64,000 bases of DNA from Gammaproteobacteria bacterium (GTDB lineage: Bacteria; Pseudomonadota; Gammaproteobacteria; SZUA-229), in contig JABDRN010000112.1 in assembly GCA_013041745.1 (NCBI GenBank), positions 1 through 64,000 of the forward strand. Direction: 5' to 3'. The first letter of the stretch is position 1; each line of letters begins with the position of its first letter. The position numbers and the translations under genes are program-made. Below, in pieces: positions 1-64,000 of the stretch. The notes below the pieces were generated by a model. The model was not told the origin of the DNA and did not search any database. It saw only the letters and a list, made by a program, of their open reading frames with translations.

Positions 1-354
1 GTACTGATTGATATCAGTCGATTCATACATCCATTCCACAGAACCATCTTCCCTGGTTATTTTCAGACAGGGCACCTGGTATTTGCCGCCCTCATCGATA
101 AGCTCCTGGTTCCATTTCTCATCATAACGTGCATCACGGTTCTCTATGTTTAATCCCAGGCGATGGATCTGGCGTCGCGTCTTCACGCAGAAAGGACACA
201 TCTGGAAATGGTATAACGCCATATTCTCTGTCTGTTTATCAACTTCTGCCTGTGCTTCAGCTGATCGCTGTATCGGTTTTGGGCGTGTTGCCCAGTCGAT
301 GAAAATTATTATCTGTCCCAGGATCCAGCGTACTGGTTTGAAGATGAAGCCCAT
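1..354 (-). CDS. Glutaredoxin/GST-N-like thiol protein (3' end outside window)
   Basis: This gene runs off the left edge: 118 codons are open from an ATG at 354 down to base 1. Residues 1-20 are hydrophobic (MGFIFKPVRWILGQIIIFID), a likely membrane anchor. A thioredoxin-fold segment follows, with a CPFC redox motif at residues 53-56 and a cis-proline-type QVPCL at about 93-97, as in glutaredoxins and the N-terminal domain of glutathione S-transferases. A glutathione- or thiol-linked redox role is inferred from the fold and the CxxC. It lies 119 bp downstream of lipA on the same strand, separated by a palindromic repeat, so it need not be cotranscribed. The missing C-terminus prevents deciding between a single-domain glutaredoxin and a longer GST-like protein. 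Confidence 0.75.
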   Translation of the reverse strand, partial: MGFIFKPVRWILGQIIIFIDWATRPKPIQRSAEAQAEVDKQTENMALYHFQMCPFCVKTRRQIHRLGLNIENRDARYDEKWNQELIDEGGKYQVPCLKITREDGSVEWMYESTDINQY

Positions 355-388
355 ATCTATTCTCTACTATAAATATTAATAAAATTAA

Positions 389-466
389 CGTCATTGCGAG
401 GAACGAAGCAATCTTATGCAAGCAATACGGTCGCTTAAAGAGATTGCTTCGTTCCTCGCAATGACG
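389..466. repeat. 78-bp palindromic repeat element, copy 1
   Basis: Two perfectly complementary 26-bp arms (389-414 and 441-466, beginning CGTCATTGCGAGGAACGAAG) enclose a 26-bp asymmetric centre. A second copy lies at 34550-34626 in the opposite orientation, with related centre sequence. The element ends 7 bp from the lipA stop codon. The form is that of a REP/MITE-like non-autonomous palindrome; a transcript across it would fold into one long hairpin. No transposase is nearby. Confidence 0.93.
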
Positions 467-473
467 ATACTCA

Positions 474-1454
474 TTAGCCTTTAAACTCGCCATGTGCCTG
501 CAGGTCGGCATGATATGAGGAACGTACCATAGGACCGCTGGCGACATGTTTGAAGCCCAGCTCCATACCGATCCGGTATAGCTCATCGAACTCGGACGGA
601 TCGACATAACGCTCCACCGCCAGGTGGTGCTTGCTGGGCTGAAGGTATTGACCAAGCGTCAGCATGTCGACATCATGGGCTCGCATATCTTTCATCACCT
701 CGACGACTTCCTGCATATCCTCACCGAGCCCCAGCATCAGGCCTGATTTAGTCGACACTTCCGGGTGCGCCTGTTTAAAACGCTGCAGCAGATCCAGCGA
801 CCATTGATAATCTGAACCCGGACGGCACTGTTTATACAAACGCGGTATGGTCTCAAGGTTGTGATTGAACACATCGGGTGGCGCGTTATGCATTATTTCC
901 AGCGCAACATCCATACGCCCTCGGAAATCGGGCACCAGTATCTCTATCTCGATCTCTGGATTCAGGGCACGCGTTTTTTCGATGCATTCGACAAAGTGTG
1001 CGGCACCGCCATCACGCAGGTCATCGCGATCGACAGAGGTGATGACGACATACCTTAATGCCATCGCTTTGATGGTTTCAGCAAGGTGTAAAGGCTCATC
1101 CGTATCCAGCGGATTGGGTCGGCCATGGCCGACGTCGCAGAACGGGCAGCGTCGGGTACATATCTCACCCATGATCATGAATGTAGCGGTACCCTTGCCG
1201 AAACACTCGCCGAGGTTCGGACAGGCCGCCTCTTCACAGACGGTGAACAGTTTTTGCTCGCGCAACACTGATTTGAGTTTTTTTACATTGGGATGAAACG
1301 GTGATTTGGCACGGATCCAGCTCGGCTTGCGCAAACGCTCGGCAGGCTGCTTCACCTTGATCGGGATACGCGCGACTTTCTCTGCACCTTTTAATTTTTC
1401 ACCGATGATTACCTTGTTGGCATTTTTATCACTGCTTGTAGATTGATTACTCAT
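474..1454 (-). CDS. lipA: Lipoyl synthase LipA
   Basis: Radical-SAM enzyme that inserts two sulfurs at C6 and C8 of protein-bound octanoyl groups to make lipoyl cofactors. The 326-residue length is normal. The auxiliary-cluster cysteines are C73, C78 and C84 ([12 protein letters not shown]); the radical-SAM cluster motif is C99-x3-C103-x2-C106 (CTRRCPFC); the conserved RSSYHA ending is at about 311-316 and its serine ligates the auxiliary cluster in known LipA structures. Its start overlaps the end of lipB by 4 bp (ATGA), indicating translational coupling. The products serve the lipoylated H protein encoded by gcvH in this same window, as well as 2-oxoacid dehydrogenases. Confidence 0.98.
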
Positions 1455-2059
1455 AATGCAAATTTATTCAATAATTGCTGCTGCAGATCGCCGACCACAT
1501 TCTCGATTTCTATATCTTTGATGATATCTTTTAAGCGGGTAACTTCCAGCCCTTCATAACCGCAGGGATTGATCCGACGGAATGGCTCAAGGTCCATATC
1601 CACGTTCAATGCAAGGCCGTGAAAACTACAGCCTTTACGTACCCGCAGTCCCAAAGCCGCTATTTTAGCATTATTTACATAGACGCCCGGCGCATCACGC
1701 CTGGCGCTGGAGTCGACACCGTAATCGGCCAACAGCTCGATGACACTCTGCTCGAGGCGGGTAACAAGCTCACGAACACCTATATTTAGCCGGTTCAGAT
1801 CCAGCAGTGTGTACACGATGATCTGACCGGGCCCATGATAGGTGACCTGGCCGCCGCGGTCGGAATTCACGACCGGTATATCCTTCGGGTTTAATATATG
1901 TTCGGGTTTACCGTTTTTTCCCAGTGTATAAACCGGCGGGTGCTGCAAAAACCAGATCTCATCAGCCGTAGACCCGTCTCTGGAATCGGTGAATTGCTGC
2001 ATTGCCTGCCATGTCTTCAGATAATCGACTTCACCAAGATGACGAATGACGGCACGCAT
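1451..2059 (-). CDS. lipB: Octanoyl-[ACP]:protein N-octanoyltransferase LipB
   Basis: Transfers octanoate from acyl carrier protein to target lysines, giving the substrate for LipA. The 202-residue protein has the family signature [12 protein letters not shown] at 68-79, the catalytic lysine in AKIAALG (K132) and the acyl-accepting cysteine C166 in NPCGYEG. It lies between ybeD and lipA, in the order ybeD-lipB-lipA seen in E. coli and Pseudomonas. The stop overlaps the lipA start codon. Nothing suggests damage or unusual regulation. Confidence 0.97.
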
Positions 2060-2085
2060 TACTATAGATTGAAATCGTGTTCTCG

Positions 2086-2391
2086 TTAGAGAGCGATGGA
2101 GACATGCTCACAGGCAGTCAGATCCATATAGATCGCATCGAGCTGATCTTTACTATGGGCAGTGACAGTGATGGTGATAGAGGTGTACTTACCATTCTTG
2201 CTTGGCTTCATGCGAAGTGCATCCTCCGCCAGGTTTTCGACGTGACGATTGATGATCTCGATCACTGCGATCTCGAGTTCATCACAAGCCAGCCCCATCG
2301 CCTTGATCGGAAACTCACAGGGAAACTTCAGCAAGGTCTCTCCCTCTTCCAGCGTCAGTTCATGTAATTTGATATCTTTTTCGTCTGTCAT
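2086..2391 (-). CDS. ybeD: YbeD/DUF493 (UPF0250) family protein
   Basis: Small ferredoxin-fold protein of about 101 residues that regularly sits beside lipB. It begins [18 protein letters not shown] and carries the [11 protein letters not shown] motif typical of DUF493. I chose the ATG at 2391; an in-frame TTG at 2424 would add 11 residues but family members start near the chosen Met. The biochemical role is not established; the fold resembles ACT-like regulatory domains, and the neighbourhood suggests a link to lipoate or cell-wall metabolism. It follows the transaminase gene by 37 bp and precedes lipB by 26 bp, in one apparent operon. Confidence 0.93.
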
Positions 2392-2428
2392 AATTCGTTT
2401 GATCAGGTTATATTGGCGCCACAAGGGG

Positions 2429-3304
2429 CTATATCACTTTACCGACACGCAGTAAGCGCTTATGCTCCTGGTACATATCAACAACACGCTTCCACATATC
2501 TCCCGCCTTACCCGAACCGACCACTTCGCCATTCAGCTGAATAACAGGTGCAATCTCGCGGGTAGAACTGGTCATCCATATCTCATCAGCATCGAGCAGC
2601 TCAGCTGCTTTGATATCACGCTGTTCAACTAATATGGCGTTATTTTTTGCGATTTCAATAACCAGGTCACGGGTAATACCAGGCAGCAATTCATGCCCGG
2701 TCGGCGGCGTACTCAAGACACCATCCTTAACGACGAAAACATTGCTCGCAGTACCTTCGCTCAGCATGCCATTCCTGATCAGGATAGCATCATCAACACC
2801 CGCGGCAGTGGCCTGCTGTTTCAGCATGACATTGGCGACCAATGAGGTTGATTTTATATCACAGGCGTGCCAGCGAAAATCATCGACCGTGATGACAGAG
2901 ATACCCGCTGATACAACCTCGATATCGGGCGGCGTGACGTGCAGCACCATAGCAAATATCGTTGGCGGATATTCTGTCTTTATAGCGAGGTCACGCTTTG
3001 CATAAGCGCCGCGCGATATCTGCAGATAGATAGCACGGTCATCACCTGCGTTTCTCTCAAGCAGACCGATAAAGATCTGCATCCATTCTTCATCGCTGCA
3101 GGGATTCTGCAGACTAATACGGCTAAGGCTGTTCTTCAGCCGATCCAGGTGGCCTTTGGCACGTAACAGCTTATTTCCAAAAACAGGGACGACCTCATAG
3201 ATACCATCTCCAAAAAGAAAACCACGATCCATTACTGAGATAGTGGCTTCTTCGACAGGCATATAGGAGCCGTTCAGATAGATTATATTCGATGCCTTAT
3301 TCAA
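2429..3304 (-). CDS. dat: D-amino-acid transaminase (class IV aminotransferase)
   Basis: PLP-dependent class IV aminotransferase of 291 residues. The N-terminal signature YLNGSYMPVEEATISVMDRG and FLFGDGIYEVVPVF match D-amino-acid transaminases. K151 in DIKSTSL is the expected Schiff-base lysine, and LSEGTASNVFVV is the phosphate-binding region. The likely role is making D-glutamate or D-alanine, fitting its place between dacA and ybeD in a peptidoglycan cluster. A branched-chain aminotransferase or aminodeoxychorismate lyase is the alternative within this fold. The start is TTG with a GGTAGGTAAAG-like ribosome site upstream. E. coli lacks this gene in the same cluster. Confidence 0.88.
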   Translation of the reverse strand: MNKASNIIYLNGSYMPVEEATISVMDRGFLFGDGIYEVVPVFGNKLLRAKGHLDRLKNSLSRISLQNPCSDEEWMQIFIGLLERNAGDDRAIYLQISRGAYAKRDLAIKTEYPPTIFAMVLHVTPPDIEVVSAGISVITVDDFRWHACDIKSTSLVANVMLKQQATAAGVDDAILIRNGMLSEGTASNVFVVKDGVLSTPPTGHELLPGITRDLVIEIAKNNAILVEQRDIKAAELLDADEIWMTSSTREIAPVIQLNGEVVGSGKAGDMWKRVVDMYQEHKRLLRVGKVI

Positions 3305-3352
3305 GTACTTTACCTACCGGCCATAACGCCCCGTTCATTTTTTTAGTTACGA

Positions 3353-4519
3353 CTAATTAATCATTCGGAGGAAATAATCTTTTGCCTGCTGGAACAGGCT
3401 TCCTTCGTTTACCGTCTCCAGCGCTACCAGCGGCATAGTCTCCAGCAACTCACCATCCAGCGAAACCTTTACTACCCCGATCTGCTGCCCTTTGGCTACA
3501 GGTGCTTCGATATTCTTGTCGATATCCATGGTCGCATCCAGCTTGTCATATGCACCACGCGGGATCGCTATGGCAAGATCCTCAGCCAGGCCGACGGTCA
3601 GGTTTTGAAACTCGCCGCTCCAGATTCTTGGACGGCTCAGGACTTCACCTTCGGCATAAAGGGTATGTGATTCGTAGAAACGAAAACCGTAATTCAACAG
3701 CGCCTGACTGACGTTAGCCCGCGCTTTCTTGCTATCGGTTCCGAGCACGACCGAGATGACACGCATATCGGAGCGCACCGCTGAAGAGACAAGACAGTAA
3801 CCTGCTGACTCGGTATGGCCTGTTTTTATACCGTCGACTGTATCATCTCGCCATAACAGTTTATTGCGGTTATATTGCTTGATACTGTTATAGGTATACT
3901 CTTTTTCAGCATACCAGGTATAGTGCTCAGGAAATTCTTTGATCAGCGCTGCCGAAAGCGTTGCGATATCGCGTGCAGACATCAGGTGATCCTTGTCTGG
4001 CCAGCCTGTGCTGTTCACGAAATTGGTATCTTCCATACCCAGCTCGATGGCATACTGATTCATCAGCTGTACGAAGGCATCTTCAGTGCCAGCGATATGC
4101 TCCGCCAGCGCTACACTGGCATCATTTCCTGACTGGATGATCAGGCCTTTCATGAGATCGTACACAGAGACACTGGTATTTACTTCAAGATACATCCTTG
4201 AACCACCCATACGCCATGCCTTCTCACTGATATCGACGATATCATCCATAGCGAGCCGACCTGCTTCCAGCTCCTTATATACCACATAAGAAGTCATCAG
4301 CTTGGTTATGCTTGCCGGCTCAATCTTTTCATCAGGATTTTTTTCAGCCAGAACCTTGCCGCTGGCAAAGTCGATGACAAAATAATTTTTTGCAGCCACC
4401 TCTGGTGGCGCAGGTACCGGTAGCGCAGCATGTACGCGGCTAAACACCAGGAACAGCAGTGTCAGGATCAGGAGATTGGGGATATTTTTATTAGGATACA
4501 ACTTGCTTGAATATTTCAT
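3353..4519 (-). CDS. dacA: D-alanyl-D-alanine carboxypeptidase, PBP5/6 family
   Basis: Periplasmic low-molecular-mass penicillin-binding protein that trims the terminal D-Ala of peptidoglycan stem peptides. A signal peptide (residues about 14-31) precedes the catalytic domain with all three active-site motifs: S70-I-T-K73, SGN at 130-132 and KTG at 232-234. A C-terminal domain (about 285-375) and a terminal amphipathic helix ending FLRMIN match PBP5-type membrane attachment. Length is 388 residues, as expected. It lies between rlpA and the transaminase gene. The 148-bp upstream gap probably holds a promoter. Confidence 0.96.
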   Translation of the reverse strand: MKYSSKLYPNKNIPNLLILTLLFLVFSRVHAALPVPAPPEVAAKNYFVIDFASGKVLAEKNPDEKIEPASITKLMTSYVVYKELEAGRLAMDDIVDISEKAWRMGGSRMYLEVNTSVSVYDLMKGLIIQSGNDASVALAEHIAGTEDAFVQLMNQYAIELGMEDTNFVNSTGWPDKDHLMSARDIATLSAALIKEFPEHYTWYAEKEYTYNSIKQYNRNKLLWRDDTVDGIKTGHTESAGYCLVSSAVRSDMRVISVVLGTDSKKARANVSQALLNYGFRFYESHTLYAEGEVLSRPRIWSGEFQNLTVGLAEDLAIAIPRGAYDKLDATMDIDKNIEAPVAKGQQIGVVKVSLDGELLETMPLVALETVNEGSLFQQAKDYFLRMIN

Positions 4520-4667
4520 GGAATATTTCTTTTAACTCTCTTTCAACAGCTTTTATTATTTTAAGGCAACACACAAGTGCTGCTTTTGTTTCAATGTATA
4601 TTTTGTATCATTTGCTGTGATGCGCTTGACTGCGTCACGGTTCTGGCACAGTTCTTGGTGACTGTTT

Positions 4668-5471
4668 TTAATTGTTTCTGATAATCTTTATGTTCTGATG
4701 ATCGTTCTGCTTAAGCTGGGCGAGCACCTGCTTTGCTACGTTTTCGGATGGCAGAGGTCCGATCCTGACCCGATAAAGAGCTTTCCCTTTTTTGCTTTCG
4801 ATATGCAGCCTGACATCTCTAAAACCTTGCCCCTGAAGTTTACCGAGGTGCGAAAGGGCATTTTCTTCGGTAGTGAAGGCAGCAACCTGTACATAGAGTT
4901 TATCACCATATGAATCAGGAGATTCAACTATAGACGCACTACGCTGACGATTTCTATCTTCTTCGGTGGTGACCACCCGGATCGAGACGTTGGCGGTGCC
5001 TGCCTGTGCGACGCCAAGCTTGGTAGCAGCAGCATAAGACAGATCGATGATCCTTCCCTCGTGGAAAGGGCCGCGATCATTTACCTTGACTACTGCCTTA
5101 CGGCCATTATCATGATTAGTGACCTCGACGAAGACAGGAATCGGTAGTGTCTTATGTGCCGCTGTCATCGCGTACATATTGTAGTCTTCACCGCTAGAGG
5201 TACGCTCACCATGGAATTTATTCCCATACCAGGAGGCGATGCCTTTCTGCCGAAAGCCATCTGCAGAATCTCTCACATAATAGGTCTTACCGAACACCTC
5301 ATAGCTTTTCGGATTACCGTACTTACTCGGCTTGACTGAAACAGGCACTGCGTCGGGTATCTCATGCCACTGTTTCGAGTAATTCGTCGGCGCGCTGTCT
5401 TTTATCTCTCCACATGAAGACAATATTAATGAAGAAAACAAAAGAACTGTTATTATTTTATTTTTATACAT
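4668..5471 (-). CDS. rlpA: Septal ring lytic transglycosylase RlpA (lipoprotein)
   Basis: Lipoprotein with a lipobox LSSC, the lipidated cysteine being residue 20. A double-psi beta-barrel domain (about residues 75-165, with GIASWYGNKFHGERTSSGE and KVNDRGPF) is the glycan-cleaving part known in Pseudomonas RlpA. A C-terminal SPOR domain (about 190-264, beginning KLYVQVAAF) binds denuded glycan strands at the septum. At 267 residues it is normal in size. It follows mltB by 26 bp in the same direction, so the two glycan-cleaving enzymes are likely cotranscribed. Confidence 0.96.
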   Translation of the reverse strand: MYKNKIITVLLFSSLILSSCGEIKDSAPTNYSKQWHEIPDAVPVSVKPSKYGNPKSYEVFGKTYYVRDSADGFRQKGIASWYGNKFHGERTSSGEDYNMYAMTAAHKTLPIPVFVEVTNHDNGRKAVVKVNDRGPFHEGRIIDLSYAAATKLGVAQAGTANVSIRVVTTEEDRNRQRSASIVESPDSYGDKLYVQVAAFTTEENALSHLGKLQGQGFRDVRLHIESKKGKALYRVRIGPLPSENVAKQVLAQLKQNDHQNIKIIRNN

Positions 5472-5497
5472 TAACGTTCATCCGGCTTCTACAGGAG

Positions 5498-6499
5498 TTA
5501 GAGTTTTTCACTTAAGTGAAAAACGGCCATTGCATATAATTCACTATGATTGTAGCGTGTAATCACGTAAAAGTTTTTCAGGCCGACCCAGTATTCATCG
5601 CCGCGACTGGTCTCGAGTTTCAGCAGGGTAGCTTCCTCTTTACCATCCAGCCCTTGTTTCATCTTCACGCCCTGCGCCCTTAACTGGGCCAGCGTGGTAT
5701 ATGGCTTTTGCGGATTACCCGGTTTTACGATCGATGTATCGGTAACGGTCACCTGGGAAGCAACCTCCCCACCTTTCACCCAGCCATGTTCGCTGAAATA
5801 ATTTGCCACGCTGCCAATCACGTCGTCTATACTATTCCACAGGTCACGTTTACCATCACCGTCAAAGTCGACAGCGTATCGTCGATAACTACTGGATATA
5901 AACTGCGGCATACCCATGGCACCAGCATAGGAACCAGTCATTGTTTCGATATCGATATTCTCTTCTTTTGAGAGCAGTAGAAACTGTTTCAGTTCACTCT
6001 TAAAGAATTTACTGCGTTTCGGGTAATCAAAGCCCAATGTGGTCAGAGAATCAAACACGGTATATCTGCCCGTGTGTTTACCATAATAGGATTCGACACC
6101 GATGATGGCCGCGATTATCTCTACCGGTACGCCGTACTCTTTCTCTGCGCGCTGCAACGTCACCTTATGCTGTTCGATAAACTTCTTACCTTTATTTGTA
6201 CGCTTTTCGGTAACAAATATAGGGCGATACTGACCCCAGTTAAGTTCTTTTTCTGCGGGTTTTGCTATTGACTCAAGCACATTATCAAGCCGCTTTGCAC
6301 TGGCAAACTTCTTTTCCAGGTAGACACGGTCAAACCCATGCTGCTCTACCATCTCATTGATAAAGACTTTAACATCTTCTCTTTGCGCATAGTTTTGCTG
6401 CGTCGCGAATGCACAGCTACTGGTAGAGACTGCAGATACTAATCCAAACAGGATAATCTGTACCGTTCTCTGAAGAAAGTTTTCTGTTCTTGTTTTCAT
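5498..6499 (-). CDS. mltB: Membrane-associated lytic murein transglycosylase B
   Basis: Cleaves the glycan backbone of peptidoglycan, forming 1,6-anhydro ends. The 333-residue protein has an N-terminal signal sequence containing SSC near residues 27-29, though the lipobox is not a perfect one. The catalytic glutamate is E136 in GVESYYG, followed by the SLT-B features GSYAGAMGMPQF and DFDGDGKRDLWNS. The tail EKL is intact. Gene order rodA-mltB-rlpA matches Pseudomonas and supports a role in cell elongation and septation. Confidence 0.96.
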   Translation of the reverse strand: MKTRTENFLQRTVQIILFGLVSAVSTSSCAFATQQNYAQREDVKVFINEMVEQHGFDRVYLEKKFASAKRLDNVLESIAKPAEKELNWGQYRPIFVTEKRTNKGKKFIEQHKVTLQRAEKEYGVPVEIIAAIIGVESYYGKHTGRYTVFDSLTTLGFDYPKRSKFFKSELKQFLLLSKEENIDIETMTGSYAGAMGMPQFISSSYRRYAVDFDGDGKRDLWNSIDDVIGSVANYFSEHGWVKGGEVASQVTVTDTSIVKPGNPQKPYTTLAQLRAQGVKMKQGLDGKEEATLLKLETSRGDEYWVGLKNFYVITRYNHSELYAMAVFHLSEKL

Positions 6500-6567
6500 A
6501 CAATTACTGTTCCTATAACGCTTTTTTATATTTCGCTTTTTTATTTTTATACATATTTTACTTTCTG

Positions 6568-7701
6568 TTACTTACTAATCAATCGTCGATTTGTACTTAT
6601 CGACATCAACATACCGAATCCTGCCATCAGCGTTACCATCGACGTTCCGCCATAACTGACCAGTGGCAGCGGCACCCCAACCACAGGCAGGATACCTGAC
6701 ACCATGCCGACATTAACGAACAGGTAGACAAAAAATGTCATACTGAGACTGCCCGCCAATAACCGCCCAAAACTGTCCTGTGCATTTGCCGCAATATAAA
6801 GACCCCTGATGATGATAAATGCATACAGCGTCAGCAGAACCATTGCCCCCATAATACCAAACTCTTCAGCAAACACGGCAAAGATAAAGTCAGTAGTACG
6901 TTCCGGAATAAAATCCAGCTGCGACTGCGTACCATTTAACCAGCCTTTTCCATATATCCCGCCAGAGCCGATGGCGATTATCGATTGAATTATATGATAA
7001 CCGGAGCCCAGGGGATCACTCTGTGGATCAAATAGTGTCAGCACCCGCTGTTTCTGATAATCATGCATGAACTGCCATAACACGGGAATTAACGCCAGCA
7101 TGGTAAATATAGAGCCGAAAAGCACCCGCCAGCTAACACCGCCAAAAAACACCACAAAAATACCCGCGGCGGCTACCAGTAACGAGGTACCCAGGTCTGG
7201 CTGCTTGGCGATCAGCATGGTCGGCACGATAACCAGCATCAACGAGATGAATAGTGAAGATACTTTTGGTGGAAACGGTTTCTCGCACAGGTACCAGGCC
7301 AGCATCATCGGTGTCACCAGTTTCATCATTTCAGATGGCTGAAAGCGGATAACATAGAGGTTCAACCAACGCTGCGCACCCTTTCCTACATCACCGGCAA
7401 CCAGCACCAGAACCAGTAAAATGATGCCAAAAGCAAAGAACCAGGGAGCCCATAAGTAAAGCGTATGCTGAGGGATCTGCGCAACGATAAACATGACTGC
7501 AAATGCGATCGACAGGCGGATAACCTGTCGTTGCACGAGTTCGATCGACCCATCTGATGCACTGTACAGAATCCCCAGACCTGCCGCCATCAGCAGCAGC
7601 AGGCTCGCCAGCAGTATCGGGTCGATATGAAGAAATCGCAGAAAACGTGAGGTCCTTCCCTGGTAATCAGATTCGAAAAATTGTGTGCTAGTACTGATCA
7701 T
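6568..7701 (-). CDS. rodA: Rod-shape-determining SEDS glycosyltransferase RodA
   Basis: SEDS-family integral membrane peptidoglycan glycosyltransferase of the elongasome. The 377 residues are dominated by about ten hydrophobic segments. Recognisable family motifs include GKGAQRWL, FQPSEMMKL, KQPDLGTSLL, FIPERTTDFIFAV and the C-terminal GVPLPLVSYGGTSM. It starts 8 bp after the mrdA stop, and RodA works as a pair with that PBP2 transpeptidase. The large periplasmic loop after KQPDLGTS carries the presumed catalytic aspartate. Confidence 0.98.
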   Translation of the reverse strand: MISTSTQFFESDYQGRTSRFLRFLHIDPILLASLLLLMAAGLGILYSASDGSIELVQRQVIRLSIAFAVMFIVAQIPQHTLYLWAPWFFAFGIILLVLVLVAGDVGKGAQRWLNLYVIRFQPSEMMKLVTPMMLAWYLCEKPFPPKVSSLFISLMLVIVPTMLIAKQPDLGTSLLVAAAGIFVVFFGGVSWRVLFGSIFTMLALIPVLWQFMHDYQKQRVLTLFDPQSDPLGSGYHIIQSIIAIGSGGIYGKGWLNGTQSQLDFIPERTTDFIFAVFAEEFGIMGAMVLLTLYAFIIIRGLYIAANAQDSFGRLLAGSLSMTFFVYLFVNVGMVSGILPVVGVPLPLVSYGGTSMVTLMAGFGMLMSISTNRRLISK

Positions 7702-7709
7702 GTAATTTT

Positions 7710-9587
7710 TTACTTAGCCTTGCTCACCGTGGATGACCCTGATGTGTATTTTTCCATATAGCGCTTGATGACATCCCTCGCTATCGGTGCCATCTTACTG
7801 CCATGTTCGCCGTTATCTGCGACTACAGCAACGGCTAAAACCGGATCTTCGGCAGGCCCAAAGCCAACAAAGAGGCCATGGTCACGAAGTTTTTTAGCGA
7901 CGGTCTCTTCGTCGTATTCTTCATCCTGTGCGATACCGAAAACCTGGGCAGTACCGGTCTTTCCAGCCATCTTGAACTTCATCCCCCAACCGGTAGCTCG
8001 CGCTGTACCCCAGGGCCCATGGACCACCTCTATCATCGAATCAAAGATTACGTCCCAGTGCTTTTCACGGCGTAATTTGATCATGGTTCTGGATGGCTCC
8101 CGTTCCCTGATAGTATCATCTTTAGGCACATGCACTTCTTTCAGCAGCCTGGGCACGATCATCTCACCACGGCTCGCCAGCGCAGCGGTTGCCACCGCCA
8201 GTTGCACCGGTGTTGCCAGCATATATCCCTGACCAATTCCAGCGATCAAGGTTTCACCCGGGTACCAAACTTTTCCGTGCACGCGTTTTTTCCAGTCGGT
8301 AGAGGGCAACAGTCCTCTACGCTCACCGAGCAGATCGATACCGGATTTTTTACCAAAACCGAACTGAGCGAGAAAATCATGCATGCTATCGATGCCCATA
8401 CGATAGGAAAGCTCATAATAGTAAACATCACATGACTGCTCGACAGACTCTTCCAGATCGACCACGCCATGCCCTTCTTTTTTCCAGTCCCTGTACTTTC
8501 TTTCTGTTTCATCACCCGGCAGCAAATAATGCCCTTTACAGAAGATCGACTCTTTTACGCCAAACCTGCGCTGCTCGATACCGGCAAGTGCGACGAATGG
8601 CTTGAATGTCGACCCTGGCGGATACTGGCCAAACAAAGCACGGTTAAATAATGGCTTATACATGCCATGCTGCAGAGCGTCATAATCTTTATGACTGATA
8701 CCATGTACGAACATATTTGGGTCAAACCCCGGTTTGCTGACGAACACTACGACAGCACCGTTATGCGGCTCGATCGCGATCACCGACCCTGCGAACTCGC
8801 CCAGCCCTTGTTCGGCTATTCGCTGCAACTCGATATCGAGATTCAGCGTCAGATCATTCCCCGCCTCAGGCGCGACCTTCTCTATGACACGCAACACCCT
8901 GCCCTGGGCATTCACTTCAACTTTTTGTCTTCCGACCTTGCCATGCAGCTCGGCTTCATAGTATTTTTCAAGCCCGGTTTTACCGATATGCGTGGTGCCG
9001 CGATAATTACCTTCATCGATAACTGACAGATCTTTCTGATTGATACGGCCGACATAGCCAAGAACATGAGAAGTAAGCTCGCCCTGGGGATAGTATCGGC
9101 TTAGCCGGGCATTGATATCCATCCCGGGAAACCGGTGCCGGTTGGCTGCCAGCCGTGCGACCTCTTGCTCATCCAGCCGGGTGCGTAATGAGATCTGCTG
9201 AAAAGAACGGTGTACACGCAACTGCTCCCTGAACCGCTCTAGCTCAGTATCACTGATACTGACTATCTCGCTCAAGCCCTCTAATGTGGCCTCCATGTCA
9301 TCTACCTGCTCAGGGGTAATCTCGAGATGAAACGTCGGTTTATTCTCTGCCAGTATGACACCATTGCGGTCATAGATGAGACCTCGGGTCGGTGGCAACT
9401 CCATCAAACGGATGCGATTATTCTCAGACAGGTCGGCAAAATGTTTGTAATCGACGATCTGCAGCCATGCCAGGCGAAATAAAAGTCCGGCCAGCATCAA
9501 CAAGCAGATTAGCGCCGCCACTATGGCCCGAAACTTAAATACACTTGCCTGAAACGAATGATCAGAATAATGAGACCGATACGGCAT
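7710..9587 (-). CDS. mrdA: Penicillin-binding protein 2 (peptidoglycan DD-transpeptidase)
   Basis: Monofunctional class B penicillin-binding protein that cross-links peptidoglycan during side-wall elongation together with RodA. A single N-terminal transmembrane helix lies at about residues 20-44, then the PBP dimerisation domain (about 62-240), then the transpeptidase domain. The active-site serine is S326 with K329 (STFKP); SCD and KTGTAQ complete the triad of motifs. At 625 residues the length is normal. It is the first gene of the minus-strand cell-shape cluster, and its promoter must lie in the 265 bp shared with the divergent adk. Confidence 0.98.
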   Translation of the reverse strand: MPYRSHYSDHSFQASVFKFRAIVAALICLLMLAGLLFRLAWLQIVDYKHFADLSENNRIRLMELPPTRGLIYDRNGVILAENKPTFHLEITPEQVDDMEATLEGLSEIVSISDTELERFREQLRVHRSFQQISLRTRLDEQEVARLAANRHRFPGMDINARLSRYYPQGELTSHVLGYVGRINQKDLSVIDEGNYRGTTHIGKTGLEKYYEAELHGKVGRQKVEVNAQGRVLRVIEKVAPEAGNDLTLNLDIELQRIAEQGLGEFAGSVIAIEPHNGAVVVFVSKPGFDPNMFVHGISHKDYDALQHGMYKPLFNRALFGQYPPGSTFKPFVALAGIEQRRFGVKESIFCKGHYLLPGDETERKYRDWKKEGHGVVDLEESVEQSCDVYYYELSYRMGIDSMHDFLAQFGFGKKSGIDLLGERRGLLPSTDWKKRVHGKVWYPGETLIAGIGQGYMLATPVQLAVATAALASRGEMIVPRLLKEVHVPKDDTIREREPSRTMIKLRREKHWDVIFDSMIEVVHGPWGTARATGWGMKFKMAGKTGTAQVFGIAQDEEYDEETVAKKLRDHGLFVGFGPAEDPVLAVAVVADNGEHGSKMAPIARDVIKRYMEKYTSGSSTVSKAK

Positions 9588-9760
9588 AGAATTAAATTTG
9601 ATTAAAAGTATTTATTGTTTTTTTTATGGACTTTTTAAGCAAAAACACACTAAAACCACAAAATAGCAGAAAAAGATGGCCAATTATATAGTGTTTCAGC
9701 TGATTCAGGCTCGACAATTTCTCAACAATCGATAGAATCCCCTAAGATATAAAAAAGGGA

Positions 9761-9795
9761 TTGTTTATAGTGTTGATCTCACTCCCTATAAACAA
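9761..9795. promoter_or_regulatory. 10-bp inverted repeat in the mrdA-adk divergent intergenic region
   Basis: TTGTTTATAG at 9761-9770 is mirrored by CTATAAACAA at 9786-9795 across a 15-bp spacer. The centre of the dyad is about 75 bp upstream of the adk start and 190 bp upstream of mrdA. Arms separated by roughly two helical turns and rich in A/T fit a dimeric repressor site or a sigma-70 promoter region. No matching regulator is identifiable in the window. The rest of the 265-bp gap is AT-rich without another gene. Confidence 0.45.
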
Positions 9796-9852
9796 ACATA
9801 AAGTGATGTAAGCCACTGAATAATAAACAATAACGGGTGGCGGAGTATAAAT

Positions 9853-10959
9853 ATGAAATTAATCCTGATTGGGGCCCCGGGTTCGGGCAAAGGCACACAG
9901 GCCAAATACCTGACTGAAAAGTACCATATTCCGCAGATCGCTACGGGCGATCTGTTGCGTGCAGCCGTGGCCGCACAGACACCATTAGGGCGACAGGCAA
10001 AAGCGATTATGGACGCCGGTCAGCTGGTGCCGAACGATATCGTGATCGGTATGATACGAGAACGTATCGCGCGTCCCGATGCTGACCAGGGCTTTATTCT
10101 TGACGGATTCCCACGAAATATCGCTCAGGCAGAAGCACTCGACGATATCCTCGATAAACTGGGCAAGCCGATTGATGCCGTATTACAGTTCGACGTCGAT
10201 GCCGAGATGCTGATCCAGCGCATGATCGGCCGCCTTACCTGTATATCCTGCGGCGCTCTGTTCAACCTTTTCACACAGCCGCCGGTGATCGATGATAAAT
10301 GTGATGAATGCGGCGGCATGCTGCACCACCGAAATGATGACAGCGAAGAGATCATAGAACGACGCTTACAGATCTTTGAAACATTGACCCAGCCGCTCAG
10401 CGATTACTACAAACATAAAAGTGTGCTGCATATCGTTGAAGCCCATGGCGATGTTGGCGAAGTAACGAAACGCGTCAAATCTGCATTACGCGGACTGCGG
10501 CCGAAACGAACTCCAGTGAAGCCGATGCTGGCACCGGTGTCGGCAGTACCAAAGACCGCGAAGCCGGCAGTGACTCATACTCGTATCGAGACGCCAAAAC
10601 CAAAATTACGTCCTCGTAAAAAGATAAAAACACTGTCTGGCAATACCACTGTGAAAAAGCTGGAGATCAAAAAAGAGCTGCCGAAAGTAGTCAGCAAAAA
10701 GGCCATCAAGGCTGCCAACAAGAAGAAGGCTGCAGCAGAGGCCACAGCAGCGAAGGCAGCAGCCGAAGAAGAAGCACTGGCTCGTGAACTCGATGCTAAA
10801 TTAAAACAACTGCAGGAAGAACTAAAGCAGACCAAAGCACAGTTAAAAGAAGCAGCAAGTGCAGAAAAAGCGCTGTTAAAGGCGGATAAAGACAAGGATG
10901 CAGCACTTAAAAAAGCACTGCATGCAGAGACTGCAAAGTTAAAGAAAGAAAAAAAATAG
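9853..10959 (+). CDS. adk: Adenylate kinase with zinc-type LID and long Lys/Ala-rich C-terminal tail
   Basis: Interconverts ATP + AMP and 2 ADP. Residues 1-216 are a complete adenylate kinase: P-loop GAPGSGKGT (7-15), TGDLLRAAV, DGFPRN (84-89) and a LID. The LID has four cysteines, C130-x2-C133-x16-C150-x2-C153, the arrangement that binds zinc in many Gram-positive enzymes, whereas E. coli Adk has none. About 150 extra residues (217-368) follow: a basic, proline-containing linker and then a Lys/Ala/Glu coiled-coil-like helix. The frame is open throughout, so the tail appears real. The start has a GGAG ribosome site in GGCGGAGTATAAAT. A bidirectional terminator follows. Confidence 0.95.
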   Translation: MKLILIGAPGSGKGTQAKYLTEKYHIPQIATGDLLRAAVAAQTPLGRQAKAIMDAGQLVPNDIVIGMIRERIARPDADQGFILDGFPRNIAQAEALDDILDKLGKPIDAVLQFDVDAEMLIQRMIGRLTCISCGALFNLFTQPPVIDDKCDECGGMLHHRNDDSEEIIERRLQIFETLTQPLSDYYKHKSVLHIVEAHGDVGEVTKRVKSALRGLRPKRTPVKPMLAPVSAVPKTAKPAVTHTRIETPKPKLRPRKKIKTLSGNTTVKKLEIKKELPKVVSKKAIKAANKKKAAAEATAAKAAAEEEALARELDAKLKQLQEELKQTKAQLKEAASAEKALLKADKDKDAALKKALHAETAKLKKEKK

Positions 10960-10981
10960 ACTTCAGTTAAATAAGATGAAC

Positions 10982-11013
10982 AAAAAAGCCTCGATATAAA
11001 TCGAGGCTTTTTT
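10982..11013. terminator. Bidirectional intrinsic terminator between adk and thioredoxin genes
   Basis: Stem GCCTCGAT (10988-10995) pairs perfectly with ATCGAGGC (11000-11007) around a 4-nt loop, flanked by six A on the left and six T on the right. It can therefore stop adk transcripts on the plus strand and the thioredoxin transcript on the minus strand. Confidence 0.93.
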
Positions 11014-11039
11014 GTCCGAGCAGCAGAAGAGTGTGACTA

Positions 11040-11420
11040 TTACTGCTGTGCCTGTGCCTGTGCCTGCTGCGCTTCGACTTCCTTGCGGACCTGATCCATA
11101 TCCAGCTCACGGGTTTTACCCAGCACTTCTTCCAGCGCGCTCTCGGGCAGCATGCCGGCCTGGGAGAAAATCGCGATCTGGTCACGGAAAATCATCAGCG
11201 TCGGAATAGAACGGATCTGAAAGCTGGCCGCCAGTTCCTGCTCATCTTCGGTATTCACCTTGGCAAAAACGACGTCATCATGCTTCTCAGAGGCCGCATC
11301 ATAGATAGGAGCAAATGATTTACAGGGGCCGCACCACGGCGCCCAGAAATCAATAATGACGATCTCATTATTTGCAATAGTATCCTGTAAATTGTCCTTC
11401 GTGATGTCAATTGTAGCCAT
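11040..11420 (-). CDS. Thioredoxin with short Gln/Ala-rich tail
   Basis: Cytoplasmic dithiol-disulfide oxidoreductase. The WCGPC active site has C30 and C33, and the cis-proline motif IRSIPTLMIF follows at about 69-78. The thioredoxin domain ends near residue 107; the last 19 residues end in a Gln/Ala repeat (EAQQAQAQAQQ), unusual for TrxA of about 108 residues. A classical trxA near rho may exist elsewhere, so this could be a second thioredoxin. It lies 80 bp downstream of the di-haem peroxidase gene on the same strand, with a terminator just after it. Confidence 0.92.
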   Translation of the reverse strand: MATIDITKDNLQDTIANNEIVIIDFWAPWCGPCKSFAPIYDAASEKHDDVVFAKVNTEDEQELAASFQIRSIPTLMIFRDQIAIFSQAGMLPESALEEVLGKTRELDMDQVRKEVEAQQAQAQAQQ

Positions 11421-11499
11421 GAGATCTGTAACCTGTTCTGTATTAATTAAAGGGGTATTTTAACCTATCTTGTCGATTTTCGTCTGTACTAATATCAGC

Positions 11500-12534
11500 T
11501 TACTTGTCAGCCACCAGGCTGAAACCGGAAGTAGCAGGCAGTCGCGGCATGGTGATTTCAGGGTACTCACCCGTCAGCGCACTAAGGAAAGCGACGATAT
11601 CATTTACTTCAGCATCTGATAGATCTTTGTTCAGCTGCGTTTTTGCCATCAGTGCAACCGCTACTGATAGATCATTGACCGAGCCATTATGGAAATATGG
11701 CGCTGTATCGGTGATATTGCGTAAGGTTGCAACCCGGAACATATGCGCATCGGCAGCTTTACCGGTCGCTTCCTCACGGCCTTTGTCAGCACTCAGATCA
11801 TACTTCTTGTCGTACTCATTATCAGCAAAAGTGGGGAATTTTGAATAAAAGCCCTGTCCAAACGGCATCTTGGGGCCATTGAACGCTGCACCTGAATGAC
11901 AGGATGTACAACCGACGGCAGCAAATGTTTCCATGCCGCGGACCTGCTGAGCAGTCATGGCTTTTTTGTCGCCTTTGACATACTTGTCATATGGGCTGTT
12001 AGGTGTAATTAATGTACGCTCAAAGGCAGCGACTGCTTTCGCAGCATTGTCAACGGTCATCGCGTCTTTGCCAAATGCTTTGTAGAAATAAGGCTTATAA
12101 CCTGGTATCGCACGTACCTTGTCCATCGCCTGCTCGATCTCGGAAACACCCATCTCTACCGGGTTGGTTACAGGACCTTTGGCCTGGTCTTCTAACAGAT
12201 CAGCTCGCCCGTCCCAGAACTGCACTGAGTGAAAAGCAGAGTTCCAGACTGTCGGTGCGTTACGACCACCAGTCTTGCCATGCACACCCATAGAGAAGGT
12301 ACGGCTGTCCTCACCACCTTCCATCACGTTATGACAGGAGTTACAGGAAACCGTACCTGTAGAGGAGAAACGCGGATCCATATATAGCATTTTACCTAGC
12401 TCTACCTTGGCCTCGGTTGTCGGGTTGTCAGCCGGTGCCGGCGCCACATCTGGTAGCGCTTCCCAGTTAGCAGAGACTGGCATACTAGCCATCATCAATA
12501 CGGCTATCGAAGCCATTAATTTTGCATTAAACAT
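11500..12534 (-). CDS. Di-haem cytochrome c peroxidase (CcpA/MauG family)
   Basis: Periplasmic peroxidase that reduces hydrogen peroxide with electrons from small cytochromes. The chosen start is the ATG at 12534, preceded by AAGGAG 7 bp upstream; an upstream in-frame TTG is less likely. A signal peptide (residues 1-22, ending PVSA) is followed by two c-type haem sites, C64-NS-C67-H68 and C209-TS-C212-H213. GGRNAPTVWNSAFHSVQFWDGR is the family's linking segment. At 344 residues it matches bacterial CCPs. The small cytochrome c at 49.1 kb is one conceivable electron donor; this is inference. Confidence 0.95.
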   Translation of the reverse strand: MFNAKLMASIAVLMMASMPVSANWEALPDVAPAPADNPTTEAKVELGKMLYMDPRFSSTGTVSCNSCHNVMEGGEDSRTFSMGVHGKTGGRNAPTVWNSAFHSVQFWDGRADLLEDQAKGPVTNPVEMGVSEIEQAMDKVRAIPGYKPYFYKAFGKDAMTVDNAAKAVAAFERTLITPNSPYDKYVKGDKKAMTAQQVRGMETFAAVGCTSCHSGAAFNGPKMPFGQGFYSKFPTFADNEYDKKYDLSADKGREEATGKAADAHMFRVATLRNITDTAPYFHNGSVNDLSVAVALMAKTQLNKDLSDAEVNDIVAFLSALTGEYPEITMPRLPATSGFSLVADK

Positions 12535-12678
12535 CGTAAACTCCTTAAACAAAATCGGTAAAAGTATGTAATTTAGAACTAATCCAATATACTATAATTT
12601 AATAATATTATCAATATCTAATATATAGGATTACTGAAAAGCAACATGAAGCATCGCTAAAAGCTTGAGCCTGCCAGG

Positions 12679-13218
12679 TCAGAAACTTACAGTGAAGAGA
12701 ATCTCGGGGTAGGTCGTTGAACAATCAGTAGAAGAAATACAATCTTTGTACTCCTCGTAAACCACGCCGCCACCGATATAAACACGATTATCTGTCGAGA
12801 AATATGCACCAGCGCGGTATCCATATGAATCCTGATCATCCAGATCTATGCCCTTGTAACTGCCATAGTAAGTGCGACGATAAAAGGCACCGACATAAGG
12901 CTTTACTATTTTAGGCTGCGTAAATACATAGCGGATCTGTGGACTAACCTTGGTGATAGAAGGCTCTCCAGAGAACCAGTGCTGCAGATCAATTCCAATC
13001 TCAAGACCCCTGGCCACGTAATAACCGACGCCTAGACCGAGGATGACATAGTTGTCATTGAATGCACTGCCCGACCCTAGAACAACGCCGACACTGGTCG
13101 AATTTTTAGAAAAAGCCGTGCTCACACCGCCGGTACCCACACTGGCCGCAACAGCAACCTTACTTAACCCCAGTAGTATCAATACAATCGCCAGTCTATT
13201 CGCAGTTCTCGATTTCAC
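12679..13218 (-). CDS. Small outer-membrane beta-barrel protein, function unknown
   Basis: A 179-residue exported protein starting with GTG, supported by GAGG eight bases upstream. It has a signal peptide ending KVAVAA at about residue 25 and alternating aromatic/polar strands consistent with an eight-stranded barrel. The last residue is Phe (FTVSF), the usual Bam recognition end. A cysteine pair (CISSTDC) lies in a probable loop near the C-terminus. It resembles OmpW/OmpA-like small barrels in form only; I cannot assign a substrate. It sits between the ABC exporter and peroxidase genes. Confidence 0.75.
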   Translation of the reverse strand: MKSRTANRLAIVLILLGLSKVAVAASVGTGGVSTAFSKNSTSVGVVLGSGSAFNDNYVILGLGVGYYVARGLEIGIDLQHWFSGEPSITKVSPQIRYVFTQPKIVKPYVGAFYRRTYYGSYKGIDLDDQDSYGYRAGAYFSTDNRVYIGGGVVYEEYKDCISSTDCSTTYPEILFTVSF

Positions 13219-13274
13219 TGTTCAGTCCTCAGTAACTTGTTTGCTTTAGTTTAACACTCGGAATAATTTCCCGG

Positions 13275-15074
13275 CTAACTTCTGATGCCGTATAGATCGC
13301 GATAGAGGCCGTCTCTGCTGATCAACTCATGATGATTTCCTTCATCGATGATCTTACCCGAATCAAACACCAGTACACGATCAGCCTGTCGTACAGCGCT
13401 CAGGCGGTGGGCGATGATCAGCGTGGTCCGGTTCTGCAAAAAGGCATGCATAGCCTCATGTAGCCTTGCTTCTGTTTCGGTATCCAGCGATGATGTTGCC
13501 TCATCGAGTATCACCACCTTCGGATCTGCCAGGATCATACGTGCGATAGCCAGGCGCTGGCGCTGGCCACCCGATAACCGGATACCGCTGCGACCGATGA
13601 CGCTTTCCAGCTGCTCAGGCATCTGCTCGACTATATCGCGCATCTGTGCGATCTCCAACGCTTGCCAGATAACTGCGTCATCAATCTCACGACCCAGGCA
13701 CAAGTTCTGCTTTACCGTATCATTGAACATCGCCGGATGCTGCAGAACAGTAGATACATTCTCCCTTACCACCTCCAGCCCGATATCCTCCAGATTCACA
13801 CCATCAAAGTATAACTGCCCCTCGTCTGCTGGATACAGGCCAAGGATGATCTGCACCAGGGTTGATTTACCGCCACCGCTGGCGCCGACCAGAGCCACCT
13901 TCTCTCCCTCCGCTATCGACAGGCTGACACCGTCGAGAACCGGTAGACCATCGCCATATCTGAAACTGACGTTTTCAACACTCAGGCCTACGGTATGTTT
14001 GCCTGCAAAGGGATTTTTACGATGCTCATACTCCGGCTCAAGCTTCATCGTCAGTAGATTATTGATACGCTCGATAGCCGCATTAGCGCTGTAATAACTG
14101 TACTGTATCCCAAGGATCTCCTGCATAGGTCCCATCATAAACCAGAGATAGGCATATACCGCGAACATCTCTCCGATACTCAGACCACTGAAAAGCACCA
14201 CGACCATGCTCAGGCCGCGAAACACCTCGAAGCCCATGAGGAAGATAAAGAAAGATAAGCGGTTTGCTGCATCACTCTTCCAGCCAAAAGCCACCATATT
14301 CTTTTTCAGCTGTTCTGCGCGTGAGATGACACGCTGCAGGTAATGACCTTCGCGGTTACTGGCACGGATCTGCTGAATACCGTCGAGTGTTTCGATCAGC
14401 GCCTGCTGGAATAGCTCAAACGAGACATTTTCATTTCGCTTCAGATGTTTTACCTTCTTCCCCATCACCATAGTGAAATAGATCACCACCGGGTTCATCA
14501 ACAAGATGAATAACGCCAGTTGCCAGTGCATCCACAAGAGGACACCTGCAACACCGATCACCGTGAGCACGGCGACGATAAACTTGCTCAGTGTCGCGCC
14601 CAGGAAATCATCGATGGCGGTGACATCGGTCACCAGGTGAGAGGTTATCGAACCGGAGCCCACCGCTTCATACTCGGCCATCGATACCTTCTGCAGGTGA
14701 TTCAACAGGCCCAGCCGGATCCGGTAAGTCACATCTTTGGCAACACTGGTGAACTCTCGTGTCTGCCAGACAGCCAGCAATAATGCCACCAGCCTGAGCA
14801 GCATTGATAGCAGCATCACGATGACGATGATACTGATAGGTGTTAACCACGGCGCTGGAAATATTCCCGATAGTAATTCGATGATCTTGCCCGGCTTGTC
14901 GAGCAGCACCTCGTCCACCAGCAATGGCATCAGCAGTGGTACCGGCACACTGATGGCAGCAGCCAATATAGCTATGATATTTGCCAGCACGAGTGTCGGT
15001 TTATGCTGTTTGACGATGGCGAAGATACTCTGCCATGTATATGTCTGCGTGCTTTTGACTAAATCCTGACTCAT
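13275..15074 (-). CDS. ABC exporter, fused permease and ATPase
   Basis: Half-transporter of 599 residues that should homodimerise. Six hydrophobic segments occupy about residues 25-320, the type I exporter membrane domain. The nucleotide-binding domain has Walker A GASGGGKST (397-405), signature LSGGQRQR, Walker B VVILDEA and the switch histidine in LIIAHRLS. It belongs with MsbA-like lipid and multidrug exporters, but substrate is not predictable from sequence. It is 15 bp downstream of the hydroxyacid dehydrogenase gene, so probably in one transcription unit with it. Confidence 0.93.
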   Translation of the reverse strand: MSQDLVKSTQTYTWQSIFAIVKQHKPTLVLANIIAILAAAISVPVPLLMPLLVDEVLLDKPGKIIELLSGIFPAPWLTPISIIVIVMLLSMLLRLVALLLAVWQTREFTSVAKDVTYRIRLGLLNHLQKVSMAEYEAVGSGSITSHLVTDVTAIDDFLGATLSKFIVAVLTVIGVAGVLLWMHWQLALFILLMNPVVIYFTMVMGKKVKHLKRNENVSFELFQQALIETLDGIQQIRASNREGHYLQRVISRAEQLKKNMVAFGWKSDAANRLSFFIFLMGFEVFRGLSMVVVLFSGLSIGEMFAVYAYLWFMMGPMQEILGIQYSYYSANAAIERINNLLTMKLEPEYEHRKNPFAGKHTVGLSVENVSFRYGDGLPVLDGVSLSIAEGEKVALVGASGGGKSTLVQIILGLYPADEGQLYFDGVNLEDIGLEVVRENVSTVLQHPAMFNDTVKQNLCLGREIDDAVIWQALEIAQMRDIVEQMPEQLESVIGRSGIRLSGGQRQRLAIARMILADPKVVILDEATSSLDTETEARLHEAMHAFLQNRTTLIIAHRLSAVRQADRVLVFDSGKIIDEGNHHELISRDGLYRDLYGIRS

Positions 15075-15089
15075 TTTTATACCGATTTC

Positions 15090-15974
15090 TTAAGCACTAT
15101 ACTCGATATCCTGCAACGCGAGCAGCAACGCCTGGGTACCACTTTTACCGTGTCCCATGTTACTGACTCTCTCATATAAGGACTTTGCGAGCTCTAGACC
15201 CGGAAGTTTAACTCCCATCATTTCAGTTTCTCTCACAGCAATACCAAGGTCTTTGATGAAGTGATCGACCATAAACCCCGGGGCAAAATCCATGGAGATC
15301 ATTCTTGGCGCTAGATTATCCAGCGTCCAGCAACCAGCTGCCCCCTGATTGATCGTCGTGATCAACCTCTCACAATCGAGGCCGGCTTTACTGGCGTAGA
15401 CCAGTGCTTCACAGACGCCGATCATGGTACCTGCAACAACGATCTGGTTACACATCTTTGTATGCTGACCGCTGCCGGGACCACCCATCAGCTGTACGCG
15501 ACCCAGGAGTTCAAACAGTGGCCTGACTGTTTCAAGTATTTCCGGATCAGCTCCAGCCATTATCGAAAGACTCGCGTTCCGCGCCCCGACATCACCGCCA
15601 GAAACAGGTGCATCGATAAAATCAGCATCATGCTGTTGCGCAAGTCGTGATAACTCCAGCGTCAAGCGTGGTGCGGTTGTTCCCATATCAATAAATGTCT
15701 TCCCATTTATGCTATCAACGAATAAACCATCAGCTGACAAATACACATCTCTCACCTCTTCTTCGAGACCTACCATGGTGAACACCACATCACTTCGCGC
15801 AGCCACTTCGGCCGGGGTTTCACACCACACCGCGCCACCAGCTATAAGGTCTTCAGCCTTGATATGACTACGCGTGTTAATAAACATAGGGTAGCCGGCA
15901 GCTATCAGATGCTGACACATGGCACTGCCCATGACACCAAGGCCTACCCATCCGAGTTTTGAGTGTTTTTGCAT
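15090..15974 (-). CDS. 3-hydroxyisobutyrate/2-hydroxy-3-oxopropionate-type NAD(P)-dependent dehydrogenase
   Basis: Beta-hydroxyacid dehydrogenase of about 294 residues. The N-terminal Rossmann motif is GWVGLGVMGSAM, the substrate-binding motif FIDAPVSGGDVGA is present, and the catalytic lysine lies in GQHTKMCNQ. Candidate reactions are tartronate semialdehyde reduction or 3-hydroxyisobutyrate oxidation; GLYR-type succinic semialdehyde reduction is also possible. The start at 15974 is preferred because an AGGAT site precedes it; an upstream ATG at 16001 lacks one. It is transcribed divergently from cbbY, with only 55 bp between. Confidence 0.88.
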   Translation of the reverse strand: MQKHSKLGWVGLGVMGSAMCQHLIAAGYPMFINTRSHIKAEDLIAGGAVWCETPAEVAARSDVVFTMVGLEEEVRDVYLSADGLFVDSINGKTFIDMGTTAPRLTLELSRLAQQHDADFIDAPVSGGDVGARNASLSIMAGADPEILETVRPLFELLGRVQLMGGPGSGQHTKMCNQIVVAGTMIGVCEALVYASKAGLDCERLITTINQGAAGCWTLDNLAPRMISMDFAPGFMVDHFIKDLGIAVRETEMMGVKLPGLELAKSLYERVSNMGHGKSGTQALLLALQDIEYSA

Positions 15975-16029
15975 TTTTCTATCCTGTAAACTGTGCCTCA
16001 TTTTTACACGAATAAATTATGACGTCTTT

Positions 16030-16821
16030 ATGAATACGCAGAACAATACGACCACTTTAAAAGCTTTAATTTTCGATGTCGACGGTACGCTGTCTAATAC
16101 CGAGCGCGACGGCCACCGCGTTGCTTTTAACCAGGCCTTTGACGAGTATGGCATCGGCTGGCACTGGAGTGTCGAAATTTATGGTGAACTGCTCGCGGTT
16201 ACCGGCGGTAAAGAACGCATGAAATTCTATGTTGAAAAATTTCTTGGCGAGAATGAGGCACCCGATGACATCATGGCAAAGATCCCCGAATTACACCGGG
16301 CAAAAACACGCCATTACACTGAACTGCTATCCACCGGCGCTATCCCGTTACGCCCCGGCGTTGAACGACTGATCGAAGAAGCCAGGCAGCGTGGCCTGCG
16401 ACTGGCTATCGCGACCACCACCACGCCTGAGAACGTTACCGCATTACTGACACATACCCTGGGTGCTGACTCGATTGCCTGGTTTGATGTCATCGCTGCG
16501 GGAGATATCGTCCCCGCAAAAAAACCGGCTCCTGATATCTATGAATATGCGTTAAAAGCGATGAACCTGACAGCAGATGACTGTATCGCTTTTGAAGATT
16601 CTGAAAACGGCATCAAGTCAACGATAGCTGCCAGCTTACAGACCATAATCACCATCAATGATTACACGCGAGACCATGATTTCACCGGAGCCTGTATCGT
16701 ACTCGACCAGATGGGCGAACCAGGAAAGCCTTTCCATGTGATCAGCGGCGATGCTGAAGGCGCCAGCTTGCTGGACTGTGACCTGGTAACAAAACTCCAT
16801 AAGAAAGCTATAGCTGGCTAA
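16030..16821 (+). CDS. cbbY: CbbY-family HAD hydrolase (xylulose-1,5-bisphosphate phosphatase-like)
   Basis: HAD-superfamily phosphatase of 263 residues. Motif I is FDVDGTLSNTERDGHR, motif II IATTT, motif III lysine in KKPAPDIY, and motif IV EDSENG. The spacing and YEYALKAMNL match CbbY, whose characterised members dephosphorylate xylulose-1,5-bisphosphate, a misfire inhibitor of RuBisCO. That suggests a Calvin-cycle organism, although RuBisCO itself is not in the window. The ATG at 16030 is chosen because it falls just before the HAD core; the ribosome site is weak. The next gene starts 2 bp after its stop. Confidence 0.87.
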   Translation: MNTQNNTTTLKALIFDVDGTLSNTERDGHRVAFNQAFDEYGIGWHWSVEIYGELLAVTGGKERMKFYVEKFLGENEAPDDIMAKIPELHRAKTRHYTELLSTGAIPLRPGVERLIEEARQRGLRLAIATTTTPENVTALLTHTLGADSIAWFDVIAAGDIVPAKKPAPDIYEYALKAMNLTADDCIAFEDSENGIKSTIAASLQTIITINDYTRDHDFTGACIVLDQMGEPGKPFHVISGDAEGASLLDCDLVTKLHKKAIAG

Positions 16822-16823
16822 AC

Positions 16824-17624
16824 TTGTTTGACAGTTACATCATAGAAGTTCTAGCCTATATGCTCACCGGCGCATTCGCCGGTTTCGCTGCAGGGCTGTT
16901 AGGTATCGGTGGTGGCCTTATCATCGTACCGGTACTTTTCTTCATATTTGCCAGCCAGGGTTACGCAGAACAATACCTGATGCAGATGGCTTTAACGACT
17001 TCACTTGCGACCATCGTACTCACATCGATATCGTCGACGCGGGCACATCACAGGAGACAGGCGGTACTCTGGCCACTGGTATTAATGTTAAGCCCCGGCA
17101 TCATCATCGGTGCGGCACTTGGCGGAGTATTTGCATCCTCGATAAACAGTGACAGCTTGAGACTGTTCTTCGCTATTTTTGAATTTACAGTAGCAGCCAA
17201 TATGATATTAAAAAAACAGCCGGCACAGCACAATAAGAAGCTCGGTAGAACAGCAGCTGTAAGTGGTGGCATGACCATCGGTTTTATCTCAACACTGGTC
17301 GGAATCGGCGGTGGCACGATGACGGTGCCGTTCCTGCACTGGTTTAATATTTCGATGCGCAATGCGGTTGCTACCTCTGCTGCCTGCGGCTTTCCGATCG
17401 CATTGATCGGTACACTCTCCTTCATCTTCACCAGTTACGATAAGACTTTTAGCAACGATCATTCACTGGGATATCTTCAGTATGATGCATTTCTGTTCGT
17501 CGCTGCCAGCAGTTTCCTGGTAGCGCCGCTCGGCGCGAAGGTTGCCCATAGCATCTCTGAAAAAACACTCCGCCTGAGCTTTGCACTATTACTCTTCGTA
17601 CTCGGTATCATCATGTTGATCTAG
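16824..17624 (+). CDS. TauE/SafE family membrane transporter
   Basis: Integral membrane protein of 266 residues with about eight hydrophobic helices and the duplicated glycine-rich motif of the family: GFAAGLLGIGGGLIIVPVL (about 19-37) and GFISTLVGIGGGTMTVPF (about 152-169). Known members export sulfite, sulfoacetate or other small organosulfur anions, so a sulfur-anion substrate is plausible but not proven. The start is TTG, only 2 bp after the cbbY stop, consistent with translational coupling. It converges with the MipA-family gene. Confidence 0.9.
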   Translation: MFDSYIIEVLAYMLTGAFAGFAAGLLGIGGGLIIVPVLFFIFASQGYAEQYLMQMALTTSLATIVLTSISSTRAHHRRQAVLWPLVLMLSPGIIIGAALGGVFASSINSDSLRLFFAIFEFTVAANMILKKQPAQHNKKLGRTAAVSGGMTIGFISTLVGIGGGTMTVPFLHWFNISMRNAVATSAACGFPIALIGTLSFIFTSYDKTFSNDHSLGYLQYDAFLFVAASSFLVAPLGAKVAHSISEKTLRLSFALLLFVLGIIMLI

Positions 17625-17645
17625 TAACAATACGGCAAACACAAG

Positions 17646-18530
17646 TTACAGACTGGAAGCAAATATCCAGGCAAAGCCTGCACCAAAAAAATAATAATCG
17701 TTCTGTACAACCAGCGGACTGTCTTCGAACTCTGCACCGCGTAATGACTGGTAGCGGACAAAGGCCCAGTAGATAAAATCACTGGTCTTATACGAGATCC
17801 GATAGTTGATAAAGCTGCCGCCAAAACCCGCTTCACTCTTATATTCAGGCCTCACAGGTGTGACGAACTCTGCAGCCACATCATAATAGTAGGCATGATA
17901 ATCCCGGGTCGCAAACTTCAGCCCCATGGTCGCTTTATGCGAAAGACCGGTTTCTGATGTACGCCGATGAGCAAAAGTAAAACGCGGTTCCAGCAAATAA
18001 CCGATGTTCTGCATATTCCCAAAATCTACCGTAAAAGCAACACGAACGGGTATTTCGAAACGGGCATCAAAATAATTTTTCCGTTTATCGTTCAACAAAA
18101 ACTCAAAAGACGGGCCAAACTGAAGAGCAAAGTCCAGATCAGGCATACCTTTGCGTGCAATCGTATCATCACTGTTCACCGGCAGACCAAAATCGGCACT
18201 AATATCTATGATTATTACTTCAGAATTATATATAAAGCTTTTGATACCACGATCGACCTCAAACCTTGGAGAGCGGTAGGTAAAATAAGGCGCTGGCAGG
18301 AAAATCTGACGACTTTCCTTTGCTCCCGGATAATATTGATAATTGAATGCACCTAAACCCAGGCCCATGGTCCACTGTGTCTCACTGCTGCCTATGCCGT
18401 CTTGCTCTATTTCAATAGTGGCACTATTTGTATTAACAGCAATAGCTTCTTCGGCATGGACAGAACTCAACAGGCAAATCCATGTCAGAAAAAAGTATAC
18501 TGGTATATAGTAATGTTTTATTGCTATCAC
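17646..18530 (-). CDS. MipA/OmpV family outer-membrane protein
   Basis: A 294-residue exported protein with a signal peptide ending SSVHA at about residue 26. The body alternates aromatic and polar residues as in a beta barrel, and the segments QIFLPAPYFTYRSPRFEVDRG and YDVAAEFVTP are typical of MipA/OmpV. MipA scaffolds murein enzymes in E. coli, and OmpV-like relatives act in osmotic or antibiotic responses; which applies here is unknown. It ends FASSL rather than in Phe. It is convergent with the TauE gene and separated by 33 bp from the divergent DsbA-like gene. Confidence 0.9.
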   Translation of the reverse strand: MIAIKHYYIPVYFFLTWICLLSSVHAEEAIAVNTNSATIEIEQDGIGSSETQWTMGLGLGAFNYQYYPGAKESRQIFLPAPYFTYRSPRFEVDRGIKSFIYNSEVIIIDISADFGLPVNSDDTIARKGMPDLDFALQFGPSFEFLLNDKRKNYFDARFEIPVRVAFTVDFGNMQNIGYLLEPRFTFAHRRTSETGLSHKATMGLKFATRDYHAYYYDVAAEFVTPVRPEYKSEAGFGGSFINYRISYKTSDFIYWAFVRYQSLRGAEFEDSPLVVQNDYYFFGAGFAWIFASSL

Positions 18531-18563
18531 GTTGTCTTTATAGATTAAATTTGGATATACATT

Positions 18564-19184
18564 GTGACTTTACCTGAATTAAAGATTACCGTTTACAGTG
18601 ATTATATATGTCCCTTCTGTTATCTCGGGCATCATCGCCTGCAGCGCCTGCGTGACAGTTATGACTTAAAAATAAACTGGTGCTTTCTGGAAATACACCC
18701 AGAGACCTCGGCCAAAGGCGCAGCCATCGGTTCTCTGGGTTATCCTGAGGAGCAGTGGCAGAAGATGCTGCAAAATCTCGAGCGTATTGCCAATGAAGAA
18801 AATATCCCCTTATCCAGGCTTGATTTCATCACCAACTCCAGGGATGCACTACTGCTGTCTGAAGCTGCAAAGCAATGTGGTCGTGATAAATTCTACGCCT
18901 TACATGAAAAACTGTTCGACGCCTACTTTGTCAATGGCGTCAACATCGGTGACAGAAATGAACTAAGAGAGATCGCCGGTTCCTGCGGTATAGATGAAAA
19001 CACCATCGATAATGCATGGACTGAAGATCAGTTTAATCAGCGCCTGCTGGACAACTTTAACTCGGCACGTAAACACAGGATACAGAGCGTGCCGAGCTTC
19101 GTCTTCGGTGAAAGGGTTCTCACAGGTGTAGTTGCAGAATCAACTTTCCGCGAGGCAGCGGAACAGTGTTGCACGGCTATGTAA
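18564..19184 (+). CDS. DsbA-family oxidoreductase, FrnE-like
   Basis: Cytoplasmic thioredoxin-fold protein of 206 residues without a signal peptide. The motif YSDYICPFCYLG (CPFC at about 15-18) and the C-terminal QSVPSFVFGERVLTGV, containing the cis-proline, match the FrnE/2-hydroxychromene-2-carboxylate isomerase branch of the DsbA family. FrnE proteins act as disulfide isomerases in oxidative stress in some bacteria. The start is GTG. It runs tail-to-tail into the chalcone-isomerase-like gene with only 4 bp between stops. Confidence 0.9.
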   Translation: MTLPELKITVYSDYICPFCYLGHHRLQRLRDSYDLKINWCFLEIHPETSAKGAAIGSLGYPEEQWQKMLQNLERIANEENIPLSRLDFITNSRDALLLSEAAKQCGRDKFYALHEKLFDAYFVNGVNIGDRNELREIAGSCGIDENTIDNAWTEDQFNQRLLDNFNSARKHRIQSVPSFVFGERVLTGVVAESTFREAAEQCCTAM

Positions 19185-19188
19185 AACA

Positions 19189-19794
19189 TTATTCGTCATC
19201 CATTATCCCTAACATCGCATCTTTTAGATCGTCATCAGCCGGTTCATCACCCAGCCAGATATCGAGCAGTGCCGCATAGAAATCGGCGCCTTCTATCACG
19301 CCCTTCACTTCACCATTTATCGTCACCCGCGTTCCAACATCAGGAATAAAATCATATAACAGTGCATCACCTTTCTTCAGGTCAGGAAAATAACTGTTAA
19401 AAATTTCGATACGCGCCTGTAACTTGTCCATCTGCTGTTCACTGTTATTGTCCTCAAAACCATCATTCCAGCCATCGATGATCTTCTCTCTCTCAACTTC
19501 ATCATAGACCATATGCATGATGACGCGTTTCGGTCCTTTCAGTGACAGCACTGCGTCACGTGAGTTCACGCTTGACTCCGTATAAAGCGCAGCGATATAA
19601 ACCTTGAATACAAATTTTGTTCGATAACCCATACCATTTAACTGCAGCTCGACGTCGCTTCCTTCCAGTGTCACCTTATCAGGCATGCTAACATCACCCA
19701 GCTGACCAGCCTCACTTGCCACAGAGAAAAACGCCAGCTGCAGCAGTATTAAAAAAACGGCATATCTGTGAATAATACCTTTTCCTGTTGTCAT
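19189..19794 (-). CDS. Chalcone isomerase-like secreted protein
   Basis: Secreted protein of 201 residues whose N-terminal signal peptide ends near SVASEA. The core MPDKVTLEGSDVELQLNGMG and VFKVYIAALYTE match the bacterial chalcone-isomerase-like family, which is not expected to act on flavonoids. The ATG at 19794 is chosen because CGGAGAATAAT provides a ribosome site; a TTG seven codons upstream lies within that site. An acidic C-terminus (DEPADDDLKDAMLGIMDDE) is notable. Function is unknown. Confidence 0.87.
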   Translation of the reverse strand: MTTGKGIIHRYAVFLILLQLAFFSVASEAGQLGDVSMPDKVTLEGSDVELQLNGMGYRTKFVFKVYIAALYTESSVNSRDAVLSLKGPKRVIMHMVYDEVEREKIIDGWNDGFEDNNSEQQMDKLQARIEIFNSYFPDLKKGDALLYDFIPDVGTRVTINGEVKGVIEGADFYAALLDIWLGDEPADDDLKDAMLGIMDDE

Positions 19795-19893
19795 ATTATT
19801 CTCCGAACTGTTCAATTAGGTGAAAAAGTAACCAATTAGCGATAGGATACACTAATTGAATATTTACAGTATCACTAGAGACGGCTTTCGACA

Positions 19894-20598
19894 ATGCTTA
19901 TGGATTTTAAATCTACAACGACACAAAAGCTGGTTACCTACCTGTTTTATATAAGCCTGTCATGCTTTATTACCGCAGTATTGAATATCGTACATACTGT
20001 TTATGCGCTAAAGATAGAATTTACCGCAGCTTCTTTCATCATACCTATTTTTACCGGCCTGTTGTTTGGCCTGATGCTCGCCCACATAAAAGTATTGAGT
20101 GAAAGACTGGGCAAGATGGCATTCACGGATTCACTCACCCATATCTATAACCGCCTGCATTTTGCCCACTTCCTCGATGCCGAGATCGATAAGGTCAAAC
20201 GCTATGGTGGCTGTTTTTCCATTATCTTTTTTGACCTCGATAACTTTAAAGATATAAATGATAATTATGGACACATGACTGGTGATGATGTTCTTGAAAA
20301 AGTCACCGAGGTAATCTCCAAAGCAAATCGCAGTGCAGATATCTTCGCCCGTTACGGCGGAGAAGAATTTATTATCCTGGCACCTGAAACCAATCTCAGC
20401 GGTGCCTGTATACACGCAGAACGTTTACGCAACGATATCGAGCAATATAAATTCCCAAAAATCGGTCATCTAACCAGCAGTTTCGGTGTAGCGGAGTTTA
20501 ATGCGGAAACAGACGATGTCGAATCGATACTTGAACGCGCCGATAAAGCACTCTACATGGCTAAAGAATTCGGCCGTAACCGGGTAGAAAAAGCTTAG
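19894..20598 (+). CDS. Membrane diguanylate cyclase (GGDEF)
   Basis: Makes the second messenger c-di-GMP from GTP. The 234 residues comprise two transmembrane helices (about 13-35 and 44-63), a short helix, and a GGDEF domain from about 75. The active site reads GGEEF (in ARYGGEEF), and an RxxD inhibitory site, RSAD, lies five residues before it, so product inhibition is likely. There is no EAL domain. The membrane part is too short for a recognisable ligand-binding domain. It is followed by the nested palindrome at 20612-20771. Confidence 0.95.
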   Translation: MLMDFKSTTTQKLVTYLFYISLSCFITAVLNIVHTVYALKIEFTAASFIIPIFTGLLFGLMLAHIKVLSERLGKMAFTDSLTHIYNRLHFAHFLDAEIDKVKRYGGCFSIIFFDLDNFKDINDNYGHMTGDDVLEKVTEVISKANRSADIFARYGGEEFIILAPETNLSGACIHAERLRNDIEQYKFPKIGHLTSSFGVAEFNAETDDVESILERADKALYMAKEFGRNRVEKA

Positions 20599-20611
20599 CT
20601 GCGTTTGCAGC

Positions 20612-20771
20612 AATGAAAAGTGAAAAATTTAAAAACATGAATCATTAATTCAGGCTGTCACGTCGAACGAATGCGAGAGGTCTTAGGTAGCTGATAAACA
20701 GATCTCTCACGTTGGTTCGAGATGACAATGATTAAGTGTTACTGGTTTCTCAGCATTTTTCACTTTTCATT
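20612..20771. repeat. Nested palindromic repeat between the GGDEF gene and gcvPB
   Basis: Outer arms AATGAAAAGTGAAAAAT (20612-20628) and its exact complement (20755-20771) form a 17-bp perfect dyad. Inside lies a second, imperfect 28-bp dyad at 20656-20683 and 20700-20727 (22 of 28 positions paired), with the core TCGAAC and GAGAGATCT. The genes on both sides end here, so the structure occupies a convergent intergenic gap. The outer arm resembles the repeat at 33728-33817. Confidence 0.85.
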
Positions 20772-20773
20772 AT

Positions 20774-22222
20774 TCACTGCTTTTTAAAAGCCAGATCAAG
20801 CTGTTTAGCTGCCCTCACTTCATCAAGACGTTTTACCGGCAGCGTCTGAGGTGCCGCATGTAACAGCTCAGGATTGGTTTCCGCTTCATGCTTGATCTGT
20901 TCAAGCGCATCCATAAAGCCATCCAGTGCTTCCTTTGCCTCTGACTCGGTCGGCTCTATCAACAGACACTCCGGCACCAGTAATGGAAAGTATGTGGTCG
21001 GGGCATGGTAACCAAGATCCAGCAAGCGTTTTGCAAAATCCATCGCTGAAACATGATAATCACGCGCTTCATTTTTCAAAGTAATAATAAATTCATGGCT
21101 GGCTCGACGGTCGTTTATCGCCAGGGTAAAGCCTCGGCGCTTCGCTTCTGCCATCATATAGTTTGCATTCAGGGTAGCGAACTCGGCGACACGAACCATA
21201 CCCTCTCTGCCGAGCAGGCGCATATAGATATAAGCACGCAGCAATACACCGGGATTGCCCATGAAAGCAGACAGGCGCCCGATACTCTGCGGGCAGTCTT
21301 TCGCAGTGAGATAACGATAACTGTCATCTTCTTCAGTCACTACCGGTAATGGCAGAAACGGTCTCAGACGTTCGGCAACACCTACAGCGCCCGAACCCGG
21401 ACCACCGCCACCATGCGGGGTAGAAAAAGTTTTATGCAGGTTTGAATGGATAACATCAAAACCCATATCGCCAGGACGGATTTTACCGAGGATAGCATTG
21501 AGATTAGCACCGTCGTAATACAGCAAGCCGCCGGCTTCATGTATCACTTTAGCGATGGCTTCGATATTTCGCTCGAACACACCCAGGGTAGAAGGATTGG
21601 TCAACATCAGTCCCGCTGTATGAGGACCCACGGCCTGTTTTAAAGCATCGATATCAACATCACCATTATCCAGTGTAGCGATCTCTTTCACGGTAAAGCC
21701 ACACATCACGGCAGTAGCAGGGTTAGTACCGTGTGCAGCATCAGGAACCAGGATCTCTTTACGTGCATCATCTCCACGAGACCTATGGTAGGCCTCGATC
21801 ATGGCAACCCCGGCGAACTCGCCCTGCGCGCCGGCCATCGGCGCCAATGAGAAAGCCGCCATACCAGTCGCTTCACACAACATCGACTGCAGATCGTGCA
21901 TACAGGCAAGGAAGCCCTGGTTCTGCGCATCAGGTGTAAGTGGATGTGCGTTAAGAAATCCCGGCAGCATGGCCAGTGAGTTACAGGCACGCGGATTATA
22001 TTTCATGGTGCAGGAACCCAATGGATAAAACTGGGTATCGATGGAGAAGTTCTTCTGTGACAGACGTGTATAGTGCCTGACTGCCTGCAATTCGGACACT
22101 TCCGGCAAAGCTGCACTGCCCTCACGTAACAGCTTTTCGGGTATCGCGGTCAGCGGTGCTTTCTCAGCCGGCGCCTGTGGTGCACCTCTTCGGCCTTCTG
22201 AGGAATGTTCGAAAATCAACAT
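20774..22222 (-). CDS. gcvPB: Glycine decarboxylase P protein, subunit 2
   Basis: PLP-bearing C-terminal half of glycine decarboxylase (482 residues), which decarboxylates glycine and passes aminomethyl to the lipoyl arm of GcvH. The PLP lysine is K264 in [17 protein letters not shown]. coli and many other gammaproteobacteria have one fused GcvP of about 950 residues; here it is split into two genes. Its start codon shares one base with the gcvPA stop, implying coupled translation and stoichiometric subunits. Confidence 0.97.
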
Positions 22223-23637
22223 TATGCACTCTCCGCCAGTGATGCTACGGTGGCGCCAGAGCTTAAAACGTCGCGCATCGCATCGGCATATTGATCAATC
22301 TCTTCTTCAGTCCGCATCTCTGTAGTACATACCAGTATCGCCTCACCCAGCTCCGGGTAATCCTGAGACAGGTTGTATCCACCAAGGATGCCTTTTTCCA
22401 TCAACGCTTTTAATACCTCAGCTGCAGGCTGCTGCTCTAACTGCAGCACCGTCTCATGAAACTGCGGAGCTGAGAATGCCTTTTTCACGCCATCTATAGC
22501 GATAAGTTTTTCAACCAGACTGTTGTTATTTGCGTGGCAGGCTGCCGCTGTATTCTCCAGGCCTTGAGCACCCTGTATCGCCATATAGATGGTTGATGCA
22601 GTAACCACAAGGCCCTGATTCGTACAGATATTAGAAGTTGCCTTGGAACGACGGATATGCTGCTCACGTGCCTGAAGTGTCAGCACAAAACCTTCCTTGC
22701 CATCGAGGTCGATGGTGCGGCCGACGATGCGCCCGGGTATCTGCCTGACCAGTGACTGTTTGCAGCAAAGCAGCCCGTAATACGGTCCGCCCGCAGACAT
22801 CGGTGCACCTAACGGCTGGCCGTCACCACAGGCGATATCGGCACCAGCATTGTCTTCCCTTCCCCATTTGCCCGGCGGATTCAATACCGACATGACGAGC
22901 GGATTAATCACAGCGATCACTAGTATATTATTATCATGCGCCCAGTCGGTGATGGCATCAACCTCTTCCAGGCAGCCAAAAAAGTTAGGCTGCTGCAATA
23001 CCATAGCCGTGATATCACCGCCGTGTGCTTCGGTTTGCTGTTTTATCTGTTCCAGTGTGACAGTACCGGATGCACTATCATAAGGCACATCGATCAGCTC
23101 GACCTGCTGGCCGTTCACGATAGTATGCGCAGCCTTGCGATAAGACGGATTGACCGATGTCGGTATCAGTATCTTGCGTGATCTGGATTTACGGTTGGCA
23201 CGTACCGCCATCAATATCGCTTCTGCCAGCGATGATGCCCCGTCATACATCGAAGCATTGGAAACATCCATCGCAGTCAGTGCGGTCATCATGCTCTGGT
23301 ATTCGTATGTTAATTGTAGCGTACCCTGCGAGGCTTCTGCCTGGTAAGGCGTATAAGCACTGTAATACTCACCGCGTGTCGTGATCTCCCAGACCGCCGA
23401 CGGAATATGATGCTCGTACGCACCAGCACCTAAAAAGCAGATTGCCGAACTATTTTGATCCGCACGCTGCTTCATGAGACGGGATACTTCCATCTCATTC
23501 ATGCTGTGCGGCACTGCTTGTAGAACCCCGGCACGCAGATGTGCTGGAATCTCATCAAATAGATCATCGATAGAATCAACACCGATGGTCTCTAACATCT
23601 GTGTTATTTCATTTTCTGTGTGAGGGATAAAGGGCAT
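22222..23637 (-). CDS. gcvPA: Glycine decarboxylase P protein, subunit 1
   Basis: N-terminal half of the split glycine decarboxylase (471 residues). It begins [15 protein letters not shown] and has the family segments [15 protein letters not shown] and [14 protein letters not shown], which form the substrate and interface regions. It lacks the PLP lysine, as expected for this subunit. It overlaps gcvPB by one base. Upstream, 133 bp containing an imperfect palindrome separate it from gcvH, so it may have its own promoter or be reached by read-through. Confidence 0.97.
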
Positions 23638-23651
23638 AGTAAAACGGGTTT

Positions 23652-23759
23652 TAAGTTGAAAGTTTCATGTTGCAAGTCTTAAGAGAAAGTTTTTAAAAGC
23701 AGTGGTAATTTTTAGAATCATTCATGGCTTTTGACTTATAACATAAAACTTATAACTTA
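23652..23759. repeat. Imperfect 27-bp palindrome between gcvPA and gcvH
   Basis: The arm at 23652-23678 (TAAGTTGAAAGTTTCATG...) pairs with 23733-23759 (...CATAAAACTTATAACTTA) at 22 of 27 positions across a 54-bp centre. It fills most of the gap between two genes of the same operon. The AT-rich arms differ from the CATTGCGAGG-type element elsewhere in the window. Confidence 0.75.
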
Positions 23760-23770
23760 TTACTAATTTA

Positions 23771-24154
23771 TTATTCTGCGATCTCTGCCTGGTATGCGTC
23801 CGCATCCATCAGGTCTTCGATCTCTTCTGCCGAAGGCTGCACTTTAAATAACCAGCCACTGTCATAAGGAGAGCTGTTTATTATCTCTGGCTCATCAACC
23901 AGGGCTTCATTGATTTCTACGATCTCACCACTGATCGGCATATAGACATCAGAGGCCGCTTTCACCGACTCAACGACACAGCATTCGTCACCGGCGACAA
24001 ACTCGGTGCCAGTTTCGGGCAGTTCCACGAATACCAGATCACCCAACAACTCCTGTGCATGATCGCTTATACCGACAGTAACCAGGCCATCATCTTCAAC
24101 ACGCAGCCATTCGTGTGATTTGGTATATTTCAATTCTAAAGGCACTTCACTCAT
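23771..24154 (-). CDS. gcvH: Glycine cleavage system H protein
   Basis: Carries the lipoyl arm that shuttles aminomethyl between P, T and L proteins. The 127-residue protein has the lipoylation site K65 in VESVKAASD and the typical [10 protein letters not shown] start. LipA and LipB from the left end of the window would modify it. It has a good ribosome site (GCAGGGGAAATAA) and lies 96 bp downstream of gcvT. Confidence 0.98.
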
Positions 24155-24250
24155 TTATTTCCCCTGCTACATGTTTTCTGAGGCGCACATTATAACCCCC
24201 AGTCTATGATTTTTAATATGGCTATCCTTATTCAACGACCGGCCAATCGA

Positions 24251-25354
24251 CTATACGGCCTTACCATCGCGAACAAAGACTGGCTTGACCACCCTTGCTT
24301 TCAGTATTTTACCGCGAATCTCGACACCACAGAAATCGCCGATCTCGATCGGTACCCGTGCCAGCGCGATAGATTTCTGTAGGCTGGGTGAAAAGCTGCC
24401 ACTGGTAATCTCACCTTCCAGCTGTTTGCCATCATGCTCAACGACCACCTTTTGATGGCTGCGCAGCACACCTCTTTCCTCCAGGATCAGTCCGACGATC
24501 TTCTGCCTGACGCCATCAGCTTTTTCTTTCTCGATGATGCTGCGGCCGATGAAATCCCTGTCTTCCGGCAGCCATGCGATGGTCCAGCCGAGGCCAGAGA
24601 TCAACGGTGAAGTCTCTTCGGTCATATCACTGCCATAAAGATTCATCCCGGCTTCGAGCCTTAATGTATCGCGTGCGCCTAATCCGCAGGGTTTTACCCC
24701 GGCGCCGGCCAGTTTATCCCATAGAGCAGGCGCTTCAGAATCAGGCACCATGATCTCAAAACCATCTTCTCCGGTATAGCCTGTACGTCCGACAAACCAC
24801 TCGCCACAATCCGCACCAAAAAAACGTTCCAGAGGAGTTGCTGCTTCGACCACATCGAGCGGCAAAACTTCAAATGCTTTCTCACGGGCATGCGGTCCCT
24901 GCACCGCGATCATCGCCAGATCATCACGTGCTTTTACGCTGACACCAAAATCATCGGCATGCTGGTTGAACCAGGCCAGGTCTTTCGCTGCAGTTCCGGC
25001 ATTGACCACGATACGATACCAGTCGTCCGTCATGTAATACACGATCAGATCATCGATGACCCCTCCCTCTGGGTTGAGCATACAACTATACAGAGCCTTC
25101 CCATTTTCGGTCAGCTTGGCCACATCATTTGCCAACAGGCGCTGCAGCAAGGCCTTGATATCACCCGCCTCGGTTGCCTTGTGCAGATCAAGGATGACCA
25201 TATGCGACACATCGAACATACCGGCATCATTACGAACCTGGTGATGCTCATCCACCTGCGAGCCATAATTAACCGGCATCTGCCAGCCGGCAAAATCAAC
25301 GATCTTGCCTTTATACTCAAGGTGTTTGTCAAAAAGTACTGTTTTATCGCTCAT
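24251..25354 (-). CDS. gcvT: Glycine cleavage system T protein (aminomethyltransferase)
   Basis: Transfers the methylene group from the H-protein arm to tetrahydrofolate and releases ammonia. The 367-residue protein has the conserved start VLFDKHLEYKGKIVDFAGWQMPVNYG, DVSHM, and the folate-binding region GLGARDTLRLEAGMNLYG. It heads the gcvT-gcvH-gcvPA-gcvPB order. The upstream 124-bp gap shows no recognisable tandem glycine riboswitch, so control is presumably at the promoter. Confidence 0.98.
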   Translation of the reverse strand: MSDKTVLFDKHLEYKGKIVDFAGWQMPVNYGSQVDEHHQVRNDAGMFDVSHMVILDLHKATEAGDIKALLQRLLANDVAKLTENGKALYSCMLNPEGGVIDDLIVYYMTDDWYRIVVNAGTAAKDLAWFNQHADDFGVSVKARDDLAMIAVQGPHAREKAFEVLPLDVVEAATPLERFFGADCGEWFVGRTGYTGEDGFEIMVPDSEAPALWDKLAGAGVKPCGLGARDTLRLEAGMNLYGSDMTEETSPLISGLGWTIAWLPEDRDFIGRSIIEKEKADGVRQKIVGLILEERGVLRSHQKVVVEHDGKQLEGEITSGSFSPSLQKSIALARVPIEIGDFCGVEIRGKILKARVVKPVFVRDGKAV

Positions 25355-25478
25355 AGCTCATTAATCTGGCAAAAAATTATCTGCAATATTCTAAACCTTT
25401 TACGAACTTATAATCCTGATTAAAAATAGTGTTACTTGTTACTTTACTACACGTTTACTGCAGCCTGAAACGCTTGCC

Positions 25479-26684
25479 TTATGCGCCTAATGCCTGCCTG
25501 ATTATTCGATACTTCACAGCGGGAAGGTGGTCGACCAGTGATAGACCGGCATTTCGTAATTCAGAAACAAAGGCATTATCCTGGCCAAAAAGTTCCTTGA
25601 AGCCCGTCATCGACATCTCCATCACCCTGTTTGCCCCCTTTCGTTTACGCTGGTATTTTGACAGCGTATGCAAAGCCGACCATTGCCGTCCCGCTGTCCT
25701 GGCGGTACAGATAACATCTGCCAGCGCTGCAGCATCGGCGATTCCAAGGTTTGCCCCCTGGCCGGCCAGGGGGTGTATACTGTGAGCCGCATCACCGATC
25801 AGGGCCAGCCCCGGTCTCACATATTCTGTCGCGTGGCCATGCGCCAGTGGAAATAAATAACGCTGGCTTAGATCAGTGATCTCGCCAAGCTGATATTGAC
25901 TCTCCTCGGCCAGTACCCGTTTAAATTCTTCATCATTCATTGCCATGCATGATTGCGCCGAGTCGTCATCAAGCGTCCAGACGATAGAGCTCCAGCCATT
26001 ATATAATGGCAGGAAAGCCAGCGGCCCTGTCGGCATAAAACATTGCCAGGCCGTATTCTGATGACTCTCAGCGGTAGCAACATTACACACCAGGCCAAAC
26101 TGCCGATATGGCTGCTGCGAACGCTGGATCGAGGCGATCTCGCGGATTTTCGAATTTGCACCATCTGCACCGACCAGTAAAGCGGCAGAGAGCTGCAACC
26201 CTGAGGACAGTTTCACCGTACTGACTGACTGCCCAGCAGCTTTTGGCCGATAGTCTATCGATGTTATCTCTTCAGGACAGAAACAGGAGATATTCTCTGC
26301 CGCTGTTACCATTTCCAGCAGCATGTGCTGCAATATGTAATTCTCTATGATGACACCCAGTTCAGACAATCCCAGTTCGACACTATCAAACTGAATCTGC
26401 CCGGCACCGGTCTGATCCCAGACGAACATCTTGTCGAAGATACAGGCACGCTGAACCAGTGGGGAACGCCAGACACCGGCCTGCTTGAATTGCTGTAATG
26501 CGAAACGATTGATTGCTGACACCCGACAGTCCGGCGGTTCAGTAACCGCTTTTAGCTCGTTCCGCTCGACCACTGCCACTGAAAAATCAGTGGCTGCCAG
26601 CTCGCAGGCAAGGCTCAGTCCGACGATACCACCGCCGACGATCACGACATCAAAGTCGGCAGGTGTTTTTTCATGCGGTTTCAT
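25479..26684 (-). CDS. ubiI: FAD-dependent ubiquinone-biosynthesis hydroxylase, UbiI/VisC type
   Basis: Flavoprotein monooxygenase of 401 residues. The dinucleotide-binding motif VIVGGGIVGLSLACELA is at about 15-33, a DG-type motif is in LVGADGANSKIRE, and the second FAD motif is GDAAHSIHPLAGQGANLG. It probably introduces one ring hydroxyl in ubiquinone synthesis. The ubiH-visC order next to pepP and ygfB is conserved; UbiF or UbiL activity cannot be excluded by sequence alone. Its start overlaps the ubiH stop by 4 bp. Confidence 0.9.
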   Translation of the reverse strand: MKPHEKTPADFDVVIVGGGIVGLSLACELAATDFSVAVVERNELKAVTEPPDCRVSAINRFALQQFKQAGVWRSPLVQRACIFDKMFVWDQTGAGQIQFDSVELGLSELGVIIENYILQHMLLEMVTAAENISCFCPEEITSIDYRPKAAGQSVSTVKLSSGLQLSAALLVGADGANSKIREIASIQRSQQPYRQFGLVCNVATAESHQNTAWQCFMPTGPLAFLPLYNGWSSIVWTLDDDSAQSCMAMNDEEFKRVLAEESQYQLGEITDLSQRYLFPLAHGHATEYVRPGLALIGDAAHSIHPLAGQGANLGIADAAALADVICTARTAGRQWSALHTLSKYQRKRKGANRVMEMSMTGFKELFGQDNAFVSELRNAGLSLVDHLPAVKYRIIRQALGA

Positions 26685-27952
26685 AAGGGCAAACCCCGAC
26701 CCAGGCGTGACAGTTTTCCACCCTTGCCTGCATTCAGCCCCATGCTCTGCACCGCCAGCTGATGCTTAAGATCAGGCAGGATATCAACCATAAACAGTCC
26801 CAATGAGCGCATGTGTGCGAGTGGCGGTATCGAGTTAGAAAACGTTCTAACCAGGGCATCGGTAAAACGATAGACGCGTTTGATATCTACATCACGCTGA
26901 GTCTCGTATTGCTGCAGCATAGCAAGAGAACCGATATCTGCCGCCTTGCGACGCTGCTCGACGATCAACTCTGACAACAGTGCCACATCCCTCAATGCCA
27001 GGTTGAAACCCTGTCCAGCTACCGGGTGAACGCTGTGCGCGGCATTGCCGATAAGCGCTACCCGGCCATGCACCATCTGCGTCGCAGACTGCAGAAACAG
27101 TGGATAGATATGACGCATTCCTATCTTCTTTATCCGCCCCAGACGATAGCCAAAACGCTGCTGTAGCTGCGCTAGAAAATCAGCCTCATCGAGCGCATAA
27201 AGGTAATCGGCCTGTTCCGGACTCAGCGTCCACACTACCGAGCAGCGGTTCTGAGTCATCGGCAGGAATGCCAGTGGCCCGCTGTCGGTGAAACGTTCAT
27301 AAGCCACATTTTCGTGCTTTTTACCCGGTGTGACATTGGTGATAAGTGCAGATTGCTCATAGTCTTTTCGGCTGCTGCCGATGTTCAACACTTTCATCAC
27401 CTGTGAATTATTACCATCAGCCGCGACCAGTAGTTCAGCCGTTAATGTCTGCGTGCTGCCATCCACCATCACATCGACCGATACCCGCCCTTCGGGATGT
27501 GTGAAATCCTGCTGCAGAGACTTCAACTCGGCCGGACAAAACAGGGTGATGTCTGCACTCTCGTGCATTACCCGGTATAACTGCTGACCGATATTACGGT
27601 TCTCCAGTACATAACCAAGTGCCTCCACACCCTCCTGCTCACTGCTCAGTCGGGTCACGCCAAAATGTCCGCGGTCGGAGATGTGGATACTATCTATCGC
27701 TTCAGCCTGCTCAGCAAGTAGCGGCCAGACACCCATGCTGTCAAAGATACAGCGGCTGCCATAGGAGAGAGCGATGGTTCGATCATCGTAACTGGGCTGA
27801 GACTCAGTGTTTAACTCATAAGCTTCGACCACTGCGATTTTAAGGGGCTCTTCAAGCGCGGCACTTTTTAAGGCACAGGCGAGGCTGGCACCGGCGAGAC
27901 CGCCGCCGATAATGATCAGATCATAGTGATTGTTAACTGACGAGCCTGGCAT
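26681..27952 (-). CDS. ubiH: 2-octaprenyl-6-methoxyphenol hydroxylase UbiH
   Basis: FAD monooxygenase of 423 residues for the C1 hydroxylation in ubiquinone synthesis. The N-terminal GGGLAGASLACALK motif, the DGNNSQV motif and the GNAAHSVHPVAGQGFNLALRD motif are all intact. It lies between pepP (24 bp upstream) and the second hydroxylase, to which it is coupled by a 4-bp overlap. With Coq7 at 38.1 kb, three of the three ring-hydroxylation steps of ubiquinone synthesis could be covered in this window. Confidence 0.92.
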   Translation of the reverse strand: MPGSSVNNHYDLIIIGGGLAGASLACALKSAALEEPLKIAVVEAYELNTESQPSYDDRTIALSYGSRCIFDSMGVWPLLAEQAEAIDSIHISDRGHFGVTRLSSEQEGVEALGYVLENRNIGQQLYRVMHESADITLFCPAELKSLQQDFTHPEGRVSVDVMVDGSTQTLTAELLVAADGNNSQVMKVLNIGSSRKDYEQSALITNVTPGKKHENVAYERFTDSGPLAFLPMTQNRCSVVWTLSPEQADYLYALDEADFLAQLQQRFGYRLGRIKKIGMRHIYPLFLQSATQMVHGRVALIGNAAHSVHPVAGQGFNLALRDVALLSELIVEQRRKAADIGSLAMLQQYETQRDVDIKRVYRFTDALVRTFSNSIPPLAHMRSLGLFMVDILPDLKHQLAVQSMGLNAGKGGKLSRLGRGLPL

Positions 27953-27975
27953 AATCGATATTCAGTGCCGATATC

Positions 27976-29277
27976 TCAGCCGACCATGACCGCTTCGACT
28001 TCGTCTGCAGTCCGCGGCAAGCCTTTGGTCAGCAGCTCGTAGCCGTCTTTGCTCACTGCAAGATCATCTTCGATACGTACCCCGATGTTCCACCAGCGCC
28101 TGGCTCCGCGGATACCGGCCGGTATGTAGAGGCCCGGCTCGACGGTCAGCACCATGCCGGGCTCGAGCATACGCCAGTTGTCATCGACCTTATAGTCACC
28201 GACATCATGTACATCCATACCAAGCCAGTGGCCAGTGCGATGCATATAATATTTCATATAACTGCCATCCTTTATCAACTGAGCCGGACGGCCCTTCAAC
28301 AAGCCTATCTCAACCATGCCTTTGGTCAGAGCTTTGACTGCGGCATTATGCGGGTCATTCCAGTGGTTACCCGGTTTCACTTTTGCAAATGCCGCATTCT
28401 GCGCTTCCAGCACAACTTCATAGATCTCTCTTTGCGGCACGGTATATTTTCCATTTACCGGAAATGTACGCGTGATATCAGCAGCATAGCCCTGGTATTC
28501 CGCACCGGCATCGATCAACACCAGCTCTTTATCTTTCAGCTCGGAATTATTCTCCGTGTAATGCAGAATACAGCCATTCTCACCACCACCAACGATGGAT
28601 GAATACGCCCAGTCGGCACCATTGCGCTTGAACTCGAAAAGAAATTCAGCCTCAAGCTCATACTCATTCAGCCCGGGTTGACAGATCTGCATCGCATTGA
28701 TGTGCGCCTGCACGGAAATCTTTGCCGCTTTACGCATCAGCGCCAGTTCTTCGCGGCCCTTATATAAACGCATGTCATGCAGCAGATACTCCAGCGAGAC
28801 AAATTCGTAAGGCACGCGTGCACCGCGGCGAGACTGGGTTCGCAGATCATTGACACATTTGAGGACATGTTTATCAAATGAATGATTCAGACCGATGCTG
28901 TAATAAACACTTTCCCTGCCTTCCATGAGGCCCGGCAGGATATCTTCCAGGTCATCGATCGGATAGGCATCGTCTGCATCGAAATGCTCGATAGCACCCT
29001 CGGTACCATAGCGACGCCCATCCCAGGTTTCTTTAAGCGGGTCGCGGTCTCGGCAGAACAGCACAAACTCGCCCTGCTTGCGGCCTGGTATCAAGACAAT
29101 GACGGACTCAGGCTCATTGAAACCGCTCAGGTACATGAAATCACTGTCCTGGCGAAAACCATGCTCGACATCCCGGTTTCTCACCAGCGTCGGCGCAGAA
29201 GGCAGGATAGCCACCGAGTTCTCATTCATCATCCGCATCAGCTGTCTGCGGCGTTTTGCATAAACTTTCTTATTCAA
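27976..29277 (-). CDS. pepP: Xaa-Pro aminopeptidase P
   Basis: Cytoplasmic dinuclear metallopeptidase that removes N-terminal residues preceding proline. The 433-residue protein has the creatinase-like N-domain and the pita-bread catalytic domain with metal ligands in LIDAGAEYQGYAADITRTFPVNG, HRTGHWLGMDVHDVG and MVLTVEPGLYI. The start is probably a TTG (29277) with an AGAGAA ribosome site; the next Met would remove 13 residues. Gene order ygfB-pepP-ubiH is the standard gammaproteobacterial one. Confidence 0.96.
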   Translation of the reverse strand: MNKKVYAKRRRQLMRMMNENSVAILPSAPTLVRNRDVEHGFRQDSDFMYLSGFNEPESVIVLIPGRKQGEFVLFCRDRDPLKETWDGRRYGTEGAIEHFDADDAYPIDDLEDILPGLMEGRESVYYSIGLNHSFDKHVLKCVNDLRTQSRRGARVPYEFVSLEYLLHDMRLYKGREELALMRKAAKISVQAHINAMQICQPGLNEYELEAEFLFEFKRNGADWAYSSIVGGGENGCILHYTENNSELKDKELVLIDAGAEYQGYAADITRTFPVNGKYTVPQREIYEVVLEAQNAAFAKVKPGNHWNDPHNAAVKALTKGMVEIGLLKGRPAQLIKDGSYMKYYMHRTGHWLGMDVHDVGDYKVDDNWRMLEPGMVLTVEPGLYIPAGIRGARRWWNIGVRIEDDLAVSKDGYELLTKGLPRTADEVEAVMVG

Positions 29278-29313
29278 TCTGCTTCTCTTGCTAATTTTCT
29301 TACACGATAGTTT

Positions 29314-29901
29314 TTAATGGACCGTCTGCGAAGACTGTAACGGCTGCAATTCCTCATAGATCAGCAGCACACCCATGCGGACATATTCACTGACTTCCAT
29401 GAACGCCACTTCATCTTCCTCGTTGCTGCCTTCGTCAGTCGCCAGTTCTGCCTCGTTGTCTGCGACATAACCGGCGCGCGAGATCTCCAGGATATCGGTG
29501 ATAAGCTCCTTGCTGTCTTCCGGCAGTTCAGTATCCTCTTTGATACCGCCTATCGCCAGGCCATAGACAAATCCCTGGCACCAGGCGCCGAGAGCTTCGA
29601 TACGCATCTCCAGCGGCTCATCGTCATCAGGCAGCATCAATTCGAAATCAGCCTCGGTATCATTCATCTGCTCCACCGATATCTGGTGGATCTGCATCAG
29701 CTTCTTACCCGCTTGCTGCAATGCATTGCTGGTCTCTTCATGTTCACCCAGAACACATAACATCCATTGTGAAGCTTCGGTAGCGCCTTGGGCACATAGC
29801 ATGCCACATAGCGCACCATGTGACTCTGTCGCTCCTAGTGCGGCATCGACGTTAAACAAGATGTCTTCTAATTGTGGGATATCGGGAAAACTCTGCATCA
29901 T
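29314..29901 (-). CDS. ygfB: UPF0149 (YgfB/YecA) family protein
   Basis: All-helical acidic protein of about 195 residues, conserved directly upstream of pepP. Motifs include ESHGALCGMLCAQG near the start and LGAWCQGFVYGLAIGG in the middle, characteristic of the family. In Pseudomonas YgfB modulates cell-wall recycling gene expression; that role is not established here. Two adjacent ATG codons (29901 and 29898) compete as starts, and neither has a clear ribosome site. It is divergent from the zapB-like gene. Confidence 0.92.
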   Translation of the reverse strand: MMQSFPDIPQLEDILFNVDAALGATESHGALCGMLCAQGATEASQWMLCVLGEHEETSNALQQAGKKLMQIHQISVEQMNDTEADFELMLPDDDEPLEMRIEALGAWCQGFVYGLAIGGIKEDTELPEDSKELITDILEISRAGYVADNEAELATDEGSNEEDEVAFMEVSEYVRMGVLLIYEELQPLQSSQTVH

Positions 29902-30044
29902 ATGGAATAATATTGTCAAAAAGACGTCAGTTTAAAACAATCCGGAGATAAATTCCCCTGATATGCATAGTGTGACAATGTAATTTTATGCAAAATTCCC
30001 TATTGTAATTGACCGGACGCAATTCTCGTCCTAGTATTAGTACC

Positions 30045-30257
30045 ATGAATGACACAATAAAAAGAATAAACAAATTAGAAGCACAAGTTAATGAACTACT
30101 GGAACTCTGTCAGCGACTGGGCAATGATAACCAGGAGCTTCGAGCACAACTTCAAACACTGACTTCTGAACGATCGAGCCTCATCGAAGCGAAAGAAAAA
30201 GTTCGCGTTCAGGTTGAATCGATGATCACACGTTTGCGATCGATGGAAAAAGCCTAG
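30045..30257 (+). CDS. Small coiled-coil protein, TIGR02449 / ZapB-like
   Basis: A 70-residue protein that is almost entirely heptad coiled coil (IKRINKLEAQVNELLELCQR onward), with leucines and hydrophobics at regular spacing. This family is found immediately upstream of zapA in gammaproteobacteria, suggesting participation in Z-ring organisation. The ATG at 30045 is preferred over an in-frame TTG at 30009. Gap to zapA is 102 bp. Confidence 0.88.
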   Translation: MNDTIKRINKLEAQVNELLELCQRLGNDNQELRAQLQTLTSERSSLIEAKEKVRVQVESMITRLRSMEKA

Positions 30258-30359
30258 TTGCAGCGATCTAGCTGCAATGATCTGGATATATAATCCCGAA
30301 AAAAAACCGGCAGCATCGAACCCGTTAAAGGTCTTGAGTGAACCGCATGAGCCACCATT

Positions 30360-30662
30360 ATGAATAAGGCAGAACCCTTAACAGTAAAGATTATGGACAA
30401 GGAATATCGCATCGCCTGTCCCGAAGAAGAAAAGGACAACCTCAAAGCATCTGCCGATCTGTTAAATGAAAAGCTCAATGAAATCAAACAGCAGGGCTCG
30501 GTTATCGGCACAGAGCGAATCGCGATAATGGCAGCACTCAATATGAGCCATGAGATCCTTCACAACCAGTCTATCGTGGAGCAACATGACGACCTCAACG
30601 AACGTATAGACGACCTCTCAGAACGCATTACTGATTCCATGCGCGACATCCAGCTGGTCTAG
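30360..30662 (+). CDS. zapA: Cell division protein ZapA
   Basis: FtsZ-associated protein of 100 residues that bundles protofilaments at mid-cell. The globular head is TVKIMDKEYRIACPEEEKDNLKASADLLNEKL and the C-terminal half is a coiled coil used for dimer and tetramer formation. ATG start at 30360. The neighbourhood zapA-ssrS-ygfA is diagnostic. Confidence 0.95.
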   Translation: MNKAEPLTVKIMDKEYRIACPEEEKDNLKASADLLNEKLNEIKQQGSVIGTERIAIMAALNMSHEILHNQSIVEQHDDLNERIDDLSERITDSMRDIQLV

Positions 30663-30730
30663 ATAAAAAACTGGTATCCAGTTTCAATGACGCATATCAA
30701 CTCTTAATTAACTATAATCCACAATATCAG

Positions 30731-30758
30731 TTGATTTCAGCCAGACATTACTTACAAT
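30731..30758 (+). promoter_or_regulatory. Candidate sigma-70 promoter for the 6S RNA precursor
   Basis: TTGATT (30731-30736) and TACAAT (30753-30758) are separated by 16 bp. Initiation near 30765 would give a 6S precursor with a leader of about 65 nt. That leader contains GGATGC/GCATCC ends and an internal 11-bp hairpin closed by GCTG-AAA-CAGC. Confidence 0.6.
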
Positions 30759-30828
30759 AGAAACATCGGATGCAAAGATGCTACTCGCTGAAACAGCGGC
30801 TAGCGATAGGAAAAGCATCCACCAGTTT

Positions 30829-31018
30829 TGACATCTCTAGGGTGTACGTAAGCTACCTGTAATATCCCTTGAGCCTTAAATACTGACTTTGGGAATTGGA
30901 CTGTTGAGGCCGTGTGCATTACCGTTTCGACGGGAAGCCTAACGCAGCATCGCTGGTTCCCCCCTGAACTTACCGGTTCAAGGTCAACAGTATTTGCTAC
31001 GGCACTCCGGAGATGTCA
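30829..31018 (+). ncRNA. ssrS: 6S RNA
   Basis: Regulatory RNA that binds sigma-70 RNA polymerase by mimicking an open promoter. Ends GACATCTC (30830-30837) and GGAGATGTC (31009-31017) pair as the closing stem. The hallmark CCTGAACTTACCGGTTCAAGG lies in the 3' half and ACGGCACTCCGGAG near the end. Position between zapA and ygfA is the conserved location. The exact ends are estimated from stem closure. Confidence 0.95.
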
Positions 31019-31067
31019 TCCTATCTTTACTGATGAGCACAGAAGCGTTCAATCCCATCGATAGCTA

Positions 31068-31736
31068 ATGCCTGATATCCCGACGACTCCACACAGTCAG
31101 CCTGCGGCGCTCGATACAGGAAAAAATTCCAGCAGTACAGCGATCAGAAAGCTAAAACGCTCACAGAGACAGGCCCTGTCAGCAGAAGAGCAGCTGCAAC
31201 ATAGCGTCGCCATATGCGATACCTTGGTAAAACAGAAAAGCTACCGAAATAGCCGGCATATAGCCTGCTACCTGGCTAATGATGGCGAGATTGACCCCTA
31301 CCTGCTGATAGAACACGCCTGGCTTGCAAAGAAAGACATTTACCTGCCCGTGTTATCACCGATCAAAGACAGCCTGTACTTCGCACCCTATGACATAAAC
31401 AGCGAATTCACGCTCAACCGCTTCAACATCGCAGAGCCGGTATGCCACCCGTCAGACTGGATCAAAGCAAGCCAGCTGGACCTGATATTACTGCCGCTTG
31501 TTGCATTTGACCTGGCAGGTAATCGTGTCGGCATGGGTGGCGGCTTCTATGACCGGACCCTGGCATATCTACAACACAGGCAACACTGGAGAAAACCTTC
31601 CCTGCTGGGACTGGCACACGAGATCCAGAAAGTGGACAATCTTGATCGGCAGCACTGGGACATCCCGCTGAACGGCATCATTACCGAAGAAAATTATTAC
31701 GCCGCTGAAACGAGCAACGCAACGACTATGGACTGA
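31068..31736 (+). CDS. ygfA: 5-formyltetrahydrofolate cyclo-ligase
   Basis: Converts 5-formyl-THF to 5,10-methenyl-THF using ATP. The 222-residue protein has the conserved DLILLPLVAFDLAGNRVGMGGGFYDR segment, where GMGGGFYDR is the nucleotide-binding signature. Folate use links it to the glycine cleavage genes nearby. It starts only 50 bp after 6S RNA and may share its transcript, as in E. coli. Its last codons form part of a perfect palindrome (31728-31744). Confidence 0.95.
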   Translation: MPDIPTTPHSQPAALDTGKNSSSTAIRKLKRSQRQALSAEEQLQHSVAICDTLVKQKSYRNSRHIACYLANDGEIDPYLLIEHAWLAKKDIYLPVLSPIKDSLYFAPYDINSEFTLNRFNIAEPVCHPSDWIKASQLDLILLPLVAFDLAGNRVGMGGGFYDRTLAYLQHRQHWRKPSLLGLAHEIQKVDNLDRQHWDIPLNGIITEENYYAAETSNATTMD

Positions 31737-31774
31737 AAGTCCATAGGTTGCACCAATAAGGACTAAAAGTCCTT
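31728..31774. repeat. Twin GGACT-AGTCC palindromes at the end of ygfA
   Basis: ATGGACT-GAA-AGTCCAT at 31728-31744 includes the ygfA stop codon, and AAGGACT-AAA-AGTCCTT at 31758-31774 follows 13 bp later. Both are perfect 7-bp dyads with 3-nt centres. A run of only four T follows the second, so it is at best a weak terminator. Confidence 0.75.
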
Positions 31775-31785
31775 TTGATTGCTAA

Positions 31786-31866
31786 ATTTTATAATCTCGC
31801 AAAGCCGCAAAGCAATACCCATATATTTTATTTTGCGTGCTCTGCGGCTTTGCGAGATTATAAAAT
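31786..31866. repeat. 24-bp perfect inverted repeat in the ygfA-ilvA gap
   Basis: Arms 31786-31809 and 31843-31866 are exact complements (inner part CTCGCAAAGCCGCA) around a 33-bp spacer. This is a third sequence family of long intergenic dyads in the window. It lies in the 455-bp convergent gap between ygfA and ilvA, which contains no credible gene. Confidence 0.9.
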
Positions 31867-31920
31867 ACAAAACGACAAACATGTCTATCAGCTAAAGCCT
31901 TGCACTAATAAACTGCATAG

Positions 31921-32044
31921 CTTTACCTACATGGACGTAGGTAAGGGGCGTGAGCTGGGAGCGGAAGCTTTACCTACATGGACGTAGGTAAGGGGCGTGA
32001 GCTGGGAGCGGAAGTTTTGCCTACATGGACGCAGGTAAGGGGCG
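31921..32044. repeat. 47-bp tandem repeat, two full units and one partial
   Basis: Units start at 31921, 31968 and 32015; the first two are identical over 47 bp and the third covers the first 30 bp with three to four changes. Each full unit carries TTACCTAC-ATGGAC-GTAGGTAA, a perfect 8-bp stem. The following 32045-32191 stretch contains further GGATGGACGG and GCAGGAGCAG-type repeated words but no gene. Confidence 0.92.
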
Positions 32045-32191
32045 ATAGCATTAGGGCAGGACGCCTGTAAATAGAATAACGCATATGTCCATGGATGGAC
32101 GGTATTAGGGTAACGCAGGAGCAGTTACCGAGCAGCAGTTATCGAGGATGCGATAGCTTTTACTAGCGTACTGAGACAATAAATTCGATGA

Positions 32192-33706
32192 TTACAGGGA
32201 CAGGAACAGCTGGTAAGCCGGGTTATCCGTCTCTTCCCAGTATGGATAAGCCAGCGTATCGAGATACTGCCTGAGCTGATCATGCTCAGTCCCAGGTATC
32301 TGTAAACCCACCAGTACCCGACCAAATGCATCGCCATGGCTTCTAAAGTGAAACAGGCTGATATTCCAGCGATTACCGATAGCGACAAGAAAATCCAGCA
32401 ACGCACCCGGGCGCTCAGGAAACTCGAAACGATACAGCACTTCATCAGCTAATGCCGCGCGGCCACCGACCAGGTAACGCACGTGTGTTTTTGCCATCTC
32501 ATCTTCCGTCAGGTCCAGTACCGGATACTTTTTCTTCTGCAGCCGTTCGATCACTTCCAGGCGCTCATCCATGCCGTCGCTTAACTGCACACCGACAAAA
32601 ACCTGAGCGTCCTTTTCATCGGCATAGCGATAGTTGAATTCTGTGATACCACGCTTGCCGATGGCCTTACAGAAGGTTTTAAAACTACCCGGTCGCTCAG
32701 GGATGGTCACCGCATATAGTGCTTCACGCTGCTCCCCGATCTCGGCGCGTTCCGAGACGTGACGCAAGCGGTCGAAGTTCATATTTGCACCACTGGTGAT
32801 AGCGACCATGGTCTGTCCACTGACCCCTTCCTGCTCGACATATTTTTTCAGACCAGCGACAGCCAGTGCACCCGCTGGCTCGGTGATGGAGCGGGTATCA
32901 TCAAAGATATCCTTGATCGCCGCACAGATCTCGTCAGTAGTCACGGTCAACATCTGGTCGACACACTGCTTAGCCACGCGAAACGTTTCTTTACCAACCT
33001 GCTTCACTGCGACACCGTCGGCGAAGATTCCGACATGATCCAGTACCACGCGTCTATTTTTTTCAAACGCCGCCGTCATACAGGCGGCATCTGCCGGCTC
33101 GACACCAATGACTTTAGTTTTCGGGCTAAGATATTTCATGATAGAACCGATACCGGCGATCAGGCCGCCGCCGCCAACACAGACAAACACCACATCGATG
33201 AAATCAGGGTGCTGGCGCGCGATCTCAAGGCCTATCGTTCCCTGGCCAGCGATGACGTCAGGATCGTCAAATGGATGAATAAAATCAAGCTTCTGTTCTT
33301 TAGCCTGTCTGGTCGCATAGGCACAGGCTTCATCATAGTTATCACCGACCAGGACGACTTTGGCGCCATATGACTTAACCGCATCTACCTTGATACCCGG
33401 AGTCGTTTTCGGCATCACGATAGTCGCATCGATGCCCATCTTTTTAGCTGACAGGGCGACACCCTGCGCATGGTTGCCGGCAGATGCAGCGACCACACCT
33501 TTGACATCTTTAGTGCGCGTCAGCTGGTATATCCGGTTATAAGCACCACGCAGCTTGAATGAAAAAACACTCTGCAGATCTTCGCGTTTCAGCAGCACCC
33601 GGTTGTTCTGCCGCTTGCTCATGGTAACCGCTTCGTCCAGTGGTGTCTCAGCCGCGACATCGTAAACCCGGGCAGTTAGAATTTTTTCTATATATTTCTT
33701 GGTCAT
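32192..33706 (-). CDS. ilvA: Biosynthetic threonine deaminase
   Basis: PLP enzyme converting threonine to 2-oxobutyrate, the first step toward isoleucine. The PLP lysine is K51 in VFSFKLRGAYN, and GGGGLIAGIG binds the cofactor phosphate. The C-terminal third (about 325-504) holds two ACT-like regulatory domains with the RPGS and RPGA signatures, so isoleucine feedback inhibition is expected. Full length at 504 residues. It is divergent from rpiA, as in many gammaproteobacteria. Confidence 0.97.
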   Translation of the reverse strand: MTKKYIEKILTARVYDVAAETPLDEAVTMSKRQNNRVLLKREDLQSVFSFKLRGAYNRIYQLTRTKDVKGVVAASAGNHAQGVALSAKKMGIDATIVMPKTTPGIKVDAVKSYGAKVVLVGDNYDEACAYATRQAKEQKLDFIHPFDDPDVIAGQGTIGLEIARQHPDFIDVVFVCVGGGGLIAGIGSIMKYLSPKTKVIGVEPADAACMTAAFEKNRRVVLDHVGIFADGVAVKQVGKETFRVAKQCVDQMLTVTTDEICAAIKDIFDDTRSITEPAGALAVAGLKKYVEQEGVSGQTMVAITSGANMNFDRLRHVSERAEIGEQREALYAVTIPERPGSFKTFCKAIGKRGITEFNYRYADEKDAQVFVGVQLSDGMDERLEVIERLQKKKYPVLDLTEDEMAKTHVRYLVGGRAALADEVLYRFEFPERPGALLDFLVAIGNRWNISLFHFRSHGDAFGRVLVGLQIPGTEHDQLRQYLDTLAYPYWEETDNPAYQLFLSL

Positions 33707-33727
33707 GGGCGAAGAATAGCTTTAATA

Positions 33728-33817
33728 CAGTGAATAGTGAATAGTGAATAGTGAATAATTAATCTGATATGGACTTAAAACCTGAAATCTCCACTGCTCG
33801 CTACTCACTATTCACTG
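33728..33817. repeat. GTGAATA tandem heptads with inverted partner
   Basis: CAGTGAATAGTGAATAGTGA at 33728 onward contains four GTGAATA heptads. The segment 33802-33817 is complementary to 33728-33743 at 15 of 16 positions. The element fills the ilvA-rpiA divergent gap and resembles the outer arm of the nested repeat at 20612-20771. Confidence 0.8.
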
Positions 33818-33872
33818 AACTGTAGTATCATGCGTGCCAGAATTTTTTAAGAGTTATCAACGGGAGTAAAAT

Positions 33873-34535
33873 ATGACCCAGGATGAAATGAAAAGAAAAG
33901 CAGCGGAAGCTGCACTTGAATACGTAATCGCTGACGAGATCGTCGGTGTTGGCACCGGCTCTACCGTCAACCACTTCATCGATGTTCTCGCCGAGATAAA
34001 ACATAAGATAAAAGGCGCCGTATCAAGCTCGGTTGCTTCCACCGAACGCATGCAAGGCTATGGCATCAAAGTCTATGATTTGAATGAGGTCGATGGTATA
34101 GAGGTCTACATCGACGGTGCCGACGAATCTGACCATTACCTGAACCTGATAAAAGGCGGTGGTGGTGCCTTGACGCGGGAGAAGATCATCGCCGGTGCCA
34201 GTAAAAAGTTTGTCTGCATCGCCGATGAATCCAAACTGGTCGATGTCATGGGCACCTTCCCGCTGCCAGTCGAAGTCATCCCGATGGCGCGCAGCTTTAT
34301 CGCCAGGGAACTGGTGAAGATCGGCGGCCGACCCGTCTACCGCGAAGGCTTTGTCACAGACAACGGCAATGACATCCTCGATGTGCATGACCTGCAGATC
34401 ACAGAGCCGGTAAAACTGGAAAACGAACTCAACAAGCTGCCCGGTATCGTTACTGTAGGTATCTTTGCCAACCGGCCGGCTGATGTGCTGATCCTGGGTA
34501 CGCCTGAAGGTGCTAAGACGGTTCTATCTAAATAA
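33873..34535 (+). CDS. rpiA: Ribose-5-phosphate isomerase A
   Basis: Interconverts ribose-5-phosphate and ribulose-5-phosphate in the pentose phosphate and Calvin pathways. The 220-residue protein has [13 protein letters not shown] (26-38), DGADESD and [12 protein letters not shown], which supply the active-site Asp, Lys and Glu. A GGGAG ribosome site lies 7 bp before the ATG. With rpe at 47.6 kb, both pentose isomerising enzymes are in the window. Confidence 0.98.
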
Positions 34536-34549
34536 TCCAAAAATCAAAA

Positions 34550-34626
34550 CGTCATTGCGAGGAACGAAGCAATCTCTTTAAGCGACTGAGTTGCTACATG
34601 AGATTGCTTCTTTCCTCGCAATGACG
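34550..34626. repeat. 77-bp palindromic repeat element, copy 2
   Basis: Arms 34550-34575 and 34601-34626 pair with one mismatch and have the same sequence as the arms at 389-466. The 25-bp centre, when reverse-complemented, matches the centre of copy 1 at most positions (GTCGCTTAAAG shared), so the two copies are inserted in opposite orientation. It lies between the rpiA stop and its terminator. Confidence 0.93.
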
Positions 34627-34634
34627 AGTATGTG

Positions 34635-34666
34635 AAAACCGCCAGTATTCAACCAGCGGTTTTTTT
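34635..34666 (+). terminator. Intrinsic terminator of rpiA
   Basis: AAAACCGC (34635-34642) pairs with GCGGTTTT (34656-34663) around a 13-nt loop and is followed by more T. It lies 100 bp after the rpiA stop, beyond the palindromic element. The large loop lowers confidence. Confidence 0.65.
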
Positions 34667-34701
34667 GCGTCATAAATCCACTAACTCATATATACCGGGC
34701 G

Positions 34702-34733
34702 AAAAAAAAACGGGATCCGAAGATCCCGTTTTT
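34702..34733. terminator. Bidirectional intrinsic terminator of the porin gene
   Basis: CGGGATC (34711-34717) pairs with GATCCCG (34722-34728) around CGAA. Nine A precede and five T follow, so on the minus strand the porin transcript meets a stem with a long U run about 55 nt after its stop codon. Confidence 0.92.
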
Positions 34734-34784
34734 CTAAACTCTTATCTTTAGCCCTTAGTTGATAGCAACAAGGGGCTTTTCAGA

Positions 34785-35825
34785 TTAGAATTTTTTGCGG
34801 ATACCAGCAGTAATCATTGATACATCTTCATTATCTGCATCTTCAGCACGCGCACCGTAACCAACATAGACGTTAGTCATCTTAGACATCTTGTGGTTAT
34901 ACAGTAAAGCTACACCTGTTGAATCATCATCAGGCGCACCAGAAGCTTCTTTACGATCCTGCATACCATAAGTCAGGCTGATAGCATTGTTTGCATTGAT
35001 GTTGAAAGTACCAGCAAGGAATGCATAGTCTGCACCAGTGCGGTCTTCAGCACTTTCATACTGCGCTGCAACAGAGAATGCCTTAGCAGAGAATTTACCG
35101 CCCACTTTGGTAGCAGCTTCAGTTTCACAAGCTGGAGAAACACAAGTGATATCACCAGTTGTTGTAGATGTTCTACCAGTAATGTAGTCAGCATAGACTA
35201 AGAATGCCTTGTTAGACCAGCGGATACCGATACCAGAAGTCTCATCTTCAGAACCAGAGAAAGTCGTGTTAGCGACTAACTGGATACCAGCCATCTTAGG
35301 TGAAACATACTGAGCTGTATGAGTCTGACGACCACGGTTCATGCCGCGACCACCGTGCAGTGCAGATGATTGCGTCTGCAAGAAACCACGACCCTCGAGA
35401 GGGGTACGGTATAATGGGTCAACCTTGCCGCCCATCTGCTTGTAGTTAGAAGACATGGTACCGAACTTGATCGCACCGAAACCACCTTTCAGGCCAACGA
35501 ACTGGTCACGACCGGTCAGGGCACCAACTGCTGATTCACCACCAGTAAGATAATCGCTATCTGGATCAGTAGTAGGCTTAGGACCGATAGTCACACCAAA
35601 TTCAAGTTTATAGATAGCTTTTAAGCCATCGCCAAGGTCCTCAGAACCTTTGACACCCAGTGCTGATGTATTGCTTGATACTGACAGGTTGTTTTTAGCG
35701 TCAGGAATATCATTGTCAGCCTGGTTAAGAGACAGGTGAACGTTACCGTAGACAGTAGGTGCTGCGATTGCTGCTGGTGCAGCCATTGTCGCCGCTACTG
35801 CGATTGCTAATATAGATTTTTTCAT
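34785..35825 (-). CDS. Gram-negative general porin
   Basis: Outer-membrane trimeric porin of 346 residues. The signal peptide MKKSILAIAVAATMAAPAAIA is followed by PTVYGNVHLSLN, the usual first strand of Porin_4/OmpC-like proteins, and the protein ends GIRKKF with terminal Phe. ATG at 35825 has AGGAG ten bases upstream, which decides the start over in-frame codons further up. A loop cysteine pair (CVSPAC) is unusual for enteric porins. A terminator follows, and a candidate Pho box lies about 250 bp upstream. Confidence 0.94.
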   Translation of the reverse strand: MKKSILAIAVAATMAAPAAIAAPTVYGNVHLSLNQADNDIPDAKNNLSVSSNTSALGVKGSEDLGDGLKAIYKLEFGVTIGPKPTTDPDSDYLTGGESAVGALTGRDQFVGLKGGFGAIKFGTMSSNYKQMGGKVDPLYRTPLEGRGFLQTQSSALHGGRGMNRGRQTHTAQYVSPKMAGIQLVANTTFSGSEDETSGIGIRWSNKAFLVYADYITGRTSTTTGDITCVSPACETEAATKVGGKFSAKAFSVAAQYESAEDRTGADYAFLAGTFNINANNAISLTYGMQDRKEASGAPDDDSTGVALLYNHKMSKMTNVYVGYGARAEDADNEDVSMITAGIRKKF

Positions 35826-36291
35826 TATGCAAGACTCCTGCATTATTAAGTTATTATGATCATAGCTATGATTACAAATATGTGATTACTTACGTCCACT
35901 TCCCCCAATGAAAGCGGTTTGCCCCATCTATAAAAAGTGGCTTAAAGAACTTGAAGCAGTCACACAAACCTTCATCCAGGTACGCTGCTTATTATGTTGC
36001 GGCGCTTAATAGACAAAGATTACGGGGAGTATATGCAGATAATCTTAAATTGCAAGTAAAAATAGGGGTTATTTACATTTTTATGACAGATATCATTGAC
36101 AAAATGTCAGCTTGATCTTTCATATAAGAAATAGCATGAAAATATTTAATCGACAGATGAGCACAACTACAGACAAAAGACTGTTTTTTTGTTACAAAAC
36201 AGCACAGATATTTAACGAAGTTCAATCGATTACTTGTTTCTTATCGTAGTTCTGTTGATACTCTGTTTTTTAGCCAATAATTATTTAGTGC
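35826..36291. other. Long gene-free porin upstream region
   Basis: About 465 bp without a credible gene, AT-rich. It holds a perfect palindrome ATCATAGCTATGAT at 35859-35872, 34 bp before the porin start, a TGACA-AAA-TGTCA dyad at 36097-36109, and the candidate Pho box. The porin transcript may therefore have a long 5' leader. Confidence 0.7.
36072..36089 (-). promoter_or_regulatory. Candidate PhoB box upstream of the porin
   Basis: On the minus strand the site reads CTGTCATAAAAATGTAAA: a perfect first Pho-box heptamer (CTGTCAT), a four-base A spacer and a degenerate second heptamer. A TATTTT -10-like hexamer follows at 36064-36059. PhoB sites normally replace the -35 element, so the geometry is acceptable, but no phoBR genes are in the window. 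Confidence 0.35.
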
Positions 36292-36330
36292 GCAATAAAA
36301 AAGCCCCTTTTCTGGGGCTTTTTTATTGCA
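36292..36330. terminator. Terminator of the rplM-rpsI operon
   Basis: GCAATAAAAAAGCCCC pairs with GGGGCTTTTTTATTGC around a short T/C loop, giving a 16-bp perfect stem with U runs on either strand. It lies 25 bp after the rpsI stop codon. Confidence 0.93.
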
Positions 36331-36354
36331 TGAAACGTCAATGCGATTTTTGCG

Positions 36355-36744
36355 TTAGCGTTTCGAGAACTGCGTAGCACGGCGTGCTTTGCGCAGACCC
36401 ACTTTCTTACGCTCGACCTCACGCGCATCACGTGTTACGAAACCGGCTTTACGCAGAGGGCTGCGCAAGGCCTCATCATAGGAGATCAATGCACGGGTGA
36501 TACCATGACGTATGGCACCTGCCTGGCCTGAGATACCTCCGCCAGTTACAGTGACGTTTAGATCAACATTGTTTACCATATCGACCAGTTCCAGGGGCTG
36601 ACGTACGATCATCTGTGCTGTTTTACGGCCAAAGAACACATCCAGTGGTTTACCGTTAACTTTGATCTCACCAGCGCCAGTACTTAGAAATACACGTGCA
36701 CTTGATGTTTTGCGTCGACCTGTTGCGTAATATTGTTCTGCCAT
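36355..36744 (-). CDS. rpsI: 30S ribosomal protein S9
   Basis: Small-subunit protein of 129 residues whose C-terminal tail reaches the P-site tRNA. The start [14 protein letters not shown], the [19 protein letters not shown] segment and the universal FSKR end are all present. It is the second gene of the rplM-rpsI pair and is followed by a strong terminator. Confidence 0.99.
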
Positions 36745-36770
36745 AAGTAGCTCTGCTTATATTTTCTATC

Positions 36771-37202
36771 TTAATTAATTTCTAATGGTTGTGGCTGCTG
36801 CGCGGCATGTTGATGCTGCGGACCTGCATAGACTTTCAGCTTACGGTACATCTCACGCCCTAAGGGATTTCTTGGTAGCATACCCTTAACAGCAATCTCT
36901 ATAACACGCTCTGGTGAACGATCGATCATATCGCTGAAATTCGTTTCTTTCAGTCCACCCATGTAACCTGAATGACGGTAGTACATCTTATCTTTCGCCT
37001 TGTTACCGCTAACACGTACTTTCTCGGCATTGATCACTACGATGTAATCCCCTGTATCAACGTGCGGCGTGTATATCGCTTTATGCTTACCGCGTAGACG
37101 GCGTGCAATCTCAGTAGCCAGGCGACCCAATGTTTTACCGTCGGCATCGACCAGGAACCAGTCACGTTTTACGTCATCAGCTTTCGCGCTTATGGTTTTC
37201 AT
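36771..37202 (-). CDS. rplM: 50S ribosomal protein L13
   Basis: Early-assembly large-subunit protein of 143 residues. Typical segments are [35 protein letters not shown] and [18 protein letters not shown]. The ATG at 37202 is preferred to the preceding in-frame GTG. It is 26 bp upstream of rpsI; in E. coli L13 represses this operon by binding its leader, and the leader here lies in 37203-37330. Confidence 0.99.
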
Positions 37203-37561
37203 CACTAAATCCGGTATATCTGTATATTAATAAAGCGAAGGTCGGTCTGGCCGACCCGCGACAAAGAGGCGGAATATTACAGGGATTCGCTTAAGCAGAC
37301 AAGCCTAATACTCGCTTTTTGTGAAATTAATTAACAGACTGCTAATAAACAAATGGCAGATCATCCTGCCGCCACTACACGAGCAGATATGTAACCACAT
37401 AAAAATAACTGTAGAGCCTTATGGCAACACGCACCCGAAGCCATATTTACCATATATTTCAGTTGGTTACGGCATACTGAAAACATCTTCAGCGCTTGGT
37501 TTTCAAACAAGCGGCACTCGCTTCTGAGATCTTAGCCACCTTTTAGCTAATTCGTATAAGC
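37203..37561. other. Gene-free rplM upstream region
   Basis: About 360 bp between the rplM start and the candidate small RNA. It should contain the rplM-rpsI promoter and leader. One 68-codon GTG-started frame exists on the plus strand, but it lacks a ribosome site and recognisable motifs. I see no tRNA or other RNA gene here. Confidence 0.6.
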
Positions 37562-37657
37562 AAAAAAAAGCGCGGAAAAGAATCCGCGCTGAAAATTACC
37601 ACCAAAGGGAGGATGGAGGAAATATGAAAAAAACATTTAATTGCATAAAATGTATAT
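37562..37657 (-). ncRNA. Candidate small RNA with pyrimidine-rich anti-SD-like segment
   Basis: On the minus strand a TTGACA (37690-37685), 15-bp spacer and TATAAT (37669-37664) form a near-consensus promoter. About 95 nt later comes an intrinsic terminator: stem AGCGCGGA/TCCGCGCT (37569-37590) and a U run. The intervening RNA contains UUUCCUCCAUCCUCCC, complementary to Shine-Dalgarno sequences. It lies 62 bp beyond the ferredoxin stop. The alternative is that the hairpin simply ends the ferredoxin transcript. Confidence 0.5.
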
Positions 37658-37718
37658 AAGGATATTATAATATAGTAATTAATTTGTCAAGCTACTAAGC
37701 AAATTAATCATTAGCCGC

Positions 37719-38027
37719 CTATATCAATAACCTTTCAACAATCTGACCGCCTATCAGGTGCTTGTCGATGATCTCATCGATATCTTCACGATCAAGGTAG
37801 CAATACCAGGTCTCTTCAGGATAGACCACCAGAACCGGCCCAAGTTCACAGCGATCCAGGCATCCTGCGCTGTTAATTCTGATCTTACCCTCACCGGATA
37901 AGCCTAACTCCTTGATCTTTGCTTTAGCATAGCCGCGAATCTCAGTGGCATTGCACTGTTCGCAGCACTGCTCACCTGACTCACGGGAATTTGTACAAAA
38001 AAACACGTGGTATTTATAATATGACAC
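37719..38027 (-). CDS. Thioredoxin-like [2Fe-2S] ferredoxin
   Basis: A 102-residue ferredoxin of the thioredoxin-fold type. Candidate cluster cysteines are in CTNSRESGEQCCEQC near the start and in AGCLDRCELGP (about residues 55-65), spaced as in Aquifex-type [2Fe-2S] ferredoxins. The start is GTG with AGGAG nine bases upstream. It is divergent from coq7, with 65 bp between start codons. Electron donor to a hydroxylase or respiratory complex is possible but unproven. Confidence 0.9.
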   Translation of the reverse strand: MSYYKYHVFFCTNSRESGEQCCEQCNATEIRGYAKAKIKELGLSGEGKIRINSAGCLDRCELGPVLVVYPEETWYCYLDREDIDEIIDKHLIGGQIVERLLI

Positions 38028-38092
38028 TGGTTCTCTCCTGTTTTACTGACAAAAGTATTGCACGGACACGTCGAAAGCTTCAATATATAGTA

Positions 38093-38746
38093 ATGCGTAG
38101 TTACAGCCCGTTTGACCAGTTAATCATGAATGCCGACACTGCATTACGCACGCTTGTCGGCCAACCTGTATTGACCCATCGCCCCTACCCTGCTGATGAA
38201 CAAGCTGCCGGTGAAACAGCAGATGATAGCTTTTCTGCCGAAGAAAAGAAGCATATCGCCGGCTTGATGCGGGTCAACCATAGTGGCGAGGTTTCTGCTC
38301 AGGCGCTTTACCAGGGCCAGTCACTGACCTCGAAAAACAGGGACATCAAAGAGAAACTTCGTCAGGCGGCACTGGAAGAGAACGATCACCTGGAATGGAC
38401 CAAAAACCGCCTGCTTGAGCTTGACAGCCATACCAGCCTGTTAAACCCGCTGTGGTACGGCGGCTCATTTGCTATCGGTGCTTTTGCCGGAGCGATTGGC
38501 GACAGATGGAACCTTGGATTCCTCGCCGAGACCGAACATCAGGTCGCCGCACACCTTGAAGAACACCTCAATAAACTGCCCGGCGGTGATTTTCGCAGCC
38601 GTGCCATCCTTGAACAGATGAAAACTGACGAGTTAAAACATGCCACCACCGCGATCGAACACGGTGCCGCTGAATTGCCACCTCCGGTCAAAACTTTGAT
38701 GACAGCGATGTCAAAGGTCATGACTGGAACCGCTTATTACCTGTAA
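38093..38746 (+). CDS. coq7: 3-demethoxyubiquinol 3-hydroxylase Coq7
   Basis: Di-iron monooxygenase for the penultimate ring hydroxylation in ubiquinone synthesis. Iron ligands are E66 (HSGEVSAQ), E96-x2-H99 (EENDH), E148 (ETEHQ) and E180-x2-H183 (DELKH). The 217-residue product assumes the ATG at 38093, because family members begin near that point; the ribosome site is weak. It replaces UbiF in many gammaproteobacteria. Convergent with the DUF885 gene, 6 bp apart. Confidence 0.95.
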   Translation: MRSYSPFDQLIMNADTALRTLVGQPVLTHRPYPADEQAAGETADDSFSAEEKKHIAGLMRVNHSGEVSAQALYQGQSLTSKNRDIKEKLRQAALEENDHLEWTKNRLLELDSHTSLLNPLWYGGSFAIGAFAGAIGDRWNLGFLAETEHQVAAHLEEHLNKLPGGDFRSRAILEQMKTDELKHATTAIEHGAAELPPPVKTLMTAMSKVMTGTAYYL

Positions 38747-38752
38747 CAGATA

Positions 38753-40480
38753 TCAATCAGCAAATATCTCGTCGTGAACCGAGCGCCAGATTTCTTCACC
38801 GAAGGCATCCTGAATGACCAATGGCAACGCGACAGAGCCTTGAGATAACAGCCGGTCATGGAACTCCTTGAGCTCAGCTTTGCCAACACTCGTGATATCA
38901 CCGAGAACCTTGTCACGCGTTTTTAAAATAATCTCTCTGCCGACGGCATAACACAACGGCGTCGTAGCCGCACTGCTATACCAGTTGATCTCCAGTTTAG
39001 CCTGCAAGGCATCAAAGCCCAGTCTATCAACCAGCAGGTTTACCGCGTCATCGAAGCTGATCTGACCGGTGTGAAGCTTTACATCGACGATAACCCTTAA
39101 CGCGCGCCACAGGCGATCACGCAACATCATGAACTGATGTTCTTTTTTATCATACAGGCCCTGCTCAAAAACCAGTTGCTCGCAATACAGGGCCCAGCCT
39201 TCATACATACTGGCGGAAGCGTGGAGTAATCGCGTTACATTGCATTTGTGGCTTTGATTAGCGATAACGAACTGCAGGTGATGCCCGGGAAAAGCCTCAT
39301 GCACCGAGGTGAGGTCTATACTGAAATCATTGTGCTCGACCAGTAGAGCCTCATCCTTGACCGTAGTCACATAGTAAAGACCTCGCTGCTCATCATCTTG
39401 CGGCATGGGCGGCTCATACGCTGCAAAAGGGATGAGCTCACGCATGAACACCGGTGTCTGCAATACTTTTAATGATTGTTTTTCAGGTACAGTTACGATA
39501 TCTGACTTAAGCAGCCAGCTATGCGCTGCCTGCATCTTTTTGCGATATGTGTCCAGCAACTGGGATGCATCTGGATGTTTTGCGCGAACCTTATCCAGGG
39601 CTTTAGCGATATCCTGCTCACCGCAGATCTGTTCGCTCTTTAGCAACAACTCTTCTTCGGTCTGTCGTGCCAGGCGCTCACCAAAAGCAAGGACTTTATT
39701 GGCATCGACCTGCAAAAAGTGCTTCTCTTTCAACAAGCGGTTAAAACGGTTATAGCCAGATGCAAACTTACCCTTTGCCCTTGGCATGACATCTTTTTCG
39801 AGATAGACAGAAAAATCCTGCAGGGCATTGGCGGCATCATCAAGCAATGGTTGCAACCTTGCCGGGCTGGAAAACTTTGCTGCAATCAACGGATGTCGCG
39901 CCAGCCCTCGAACAAAATCGGCACCCGATGCTGAAACATCTTTTGCTGTAGCCGCCCATTGCGGCACGACACGCTCAGGATAATGCGCCAGCATCACTTT
40001 TGCACCACGCAGGTACTCAGGGATTATTTGCAGCCGATTTTCTATTGCCTCGTGGAAATTTTTACCGGGATGAATGAGCAACTGGTAAATAGCATTCACA
40101 GGCACATAATCTACCGGGTTTCGGTAACGCCAGTCGTTTTCTTCCAGGTCGTGCAACTCGACCGTTATCGCCCCCTTGATTAACTGAAAATCTGTCTGCC
40201 GCACCTGATCCAGCTTTTCTATGTTCAGTTCATCCAGGGCAGACAGCATCTTCTGGTTCAATGCCAGCAAGGCGCCGATATCGTCATGTTCATAGCTGGT
40301 CAACAGCTCGGCATAGTCGTATACACCGACATCTACCGCGTGTTCTGGATGATATCGAAACCAGGAATGATAGAACTGCCCACAGAGGTCATCAAACTGT
40401 TTATAAGCGATGTTGAAGTGTGCTCCGGTACTGGCGCGCCCACAGTTAACGTTGATGGCAGAACCTTCAGATTGCGACAT
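38753..40480 (-). CDS. DUF885 family putative metallopeptidase
   Basis: A 575-residue protein of the DUF885 family with a gluzincin-like motif HEAFPGHH (about 375-382) and a downstream EGWALYCEQL segment that supplies the third zinc ligand. No signal peptide is obvious, so it is probably cytoplasmic. The ATG at 40480 with GGGTGAG upstream is preferred to a GTG two codons earlier. It follows osmC by 12 bp on the same strand. Substrate is unknown. Confidence 0.9.
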   Translation of the reverse strand: MSQSEGSAINVNCGRASTGAHFNIAYKQFDDLCGQFYHSWFRYHPEHAVDVGVYDYAELLTSYEHDDIGALLALNQKMLSALDELNIEKLDQVRQTDFQLIKGAITVELHDLEENDWRYRNPVDYVPVNAIYQLLIHPGKNFHEAIENRLQIIPEYLRGAKVMLAHYPERVVPQWAATAKDVSASGADFVRGLARHPLIAAKFSSPARLQPLLDDAANALQDFSVYLEKDVMPRAKGKFASGYNRFNRLLKEKHFLQVDANKVLAFGERLARQTEEELLLKSEQICGEQDIAKALDKVRAKHPDASQLLDTYRKKMQAAHSWLLKSDIVTVPEKQSLKVLQTPVFMRELIPFAAYEPPMPQDDEQRGLYYVTTVKDEALLVEHNDFSIDLTSVHEAFPGHHLQFVIANQSHKCNVTRLLHASASMYEGWALYCEQLVFEQGLYDKKEHQFMMLRDRLWRALRVIVDVKLHTGQISFDDAVNLLVDRLGFDALQAKLEINWYSSAATTPLCYAVGREIILKTRDKVLGDITSVGKAELKEFHDRLLSQGSVALPLVIQDAFGEEIWRSVHDEIFAD

Positions 40481-40492
40481 ACTCACCCAACT

Positions 40493-40912
40493 TTAATCTT
40501 CTTCTATTATTTCAAAATCATGTGTCACATCGACACTTTTAGCCAGCATGATCGATACCGAACAATATTTCTCAGCAGTCATTTCTACCGCACGCGCCAC
40601 CTTTTTTTCATCAAGGGCTTTACCTTTCACGATGTAATGCACATGGATCCTGGTAAATACCTTGGGCACTGTATCTGCGCGCTCCGCAGACAGCTCAACA
40701 TGACAATCGGTTATATCCTGACGTTGTCGTTGCAGGATGAGCACGGTATCAAAGGCTGTGCAACCACCCATTCCTAACAACACCATCTCCATCGGTCTGA
40801 CACCAAGATTGCGTCCGCCGCTATCAGGAGGGCCATCCATCACCACGGAATGACCGCTTTCTGATTCGCCAACAAAAGACATGTTATCTAACCATTTTAC
40901 AACTGCTTTCAT
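40493..40912 (-). CDS. OsmC/Ohr family protein, YhfA-like
   Basis: A 139-residue thiol-dependent peroxidase-fold protein. The two reactive cysteines are in MGGCTAFD (about C50) and AEKYCSVS (about C116). The arrangement crp-osmC is common in gammaproteobacteria, where this protein is called YhfA. It is divergent from crp, sharing a 109-bp intergenic region. A hydroperoxide-reducing role is known for relatives only. Confidence 0.92.
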   Translation of the reverse strand: MKAVVKWLDNMSFVGESESGHSVVMDGPPDSGGRNLGVRPMEMVLLGMGGCTAFDTVLILQRQRQDITDCHVELSAERADTVPKVFTRIHVHYIVKGKALDEKKVARAVEMTAEKYCSVSIMLAKSVDVTHDFEIIEED

Positions 40913-41021
40913 GTTTATCTCTATCTATATTTGGTTGTTATATTTATCTGAATTCTTTAGCTTTTTAATATTGTTGTGTATTATCTACTATAAACAGAGG
41001 AGGTCCTCAGCGGTAATACAA

Positions 41022-41672
41022 ATGAGCATTATCAGAGAAATTCCAACACTGAATCCTTCATTAGAGCACCTGTTGAAGTTCTCTCACCGTAAGTCTTACA
41101 AAGCTAAAAAAATCATAATTCATGAAGGCGATGCTTCAAACAGCCTGTACTATATCATCGAGGGCTCGGTAAGCGTACTGGCAGAAAGCGAAACCGGAGA
41201 AGAAATCATCCTGGCACAGTTAAACCAGGGAGATTTTTTTGGTGAAGCTGGTTTATTCGAATTCGATAACAGTAATGAAGGCAAACGAACCGCTCGTGTT
41301 ATCGCGCGCAGTGACTGTACCATCGCTGAAATCGGTTATGCACAATTCAAACAGATCGTCGCTGAAGACCCTGCGGTGATGTTCCTCCTGACCGGCCAGA
41401 TCTTCCACCGCCTGAAAAAAACCAGCATGAAAGTTCGCGACCTGATCTTCCTGGACGTGAAAGGTCGGATCGCACACTGCCTGCTGGAACTGAGCGACCA
41501 GCCTGATGCCATGACACACCCCGATGGCATGCAGATAAAGACAACCCGGCAGGACCTGGCCAAGATGGTTGGCTGTTCACGTGAGATGGCAGGCAGAGTG
41601 CTGAAAGAACTGGAAGATGAAGATCTGATTACCGCGCATGGCAAGACAATCGTCGTATTTGGTACACGCTAG
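41022..41672 (+). CDS. crp: cAMP receptor protein (Crp/Vfr)
   Basis: Global cAMP-responsive regulator of 216 residues. The N-terminal cyclic-nucleotide pocket contains GDFFGEAGLFE and, near KRTARV, the R-T pair expected to contact phosphate (R-S in E. coli). The C-helix has LKKTSMKV with the ligand threonine. The DNA-binding helix-turn-helix is TRQDLAKMVGCSREMAGRVLK, followed by the conserved end HGKTIVVFGTR. The only strong ribosome-binding sequence, GAGGAGGT at 40996-41003, is 18 bp from the ATG and sits in a short hairpin. Converges with trpC, 3 bp apart. Confidence 0.96.
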   Translation: MSIIREIPTLNPSLEHLLKFSHRKSYKAKKIIIHEGDASNSLYYIIEGSVSVLAESETGEEIILAQLNQGDFFGEAGLFEFDNSNEGKRTARVIARSDCTIAEIGYAQFKQIVAEDPAVMFLLTGQIFHRLKKTSMKVRDLIFLDVKGRIAHCLLELSDQPDAMTHPDGMQIKTTRQDLAKMVGCSREMAGRVLKELEDEDLITAHGKTIVVFGTR

Positions 41673-41675
41673 CTA

Positions 41676-42476
41676 CTACAGAAAAAGTTCCGCTAATTTC
41701 TCACCCGGATTTTCCGCACGCATAAAAGCCTCGCCTACCAGAAACGCACTCACACCATTGTCTCGCATCAGCTCGACATCTGCCCTGCTGTGAATACCTG
41801 ACTCGGTCACCAGGATATGGTCATCACTGACCATATTGACCATCGACAGTGTTGTATCCAGCGAGGTAGCAAAAGTACGCAGGTTTCGGTTATTAATTCC
41901 GATCAGGCGCGCACCTGTTTTAAGCGCACGCAGCATCTCCTGCTCATCATGCACTTCCATCAATACATCCATGCCCAGCTCATGCGCAAGATCAAAGAGA
42001 GCCTGCAGGTCGCCATCGTCGAGTGCCGAGACGATCAACAGGATGCAGTCTGCATTGATAGCTCGCGCTTCATAAACCTGGTAAGGGTCAATGATAAAAT
42101 CCTTACGGATGACAGGAAGCTGGCAAGCTGCCCTGGCCTGTTTTAAATATTCTTCATCACCCTGAAAGTAATCCTTGTCAGTCAGAACCGAAAGGCAGGC
42201 CGCGCCATTCTCAGCGTAACTCCTGGCAATCTCTGCAGCTTCGAAATTCTCTCTAAGCAGGCCTTTGCTGGGTGAGGCTTTTTTTATCTCAGCGATGACT
42301 GCCGATCGATTATTATTGATCTTGTTTTCGATCGAGCTGATAAATCCGCGCACAGCATCTGCGCTTTCACACTGCTGCTTCAGATCATCGATAGACACCG
42401 AAGCAGAGCGTTCAGCGACCTCTTCATGTTTCCTGTTGAGGATCTTTACCAATATATCCGGAGTGTCGCTACTCAT
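41676..42476 (-). CDS. trpC: Indole-3-glycerol phosphate synthase
   Basis: Fourth step of tryptophan synthesis, ring closure of CdRP to indole-glycerol phosphate. The 266-residue TIM barrel has [12 protein letters not shown] (catalytic Lys), [24 protein letters not shown] and [12 protein letters not shown]. It is not fused to TrpF, unlike in E. coli. Last gene of the trpE-x-trpGDC run; 22 bp after trpD. Confidence 0.98.
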
Positions 42477-42498
42477 AATCTCTACTATTTCTTGCCTA

Positions 42499-43524
42499 TT
42501 ACACAGCGTTGGTCTTTGCGATTAACTGCTCCAGCTTGTCAGCGGCCGCGCCGCTGGCGATGACATCCTGGGCTTTTTTCACCCCTTCCGCCAGTGACTC
42601 AGCGAGGTCTGCAGCATAGATCGCGGCACCGGCATTCAAACAGACGATGTCTTTTGCCGGGCCATCAGTGTTATTAAAGATATCTTTTATGATCTCCAGG
42701 CTATGCGCCGAATCCGATGCCCTTATCTGTTCGAGCTCTGCGCGTGACATAGCAAAATCTTCAGGCGCGATGGTATAGGTAGTGATGACGCCATCATTCA
42801 GTTCGGCGACAAAAGTCGGCGTGGCGATACTGATCTCATCCATGCCATCTTCTGCATGCACCACAAGCACATGGTTACTGCCCAGCTGTTTTAGAACATG
42901 CGCCAGAGGTTCCACCAGGTCTTTACTGAATACACCGAGGACCTGGTTTGGCGCAGCGGCAGGATTGGTTAACGGGCCCAGTACATTGAAGATAGTGCGC
43001 ACCGCCATCTCGCGTCGCGGCCCGATAGCATGCTTCATCGCACTGTGATGCAGCGGTGCAAACATGAAACCGACACCTATCTCGTTGACACAGCTGGCCA
43101 CCTGCTGCGGGCTTATCTCGAGGTTAACACCCGCCGTCTCAAGTACATCGGCACTGCCAGACTTACTGCTGATCGAACGATTACCGTGTTTTGCGACCTT
43201 GCCACCCGCTGCCGCTACCACGATTGCACTGGCAGTAGAAATATTAAAACTGCCTGAAGAGTCACCGCCGGTACCACAGGTATCCACCAGGTGATCTTTA
43301 TCGACTTCGACTTTGCTGGCGAGATCACGCATGACACCAGCCGCAGCAGCGATCTCATCGATGCTCTCACCTTTCATCCGTAGACCGATGAGGAAACCAC
43401 CTACCTGCGCCGGGGTGGCCTCTCCCGTCATTATCAGGCGCATTACGTCACTCATTTCCTGTGTTGTGAGGTCACGTTTCTCGGTTACAGCTTTTATAGC
43501 TTGTTGCATTGTTATAGTAGCCAT
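42499..43524 (-). CDS. trpD: Anthranilate phosphoribosyltransferase
   Basis: Joins anthranilate to PRPP. The 341-residue protein carries the signature [18 protein letters not shown] (PRPP pyrophosphate loop) and [18 protein letters not shown]. It is a free-standing TrpD, not fused to TrpG as in E. coli. It lies 40 bp after trpG and 22 bp before trpC. Confidence 0.98.
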
Positions 43525-43564
43525 AGTTGTCTTTTCCGCCTTCGTTTAGATCACCAGTCAGGTG

Positions 43565-44146
43565 TTACTTGGATTTTAAAAAGTTGTTTAGCAGATCGTG
43601 TCCATGCTCGGTCAGTATCGATTCTGGATGAAACTGTACACCTTCGACATTCATCGTCTTATGCCGTACTCCCATGATCTCATCCATTTCACCGTTATCT
43701 GTCTCTGTCCAGGCAGTGATCTCAAGGCAGTCTGGTAACGACTCTTTTTCGATGACCAGTGAATGATAACGTGTCGCAGTATATGGATTGCTCAGACCTT
43801 CGAATACATGCGCATTCTTATGGTAGATACGCGAGGTCTTGCCATGCATGATCTCTCTGGCATGAACAATCTTGCCACCAAAGACCTGGCCGATACTCTG
43901 ATGGCCGAGACAGACACCGAGGATGGGGACCTCACCAGCGAAGGATTCGATAGCCTGCATCGAGATACCGGCTTCATCCGGTGTGCAGGGCCCCGGCGAG
44001 ATCATCAGTTTTTCGGGTTTTTTGGCTCGAATCTCATCCACGGTAATTTCATCATTACGATACACCTCCACATCCGCACCCAGCTCACCCAGATACTGCA
44101 CCAGGTTGTAGGTAAAAGAGTCGTAATTGTCTATCATCAATAGCAT
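43565..44146 (-). CDS. trpG: Anthranilate synthase component II (glutamine amidotransferase)
   Basis: Supplies ammonia from glutamine to TrpE; possibly shared with aminodeoxychorismate synthase (PabA role). The class I amidotransferase triad is C79 in [10 protein letters not shown] plus His and Glu in VQFHPESIL near residue 173-178. 193 residues. The preceding gene on the strand is the TIGR03790 gene, 38 bp away. Confidence 0.98.
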
Positions 44147-44184
44147 ATCAAATTCACTTCTTTAACTGACTTCGTTCTTTGTAT

Positions 44185-45195
44185 TCACTGCACAGCATAT
44201 GGCGAAGCCATCGGTTCGCCGACAAAAAGTCCCTGGCCTGGCCAGGCCACACTTTTCCAGTATGCCTCTATAAGAGACTCACCATTAGTGTAACGCTCGA
44301 TCACAATACCCGGATTAGGAAACTTCTGGGTAAATGCACAAGGTTCCACGACAGTGCCATAACTGGCTGTTGCCCCGGCATCTAGCCAGCGCAACAGGCT
44401 CATCTGCTTCCGGCCGAACAGGTTGCCACCACTGGAAGTCAGGTGATCTGCGATGGCTCCGGGCAGATACTGGTTACTCTCGATAGACCTGACTTTTTTC
44501 AGACCGGTGAAATAAAACATCACATCGTCTTTATTCTCAAGTATGTCACTATCGACCTGCTTTATATTTATCTGTTCTGACAGCAGTTCTTTTATCACCC
44601 GGTAACGCCTTGAACGCACATTCCGTGCTTTATCGGAGGTGCTCATCAGGTAAGCGGTGGCTTCAGGCTGCGAACCATCGGCCGCCACGCCACGATCGAT
44701 CATTTCATATACCTGCTGCAGCGAACTTCCAGCCAGCATCATGCTCGGCCTTATCTGCAGCTCATCACTCGGCAAACCACTATTCGAATTATAGTAGTTA
44801 CTCATCCTCGTTTGCTTACAGCCTTTGGCGCAAAACGAGCTATCGAAGCCAAAAGTAAAGGCAGAGGTGATCGACATGCAGCCCACTTTAAATGGCTTGC
44901 TCCAGGCCAGCGCATAGTATTGCACATTGCCTGGTGTCTGCTCTAACACCTGCTGATAGATATCAGTAAATTTCTTCTCATCTATCGTTTTCTTATCTGC
45001 CGACATGCTGATCTTTATAATGTTCTGCAGTGGGATGTTGCGTTTCTTCTGATAGTAATCAGCAATCAAACGGCTATCAGCATCTTCCATATTGACTACT
45101 ATCGCCACCTGTTGCGCAGTAATTGCTGCATAAACCAGCGGGGCAGAACTAAAAAACAGCAGTATCAGTACAATAATTTTCAAAAACTGCATCAT
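44185..45195 (-). CDS. TIGR03790-family secreted protein inside the trp cluster
   Basis: A 336-residue protein with a clear signal peptide (residues 3-24, ending LVYAAI). It begins QQVAIVVNMEDADSRLIADYY, has an AWSKPFKV segment, four cysteines near CMSIT...CAKGC, and ends with FVGEPMASPYA, the pattern typical of TIGR03790. Function of the family is unknown. It is 15 bp downstream of trpE and 38 bp upstream of trpG, in the same direction, so it must be cotranscribed or the operon reinitiates. Nothing about it suggests a role in tryptophan synthesis. Confidence 0.85.
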   Translation of the reverse strand: MMQFLKIIVLILLFFSSAPLVYAAITAQQVAIVVNMEDADSRLIADYYQKKRNIPLQNIIKISMSADKKTIDEKKFTDIYQQVLEQTPGNVQYYALAWSKPFKVGCMSITSAFTFGFDSSFCAKGCKQTRMSNYYNSNSGLPSDELQIRPSMMLAGSSLQQVYEMIDRGVAADGSQPEATAYLMSTSDKARNVRSRRYRVIKELLSEQINIKQVDSDILENKDDVMFYFTGLKKVRSIESNQYLPGAIADHLTSSGGNLFGRKQMSLLRWLDAGATASYGTVVEPCAFTQKFPNPGIVIERYTNGESLIEAYWKSVAWPGQGLFVGEPMASPYAVQ

Positions 45196-45210
45196 GATTG
45201 TGTCAAATAT

Positions 45211-46722
45211 TTACTGACTGGAATCGAGGCCTGCTTCAGCCAGTGATACCGCACGAAAAATAGCACGCGCTTTATTCATTGTCTCTGCCCATTCATTTTC
45301 AGGTATAGAGTCATATACGATGCCGGCACCTGCCTGTATCGACAGGTGCTTGTCTTTTATCACCGCGGTACGGATCGCGATCGCTGTGTCCATATTACCG
45401 TTCCATGAGAGGTAACCGACTGCCCCCGAATAGATCCCCCTTTTTACCGGTTCGAATTCATCGATAATCTCCATGGCGCGGATCTTGGGGGCTCCACTGA
45501 CGGTACCTGCCGGGAAAGTGGCGCGTAATACGTCCATTGAACTCAGCCCTTCCTCCAGTTCCCCGCTCACATTTGAGACGATATGCATTACATGTGAGTA
45601 ACGCTCGACCACCATCTTGTCGGTCAACTTCACCGTTGAGGTCTTACTTACCCTGCCGGCATCATTACGTCCCAGGTCGATAAGCATGAGGTGCTCTGCC
45701 AGTTCCTTGGGATCTGCCAGCAGCTCTTTTTCGAGAGCGATATCACTGGCCTCATCTTTACCTCGAGGACGTGTTCCAGCGATGGGCCTGACCGTGACCT
45801 GCCCATCTTCCAGTCTTACCAGTATCTCGGGGGACGAGCCAACGATGTGATGGTCACCAAGGTCCAGGTAATACATGTATGGCGAAGGGTTCAGGCTACG
45901 CAATGCTCGATATAGATTCAATGGTGGTGCATTGAAAGGGATGGTCAAACGTTGTGACAGCACCACCTGCATGATGTCACCATCGACGATATATTGCTTG
46001 GCTTTGCTGACCGCGTCCTTATAACCCTGTTCGGTAAAACCAGAGACAAAGTCTTCCTCATTGACTGCCTGAGTAATATGGTCACTTTTTGCAGGCAGCT
46101 TATTACGCAGAGCTTGAGCGATAGTTTGCAGACGAGCCTCACCCTTCTCCAGTGCATCTTCGTCACTGGTATCCGCATGGACGATTATAAACAGCTTGCC
46201 TGACAGGTTATCAAACACCACCACCTCTTCTGATACCATCAGCAGTATGTCAGGTGTCTGTAACGGGTCTGGTTTGCCGTTTTTTGCCAGGCGCTTTTCA
46301 ATATAAGCGATCGTCTCATAGCCAAAATATCCGACCAGGCCACCAGTAAAACGTGGCAGCTTTTCATCTTCGAAGACTTTGAAATGCGACTGGTAGTCAT
46401 CGATCCACTGCAGCGGATCCGCGACGGTCTGCTGTTTTATCAACTGCTCATCTTCATACTCACAGATCTCATGGCCAGAGATCTTGATCACCTTCTTACA
46501 GGGAAGACCGATAATAGAGTAACGCCCCCATTTTTCACCACCCTGAACAGATTCGAACAGGTAGCTATAAGGCGCATTCGCCAGTTTCAGATAGGTGCTG
46601 AGCGGCGTATCCAGGTCTGCCAGTACTTCGCGCACCAGCGGAACACGGTTAAACCCCTGTTGTTTGATATCAGAAAACTCAGATTGAGATATCTTCGATT
46701 TAGAGAATGTTTCAGCAGGCAT
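45211..46722 (-). CDS. trpE: Anthranilate synthase component I
   Basis: Converts chorismate to anthranilate. The 503-residue protein has the N-terminal tryptophan-binding motif LESVQ-type [17 protein letters not shown] and the catalytic [29 protein letters not shown] and [19 protein letters not shown] motifs. Feedback inhibition by tryptophan is therefore expected. Upstream, 183 bp separate it from gph and contain a 26-codon open frame with two Trp codons. Confidence 0.98.
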
Positions 46723-46905
46723 TATTATTTCCAGACATAATATTTAAGACGACACGGCCATGTAAAAAAGGCATAACGATCAGGGCAAGCATTGCGCTTC
46801 ACCATCGCCAGTGTTCAGTCGTCTCCGATAATATCAGCATGTGTCCGGAAAAATATTTCATAGCTGGATATTAGAGCATGTAAGAAAAATATTAAAGTCT
46901 TGTTG

Positions 46906-47577
46906 TTACCAGGCGACGAGATCTATTATCTCGGTCATGGAGTCGACCACCGCATCAGGATGGTGATCACGGATATCTTCACCGTGATTATAACCATAGG
47001 ACATGCAGATGATAGAAAAGCCAGCAGCGCGGGCTGCTTCTACATCACTCATGGAATCACCGATCATCATCGATGCCGCTGGCGAAACACCAAGTTTTTC
47101 TGCAGACAGTAACAGTGGCTGTGGATCCGGTTTTCTGCGTTCAACCATATCACCACAAAGTACAGTCTCGAAATACTCACTGATACCCAGATCTCTCAGC
47201 AGTGGCAGCGTAAATTCGCTGGCCTTGTTAGTCACACAACCGATCTTTACCCCGGTTGTGACCAGAAACTCCAGGGCGTCCTCTACACCATCATACAGAC
47301 GGCTTCGTTTCGAGGTGTTTTCTGCATATAACGCACGGAAAATCGGTAAGGCTTTTTCATAAATGGCCTCATCCGGCTCGCCGTCGAGTGCATTGATCAG
47401 TCCACGCTGGACCAGGCGCTCGACACCATTACCAACCCAGTGTCTGACGCTGGCTTCGCCCCTCGTCGGCATGTCCAGCTGTTTCAACATCTCGTCTACA
47501 CAGTAAGCGAGATCGGGCACACTATCAACCAGCGTACCATCAACATCGATCAACACCATCTCGGGGCGTGGCAACAT
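46906..47577 (-). CDS. gph: Phosphoglycolate phosphatase
   Basis: HAD phosphatase of 223 residues that removes 2-phosphoglycolate, from RuBisCO oxygenation or DNA repair. Motif I is VLIDVDGTLVDS, motif III lysine is in RRKPDPQPLL, and motif IV is MIGDSMSDVEAARAAG. It starts 3 bp after the rpe stop. The rpe-gph-trpE order is conserved in Pseudomonas and relatives. Confidence 0.96.
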   Translation of the reverse strand: MLPRPEMVLIDVDGTLVDSVPDLAYCVDEMLKQLDMPTRGEASVRHWVGNGVERLVQRGLINALDGEPDEAIYEKALPIFRALYAENTSKRSRLYDGVEDALEFLVTTGVKIGCVTNKASEFTLPLLRDLGISEYFETVLCGDMVERRKPDPQPLLLSAEKLGVSPAASMMIGDSMSDVEAARAAGFSIICMSYGYNHGEDIRDHHPDAVVDSMTEIIDLVAW

Positions 47578-47580
47578 CAG

Positions 47581-48273
47581 CTAGCTGCCAACTTTCGCTA
47601 ATTCCGCACGCATCGCTGCAACGACTGTGTCATAGTCGTTAGCATCGTTCTCACCTTTGGCACCAAAGATTGCAGAACCGGCAACAAAGGTATCTGCACC
47701 TGCTTCCGCAATCTCGCGGATATTGTCGACCTTGACACCACCATCGATCTCGAGGCGGATATCCAGGCCTGAATTATCGATGATCTTGCGTGCCTGGCGA
47801 AGTTTATCCAGTGTTGCGGGGATGAAAGACTGGCCGCCAAAACCCGGGTTAACAGACATCAGTAGCACCATGTCTACCTTATCGAGAACGTAATCGAGGT
47901 AGCTCAGTGGCGTTGCAGGATTGAATACCAGGCCGGATTTGCAGCCACACTCACGCACGAGCTGCAGACTGCGGTCGATATGCTCACTAGCTTCCGGGTG
48001 AAAAGTGATATAGGTGGCACCTGCTTTGGCAAAATCAGGAATGATACGATCGACCGGCTTCACCATCATGTGAACATCGATATCTGCTGTTACACCATGA
48101 TTACGCAATGCTTCACAGACCAGGGGACCGATGGTCAGATTAGGAACATAATGGTTATCCATCACATCGAAATGCACGATATCTGCGCCTGATGCGAGTA
48201 CATTATCTACTTCAGGCCCTAACATCGCAAAATCTGCGGAGAGTATAGATGGTGCTATTTTGAAATCTGCCAT
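47581..48273 (-). CDS. rpe: Ribulose-phosphate 3-epimerase
   Basis: Interconverts ribulose-5-phosphate and xylulose-5-phosphate. The 230-residue TIM barrel has [40 protein letters not shown] and LEIDGGV with the metal-binding His and Asp residues. The ATG at 48273 is preceded by AAGAGGATTGAC, favouring it over a TTG two codons upstream. First gene of the minus-strand rpe-gph-trp run. Confidence 0.98.
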
Positions 48274-48425
48274 GGTCAATCCTCTTGGGGTTACCGTCTA
48301 AAAAAGGCGCGCATTTTACATCATTGGCGCTGCCGACTCCACAAGTGATTCAGCCCCACCCCTTTACAGGCATCCAGCCTCGCGATTATCATGCACTTTC
48401 CTGATTACAGCAGTGAGTTAAAAAT

Positions 48426-48881
48426 ATGTCTTACAGTATCGCACTTCACCTACTGGCAGCCGTGGTCTGGGTTGGCGGTATGATATTTGCCCACAACTCG
48501 CTGCGACCAGCAGCAGCACAGGTTCTGGAACCACCACTGCGCCTGGAACTATGGGTTCAGGTGTTCCGTCGCTTCTTCGTCCTGGTATGGATAAGCATCG
48601 TGCTAATTCTTGCCACTGGTTACTGGATGTTGTTTAACTACTTTGGCGGATTTGCAGGTGCAGGCATACACATACATTTCATGCACGGTGCAGGTATCAT
48701 CATGGTGCTGATCTATCTGCACGTGTTTTTTGCGCCCTATCGCCGGCTAAGACAGGCTGTCATCGTTCAGGACTACCCGCTGGCAGGGGCACAGTTGAAC
48801 CAGATACGCAGAATGGTGGGCATCAATATACTGATCGGCCTGACGGTTATCGTTGTCGCCAGCGCAGGGCGATACCTGTAA
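48426..48881 (+). CDS. CopD-family membrane protein
   Basis: A 151-residue integral membrane protein with four hydrophobic helices (about 6-24, 48-70, 80-104 and 128-148). Conserved histidines are at about H8 in ALHLLAAVVWVGGM, in HIHFMHGAG and in YLHVFF. These features match CopD-like and related haem- or copper-associated membrane domains. It precedes the small cytochrome c gene by 219 bp but has no proven link with it. Confidence 0.83.
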   Translation: MSYSIALHLLAAVVWVGGMIFAHNSLRPAAAQVLEPPLRLELWVQVFRRFFVLVWISIVLILATGYWMLFNYFGGFAGAGIHIHFMHGAGIIMVLIYLHVFFAPYRRLRQAVIVQDYPLAGAQLNQIRRMVGINILIGLTVIVVASAGRYL

Positions 48882-49019
48882 AAGGTAAGTTTTAGACAGT
48901 GTCGCAAGTATATAGAATATTTACAATATTTAAGGTATTATCTCGCGTCAGATAAGAGAACTTGCAAAATTATGGCAAATAAACATATGATTTATATGGT
49001 TTTAATTGCCATGAATTCT

Positions 49020-49053
49020 GTTCAGCTGCCGTTCAGCTTGGTTCCTTCATAAT
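49020..49053 (+). promoter_or_regulatory. Activator-type promoter of the cytochrome c gene
   Basis: GTTCAGCT occurs at 49020-49027 and again at 49031-49038, an 11-bp period, and a degraded GTTCCTTC follows at 49041. CATAAT at 49048-49053 makes a good -10, but no -35 hexamer is present where the repeats lie. This is the layout of OmpR/PhoB-family activated promoters. The regulator is not known. Confidence 0.5.
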
Positions 49054-49100
49054 CTTGTCGTACTATGTTTAATAAACCAAAAAAACTTAGGAGTAACCTA

Positions 49101-49409
49101 ATGAAACGTCAAATTTTAGCCACTGCATCTGCTTTAATTCTCGCTGCAAGCACAAATGTTGCTTTTGCTGGTGACGCTGCTGCTGGAAAAGCAAAAGCCG
49201 CTTCTTGTGCTGGTTGTCACGGTGCAAACGGTATTAGCAATGTACCAACATACCCTAACCTGGCTGGTCAGAAAGAAGCATATCTCGTTAAACAGATGAA
49301 AGCTTTTAAAGACAAGACCCGTATGGACCCAACAATGAACGCCATGGCAGCTCCTCTGAGTGACGCTGATATAGCGAATATCTCAGCATATTACGCAGGC
49401 CTGAAATAA
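49101..49409 (+). CDS. Small periplasmic mono-haem cytochrome c
   Basis: A 102-residue class I cytochrome c. The signal peptide [20 protein letters not shown](AFA) is cleaved near residue 23; the haem site is C36-AG-C39-H40 and the Met ligand is probably in MDPTMNAMA. The ATG at 49101 is decided by TTAGGAGTAACCTA upstream; an earlier in-frame ATG (49065) is unlikely. It resembles cytochrome c553/c4-half proteins that carry electrons to terminal oxidases or to peroxidases. An intrinsic terminator lies at 49595-49632, beyond a tandem repeat array. Confidence 0.95.
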
Positions 49410-49563
49410 CCGCACCGCCATCCATGGCTCTTTGCGGAATACCGTCCTTCCATGGACGTAACCGCACCGCCATCCATGGCTCCTTGCGGAATACCGTCCT
49501 TCCATGGACCTAACCGCAACGCCATCCATGGCTCCTTGCGGAATACCGTCTTTCCATAGACAT
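49408..49563. repeat. 52-bp tandem repeat, three units
   Basis: Units begin at 49408, 49460 and 49512 with AACCGCACCGCCATCCATGG (third unit AACCGCAACG...). They are nearly identical and each contains two CCATGG-like centres. The array begins at the last base pair of the cytochrome stop codon and ends before the terminator. Open frames through it are artefacts of the repeat. Confidence 0.93.
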
Positions 49564-50616
49564 AAGAATCTGATCAATTTTTTCAGAATCCTGAAAAACG
49601 CCGATGGCTCCAGAGCTGTTGGCGTTTTTTTATGCCTGTTCATTATGACTCATACCACCGCAGCCTCTTCCGCGGAAGTCAGTGTCAATAGCCGAGACTT
49701 TCACCCTTTTGAAACGCGAGACCAGAACCTGTTCAACCTGATCCATGGTCAGGCATTACCCAGCAACGCCCGGTTACATGAAAAGTCACAGACCTCATGG
49801 TCAAGCAGCCTGATAATCACCAACGCGCTGAATATCGATAGTAATAGTGAGGAGAGCATCTATCTAGACTATGAAGCCTATCGCTTAAACCTTTCATACC
49901 AGTATGGGCTCAATACTGACTGGAACCTGAAGGTTGATATACCCCTGATCTACCAGAGCGGTGGCATTTTCGACTCGGCTATCGACAGCTGGCATCAGTT
50001 TTTTGGCATGCCACGCGGATTCAGGCCGACCGTAGAACACGACCAGTATGACATCCAGTACGCCTACCGGTCACAGACAATGGTCCAGCTAAATGAGGAA
50101 AGCACCAGTCTCGGCGATATCCAGGTCGCTATGGCGCATTCCATCCTGGATGACGAAACAACAGACATGAGCGCCTGGGCGAGCTTAAAATTACCGACCG
50201 GCAAAAAAGAAAAACTGACAGGTAATGGTGCCACCGATATTGCTGCCTGGTTAGCATTGAATCAGCAGTTATCAGGCAGATGGTTGGTCAATATGAATGC
50301 CGGCGCTGTCATATTAGGTGCTGACGAATACAACAACATTCCGCTGTCCGATTATGCGTTATACGGCCATGCCATGCTCGGCTGGCTGGTCACTGATTCC
50401 ATCAACTTGAAGCTGCAACTGCAAGCACACACCAGCTATTATGAACAGAGCCGGTTATCGATATTAGGTGATAGTTATTTTCTGACTTTCGGCGGAACAA
50501 TAAACATAGATCAGTGCAACCAGATCGACCTGGCATTTAGTGAAGATATAAAAGTCGACGCTTCCCCGGATGCCAGTATGATCATCAGCTGGCGAGGCTT
50601 TACCTCTGGCTGCTGA
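49504..50616 (+). CDS. DUF3187-family outer-membrane protein (start uncertain)
   Basis: The body from about 49650 is a secreted beta-rich protein: NLFNLIHGQALPSNARLH, YRLNLSYQYGLNTDWNLKVDIPLIYQSGG, a GFRPTVEH loop and SLKLPTGKKEKL, typical of DUF3187. Function is unknown. A signal peptide (AVGVFLCLFIMTHTTAASSA) lies before the mature part, but the only in-frame ATG upstream of it is at 49504, inside the 52-bp repeat array, and the terminator overlaps the same stretch. A later ATG at 49645 would remove most of the signal peptide. An alternative non-ATG start is possible. The stop is at 50616 and is not in doubt. Confidence 0.8.
   Translation: MDLTATPSMAPCGIPSFHRHKNLINFFRILKNADGSRAVGVFLCLFIMTHTTAASSAEVSVNSRDFHPFETRDQNLFNLIHGQALPSNARLHEKSQTSWSSSLIITNALNIDSNSEESIYLDYEAYRLNLSYQYGLNTDWNLKVDIPLIYQSGGIFDSAIDSWHQFFGMPRGFRPTVEHDQYDIQYAYRSQTMVQLNEESTSLGDIQVAMAHSILDDETTDMSAWASLKLPTGKKEKLTGNGATDIAAWLALNQQLSGRWLVNMNAGAVILGADEYNNIPLSDYALYGHAMLGWLVTDSINLKLQLQAHTSYYEQSRLSILGDSYFLTFGGTINIDQCNQIDLAFSEDIKVDASPDASMIISWRGFTSGC
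49595..49632 (+). terminator. Intrinsic terminator after cytochrome c and the repeat array
   Basis: AAAAACGCC pairs with GGCGTTTTT, with an inner TGGCTC/GAGCTG stem (two wobble pairs) and a seven-base U run. It lies within the open frame of the DUF3187 gene, upstream of its mature part. Confidence 0.82.
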
Positions 50617-50677
50617 TAATAGTCGAACACATCAAGCGCCATATCTAAACAGAGCAAGGAGGGCAAAAGCTTCCCTA

Positions 50678-51658
50678 TCAGGTCACATAGCTAAGAGCAT
50701 CTCTCACTACAGTACTGCTGGCATCATCAGTGTGCGCATTTTCACTGAGGTGGCGACGCCATGCACGCGCACCACGACAGCCCTGGTACAAACCCAGGAT
50801 GTGCCGCGTGATCGAATGCAGTATAACGCCCCTGGCAACCTCACTGTCGATATACTCACACATTTCTTCGACGACCTGCTCACGACTCTTTAACCCAGCC
50901 GCAGTGTCCTGGTAGATATCACGATCGACCCTGGCCAGCATATAAGGATTGTAATATGCCTCACGTCCGATCATTACACCGTCGACGTACTCCAGTTCGT
51001 CTACCACGGCTTCCAGGGTTTTGATGCCACCGTTGATTACCACCGTCAACCCTGGTTTCTCCCGTTTCAGGCGATGCACGTAATCATATCTCAGTGGCGG
51101 TATCTCACGGTTCTCTTTAGGGCTCAATCCCTGCAGCCAGGCTTTCCTGGCATGTACGATGAAAGTATCACAACCACCGGCAGAGACAATCTCAACGAAA
51201 TGCTCTAATGGCTCAAAGCCTTCCATCTCATCGATACCGATCCGGCATTTTACCGTGACCGGGATCTCAACTTTTGCCCTCATCGCCGATACGCAGTCTG
51301 CCACCAGCGAAGGATCCGCCATCAGGCAGGCACCGAAATGACCAGACTTGACCCGGTCACTGGGACAACCGACATTCAGGTTAACCTCGTCAAACCCGGC
51401 ATCTTCAGCCATCACTGCACACTGCGCCAGAGCTATGGGATCACTGCCACCAAGTTGCAGTGCCAGCGGATGCTCGGAGCTATGATGCGCGAGCAGCCTT
51501 TTCTGATCGCCGACCATTTGCCTGTTATGCAACAGCGCACCGGTATTGACCATCTCGGTATATAACAGAGCATGCCTGGATATAAGGCGCAAGAAATAAC
51601 GCGCATGACGGTCGGTCCAGCCCATCATCGGCGCAATAGATACTTTATGAGACAGCAT
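50678..51658 (-). CDS. dusA: tRNA-dihydrouridine(20/20a) synthase
   Basis: FMN- and NADPH-dependent enzyme that reduces uridines in the D-loop of tRNA. The 326-residue protein begins SHKVSIAPMMGWTDRHARYFLRLI, the DusA-specific start, and has the catalytic cysteine in NLNVGCPSDRV (about C98) plus VINGGIKT and MIGREAYYNP. It lies 9 bp downstream of the DUF255 gene on the same strand. Confidence 0.96.
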   Translation of the reverse strand: MLSHKVSIAPMMGWTDRHARYFLRLISRHALLYTEMVNTGALLHNRQMVGDQKRLLAHHSSEHPLALQLGGSDPIALAQCAVMAEDAGFDEVNLNVGCPSDRVKSGHFGACLMADPSLVADCVSAMRAKVEIPVTVKCRIGIDEMEGFEPLEHFVEIVSAGGCDTFIVHARKAWLQGLSPKENREIPPLRYDYVHRLKREKPGLTVVINGGIKTLEAVVDELEYVDGVMIGREAYYNPYMLARVDRDIYQDTAAGLKSREQVVEEMCEYIDSEVARGVILHSITRHILGLYQGCRGARAWRRHLSENAHTDDASSTVVRDALSYVT

Positions 51659-51667
51659 GCGGGTATT

Positions 51668-53734
51668 TTACTGCAAAGCAGTCGCCTTTTTCCTGACTTC
51701 GAGGTCATTATTACTGCCATGTTCAAGCTCGACCGCCAGCAGCATTGCTGCTGCTAATGGGTACTGGTTTACAGTAGCGGCAAAGCTTTTAAGCAGCTTT
51801 GCCGCCCGGGATGAAAATATTTTTTTGTCAGCTGGCCGGGATGCCAGTGCAGATAATCTATACAGGTTTGAGAATGCAACAGCATTAGCCGAAGGCAGTG
51901 CGCCGTCACTGATGCTCTTTGAACGAAACAACAGGCTATCGTCAGTAGCCACCGATTCGAAATAGGCGCCCGTTTTTTCATCCAGGAAAAGCGCATCCTG
52001 TTGCTCATGCAGCTCAAAGGCCCAACGCAGCCAGTTGTCATCATTACTGGCTTCATACAACTCGATCAAACCATGTATCAGCCAGACATAATCAGATAAT
52101 GTCGCGGCAGTGTCCGACACGATTTTTTCCCCATGCCGGCGGTACTGTCGATACAATATCATGGCATTTTCATCATAAAGGTTTTTCCTGATGAATTCGG
52201 CGGCCTGCTCGGCCTGTAACAATAGTGCGCGCTCATCGAAAGTACGTGAGGATATTGCCAGGGCTGATATCATCATTCCGTTCCATGCGGTAATGATCTT
52301 GTCATCGAGATGAGGCCGTGGCCGCGCTATACGGACTTTATTTAATTGCTTCCTGGCCGATGCCAGCCACTCGGCTTGCTGCTGTGTTAGCGGTTTGATG
52401 CTGAGTTCATCGTCGACATAGAGTACGTTCAAACCGATAAACTGATCGTGCGGATCTGATTCGATATTACCGTCATCCTCCACCTGGTAATATTTTTTTA
52501 CAAAGGCAAATACTTGTGCTGGCAGCACCCGCTTCAACTCTGACTGACGCCATAGATAATATGCGCCTTCTGCTTTTTCGGCGCTGTCATCATGCGCAGG
52601 TTTGCTAACAGCGTCCAGTGCTGAATAAAAACCGCCATCGGCTGATCGCATCTCGCGCGATACAAATGACAAGGTCTGCAGAATGATCCTGCGGTAACTC
52701 GGCAGTGCATCGATCATGTAAAAGTCGTTGTACGCCATGACCATCAGCGCCTGGTTATATAACATCTTCTCAAAATGCGGCACCTGCCAGTTCTCATCGA
52801 CCGAGTATCGATGAAAGCCACCACCGACCTGGTCATAGATACCGCCAGCGGCCATCGCATCAAGGGTAGTCTTCATCATAAGGTGTGCCTTTTTTTTACT
52901 CTCGTCATCCACAGCGTCACTATCACTGAGGAGAAGTTGATTAAGAAAGGAAAATATTCCAGGACGCGGAAATTTTGGGGCGACGCTAAAACCACCAGAG
53001 TCAGGCTCATACGACTCATAAATGCTGTGAAGCGCTGCCTCGGTTATATCATCGGCTAATAACTCGGCTTCCGAGGTATCATCAGCGCCATATTCGATAC
53101 CGGCGGTAATCGTTGTCGCTGTCTCCTCTACCAGCTCCGGCTGCTCTTGCCATATCTCATGAACCTTTAACAGTATTTCATTAAGACCTTTACGACCATC
53201 TGAAGAAAATGGCGGGTAATAGGTCGCCGCATGAAAAGGACGCAAGCGGTTATCAAGAAAGACAGTCATCGGCCAGCCGCCATGGCCATTGATCAGCTGT
53301 GTCGCTGCCATATATACCGCGTCGATATCAGGTCGCTGCTCACGATCGACTTTTATACTGACGAAATACCGGTTGAGCAGTTCTGCTATCTGTTTATTTT
53401 CAAAAGATTCACGCGCCATAACATGGCACCAGTGGCATGTGGAATATCCGATCGAAAGAAATATCGGCTTGTTTTCTTTTCTGGCTTTTTCGAATGCCGC
53501 TTCACCCCAGGCATACCAGTCCACCGGATTGTATGCATGCTGCAACAGGTATGGACTGGATTCATCGATCAGTTTATTCGGCTTGCGGCCATCTCTATCG
53601 GCAACAGCAGAAGCATGCTGAAGGTGGTCTTTAACGGTTACCTGCTTTACATCTGTTTGCGCAGATACATCATGTGACAGATGCGTCAAGAGCAGTACAA
53701 GAAAAATTAAAATCCTCATACTAAAAAACGACAT
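51668..53734 (-). CDS. Secreted DUF255/YyaL thioredoxin-like protein
   Basis: A protein of about 688 residues with an N-terminal signal peptide ([20 protein letters not shown]). The thioredoxin-like DUF255 domain has [16 protein letters not shown] and [16 protein letters not shown] (CHWC), followed by an alpha/alpha-toroid-like C-terminal half with [11 protein letters not shown]. Most YyaL/spermatogenesis-associated-20 relatives are cytoplasmic; the signal peptide here is notable. Its ATG shares one base with the stop of the upstream reductase gene (TGATG), so translation is coupled. Confidence 0.88.
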
Positions 53735-55764
53735 CAAAAGGTATAGGCCAGAACCATGCCTTCCCTGATAGCTGTTTCAGCATCAAGCTCAGCCGCTTTT
53801 TTTGCGCCGCCGATGATATGAACCGGCTGCCCGATTGCACGCAGTTGCCGGTATAGGGCGTTCTCTGATTCCTGGCCGGTACAGATGATGACATGATCGA
53901 CAGCCAGTGTTTTCTTCTTACCGTCATGAACAATATGCAATCCAAAATCATCGATCTTTTCATAAGTTACACCTGTCATCATATTCACACCTGCACGCCT
54001 GAGTGTCAGCCTGCGTATCCAGCCTGTGGTACGGGCGAGATTTTTTCCCGGTTTTTCATTTTTACGCTGCAGCAGGTAGACATCGCGTTTACTATGCTGG
54101 TTCACTGGTTCTTTAAGAAGGCCGCCTCTATTGGCATACTGTTTATCAATACCCCAGCTCTGATACCAGTCTTCTTCCTGGTTTGACACCAGCATTTCCG
54201 CGACATCAAAACCGATGCCGCCCGCACCTATGATTGCGACCTTGTCCTTGATCTCTGCTCTATTCAGAATTGCGCTTTCATAGTCCATCACGGAAAAGTG
54301 GTCGATGCCTTCGATATCCGGCATCCTCGGAACAACTCCGGTCGCAAACACGATAGCATCGGCAAAAACATCTCGCAGATCTTCGATACCGACCTCGAAA
54401 TTACGATGCACTTCTACACCCAGTATTGACAGCTGCGCTTCGAAATACTGGACGGTCTCTCTATAGATTTCCTTGCCGGGTATTTCACAAGCAAGGTTAA
54501 ACTGCCCGCCGAGATTTGCTGAGTCATAAGCGATGACCTGGTGTCCGCGTGAAGCCGCATAATAAGCACAGGAGAGTCCAGCCACACCGAGTCCGACAAC
54601 GATGATCCTTTTCCTGCTGTCTGACTGTGACAACGGAAACTCCTCTTCATAAGCTGCTCGCGGGTTAACCATGCAGGTTGCTCGCATCTGTTTGAACACC
54701 CTGTCCAGACATCCCTGGTTACAGGCGATACATTTATTGATCAGTTGAGACTGGTTATCCATCGCTTTCTGTACGAACTGGCTATCGGCCAGAAAAGGTC
54801 TCGCCATTGATACCATATCGGCATCACCTTGCTGCAGGCAGCGCTCAGCAAGCTCGGGACTATTGATCCGATTAGATGTGATCAAGGGTATATCGACCGC
54901 TGTTTTCAACTTTTTTGTCACCCAGCTAAAAGCTGCCTCGGGAACAACGGCGGCTATCGTCGGTATCCTTACCTCGTGCCACCCTATACCGGTGTTGATC
55001 AGGGTGGCACCTGCTTTTTCTATCTCTTTTGCATGTCGCTCTATCTCCTGCCAGCTACTGCCTTCCTTATGCAGGTCAAGCATAGAGAGGCGAAAGATAA
55101 TGATGAAGCGCTTACCAGCACTTTGACGTATCGCCCGAATAATCTCCAGCGAAAAGCGCATCCTGTTATCAAATGATCCGCCCCATTCATCCGTCCGCTT
55201 ATTGGTATTACTGCATATGAACTGGTTTATCAGGTATCCTTCAGAACCCATGACCTCGACACCGTCATAACCGGCACGTTTAGCCAGCCTCGCCGTCTTC
55301 GCAAAAGCTTCAATAATATTTTTGATCTGACGGGTTGTTAGTGCCCTGGGCGTATAGGGTGAGATCGGCGACTTGATGGCGGAAGGTGCCACTGCAAATG
55401 GATGATATGCGTAACGACCCGCATGCAATATCTGTAAACATATCTTTGCACCATGGGCATGCACTGCATCGACCAGCTTTCGATGTTTAGCCAGCTGAAG
55501 CCATGAACTGAACTGTGAAGCAAAGGGTGACAGTCGCCCACTAAGAGTCGGTGATATTCCTCCCGTTACGATCAGTGCTACCCCGGCTTTTGCGCGCTCC
55601 TCATAAAATTTCGACAACCTGCTCAAGCGGAACCATTGTTCTTCGAGGCCAGTATGCATGGACCCCATTACGGTGCGGTTCTTTAGCTGGACAAAGCCGA
55701 GATCCAGCGGTTTTAGCAGTGCATCGAACGATACTGTATTTGGCGGTTTCTGGATTGGGCTCAT
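53734..55764 (-). CDS. fadH: 2,4-dienoyl-CoA reductase-like flavoprotein
   Basis: Three-part oxidoreductase of 676 residues: an Old Yellow Enzyme FMN barrel (1-360), a [4Fe-4S] site [12 protein letters not shown]...C (about 345-362), and FAD- and NADPH-binding Rossmann modules with [19 protein letters not shown] and [17 protein letters not shown]. coli FadH reduces 2,4-dienoyl-CoA in unsaturated fatty-acid beta-oxidation. Related enzymes reduce other enones or trimethylamine. It is coupled by one-base overlap to the DUF255 gene, an unusual partner. Confidence 0.92.
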
Positions 55765-55949
55765 AGATTCATTATAATTCAGCTGCAGGCAGTCTGTCGT
55801 TCTAGCCAGTGTTTATTTTAGTTATCGAGATCACCAACAGGGTAATGCGGCATTCAGCATAGTATTACCAAAGGCGGGAAATCACTGTCCGGTTGTCTCC
55901 AGCTTTCGCCTTCGTTATAGTACATCTTTTATACCCATATCGTAGGCAC

Positions 55950-57740
55950 ATGTATAACGACTATTTCGGATTCAAGGAAGCACCTTTCTCTATCGCTCCT
56001 GATCCACGTTATTTATATATGACCGCACAGCACCGCGAGGCGCTGGCGCACCTGGTCTATGGCCTGAATAGCGAGGGCGGATGCATCCTTCTCACCGGTG
56101 AAGTAGGCACTGGCAAGACGACGATGTGCCGATGCCTGCTGGAACAGATTCCAGAACAGGCAAATGTCGCATTGGTACTGAACCCGAAAGTGAGCGAGAT
56201 AGAACTGCTGGAAACTATCTGTGATGAGCTGAACATCAGCTATCCGGATACGGACAACAGCGTTAAGACCTATACAGACAGGATCTATGAGTTTCTGATT
56301 GCGAGCAACAGAAAAAACGAAAAGACAGTTCTGATAATCGATGAAGCACAAAACCTGAACAGCAAGGTTCTCGAGCAACTACGCCTGTTAACCAACCTCG
56401 AAACCAATCAGCGTAAGTTATTACAGATCATCGTTCTCGGTCAGCCTGAGCTACTGGATATACTGGCGAAACCGGAGATGCGCCAGCTGGCACAACGCAT
56501 AACGGCCCGCTTTCATCTGCGACCACTGACGAGGAGCGAAGTAAAAGCTTACGTCACTCACCGACTGGCAGTGGCCGGTCAAAACATACAGCTTTTCCCC
56601 GAGAACAGCATCAAGCTTTTATTCAAACTCAGTGGTGGCGTACCGCGTCTTATCAACATCATCTGCGACCGTGCATTGTTAGGCGCCTACGTGGAGAGTC
56701 AGTATGCGGTACACACACCGATCATTAAAAAAGCAGCCACGGAAGTCTTCGGTGAGCTAAAAAACGTCGAAAAAAAACACAGGACAAGGCGCTGGCTGCT
56801 ACCTGCTGCCATCGTTTCGAGTATCGCGGCTATCGCAATCGCTTCACTTTACTATCTGACTCTAACGCCGCTTGATAACGGCACCGATAATGACAGCGCT
56901 GATAAACGACTTGCCAAATACAGTGCTTCGCCAGATACCCCATCGTCACTGAACAACGAGCTTAACGAACCGGGCTTTTCACCCACGCCAGCGCTAACAA
57001 GTAACACTGACATGTCCACTGAACTCGATAGCATTACAATCGAGCAAGATGAATCACGACAACAGTATACAGATCCAGCCGTTACTGATGCGGTGGTCGC
57101 CGCCACGGCAGAACATAACAACGAAAAAAAATTCGATGATATAGAGACCATATTGAATGACTCGAGCAATGATCAGGTATCTGCTTACCAGCAACTGTTT
57201 CTGGCATGGGGCCACAAATACAATAATAAAAGTATTACCACAGCATGCAAGCAGGCAGAGGCATTATCTCTGCGCTGCCTGCATAAACAGGGCAACCTGA
57301 ATAGTCTAAAAGCACATAATCGCCCTGCGGTGCTTAAACTTGTTAATAATAATGGGCAAATAAGGCACATCACGGTAACATCTATTCGAGGAGAGTTTGC
57401 TTCTGTGTATTCCAGCGATGATCAGTATACCGTCAGATTAAGCGATCTGGACAAATACTGGTTTGGCCAGTTCATCTTACTGTGGCACAAACCGGAACAT
57501 TATTCATCGGCAATCACACCGGGTGACAGCGGTGATATCGTCTCCTGGCTGAATACTCAGTTTGCCGATGAGTTACCTGAGAGCAAAGCTAGCGACATTT
57601 ATGATGATGCATTGGTAGAGAGAGTAAAAACCTTTCAGACTGATCATGGTCTGGTAGCAGATGGCATCGTCGGGCCAGTGACTATCATCCATATGAATAC
57701 CCGTTCAGGAGCAGATGTTCCCACATTAACAACGAGCTAA
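55950..57740 (+). CDS. gspA: General secretion pathway protein A (ExeA-like AAA+ ATPase)
   Basis: Inner-membrane ATPase of 596 residues that helps assemble the type II secretin through peptidoglycan. Walker A is GEVGTGKT (50-57) and Walker B LIIDEAQ (about 128-134). A single transmembrane helix follows at about residue 292-314, then a periplasmic region, and a C-terminal peptidoglycan-binding domain (FQTDHGLVADGIVGPVT). It starts at 55950 with AGG upstream. gspB follows by 1 bp. No gspC-N genes are in the window. Confidence 0.93.
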   Translation: MYNDYFGFKEAPFSIAPDPRYLYMTAQHREALAHLVYGLNSEGGCILLTGEVGTGKTTMCRCLLEQIPEQANVALVLNPKVSEIELLETICDELNISYPDTDNSVKTYTDRIYEFLIASNRKNEKTVLIIDEAQNLNSKVLEQLRLLTNLETNQRKLLQIIVLGQPELLDILAKPEMRQLAQRITARFHLRPLTRSEVKAYVTHRLAVAGQNIQLFPENSIKLLFKLSGGVPRLINIICDRALLGAYVESQYAVHTPIIKKAATEVFGELKNVEKKHRTRRWLLPAAIVSSIAAIAIASLYYLTLTPLDNGTDNDSADKRLAKYSASPDTPSSLNNELNEPGFSPTPALTSNTDMSTELDSITIEQDESRQQYTDPAVTDAVVAATAEHNNEKKFDDIETILNDSSNDQVSAYQQLFLAWGHKYNNKSITTACKQAEALSLRCLHKQGNLNSLKAHNRPAVLKLVNNNGQIRHITVTSIRGEFASVYSSDDQYTVRLSDLDKYWFGQFILLWHKPEHYSSAITPGDSGDIVSWLNTQFADELPESKASDIYDDALVERVKTFQTDHGLVADGIVGPVTIIHMNTRSGADVPTLTTS

Positions 57741-57741
57741 T

Positions 57742-58473
57742 ATGTCATACATACTCGATGCACTTAAAAAGTCTGAACAGGAACGAGGTCACGGCAATGT
57801 ACCCGATGTCCAGACCGTGCACTCCTCCAGCCTGAATTATCGTGATGATAAAAAAGCCGTCTGGCCATATATCCTGATCGTTGCCGTCTTACTCAACCTG
57901 CTTGCGATAGGCTATTTCATCATAAATCAGGCAGGCCCCACTGAGACGACACAATCCATTGCCGAGAGCACAGATACAACAAAGGCAACAACAGGCAATA
58001 CCGCGATTACAGTTAAACAGGAGCAGCACACCCCACCTGCCCCTATGGCCGATGATAGTATACAGCTACAAGCCAGCGGAGTTTCATCAGTCAGTACAAC
58101 AACGACTGCAGGCAAGAATGTTAATGCTGCCGCGCAAGAAAAAGAACCCATGACCAGGGAGACAGCAACTGTCAGTGAGACGGTCACAACAAAACCTGCA
58201 CCACAGGCCGCTGCGACTGATAACAGTGAAGCTATTATCGATTTCTATGAACTACCCGATTCAATAAAACAGCAGATACCGACGATAATTATTTCAGCTC
58301 ACGTCTACTCAAGCAATCCTTTGCAACGCAGCATCGTCATCAATAATAACTTCATGGAGGAAGGAGAATATGTTCTGGATGATCTCGTGCTTCACGAGAT
58401 CACACAGGATGGTGCAGTATTTAATTACCGCGGCACACTGTTCAATTACGGTGTAGTCTCAGGCTGGCAATAA
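57742..58473 (+). CDS. gspB: General secretion pathway protein B
   Basis: Bitopic inner-membrane partner of GspA, 243 residues. It begins MSYILDALKKSEQERGHGNVP, the conserved cytoplasmic motif, then one transmembrane helix (about 41-61), a Thr/Ala-rich periplasmic linker, and a folded C-terminal domain with ISAHVYSSNPLQRSIVINN. The GspA-GspB complex places the secretin in the outer membrane. Converges with the pseudouridine synthase, 12 bp apart. Confidence 0.92.
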   Translation: MSYILDALKKSEQERGHGNVPDVQTVHSSSLNYRDDKKAVWPYILIVAVLLNLLAIGYFIINQAGPTETTQSIAESTDTTKATTGNTAITVKQEQHTPPAPMADDSIQLQASGVSSVSTTTTAGKNVNAAAQEKEPMTRETATVSETVTTKPAPQAAATDNSEAIIDFYELPDSIKQQIPTIIISAHVYSSNPLQRSIVINNNFMEEGEYVLDDLVLHEITQDGAVFNYRGTLFNYGVVSGWQ

Positions 58474-58485
58474 GCCAACAACGCC

Positions 58486-59103
58486 TCAGAACTCACACTC
58501 AGCAAACAGGTGCATCTGCCGGTTTGTCACCGGGTGCTCAAATAACAGGTTGTCGGCATGCAGCAACATCCTGGGCTGCTTTACCTCATCATTACCATAC
58601 AAACCGTCACCGATGATCGGATGCCTCATGGCCGCACAGTGCACCCTCAGTTGATGCGTGCGCCCTGTTTCAGGCTTTAACAATAGCCGCACCGAATCTT
58701 TGCCGCGCTGCAGGACTTGCCAGTATGTGACCGCGGCTTTGCCATGCTCATAGTCGACGATCTGCCTGGGACGGTTATCTATATCACAGCGCATGGGGAA
58801 TTTTATGACACCTTCATCCTCATCGAACCACTGCCGGACTATCGCGATATATTGTTTTCCAATCTTCCTGTCATGAAAGATTCGACTCAAAGCCCGCTGC
58901 ATCTCTATGCCGATAGCAAATAGCATGATACCAGAGGTGTAACAGTCAAGGCGGTGCACAACTTTTGCCTGTGGAATAATTTTTTCCAGCCTGGATATCA
59001 TACAGTCCTGCTTGTCCGGACCCAGCCCTGGCACAGACAGCAAAGCCTGGGGCTTGTTCACCGCTACGATGAAATCATCTTGATATATTATATCTATCGT
59101 CAT
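58486..59103 (-). CDS. RluA-family pseudouridine synthase
   Basis: RNA uridine isomerase of about 205 residues. The catalytic aspartate is in VVHRLDCYTSGIMLFA, and GRTHQLRVHCAAMRHPIIGD is the second family motif. At this short length, without an S4 domain, it fits RluA or TruC-like enzymes modifying 23S rRNA or tRNA; target is undecided. The ATG at 59103 is preferred to one 10 codons upstream. Confidence 0.92.
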   Translation of the reverse strand: MTIDIIYQDDFIVAVNKPQALLSVPGLGPDKQDCMISRLEKIIPQAKVVHRLDCYTSGIMLFAIGIEMQRALSRIFHDRKIGKQYIAIVRQWFDEDEGVIKFPMRCDIDNRPRQIVDYEHGKAAVTYWQVLQRGKDSVRLLLKPETGRTHQLRVHCAAMRHPIIGDGLYGNDEVKQPRMLLHADNLLFEHPVTNRQMHLFAECEF

Positions 59104-59136
59104 ACTCAATAATTTTATATAAAAAACCAGCATAAT

Positions 59137-59164
59137 AAAAAAAGCCGGATATACCGGCCTTTTC
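59137..59164 (-). terminator. Terminator-like hairpin in the leader of the pseudouridine synthase gene
   Basis: On the minus strand GCCGG-TATAT-CCGGC is followed by seven U. It is 34-60 nt upstream of the chosen start codon, so it may attenuate leader transcription or end an unrelated antisense transcript. Confidence 0.5.
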
Positions 59165-59327
59165 GATCCATAAACTCTAATTCTACTATTATCAAAAAAT
59201 AAAAATACTGTTAATCTCTAATTTTCCAGCCTGTAGCTGCCTGCACCTGTTTTCGCTATGGTAAACATGTATTATGATAGACCTCATAAGACTTTACTGA
59301 TCTCAAATAGAATGGAATCGCCTAACA

Positions 59328-61478
59328 ATGGACAGACAAAAATCAGCACCTGATTCTCGACTCGATAAAAAGATCCGGCTGGAAGAAATACGCTTACTAT
59401 ATGGTGGCACACCATTTTCATATTCAGCTTCATTCGTCATTGCGCTGATCATCTATAACGTTTTACTCGGCCACGTCAGCTCCCCACAAAACCTGGATAT
59501 ATGGTTGTTCACCATACTGGGAATATTATTTGTCAGGAGTGTCGACAGCTACCTGTTTTCAACTAAAGACAAGAAAGAGCAGTCCAGGAACAGCTGGCGT
59601 ATACGCTTTTTTGCCGGCACAGGTATCGCAGGTTTCTGCTGGGGCTTATTGCCATGGCTGGGATACTCTTCAGAGATTGAATACTTCAGCTTTATCATCG
59701 TATGCCTCGTCGGGGTCATCGCCGGTTCACTCTCAACATTGTCCTATCGCTGGGAAACTATTGCCCTGTTCCTGTTACCAGCCAGCCTGTTATTAGTATT
59801 ACGCCTCATAATTGAAGACCAGACATTTTTCAATGCGACATCGTTCGTGCTGCTGGTTTTTATCTTTTTCTCACTTACCGCCGGCAAGAAAATATTTAAT
59901 AATACACAACAGAACATTCGCCTGCGGCTTGAAGCTGATACTCGTGAACATGCTATCGAGCTGATGCACCAGAAGCAGGCGCTGCACCTTCAGAATACAC
60001 CTCTTGCAATTATAGAATTCGATATAGATCTGAACGTGACCGAATGGAACAAGGCCGCTGAGCGCATATTTGGTTACTCGCGCGCAGAAGCCATAGACGA
60101 AAATGTGATGCGCCTGGTACTGCTTCGCGACAGTTCAGACGAAGCAGAAAAGCTCTGGCAACAGCTCCTGTCTTATCAGCCAGTCATCGGTGCTGTCATA
60201 GAGAATAAAACTAAATCAGGAACACCTGTCATCTGCGAATGGTTTGTTACGCCACTGACCGGAGAACAGAACGAGATCGTCGGTATCGCCGCCATGGCAC
60301 TGGACATCTCAGACAAGAAACAGACCGAACTCGCTATCCTGAAATCGAAAGAAGAGGCAGAGAAAGCGAACCAGGCGAAATCGGACTTCCTCTCCAGCAT
60401 GTCACATGAACTGAGAACACCGCTTAACGCCATCCTTGGTTTCACTCAACTGCTAAAATATGAAAAGACACTAACAGAGAAACAACAGTCACATATCAGG
60501 GAAATAAGCAATGCAGGAAACCTGCTGTTAGAACTGGTCAACCAGATACTCGACCTGGCACGTATCGAAAAGGGTCATCTGCAATTATCGATGGAGAAAG
60601 TTGCACTAGCCGATTGCTTCAAAGAAGTCCGTGCCATGATCCTGCCATTGGCAGAGAAGAACAATCTCAAGCTCAATATAAGTACAGATATCAGCGGTTA
60701 TGTGATAGCTGATTTCACACGCCTGAAACAGGTCATGCTTAACCTGCTGAGCAACGCCATCAAGTACAACATCGATAACGGCTCTGTCACTCTCAAGGTC
60801 CTGCAGAAAGAAAACAATGTGGTCAGGATATCTATCATCGATACCGGAAAAGGCATCTCTGAAGAATTACTACATGAGATATTCCAGCCATTCAACAGGC
60901 TGAATGCCGCCTCTAAAATAGAAGGTACCGGCATCGGTCTGTCCATCAGCAAGCAGCTGGTAGAGATGATGGATGGCAACATAGGGGTGAGCAGCAAGAT
61001 AAATGATGGTAGCGAATTCTGGATAGAGCTGTCGGGCAATCTCAATAATACTGCCACGATGGAAAGTGAGAGCCTTACCCATGCTGCAGAGCAGCGGCCA
61101 TCTCCTGCTTCGATCACGGGTCATAATATACTTGTTGCTGAAGATAATCCTACCAATCAGACTCTGATACTGAGCCAGCTCGAAGCGCTGGGTTATGCTG
61201 CAGACCTGGCGAAAAACGGCCAGGAAGCGCTGAATATGATGGTCAATACCGATTACCAGCTATTACTCACCGACTGTAACATGCCGCTGGTTGATGGCTA
61301 CAAACTGGCCAGCACGATTCGAGAAAGGGGGAATCAGCAGTTACCGATCATCGCTCTGACTGCCGATGCTTTCCCGGAGAAAAAAACAGAATGCTTCAAG
61401 GCAGGAATGAATGACCATATAACCAAACCTGCAGACCTGCAGACACTCAAGGACACACTTGAAAAATATTTGAACTAG
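59328..61478 (+). CDS. Membrane hybrid sensor histidine kinase
   Basis: A 716-residue two-component kinase. Residues 30-185 hold six or seven hydrophobic helices with no periplasmic domain. A PAS domain follows (about 215-335), then HisKA with phospho-H360 in SSMSHELRTPLNA, an ATPase domain (N-box NLLSNAIKYN, IDTGKGI, GTGIGLSIS), and a receiver domain (about 598-715) with phospho-D649 in LLLTDCNMPLVDG. There is no Hpt domain and no response regulator next door, so its output is unknown. Confidence 0.95.
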   Translation: MDRQKSAPDSRLDKKIRLEEIRLLYGGTPFSYSASFVIALIIYNVLLGHVSSPQNLDIWLFTILGILFVRSVDSYLFSTKDKKEQSRNSWRIRFFAGTGIAGFCWGLLPWLGYSSEIEYFSFIIVCLVGVIAGSLSTLSYRWETIALFLLPASLLLVLRLIIEDQTFFNATSFVLLVFIFFSLTAGKKIFNNTQQNIRLRLEADTREHAIELMHQKQALHLQNTPLAIIEFDIDLNVTEWNKAAERIFGYSRAEAIDENVMRLVLLRDSSDEAEKLWQQLLSYQPVIGAVIENKTKSGTPVICEWFVTPLTGEQNEIVGIAAMALDISDKKQTELAILKSKEEAEKANQAKSDFLSSMSHELRTPLNAILGFTQLLKYEKTLTEKQQSHIREISNAGNLLLELVNQILDLARIEKGHLQLSMEKVALADCFKEVRAMILPLAEKNNLKLNISTDISGYVIADFTRLKQVMLNLLSNAIKYNIDNGSVTLKVLQKENNVVRISIIDTGKGISEELLHEIFQPFNRLNAASKIEGTGIGLSISKQLVEMMDGNIGVSSKINDGSEFWIELSGNLNNTATMESESLTHAAEQRPSPASITGHNILVAEDNPTNQTLILSQLEALGYAADLAKNGQEALNMMVNTDYQLLLTDCNMPLVDGYKLASTIRERGNQQLPIIALTADAFPEKKTECFKAGMNDHITKPADLQTLKDTLEKYLN

Positions 61479-61515
61479 AATATTAGGTAATTATAAAAAC
61501 AGGCAGCAGACTGAC

Positions 61516-61791
61516 ATGTCAAAACCAACCGATGAAGAAATGGAAATCGCATTAAAAATGGCTGCGCAGATGCGCGATGAAAACGTTGATCCATTTTTTA
61601 TCGCAAAAGCACTGTTGAGTCACAACTATCGAATGAAATATCTTGAGGAGATATTGCATGTTGCCGACCGTTATATCAACCATGGCATGTCCGAACATGA
61701 AAAAACCCTGCTGATACGAACAATCGAGAAAGCCAAGGATGCTGAATCATATACGGCAAACAGGGAGAGGGATAGCTTTGGCCTGGAATAA
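61516..61791 (+). CDS. Conserved small hypothetical protein
   Basis: A 91-residue, acidic, predominantly helical protein without cysteines. The segment ALKMAAQMRDENVDPFFIAK, followed by LLSHNYRMKYLEEILHVADRYINHGMSE, looks like a compact helical bundle. It is 37 bp downstream of the histidine kinase and may be cotranscribed. I recognise the type only as a gammaproteobacterial conserved hypothetical and assign no function. Confidence 0.75.
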   Translation: MSKPTDEEMEIALKMAAQMRDENVDPFFIAKALLSHNYRMKYLEEILHVADRYINHGMSEHEKTLLIRTIEKAKDAESYTANRERDSFGLE

Positions 61792-61896
61792 AATTAAAAC
61801 ATCACAGCCTGTCCACCTCTGATCCTGTAAATGCAGATGGTTATCGAAACAGGGCGAAACCCGTAACGCATATGCAACTATAACTGTCACTTTTAG

Positions 61897-63591
61897 TTAG
61901 TGCAGCACTTCTGCACTACCGACTCCTCGTGCATCGGATGCAGCGTCGATGTCTCCGGTTTTTTTATCGATGATGATCAGTTGCATATTCCCATATTCAT
62001 AGTCCATGGCCCTGGTTTTATGCCCCAACTGCTGCAGCTCATCTATGAGCTCATCAGTGAAAACACCAGGCTCGTAAGAAATCTCATCTGGCATGTACTG
62101 ATGATGAAAGCGACCTGCATTTACGATTTGATCAGCGTCTTTATCATCATAAAAATCGAGCACTCCCAGCAAAACCATGGTGATAATCCTGCTGCCTCCT
62201 GGCGTTCCTATAATAGCGATGCGATCACGGGTCTCTGCGATACTTGGCGTCATGCTTGATAACATCCGCTTTCCCGGTTCTATCGCATTCGCATGTGAGC
62301 CTACTAACCCATAGACATTAGGCACACCCGGTTTGGAGACGAAATCATCCATCTCATCATTGAGTAGCACACCGGTTCCTCTCGCAACGAAACATGAACC
62401 GAAGGGATAATTAATAGAAAGTGTTGCTGACACCTTGTTACCCTGTCTATCGATGACTGAAAAATGTGTGGTGTCAGTACCATTGCCTGTAGGTGGCACT
62501 ACCGGATCGAGTGAAGTGCTGGCCGTTGCCTCGCTGCTACTGATGCTATCTACCAGCAATTTTATGTGGAACTCAGAAACCAGATAATCTATCGGTACCT
62601 GGATGAAATCAGGGTCACCCATATATTGAGCGCGATCACGGTATGCCCGCCGCATGGCCTCTACGATGAGATGTACCCGTTGCGCTTCATCCAGCTGTTC
62701 GATGTCAAACTCTGCCAGCATCTGTAGTATCTCAGAGAGAACCAGACCACCCGATGATGGCAATGAGGCCGATACCAGTTTCATACCCTTGTAGATGGTG
62801 ACATCTGGAGACCGTTCCTTCACCTGGTAAGTCGCCAGGTCTTTCATGGTCCAGATGCCCCCATTTTTCCGGACATCCCGAACCATCTTCCAGGCGATTT
62901 CATTTTCATAGAAGCCAGAGAATCCAGAGCTGGCGATTGCTTGCAGCGTTCTCGCCAGGTCTCTCTGTATGATTTTATGACCGATCTCTGGCACTTCACC
63001 CTGCTTTAAGAATAACTCACTGGCTGCTTTGTTTTTTTGCAGATCTTTCAGTCTGAAACCCGCCATACGCTGATAGTACGCATCGACAGGAAAACCATCG
63101 TTAGCATGTCTTATCGCCGGCGCCAGCGAGTCTGCCAGTTTCAGATTGCCATACTTATCAGCCAGGTGAACCAGCGCAGCAGGAATCCCGGGGATACCGG
63201 CGGAGGACGCGCCGGTGATCGATGCGCCCGGGATCACTTCACCTCGCTCATCGAGGTATAGGTCCCTGTGCGCTCGCAGGGGCGCCCGCTCACGAGCATC
63301 GATCATCACGTGCCTGTCATTCTCTTCCTGGTGCAACAGATAGAAACCACCGCCGCCTATCCCTGAAGAGTAAGGCTCAACCACAGCGAGTGCTGCAGTA
63401 ACGGCAATTGCCGCATCAAATGCGTTGCCTCCCTGCTGCATGACAGCGATGCCTGCCTCTGTAGCCAGGGGATGTGCACTGGCTACAGCAGCCTGTGTAT
63501 ATTTATTTTCAGTGGGTGATTGAGCGAGACAAGATACCGAGTAAAAAAGGAAAAACACGGTGAAGCAAATGTTTGGAAATGATCTGCCCAT
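61897..63591 (-). CDS. ggt: Gamma-glutamyltranspeptidase
   Basis: Periplasmic Ntn-hydrolase that cleaves glutathione and transfers gamma-glutamyl groups. A signal peptide (residues 1-23) precedes the large subunit; self-cleavage is expected before T374 in DTTHFSVID, making T374 the catalytic nucleophile. Other signatures are ASAHPLATEAG near the start, MLSSMTPS and GTPGGSRI. Length 564 residues is normal. The upstream gap contains no clear regulatory site. Confidence 0.96.
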   Translation of the reverse strand: MGRSFPNICFTVFFLFYSVSCLAQSPTENKYTQAAVASAHPLATEAGIAVMQQGGNAFDAAIAVTAALAVVEPYSSGIGGGGFYLLHQEENDRHVMIDARERAPLRAHRDLYLDERGEVIPGASITGASSAGIPGIPAALVHLADKYGNLKLADSLAPAIRHANDGFPVDAYYQRMAGFRLKDLQKNKAASELFLKQGEVPEIGHKIIQRDLARTLQAIASSGFSGFYENEIAWKMVRDVRKNGGIWTMKDLATYQVKERSPDVTIYKGMKLVSASLPSSGGLVLSEILQMLAEFDIEQLDEAQRVHLIVEAMRRAYRDRAQYMGDPDFIQVPIDYLVSEFHIKLLVDSISSSEATASTSLDPVVPPTGNGTDTTHFSVIDRQGNKVSATLSINYPFGSCFVARGTGVLLNDEMDDFVSKPGVPNVYGLVGSHANAIEPGKRMLSSMTPSIAETRDRIAIIGTPGGSRIITMVLLGVLDFYDDKDADQIVNAGRFHHQYMPDEISYEPGVFTDELIDELQQLGHKTRAMDYEYGNMQLIIIDKKTGDIDAASDARGVGSAEVLH

Positions 63592-63669
63592 ATTTCGAAT
63601 CTTTTTGTTGAATAAACGTTATAAGGTTTATATCACCCTATGTTATTTGATATAGCCAGAAAACTGTAG

Positions 63670-63930
<261 letters not shown>

Positions 63931-64000
63931 CTACTCTTAAATCTTATTTACAATATATGTAAGCGCATGCTCAGGTCTATATCTTATTCTTTACCGAATC

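What the first reader, a model, noticed from the sequence alone, without database searches (positions are those of the whole stretch)
37562..37690. Candidate minus-strand small RNA with an anti-Shine-Dalgarno-like stretch
A near-consensus promoter (TTGACA, TATAAT, 15-bp spacer), about 95 nt of RNA, and a strong intrinsic terminator sit in a gap between a ferredoxin gene and rplM. The RNA contains UUUCCUCCAUCCUCCC, complementary to ribosome-binding sites, similar in kind to the CCUCC loops of known anti-SD small RNAs of other proteobacteria. On the opposite strand the same bases look like a ribosome site followed by an 11-codon frame with a CxxC pair (37624-37659), so orientation must be settled.
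Basis: partly seen in the sequence, partly recalled or inferred. Interest (0 to 1): 0.6.

Follow-up and report, generated by a model that had tools for sequence, protein, structure and literature searches.

The report
Widespread RNA that masks ribosome sites
The stretch encodes a real small RNA that should switch genes off by sticking to the spots where ribosomes land; it is the gammaproteobacterial cousin of an RNA known so far only from Bordetella, Burkholderia and their relatives, which makes that RNA much older and more widespread than described.

Summary
On the minus strand a TTGACA/TATAAT promoter, an RNA of about 95 nt and an intrinsic terminator lie between a 2Fe-2S ferredoxin gene and rplM. 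The segment is retained in 44 of 54 genomes of the family (20 of 22 good-quality ones). The core CUCCUCCAYCCUCC..UUUGGUGG hardly changes, while all nine terminator pairs covary. The plus-strand 11-codon CxxC frame is not conserved.

The RNA is homologous to RF02278 ("Betaproteobacteria toxic small RNA"), that is Bordetella pertussis S17 and Burkholderia ncS27/bdhR1, which repress translation at ribosome-binding sites. Same core, same two-hairpin shape, and in many beta- and gammaproteobacteria the same place directly upstream of rplM-rpsI. It scores 32.3 bits against Rfam's cut-off of 50, so Rfam misses it, and the papers I could read describe the family as betaproteobacterial. At 40 bits or more it occurs in about a third of sampled genomes of the class.

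A lead beyond the finding: a TATTAG-N6-CTAATA palindrome overlaps the sRNA's -10 region in sulfur-lithotroph betaproteobacteria (7 of 7) and part of the gammaproteobacteria. It also precedes sulfide-oxidation genes, hinting at a sulfide-sensing regulon. The window's copy is degenerate (10 of 12).

The parts
37685..37690 (-). -35 element TTGACA of the sRNA promoter
   Evidence: TTGACA kept in the genus copies, once TTGACG
37662..37669 (-). -10 element: TATAAT (37664-37669, 15-nt spacer) or TAATAT (37662-37667, 17-nt spacer)
   Evidence: which register is used is not settled
37655..37672 (.). Degenerate copy (10 of 12 fixed positions) of the palindrome TATTAG-N6-CTAATA that overlaps the -10 region; candidate operator
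   Evidence: perfect or 11 of 12 in 8 of 24 family copies and 7 of 7 Thiobacillus-like betas; inferred operator
37562..37657 (-). The small RNA (about 95 nt; 5' end inferred from the promoter)
   Evidence: (gamma-only model 70.2 bits)
37633..37653 (-). 5' hairpin ACAUUU...AAAUGU (weak here, -1.7 kcal/mol for the 36-nt 5' segment; strong with other sequences in many relatives)
37607..37622 (-). UUUCCUCCAUCCUCCC: anti-Shine-Dalgarno stretch
37599..37616 (-). Core hairpin CCAUC / CUCCCUUU loop / GGUGG (one U-G pair; C-G in most betas)
   Evidence: 99.4% of cells paired; four of five pairs never vary, so covariation is silent here
37562..37590 (-). Intrinsic terminator: stem 37569-37590 and seven-U tract
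   Evidence: all 9 pairs of the aligned helix have changes on both sides
37719..38027 (-). 2Fe-2S ferredoxin gene, upstream neighbour on the same strand
   Evidence: conserved neighbour in many gammas
36771..37205 (-). rplM, downstream neighbour; rpsI follows at 36355-36744
37274..37302 (-). Separate rplM promoter TTGTCT-17-TAATAT, conserved in relatives, downstream of the sRNA terminator

Best explanation
A stand-alone, sigma-70-transcribed, trans-acting small RNA encoded on the minus strand. Its U-rich terminator tail suits Hfq binding. The unpaired CUCCU and the CUCCC(UUU) loop of the core hairpin pair with GGAGG-type ribosome-binding sites of several mRNAs and block ribosome entry. It is the gammaproteobacterial homologue of B. 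pertussis S17 and B. cenocepacia ncS27/bdhR1 (Rfam RF02278), still at the ancestral place next to fdx/coq7 and rplM-rpsI. Shown here: anatomy, conservation, covariation of the terminator, homology with the beta family, shared synteny, one hfq gene in the genome. Inferred: expression, Hfq binding, repression of targets and the conditions of expression.
For: Conserved in 44 of 54 family genomes, 13 of 14 genera. The core hardly varies in family copies fetched with the whole 181-nt segment, while the terminator pairs covary (0 of 500 shuffles reach the score; slid controls fail). RF02278 is its best Rfam match (32.3 bits, E 5.8e-5), and gamma copies elsewhere also match RF02278 below the cut-off (31-39 bits). 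Beta copies pass the RF02278 cut-off (61-71 bits). A gamma-only model finds all 20 beta copies tested at 43-67 bits. rplM lies within 1.5 kb downstream on the same strand in 23 of 41 gamma and 30 of 58 beta loci where this could be seen, and in 22 of the 30 class-wide loci. S17 lies next to coq7, which is also at this locus. hfq is present. Family members act at ribosome-binding sites (PMC11722255, PMC5688073).
Against: No transcript data. Score below Rfam's RF02278 cut-off. The core hairpin itself gives no covariation because it does not vary. Most beta and outer gamma copies were collected with a pattern that contains the core, so the invariance of the core in that set is partly by selection. 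In the window, duplex energies with ribosome sites are not better on average than at random gene positions, so no targets are supported. One good-quality genus member (97% complete, many contigs) has no hit.
Confidence: 0.88

Rival explanations
1. A cis-acting leader or attenuator of the rplM-rpsI operon: the hairpins would control read-through into the ribosomal-protein genes.
For: Directly upstream of rplM in many beta and gamma genomes.
Against: A separate conserved promoter (TTGTCT-17-TAATAT, 37274-37302) lies between terminator and rplM. In 18 of 41 gamma and 28 of 58 beta loci the RNA is not followed by rplM, including cases such as Thiocapsa and Achromobacter. S17 is a free 67-nt RNA that acts in trans (PMC11722255).
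Confidence: 0.05
2. A 3'-UTR-derived RNA or simply the terminator of the ferredoxin gene, without a promoter or function of its own.
For: Same strand, 28 nt between the fdx stop and the -35 element; the terminator would also end fdx transcripts.
Against: The promoter is conserved, the distance to fdx varies widely, beta copies have no fdx upstream, and a terminator does not explain the conserved CUCCUCCAUCCUCC core.
Confidence: 0.05
3. The plus strand carries the feature: a ribosome-binding site with an 11-codon CxxC leader peptide.
For: AGGGAGGATGGAGGAAATATG followed by MKKTFNCIKCI in the window.
Against: CxxC and reading frame are not conserved even within the genus and vanish outside it. 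Conservation follows RNA pairing of the minus strand.
Confidence: 0.01

Closest known systems
RF02278 Betaproteobacteria toxic small RNA (B. cenocepacia ncS03/ncS05/ncS27/ncS62, bdhR1; H. seropedicae Hsnc059/063/086/107)
   Same: CU-rich core hairpin plus terminator hairpin, same core letters, same place upstream of rplM in many species
   Different: Window RNA has a shorter loop (one CUCC instead of CUCCUCC), lacks the U-A closing pair, scores below the family cut-off; gammaproteobacterial; single copy in this genome. Toxicity on overexpression reported for some Burkholderia members, not tested here
Bordetella pertussis S17/S17S
   Same: 27-nt conserved core at the 5' end of the short form, terminator, neighbour coq7; Hfq-dependent repression at ribosome-binding sites (PMC11722255)
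   Different: S17 is made as a 190-nt precursor and cut by RNase E to 67 nt; the window RNA would start only about 35 nt upstream of the core, behind a short 5' hairpin
anti-hemB RNA of Burkholderia (RF02837)
   Same: Two hairpins with a CCUCCC stretch; sub-threshold match 27.6 bits
   Different: Cut-off 49.5 bits not met; different core sequence
Alphaproteobacterial anti-SD sRNAs such as NfeR1 and MmgR (suhB, RF00519)
   Same: Unpaired CCUCC motif aimed at ribosome-binding sites
   Different: suhB matches at only 19.8 bits (cut-off 41); outside the class my model finds nothing above about 34 bits

Membership tests
RF02278 (Betaproteobacteria toxic small RNA) | Score at or above the curated gathering cut-off (50 bits) | tested here: not met
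   32.3 bits, full model length 1-64; other gammas 31-39 bits
RF02278 (Betaproteobacteria toxic small RNA) | CU-rich core hairpin followed by intrinsic terminator (double hairpin) | tested here: met
RF02278 / S17 | Homology with beta copies judged by an independent gamma-only model | tested here: met
   20 of 20 beta loci at 43-67 bits; the loci had been chosen by a core pattern, so terminator and synteny are the independent part
RF02278 / S17 | Shared genomic position (upstream of rplM, near coq7) | tested here: met
   S17 next to coq7
RF02278 / S17 | Occurs in Betaproteobacteria | tested here: not met
   closest named relatives carrying the same fdx-sRNA-rplM locus are gammaproteobacterial
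RF02278 / S17 | Represses mRNAs by pairing at ribosome-binding sites, with Hfq | not testable with these tools
   hfq gene present; no target evidence from the window
RF02278 | Toxic to E. coli when overexpressed | not testable with these tools
   reported for Burkholderia members; S17 itself was not toxic in exponential growth

The most novel reading that the evidence does not exclude
In sulfur-oxidising beta- and gammaproteobacteria this anti-Shine-Dalgarno sRNA belongs to a sulfide- or persulfide-sensing regulon: an ArsR repressor of the BigR/SqrR type binds TATTAG-N6-CTAATA over its promoter and over the promoters of sulfide:quinone-oxidoreductase-like, rhodanese/persulfide-dioxygenase, RND-adaptor and sulfur-globule-like genes, so that sulfide triggers post-transcriptional repression of other genes.
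Probability: 0.35. Interest if true: 0.68.

Novelty: new member of a known kind. Interest (0 to 1): 0.5.

Why it matters
A regulator described as betaproteobacterial turns out to be shared by a large part of the Gammaproteobacteria (purple sulfur bacteria, Thiothrix, Thioalkalivibrio, Sedimenticola, Arenicella and many uncultured lineages), often at one conserved locus. This suggests descent from their common ancestor and a basic physiological role rather than one tied to virulence or biofilm. The Rfam family could be widened with the sequences collected here, and culturable sulfur bacteria become test systems.

Tried and rejected
Plus-strand 11-codon frame: rejected, not conserved. Second copy in the genome: the next-best RF02278 hit (C40) lies beside sequence that reads as 5S rRNA, so taken as a terminator match. 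rplM leader: rejected, see rivals. Target search in the window: duplex energies at gene starts are on average weaker than at random positions inside genes (-3.6 vs -5.5 kcal/mol); best candidate is the adenylate kinase gene start (9853, -15.3), not supported further. Model R2 was built with a wrongly placed structure and is ignored. Weak model hits of 24-34 bits also occur in genomes outside the class, so only hits of about 40 bits or more are counted. SqrR's published site ATTC-N8-GAAT does not match the palindrome. No paper in the library contains the gamma core sequence.

Full report
WHAT IS THERE. The region lies between a ferredoxin gene (37719-38027, minus) and rplM (36771-37205, minus).

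IS IT MORE THAN CHANCE. A DNA search with 181 nt gives hits in 29 of 58 relatives. In the hits that carry the neighbours, the order fdx, sRNA, rplM, rpsI is kept. A covariance model built from gammaproteobacterial copies only finds it in 44 of 54 genomes of the family, 20 of 22 good-quality ones and 13 of 14 genera, once per genome with few exceptions. In an alignment of 35 gamma sequences 97.7% of the cells of the proposed structure pair. All nine terminator pairs show changes on both sides, and the covariation score 0.409 compares with 0.153 +/- 0.014 in shuffles and at most 0.103 in slid controls. The core hairpin (CCAUC/GGUGG) almost never changes, so covariation cannot speak for or against it; the step from CCAUC to CCACC in most betas swaps U-G for C-G. 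The 5' hairpin changes its letters almost entirely between genera and still folds in most copies; it is weak in the window's genus.

WHICH STRAND. The plus-strand frame with its CxxC pair is not conserved even among the closest relatives, whereas promoter, core and terminator of the minus strand are.

WHAT IT IS. Rfam's best match is RF02278, 'Betaproteobacteria toxic small RNA', over the whole model but at 32.3 bits, under the cut-off of 50. All but two (L096, L145) carry a terminator behind the core; they come from Gammaproteobacteria (Thiocapsa, Chromatium, Halochromatium, Thiohalocapsa, Thioalkalivibrio, Thiothrix, Sedimenticola, Arenicella, Beggiatoa, Thiodiazotropha and others) and from Betaproteobacteria. 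Six of seven beta copies tested pass the RF02278 cut-off with 61-71 bits; the one from Chitiniphilus does not. Gamma copies match the family at 31-39 bits or not at all. The gamma-only model recovers all 20 beta copies tested at 43-67 bits. Independent of sequence, rplM follows within 1.5 kb on the same strand in 23 of 41 gamma and 30 of 58 beta loci where this can be judged, and in 22 of the 30 loci taken from a class-wide model search. B. pertussis S17 lies next to coq7, which is also at the window's locus. Common descent is the simplest reading.

HOW WIDE. With the gamma-plus-beta model 167 of 369 genomes of the class match at E up to 0.001. Because weak matches of 24-34 bits also occur in genomes outside the class, I count only hits of about 40 bits or more. 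By my reading of the table this leaves about 123 of 369 genomes; outside the class there were none. Some genomes carry several copies, partly in tandem.

HOW IT MOST LIKELY WORKS. In B. pertussis, S17 is Hfq-dependent; 70 of 92 genes that rise without it can pair near their ribosome-binding site, and direct repression of BP2158 was shown (PMC11722255). In B. cenocepacia, overexpression of ncS27 slows growth, while expressing the complement of its CU-rich region does the opposite (PMC5688073). The window RNA keeps both CU-rich sites and the terminator, and the genome has hfq. Repression of several mRNAs by masking of the ribosome site is therefore inferred with good confidence; targets are unknown, and the window gives no evidence on them.

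THE PROMOTER LEAD. Over the -10 region of many copies lies TATTAG-N6-CTAATA. At least 11 of the 12 fixed positions are present in 7 of 7 copies from Thiobacillus, Hydrogenophilaceae, Gallionellaceae and kin, in 0 of 60 other betas, in 8 of 24 copies of the window's family (13 more at 10, among them the window) and in 7 of 45 other gammas. The reversed control pattern reaches 10 in four family copies, so the window's 10 of 12 is weak by itself. Genome-wide the exact palindrome is more frequent than its reversed control (by my count 92 to 10 over the 37 family genomes; similar in most lithotrophs). The sites I inspected precede a rhodanese/persulfide-dioxygenase operon, RND adaptor genes in three different lineages, YceI genes, glycine-rich secreted proteins that resemble sulfur-globule proteins, and a sulfide:quinone-oxidoreductase-like gene in Thiothrix; others precede unrelated genes. 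The window's genome has an ArsR protein whose best solved relative is the sulfide sensor BigR, with both cysteines aligned, and a second one close to NolR and HlyU. That a BigR-like protein binds this palindrome is a guess; the published SqrR site is different.

NOVELTY. The kind of RNA is known. Papers in the library place it in Betaproteobacteria; one states 'exclusively' (PMC7011215). I found no description in Gammaproteobacteria, but subscription journals are largely not covered. I do not file it under RF02278 as defined, since its cut-off is not met; it is homologous to it and should work like it.

Noticed in passing
37655-37672 and sRNA promoters in L008, L010, L013, L016, L037, L044, L059, L099, L128, L140: Palindrome TATTAG-N6-CTAATA over the -10 region of the sRNA; the same palindrome precedes sulfur-oxidation genes in these lineages.
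   Followed up: partly
L223, L224, L225 (near position 1465): In the window's genus the palindrome precedes an operon of a small membrane peptide (about 30-35 aa), a rhodanese and an MBL-fold persulfide-dioxygenase-like protein.
   Followed up: partly
L227, L229, L256, L259, L262: Glycine-rich secreted proteins resembling sulfur-globule proteins (two of them scanned, no Pfam match), each with the palindrome in or near the promoter.
   Followed up: partly
L269, L270: Two ArsR proteins in the window's genome with a BigR/SqrR-like cysteine pair.
   Followed up: partly
30831-31017 (+): 6S RNA gene (RF00013, 79.4 bits).
   Followed up: no
G318:C3:141779-142055, G212:C27:1129-1334, G180:C83:5203-5390: Tandem copies of the sRNA, two or three within 300 nt, in some other genomes of the class.
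   Followed up: no
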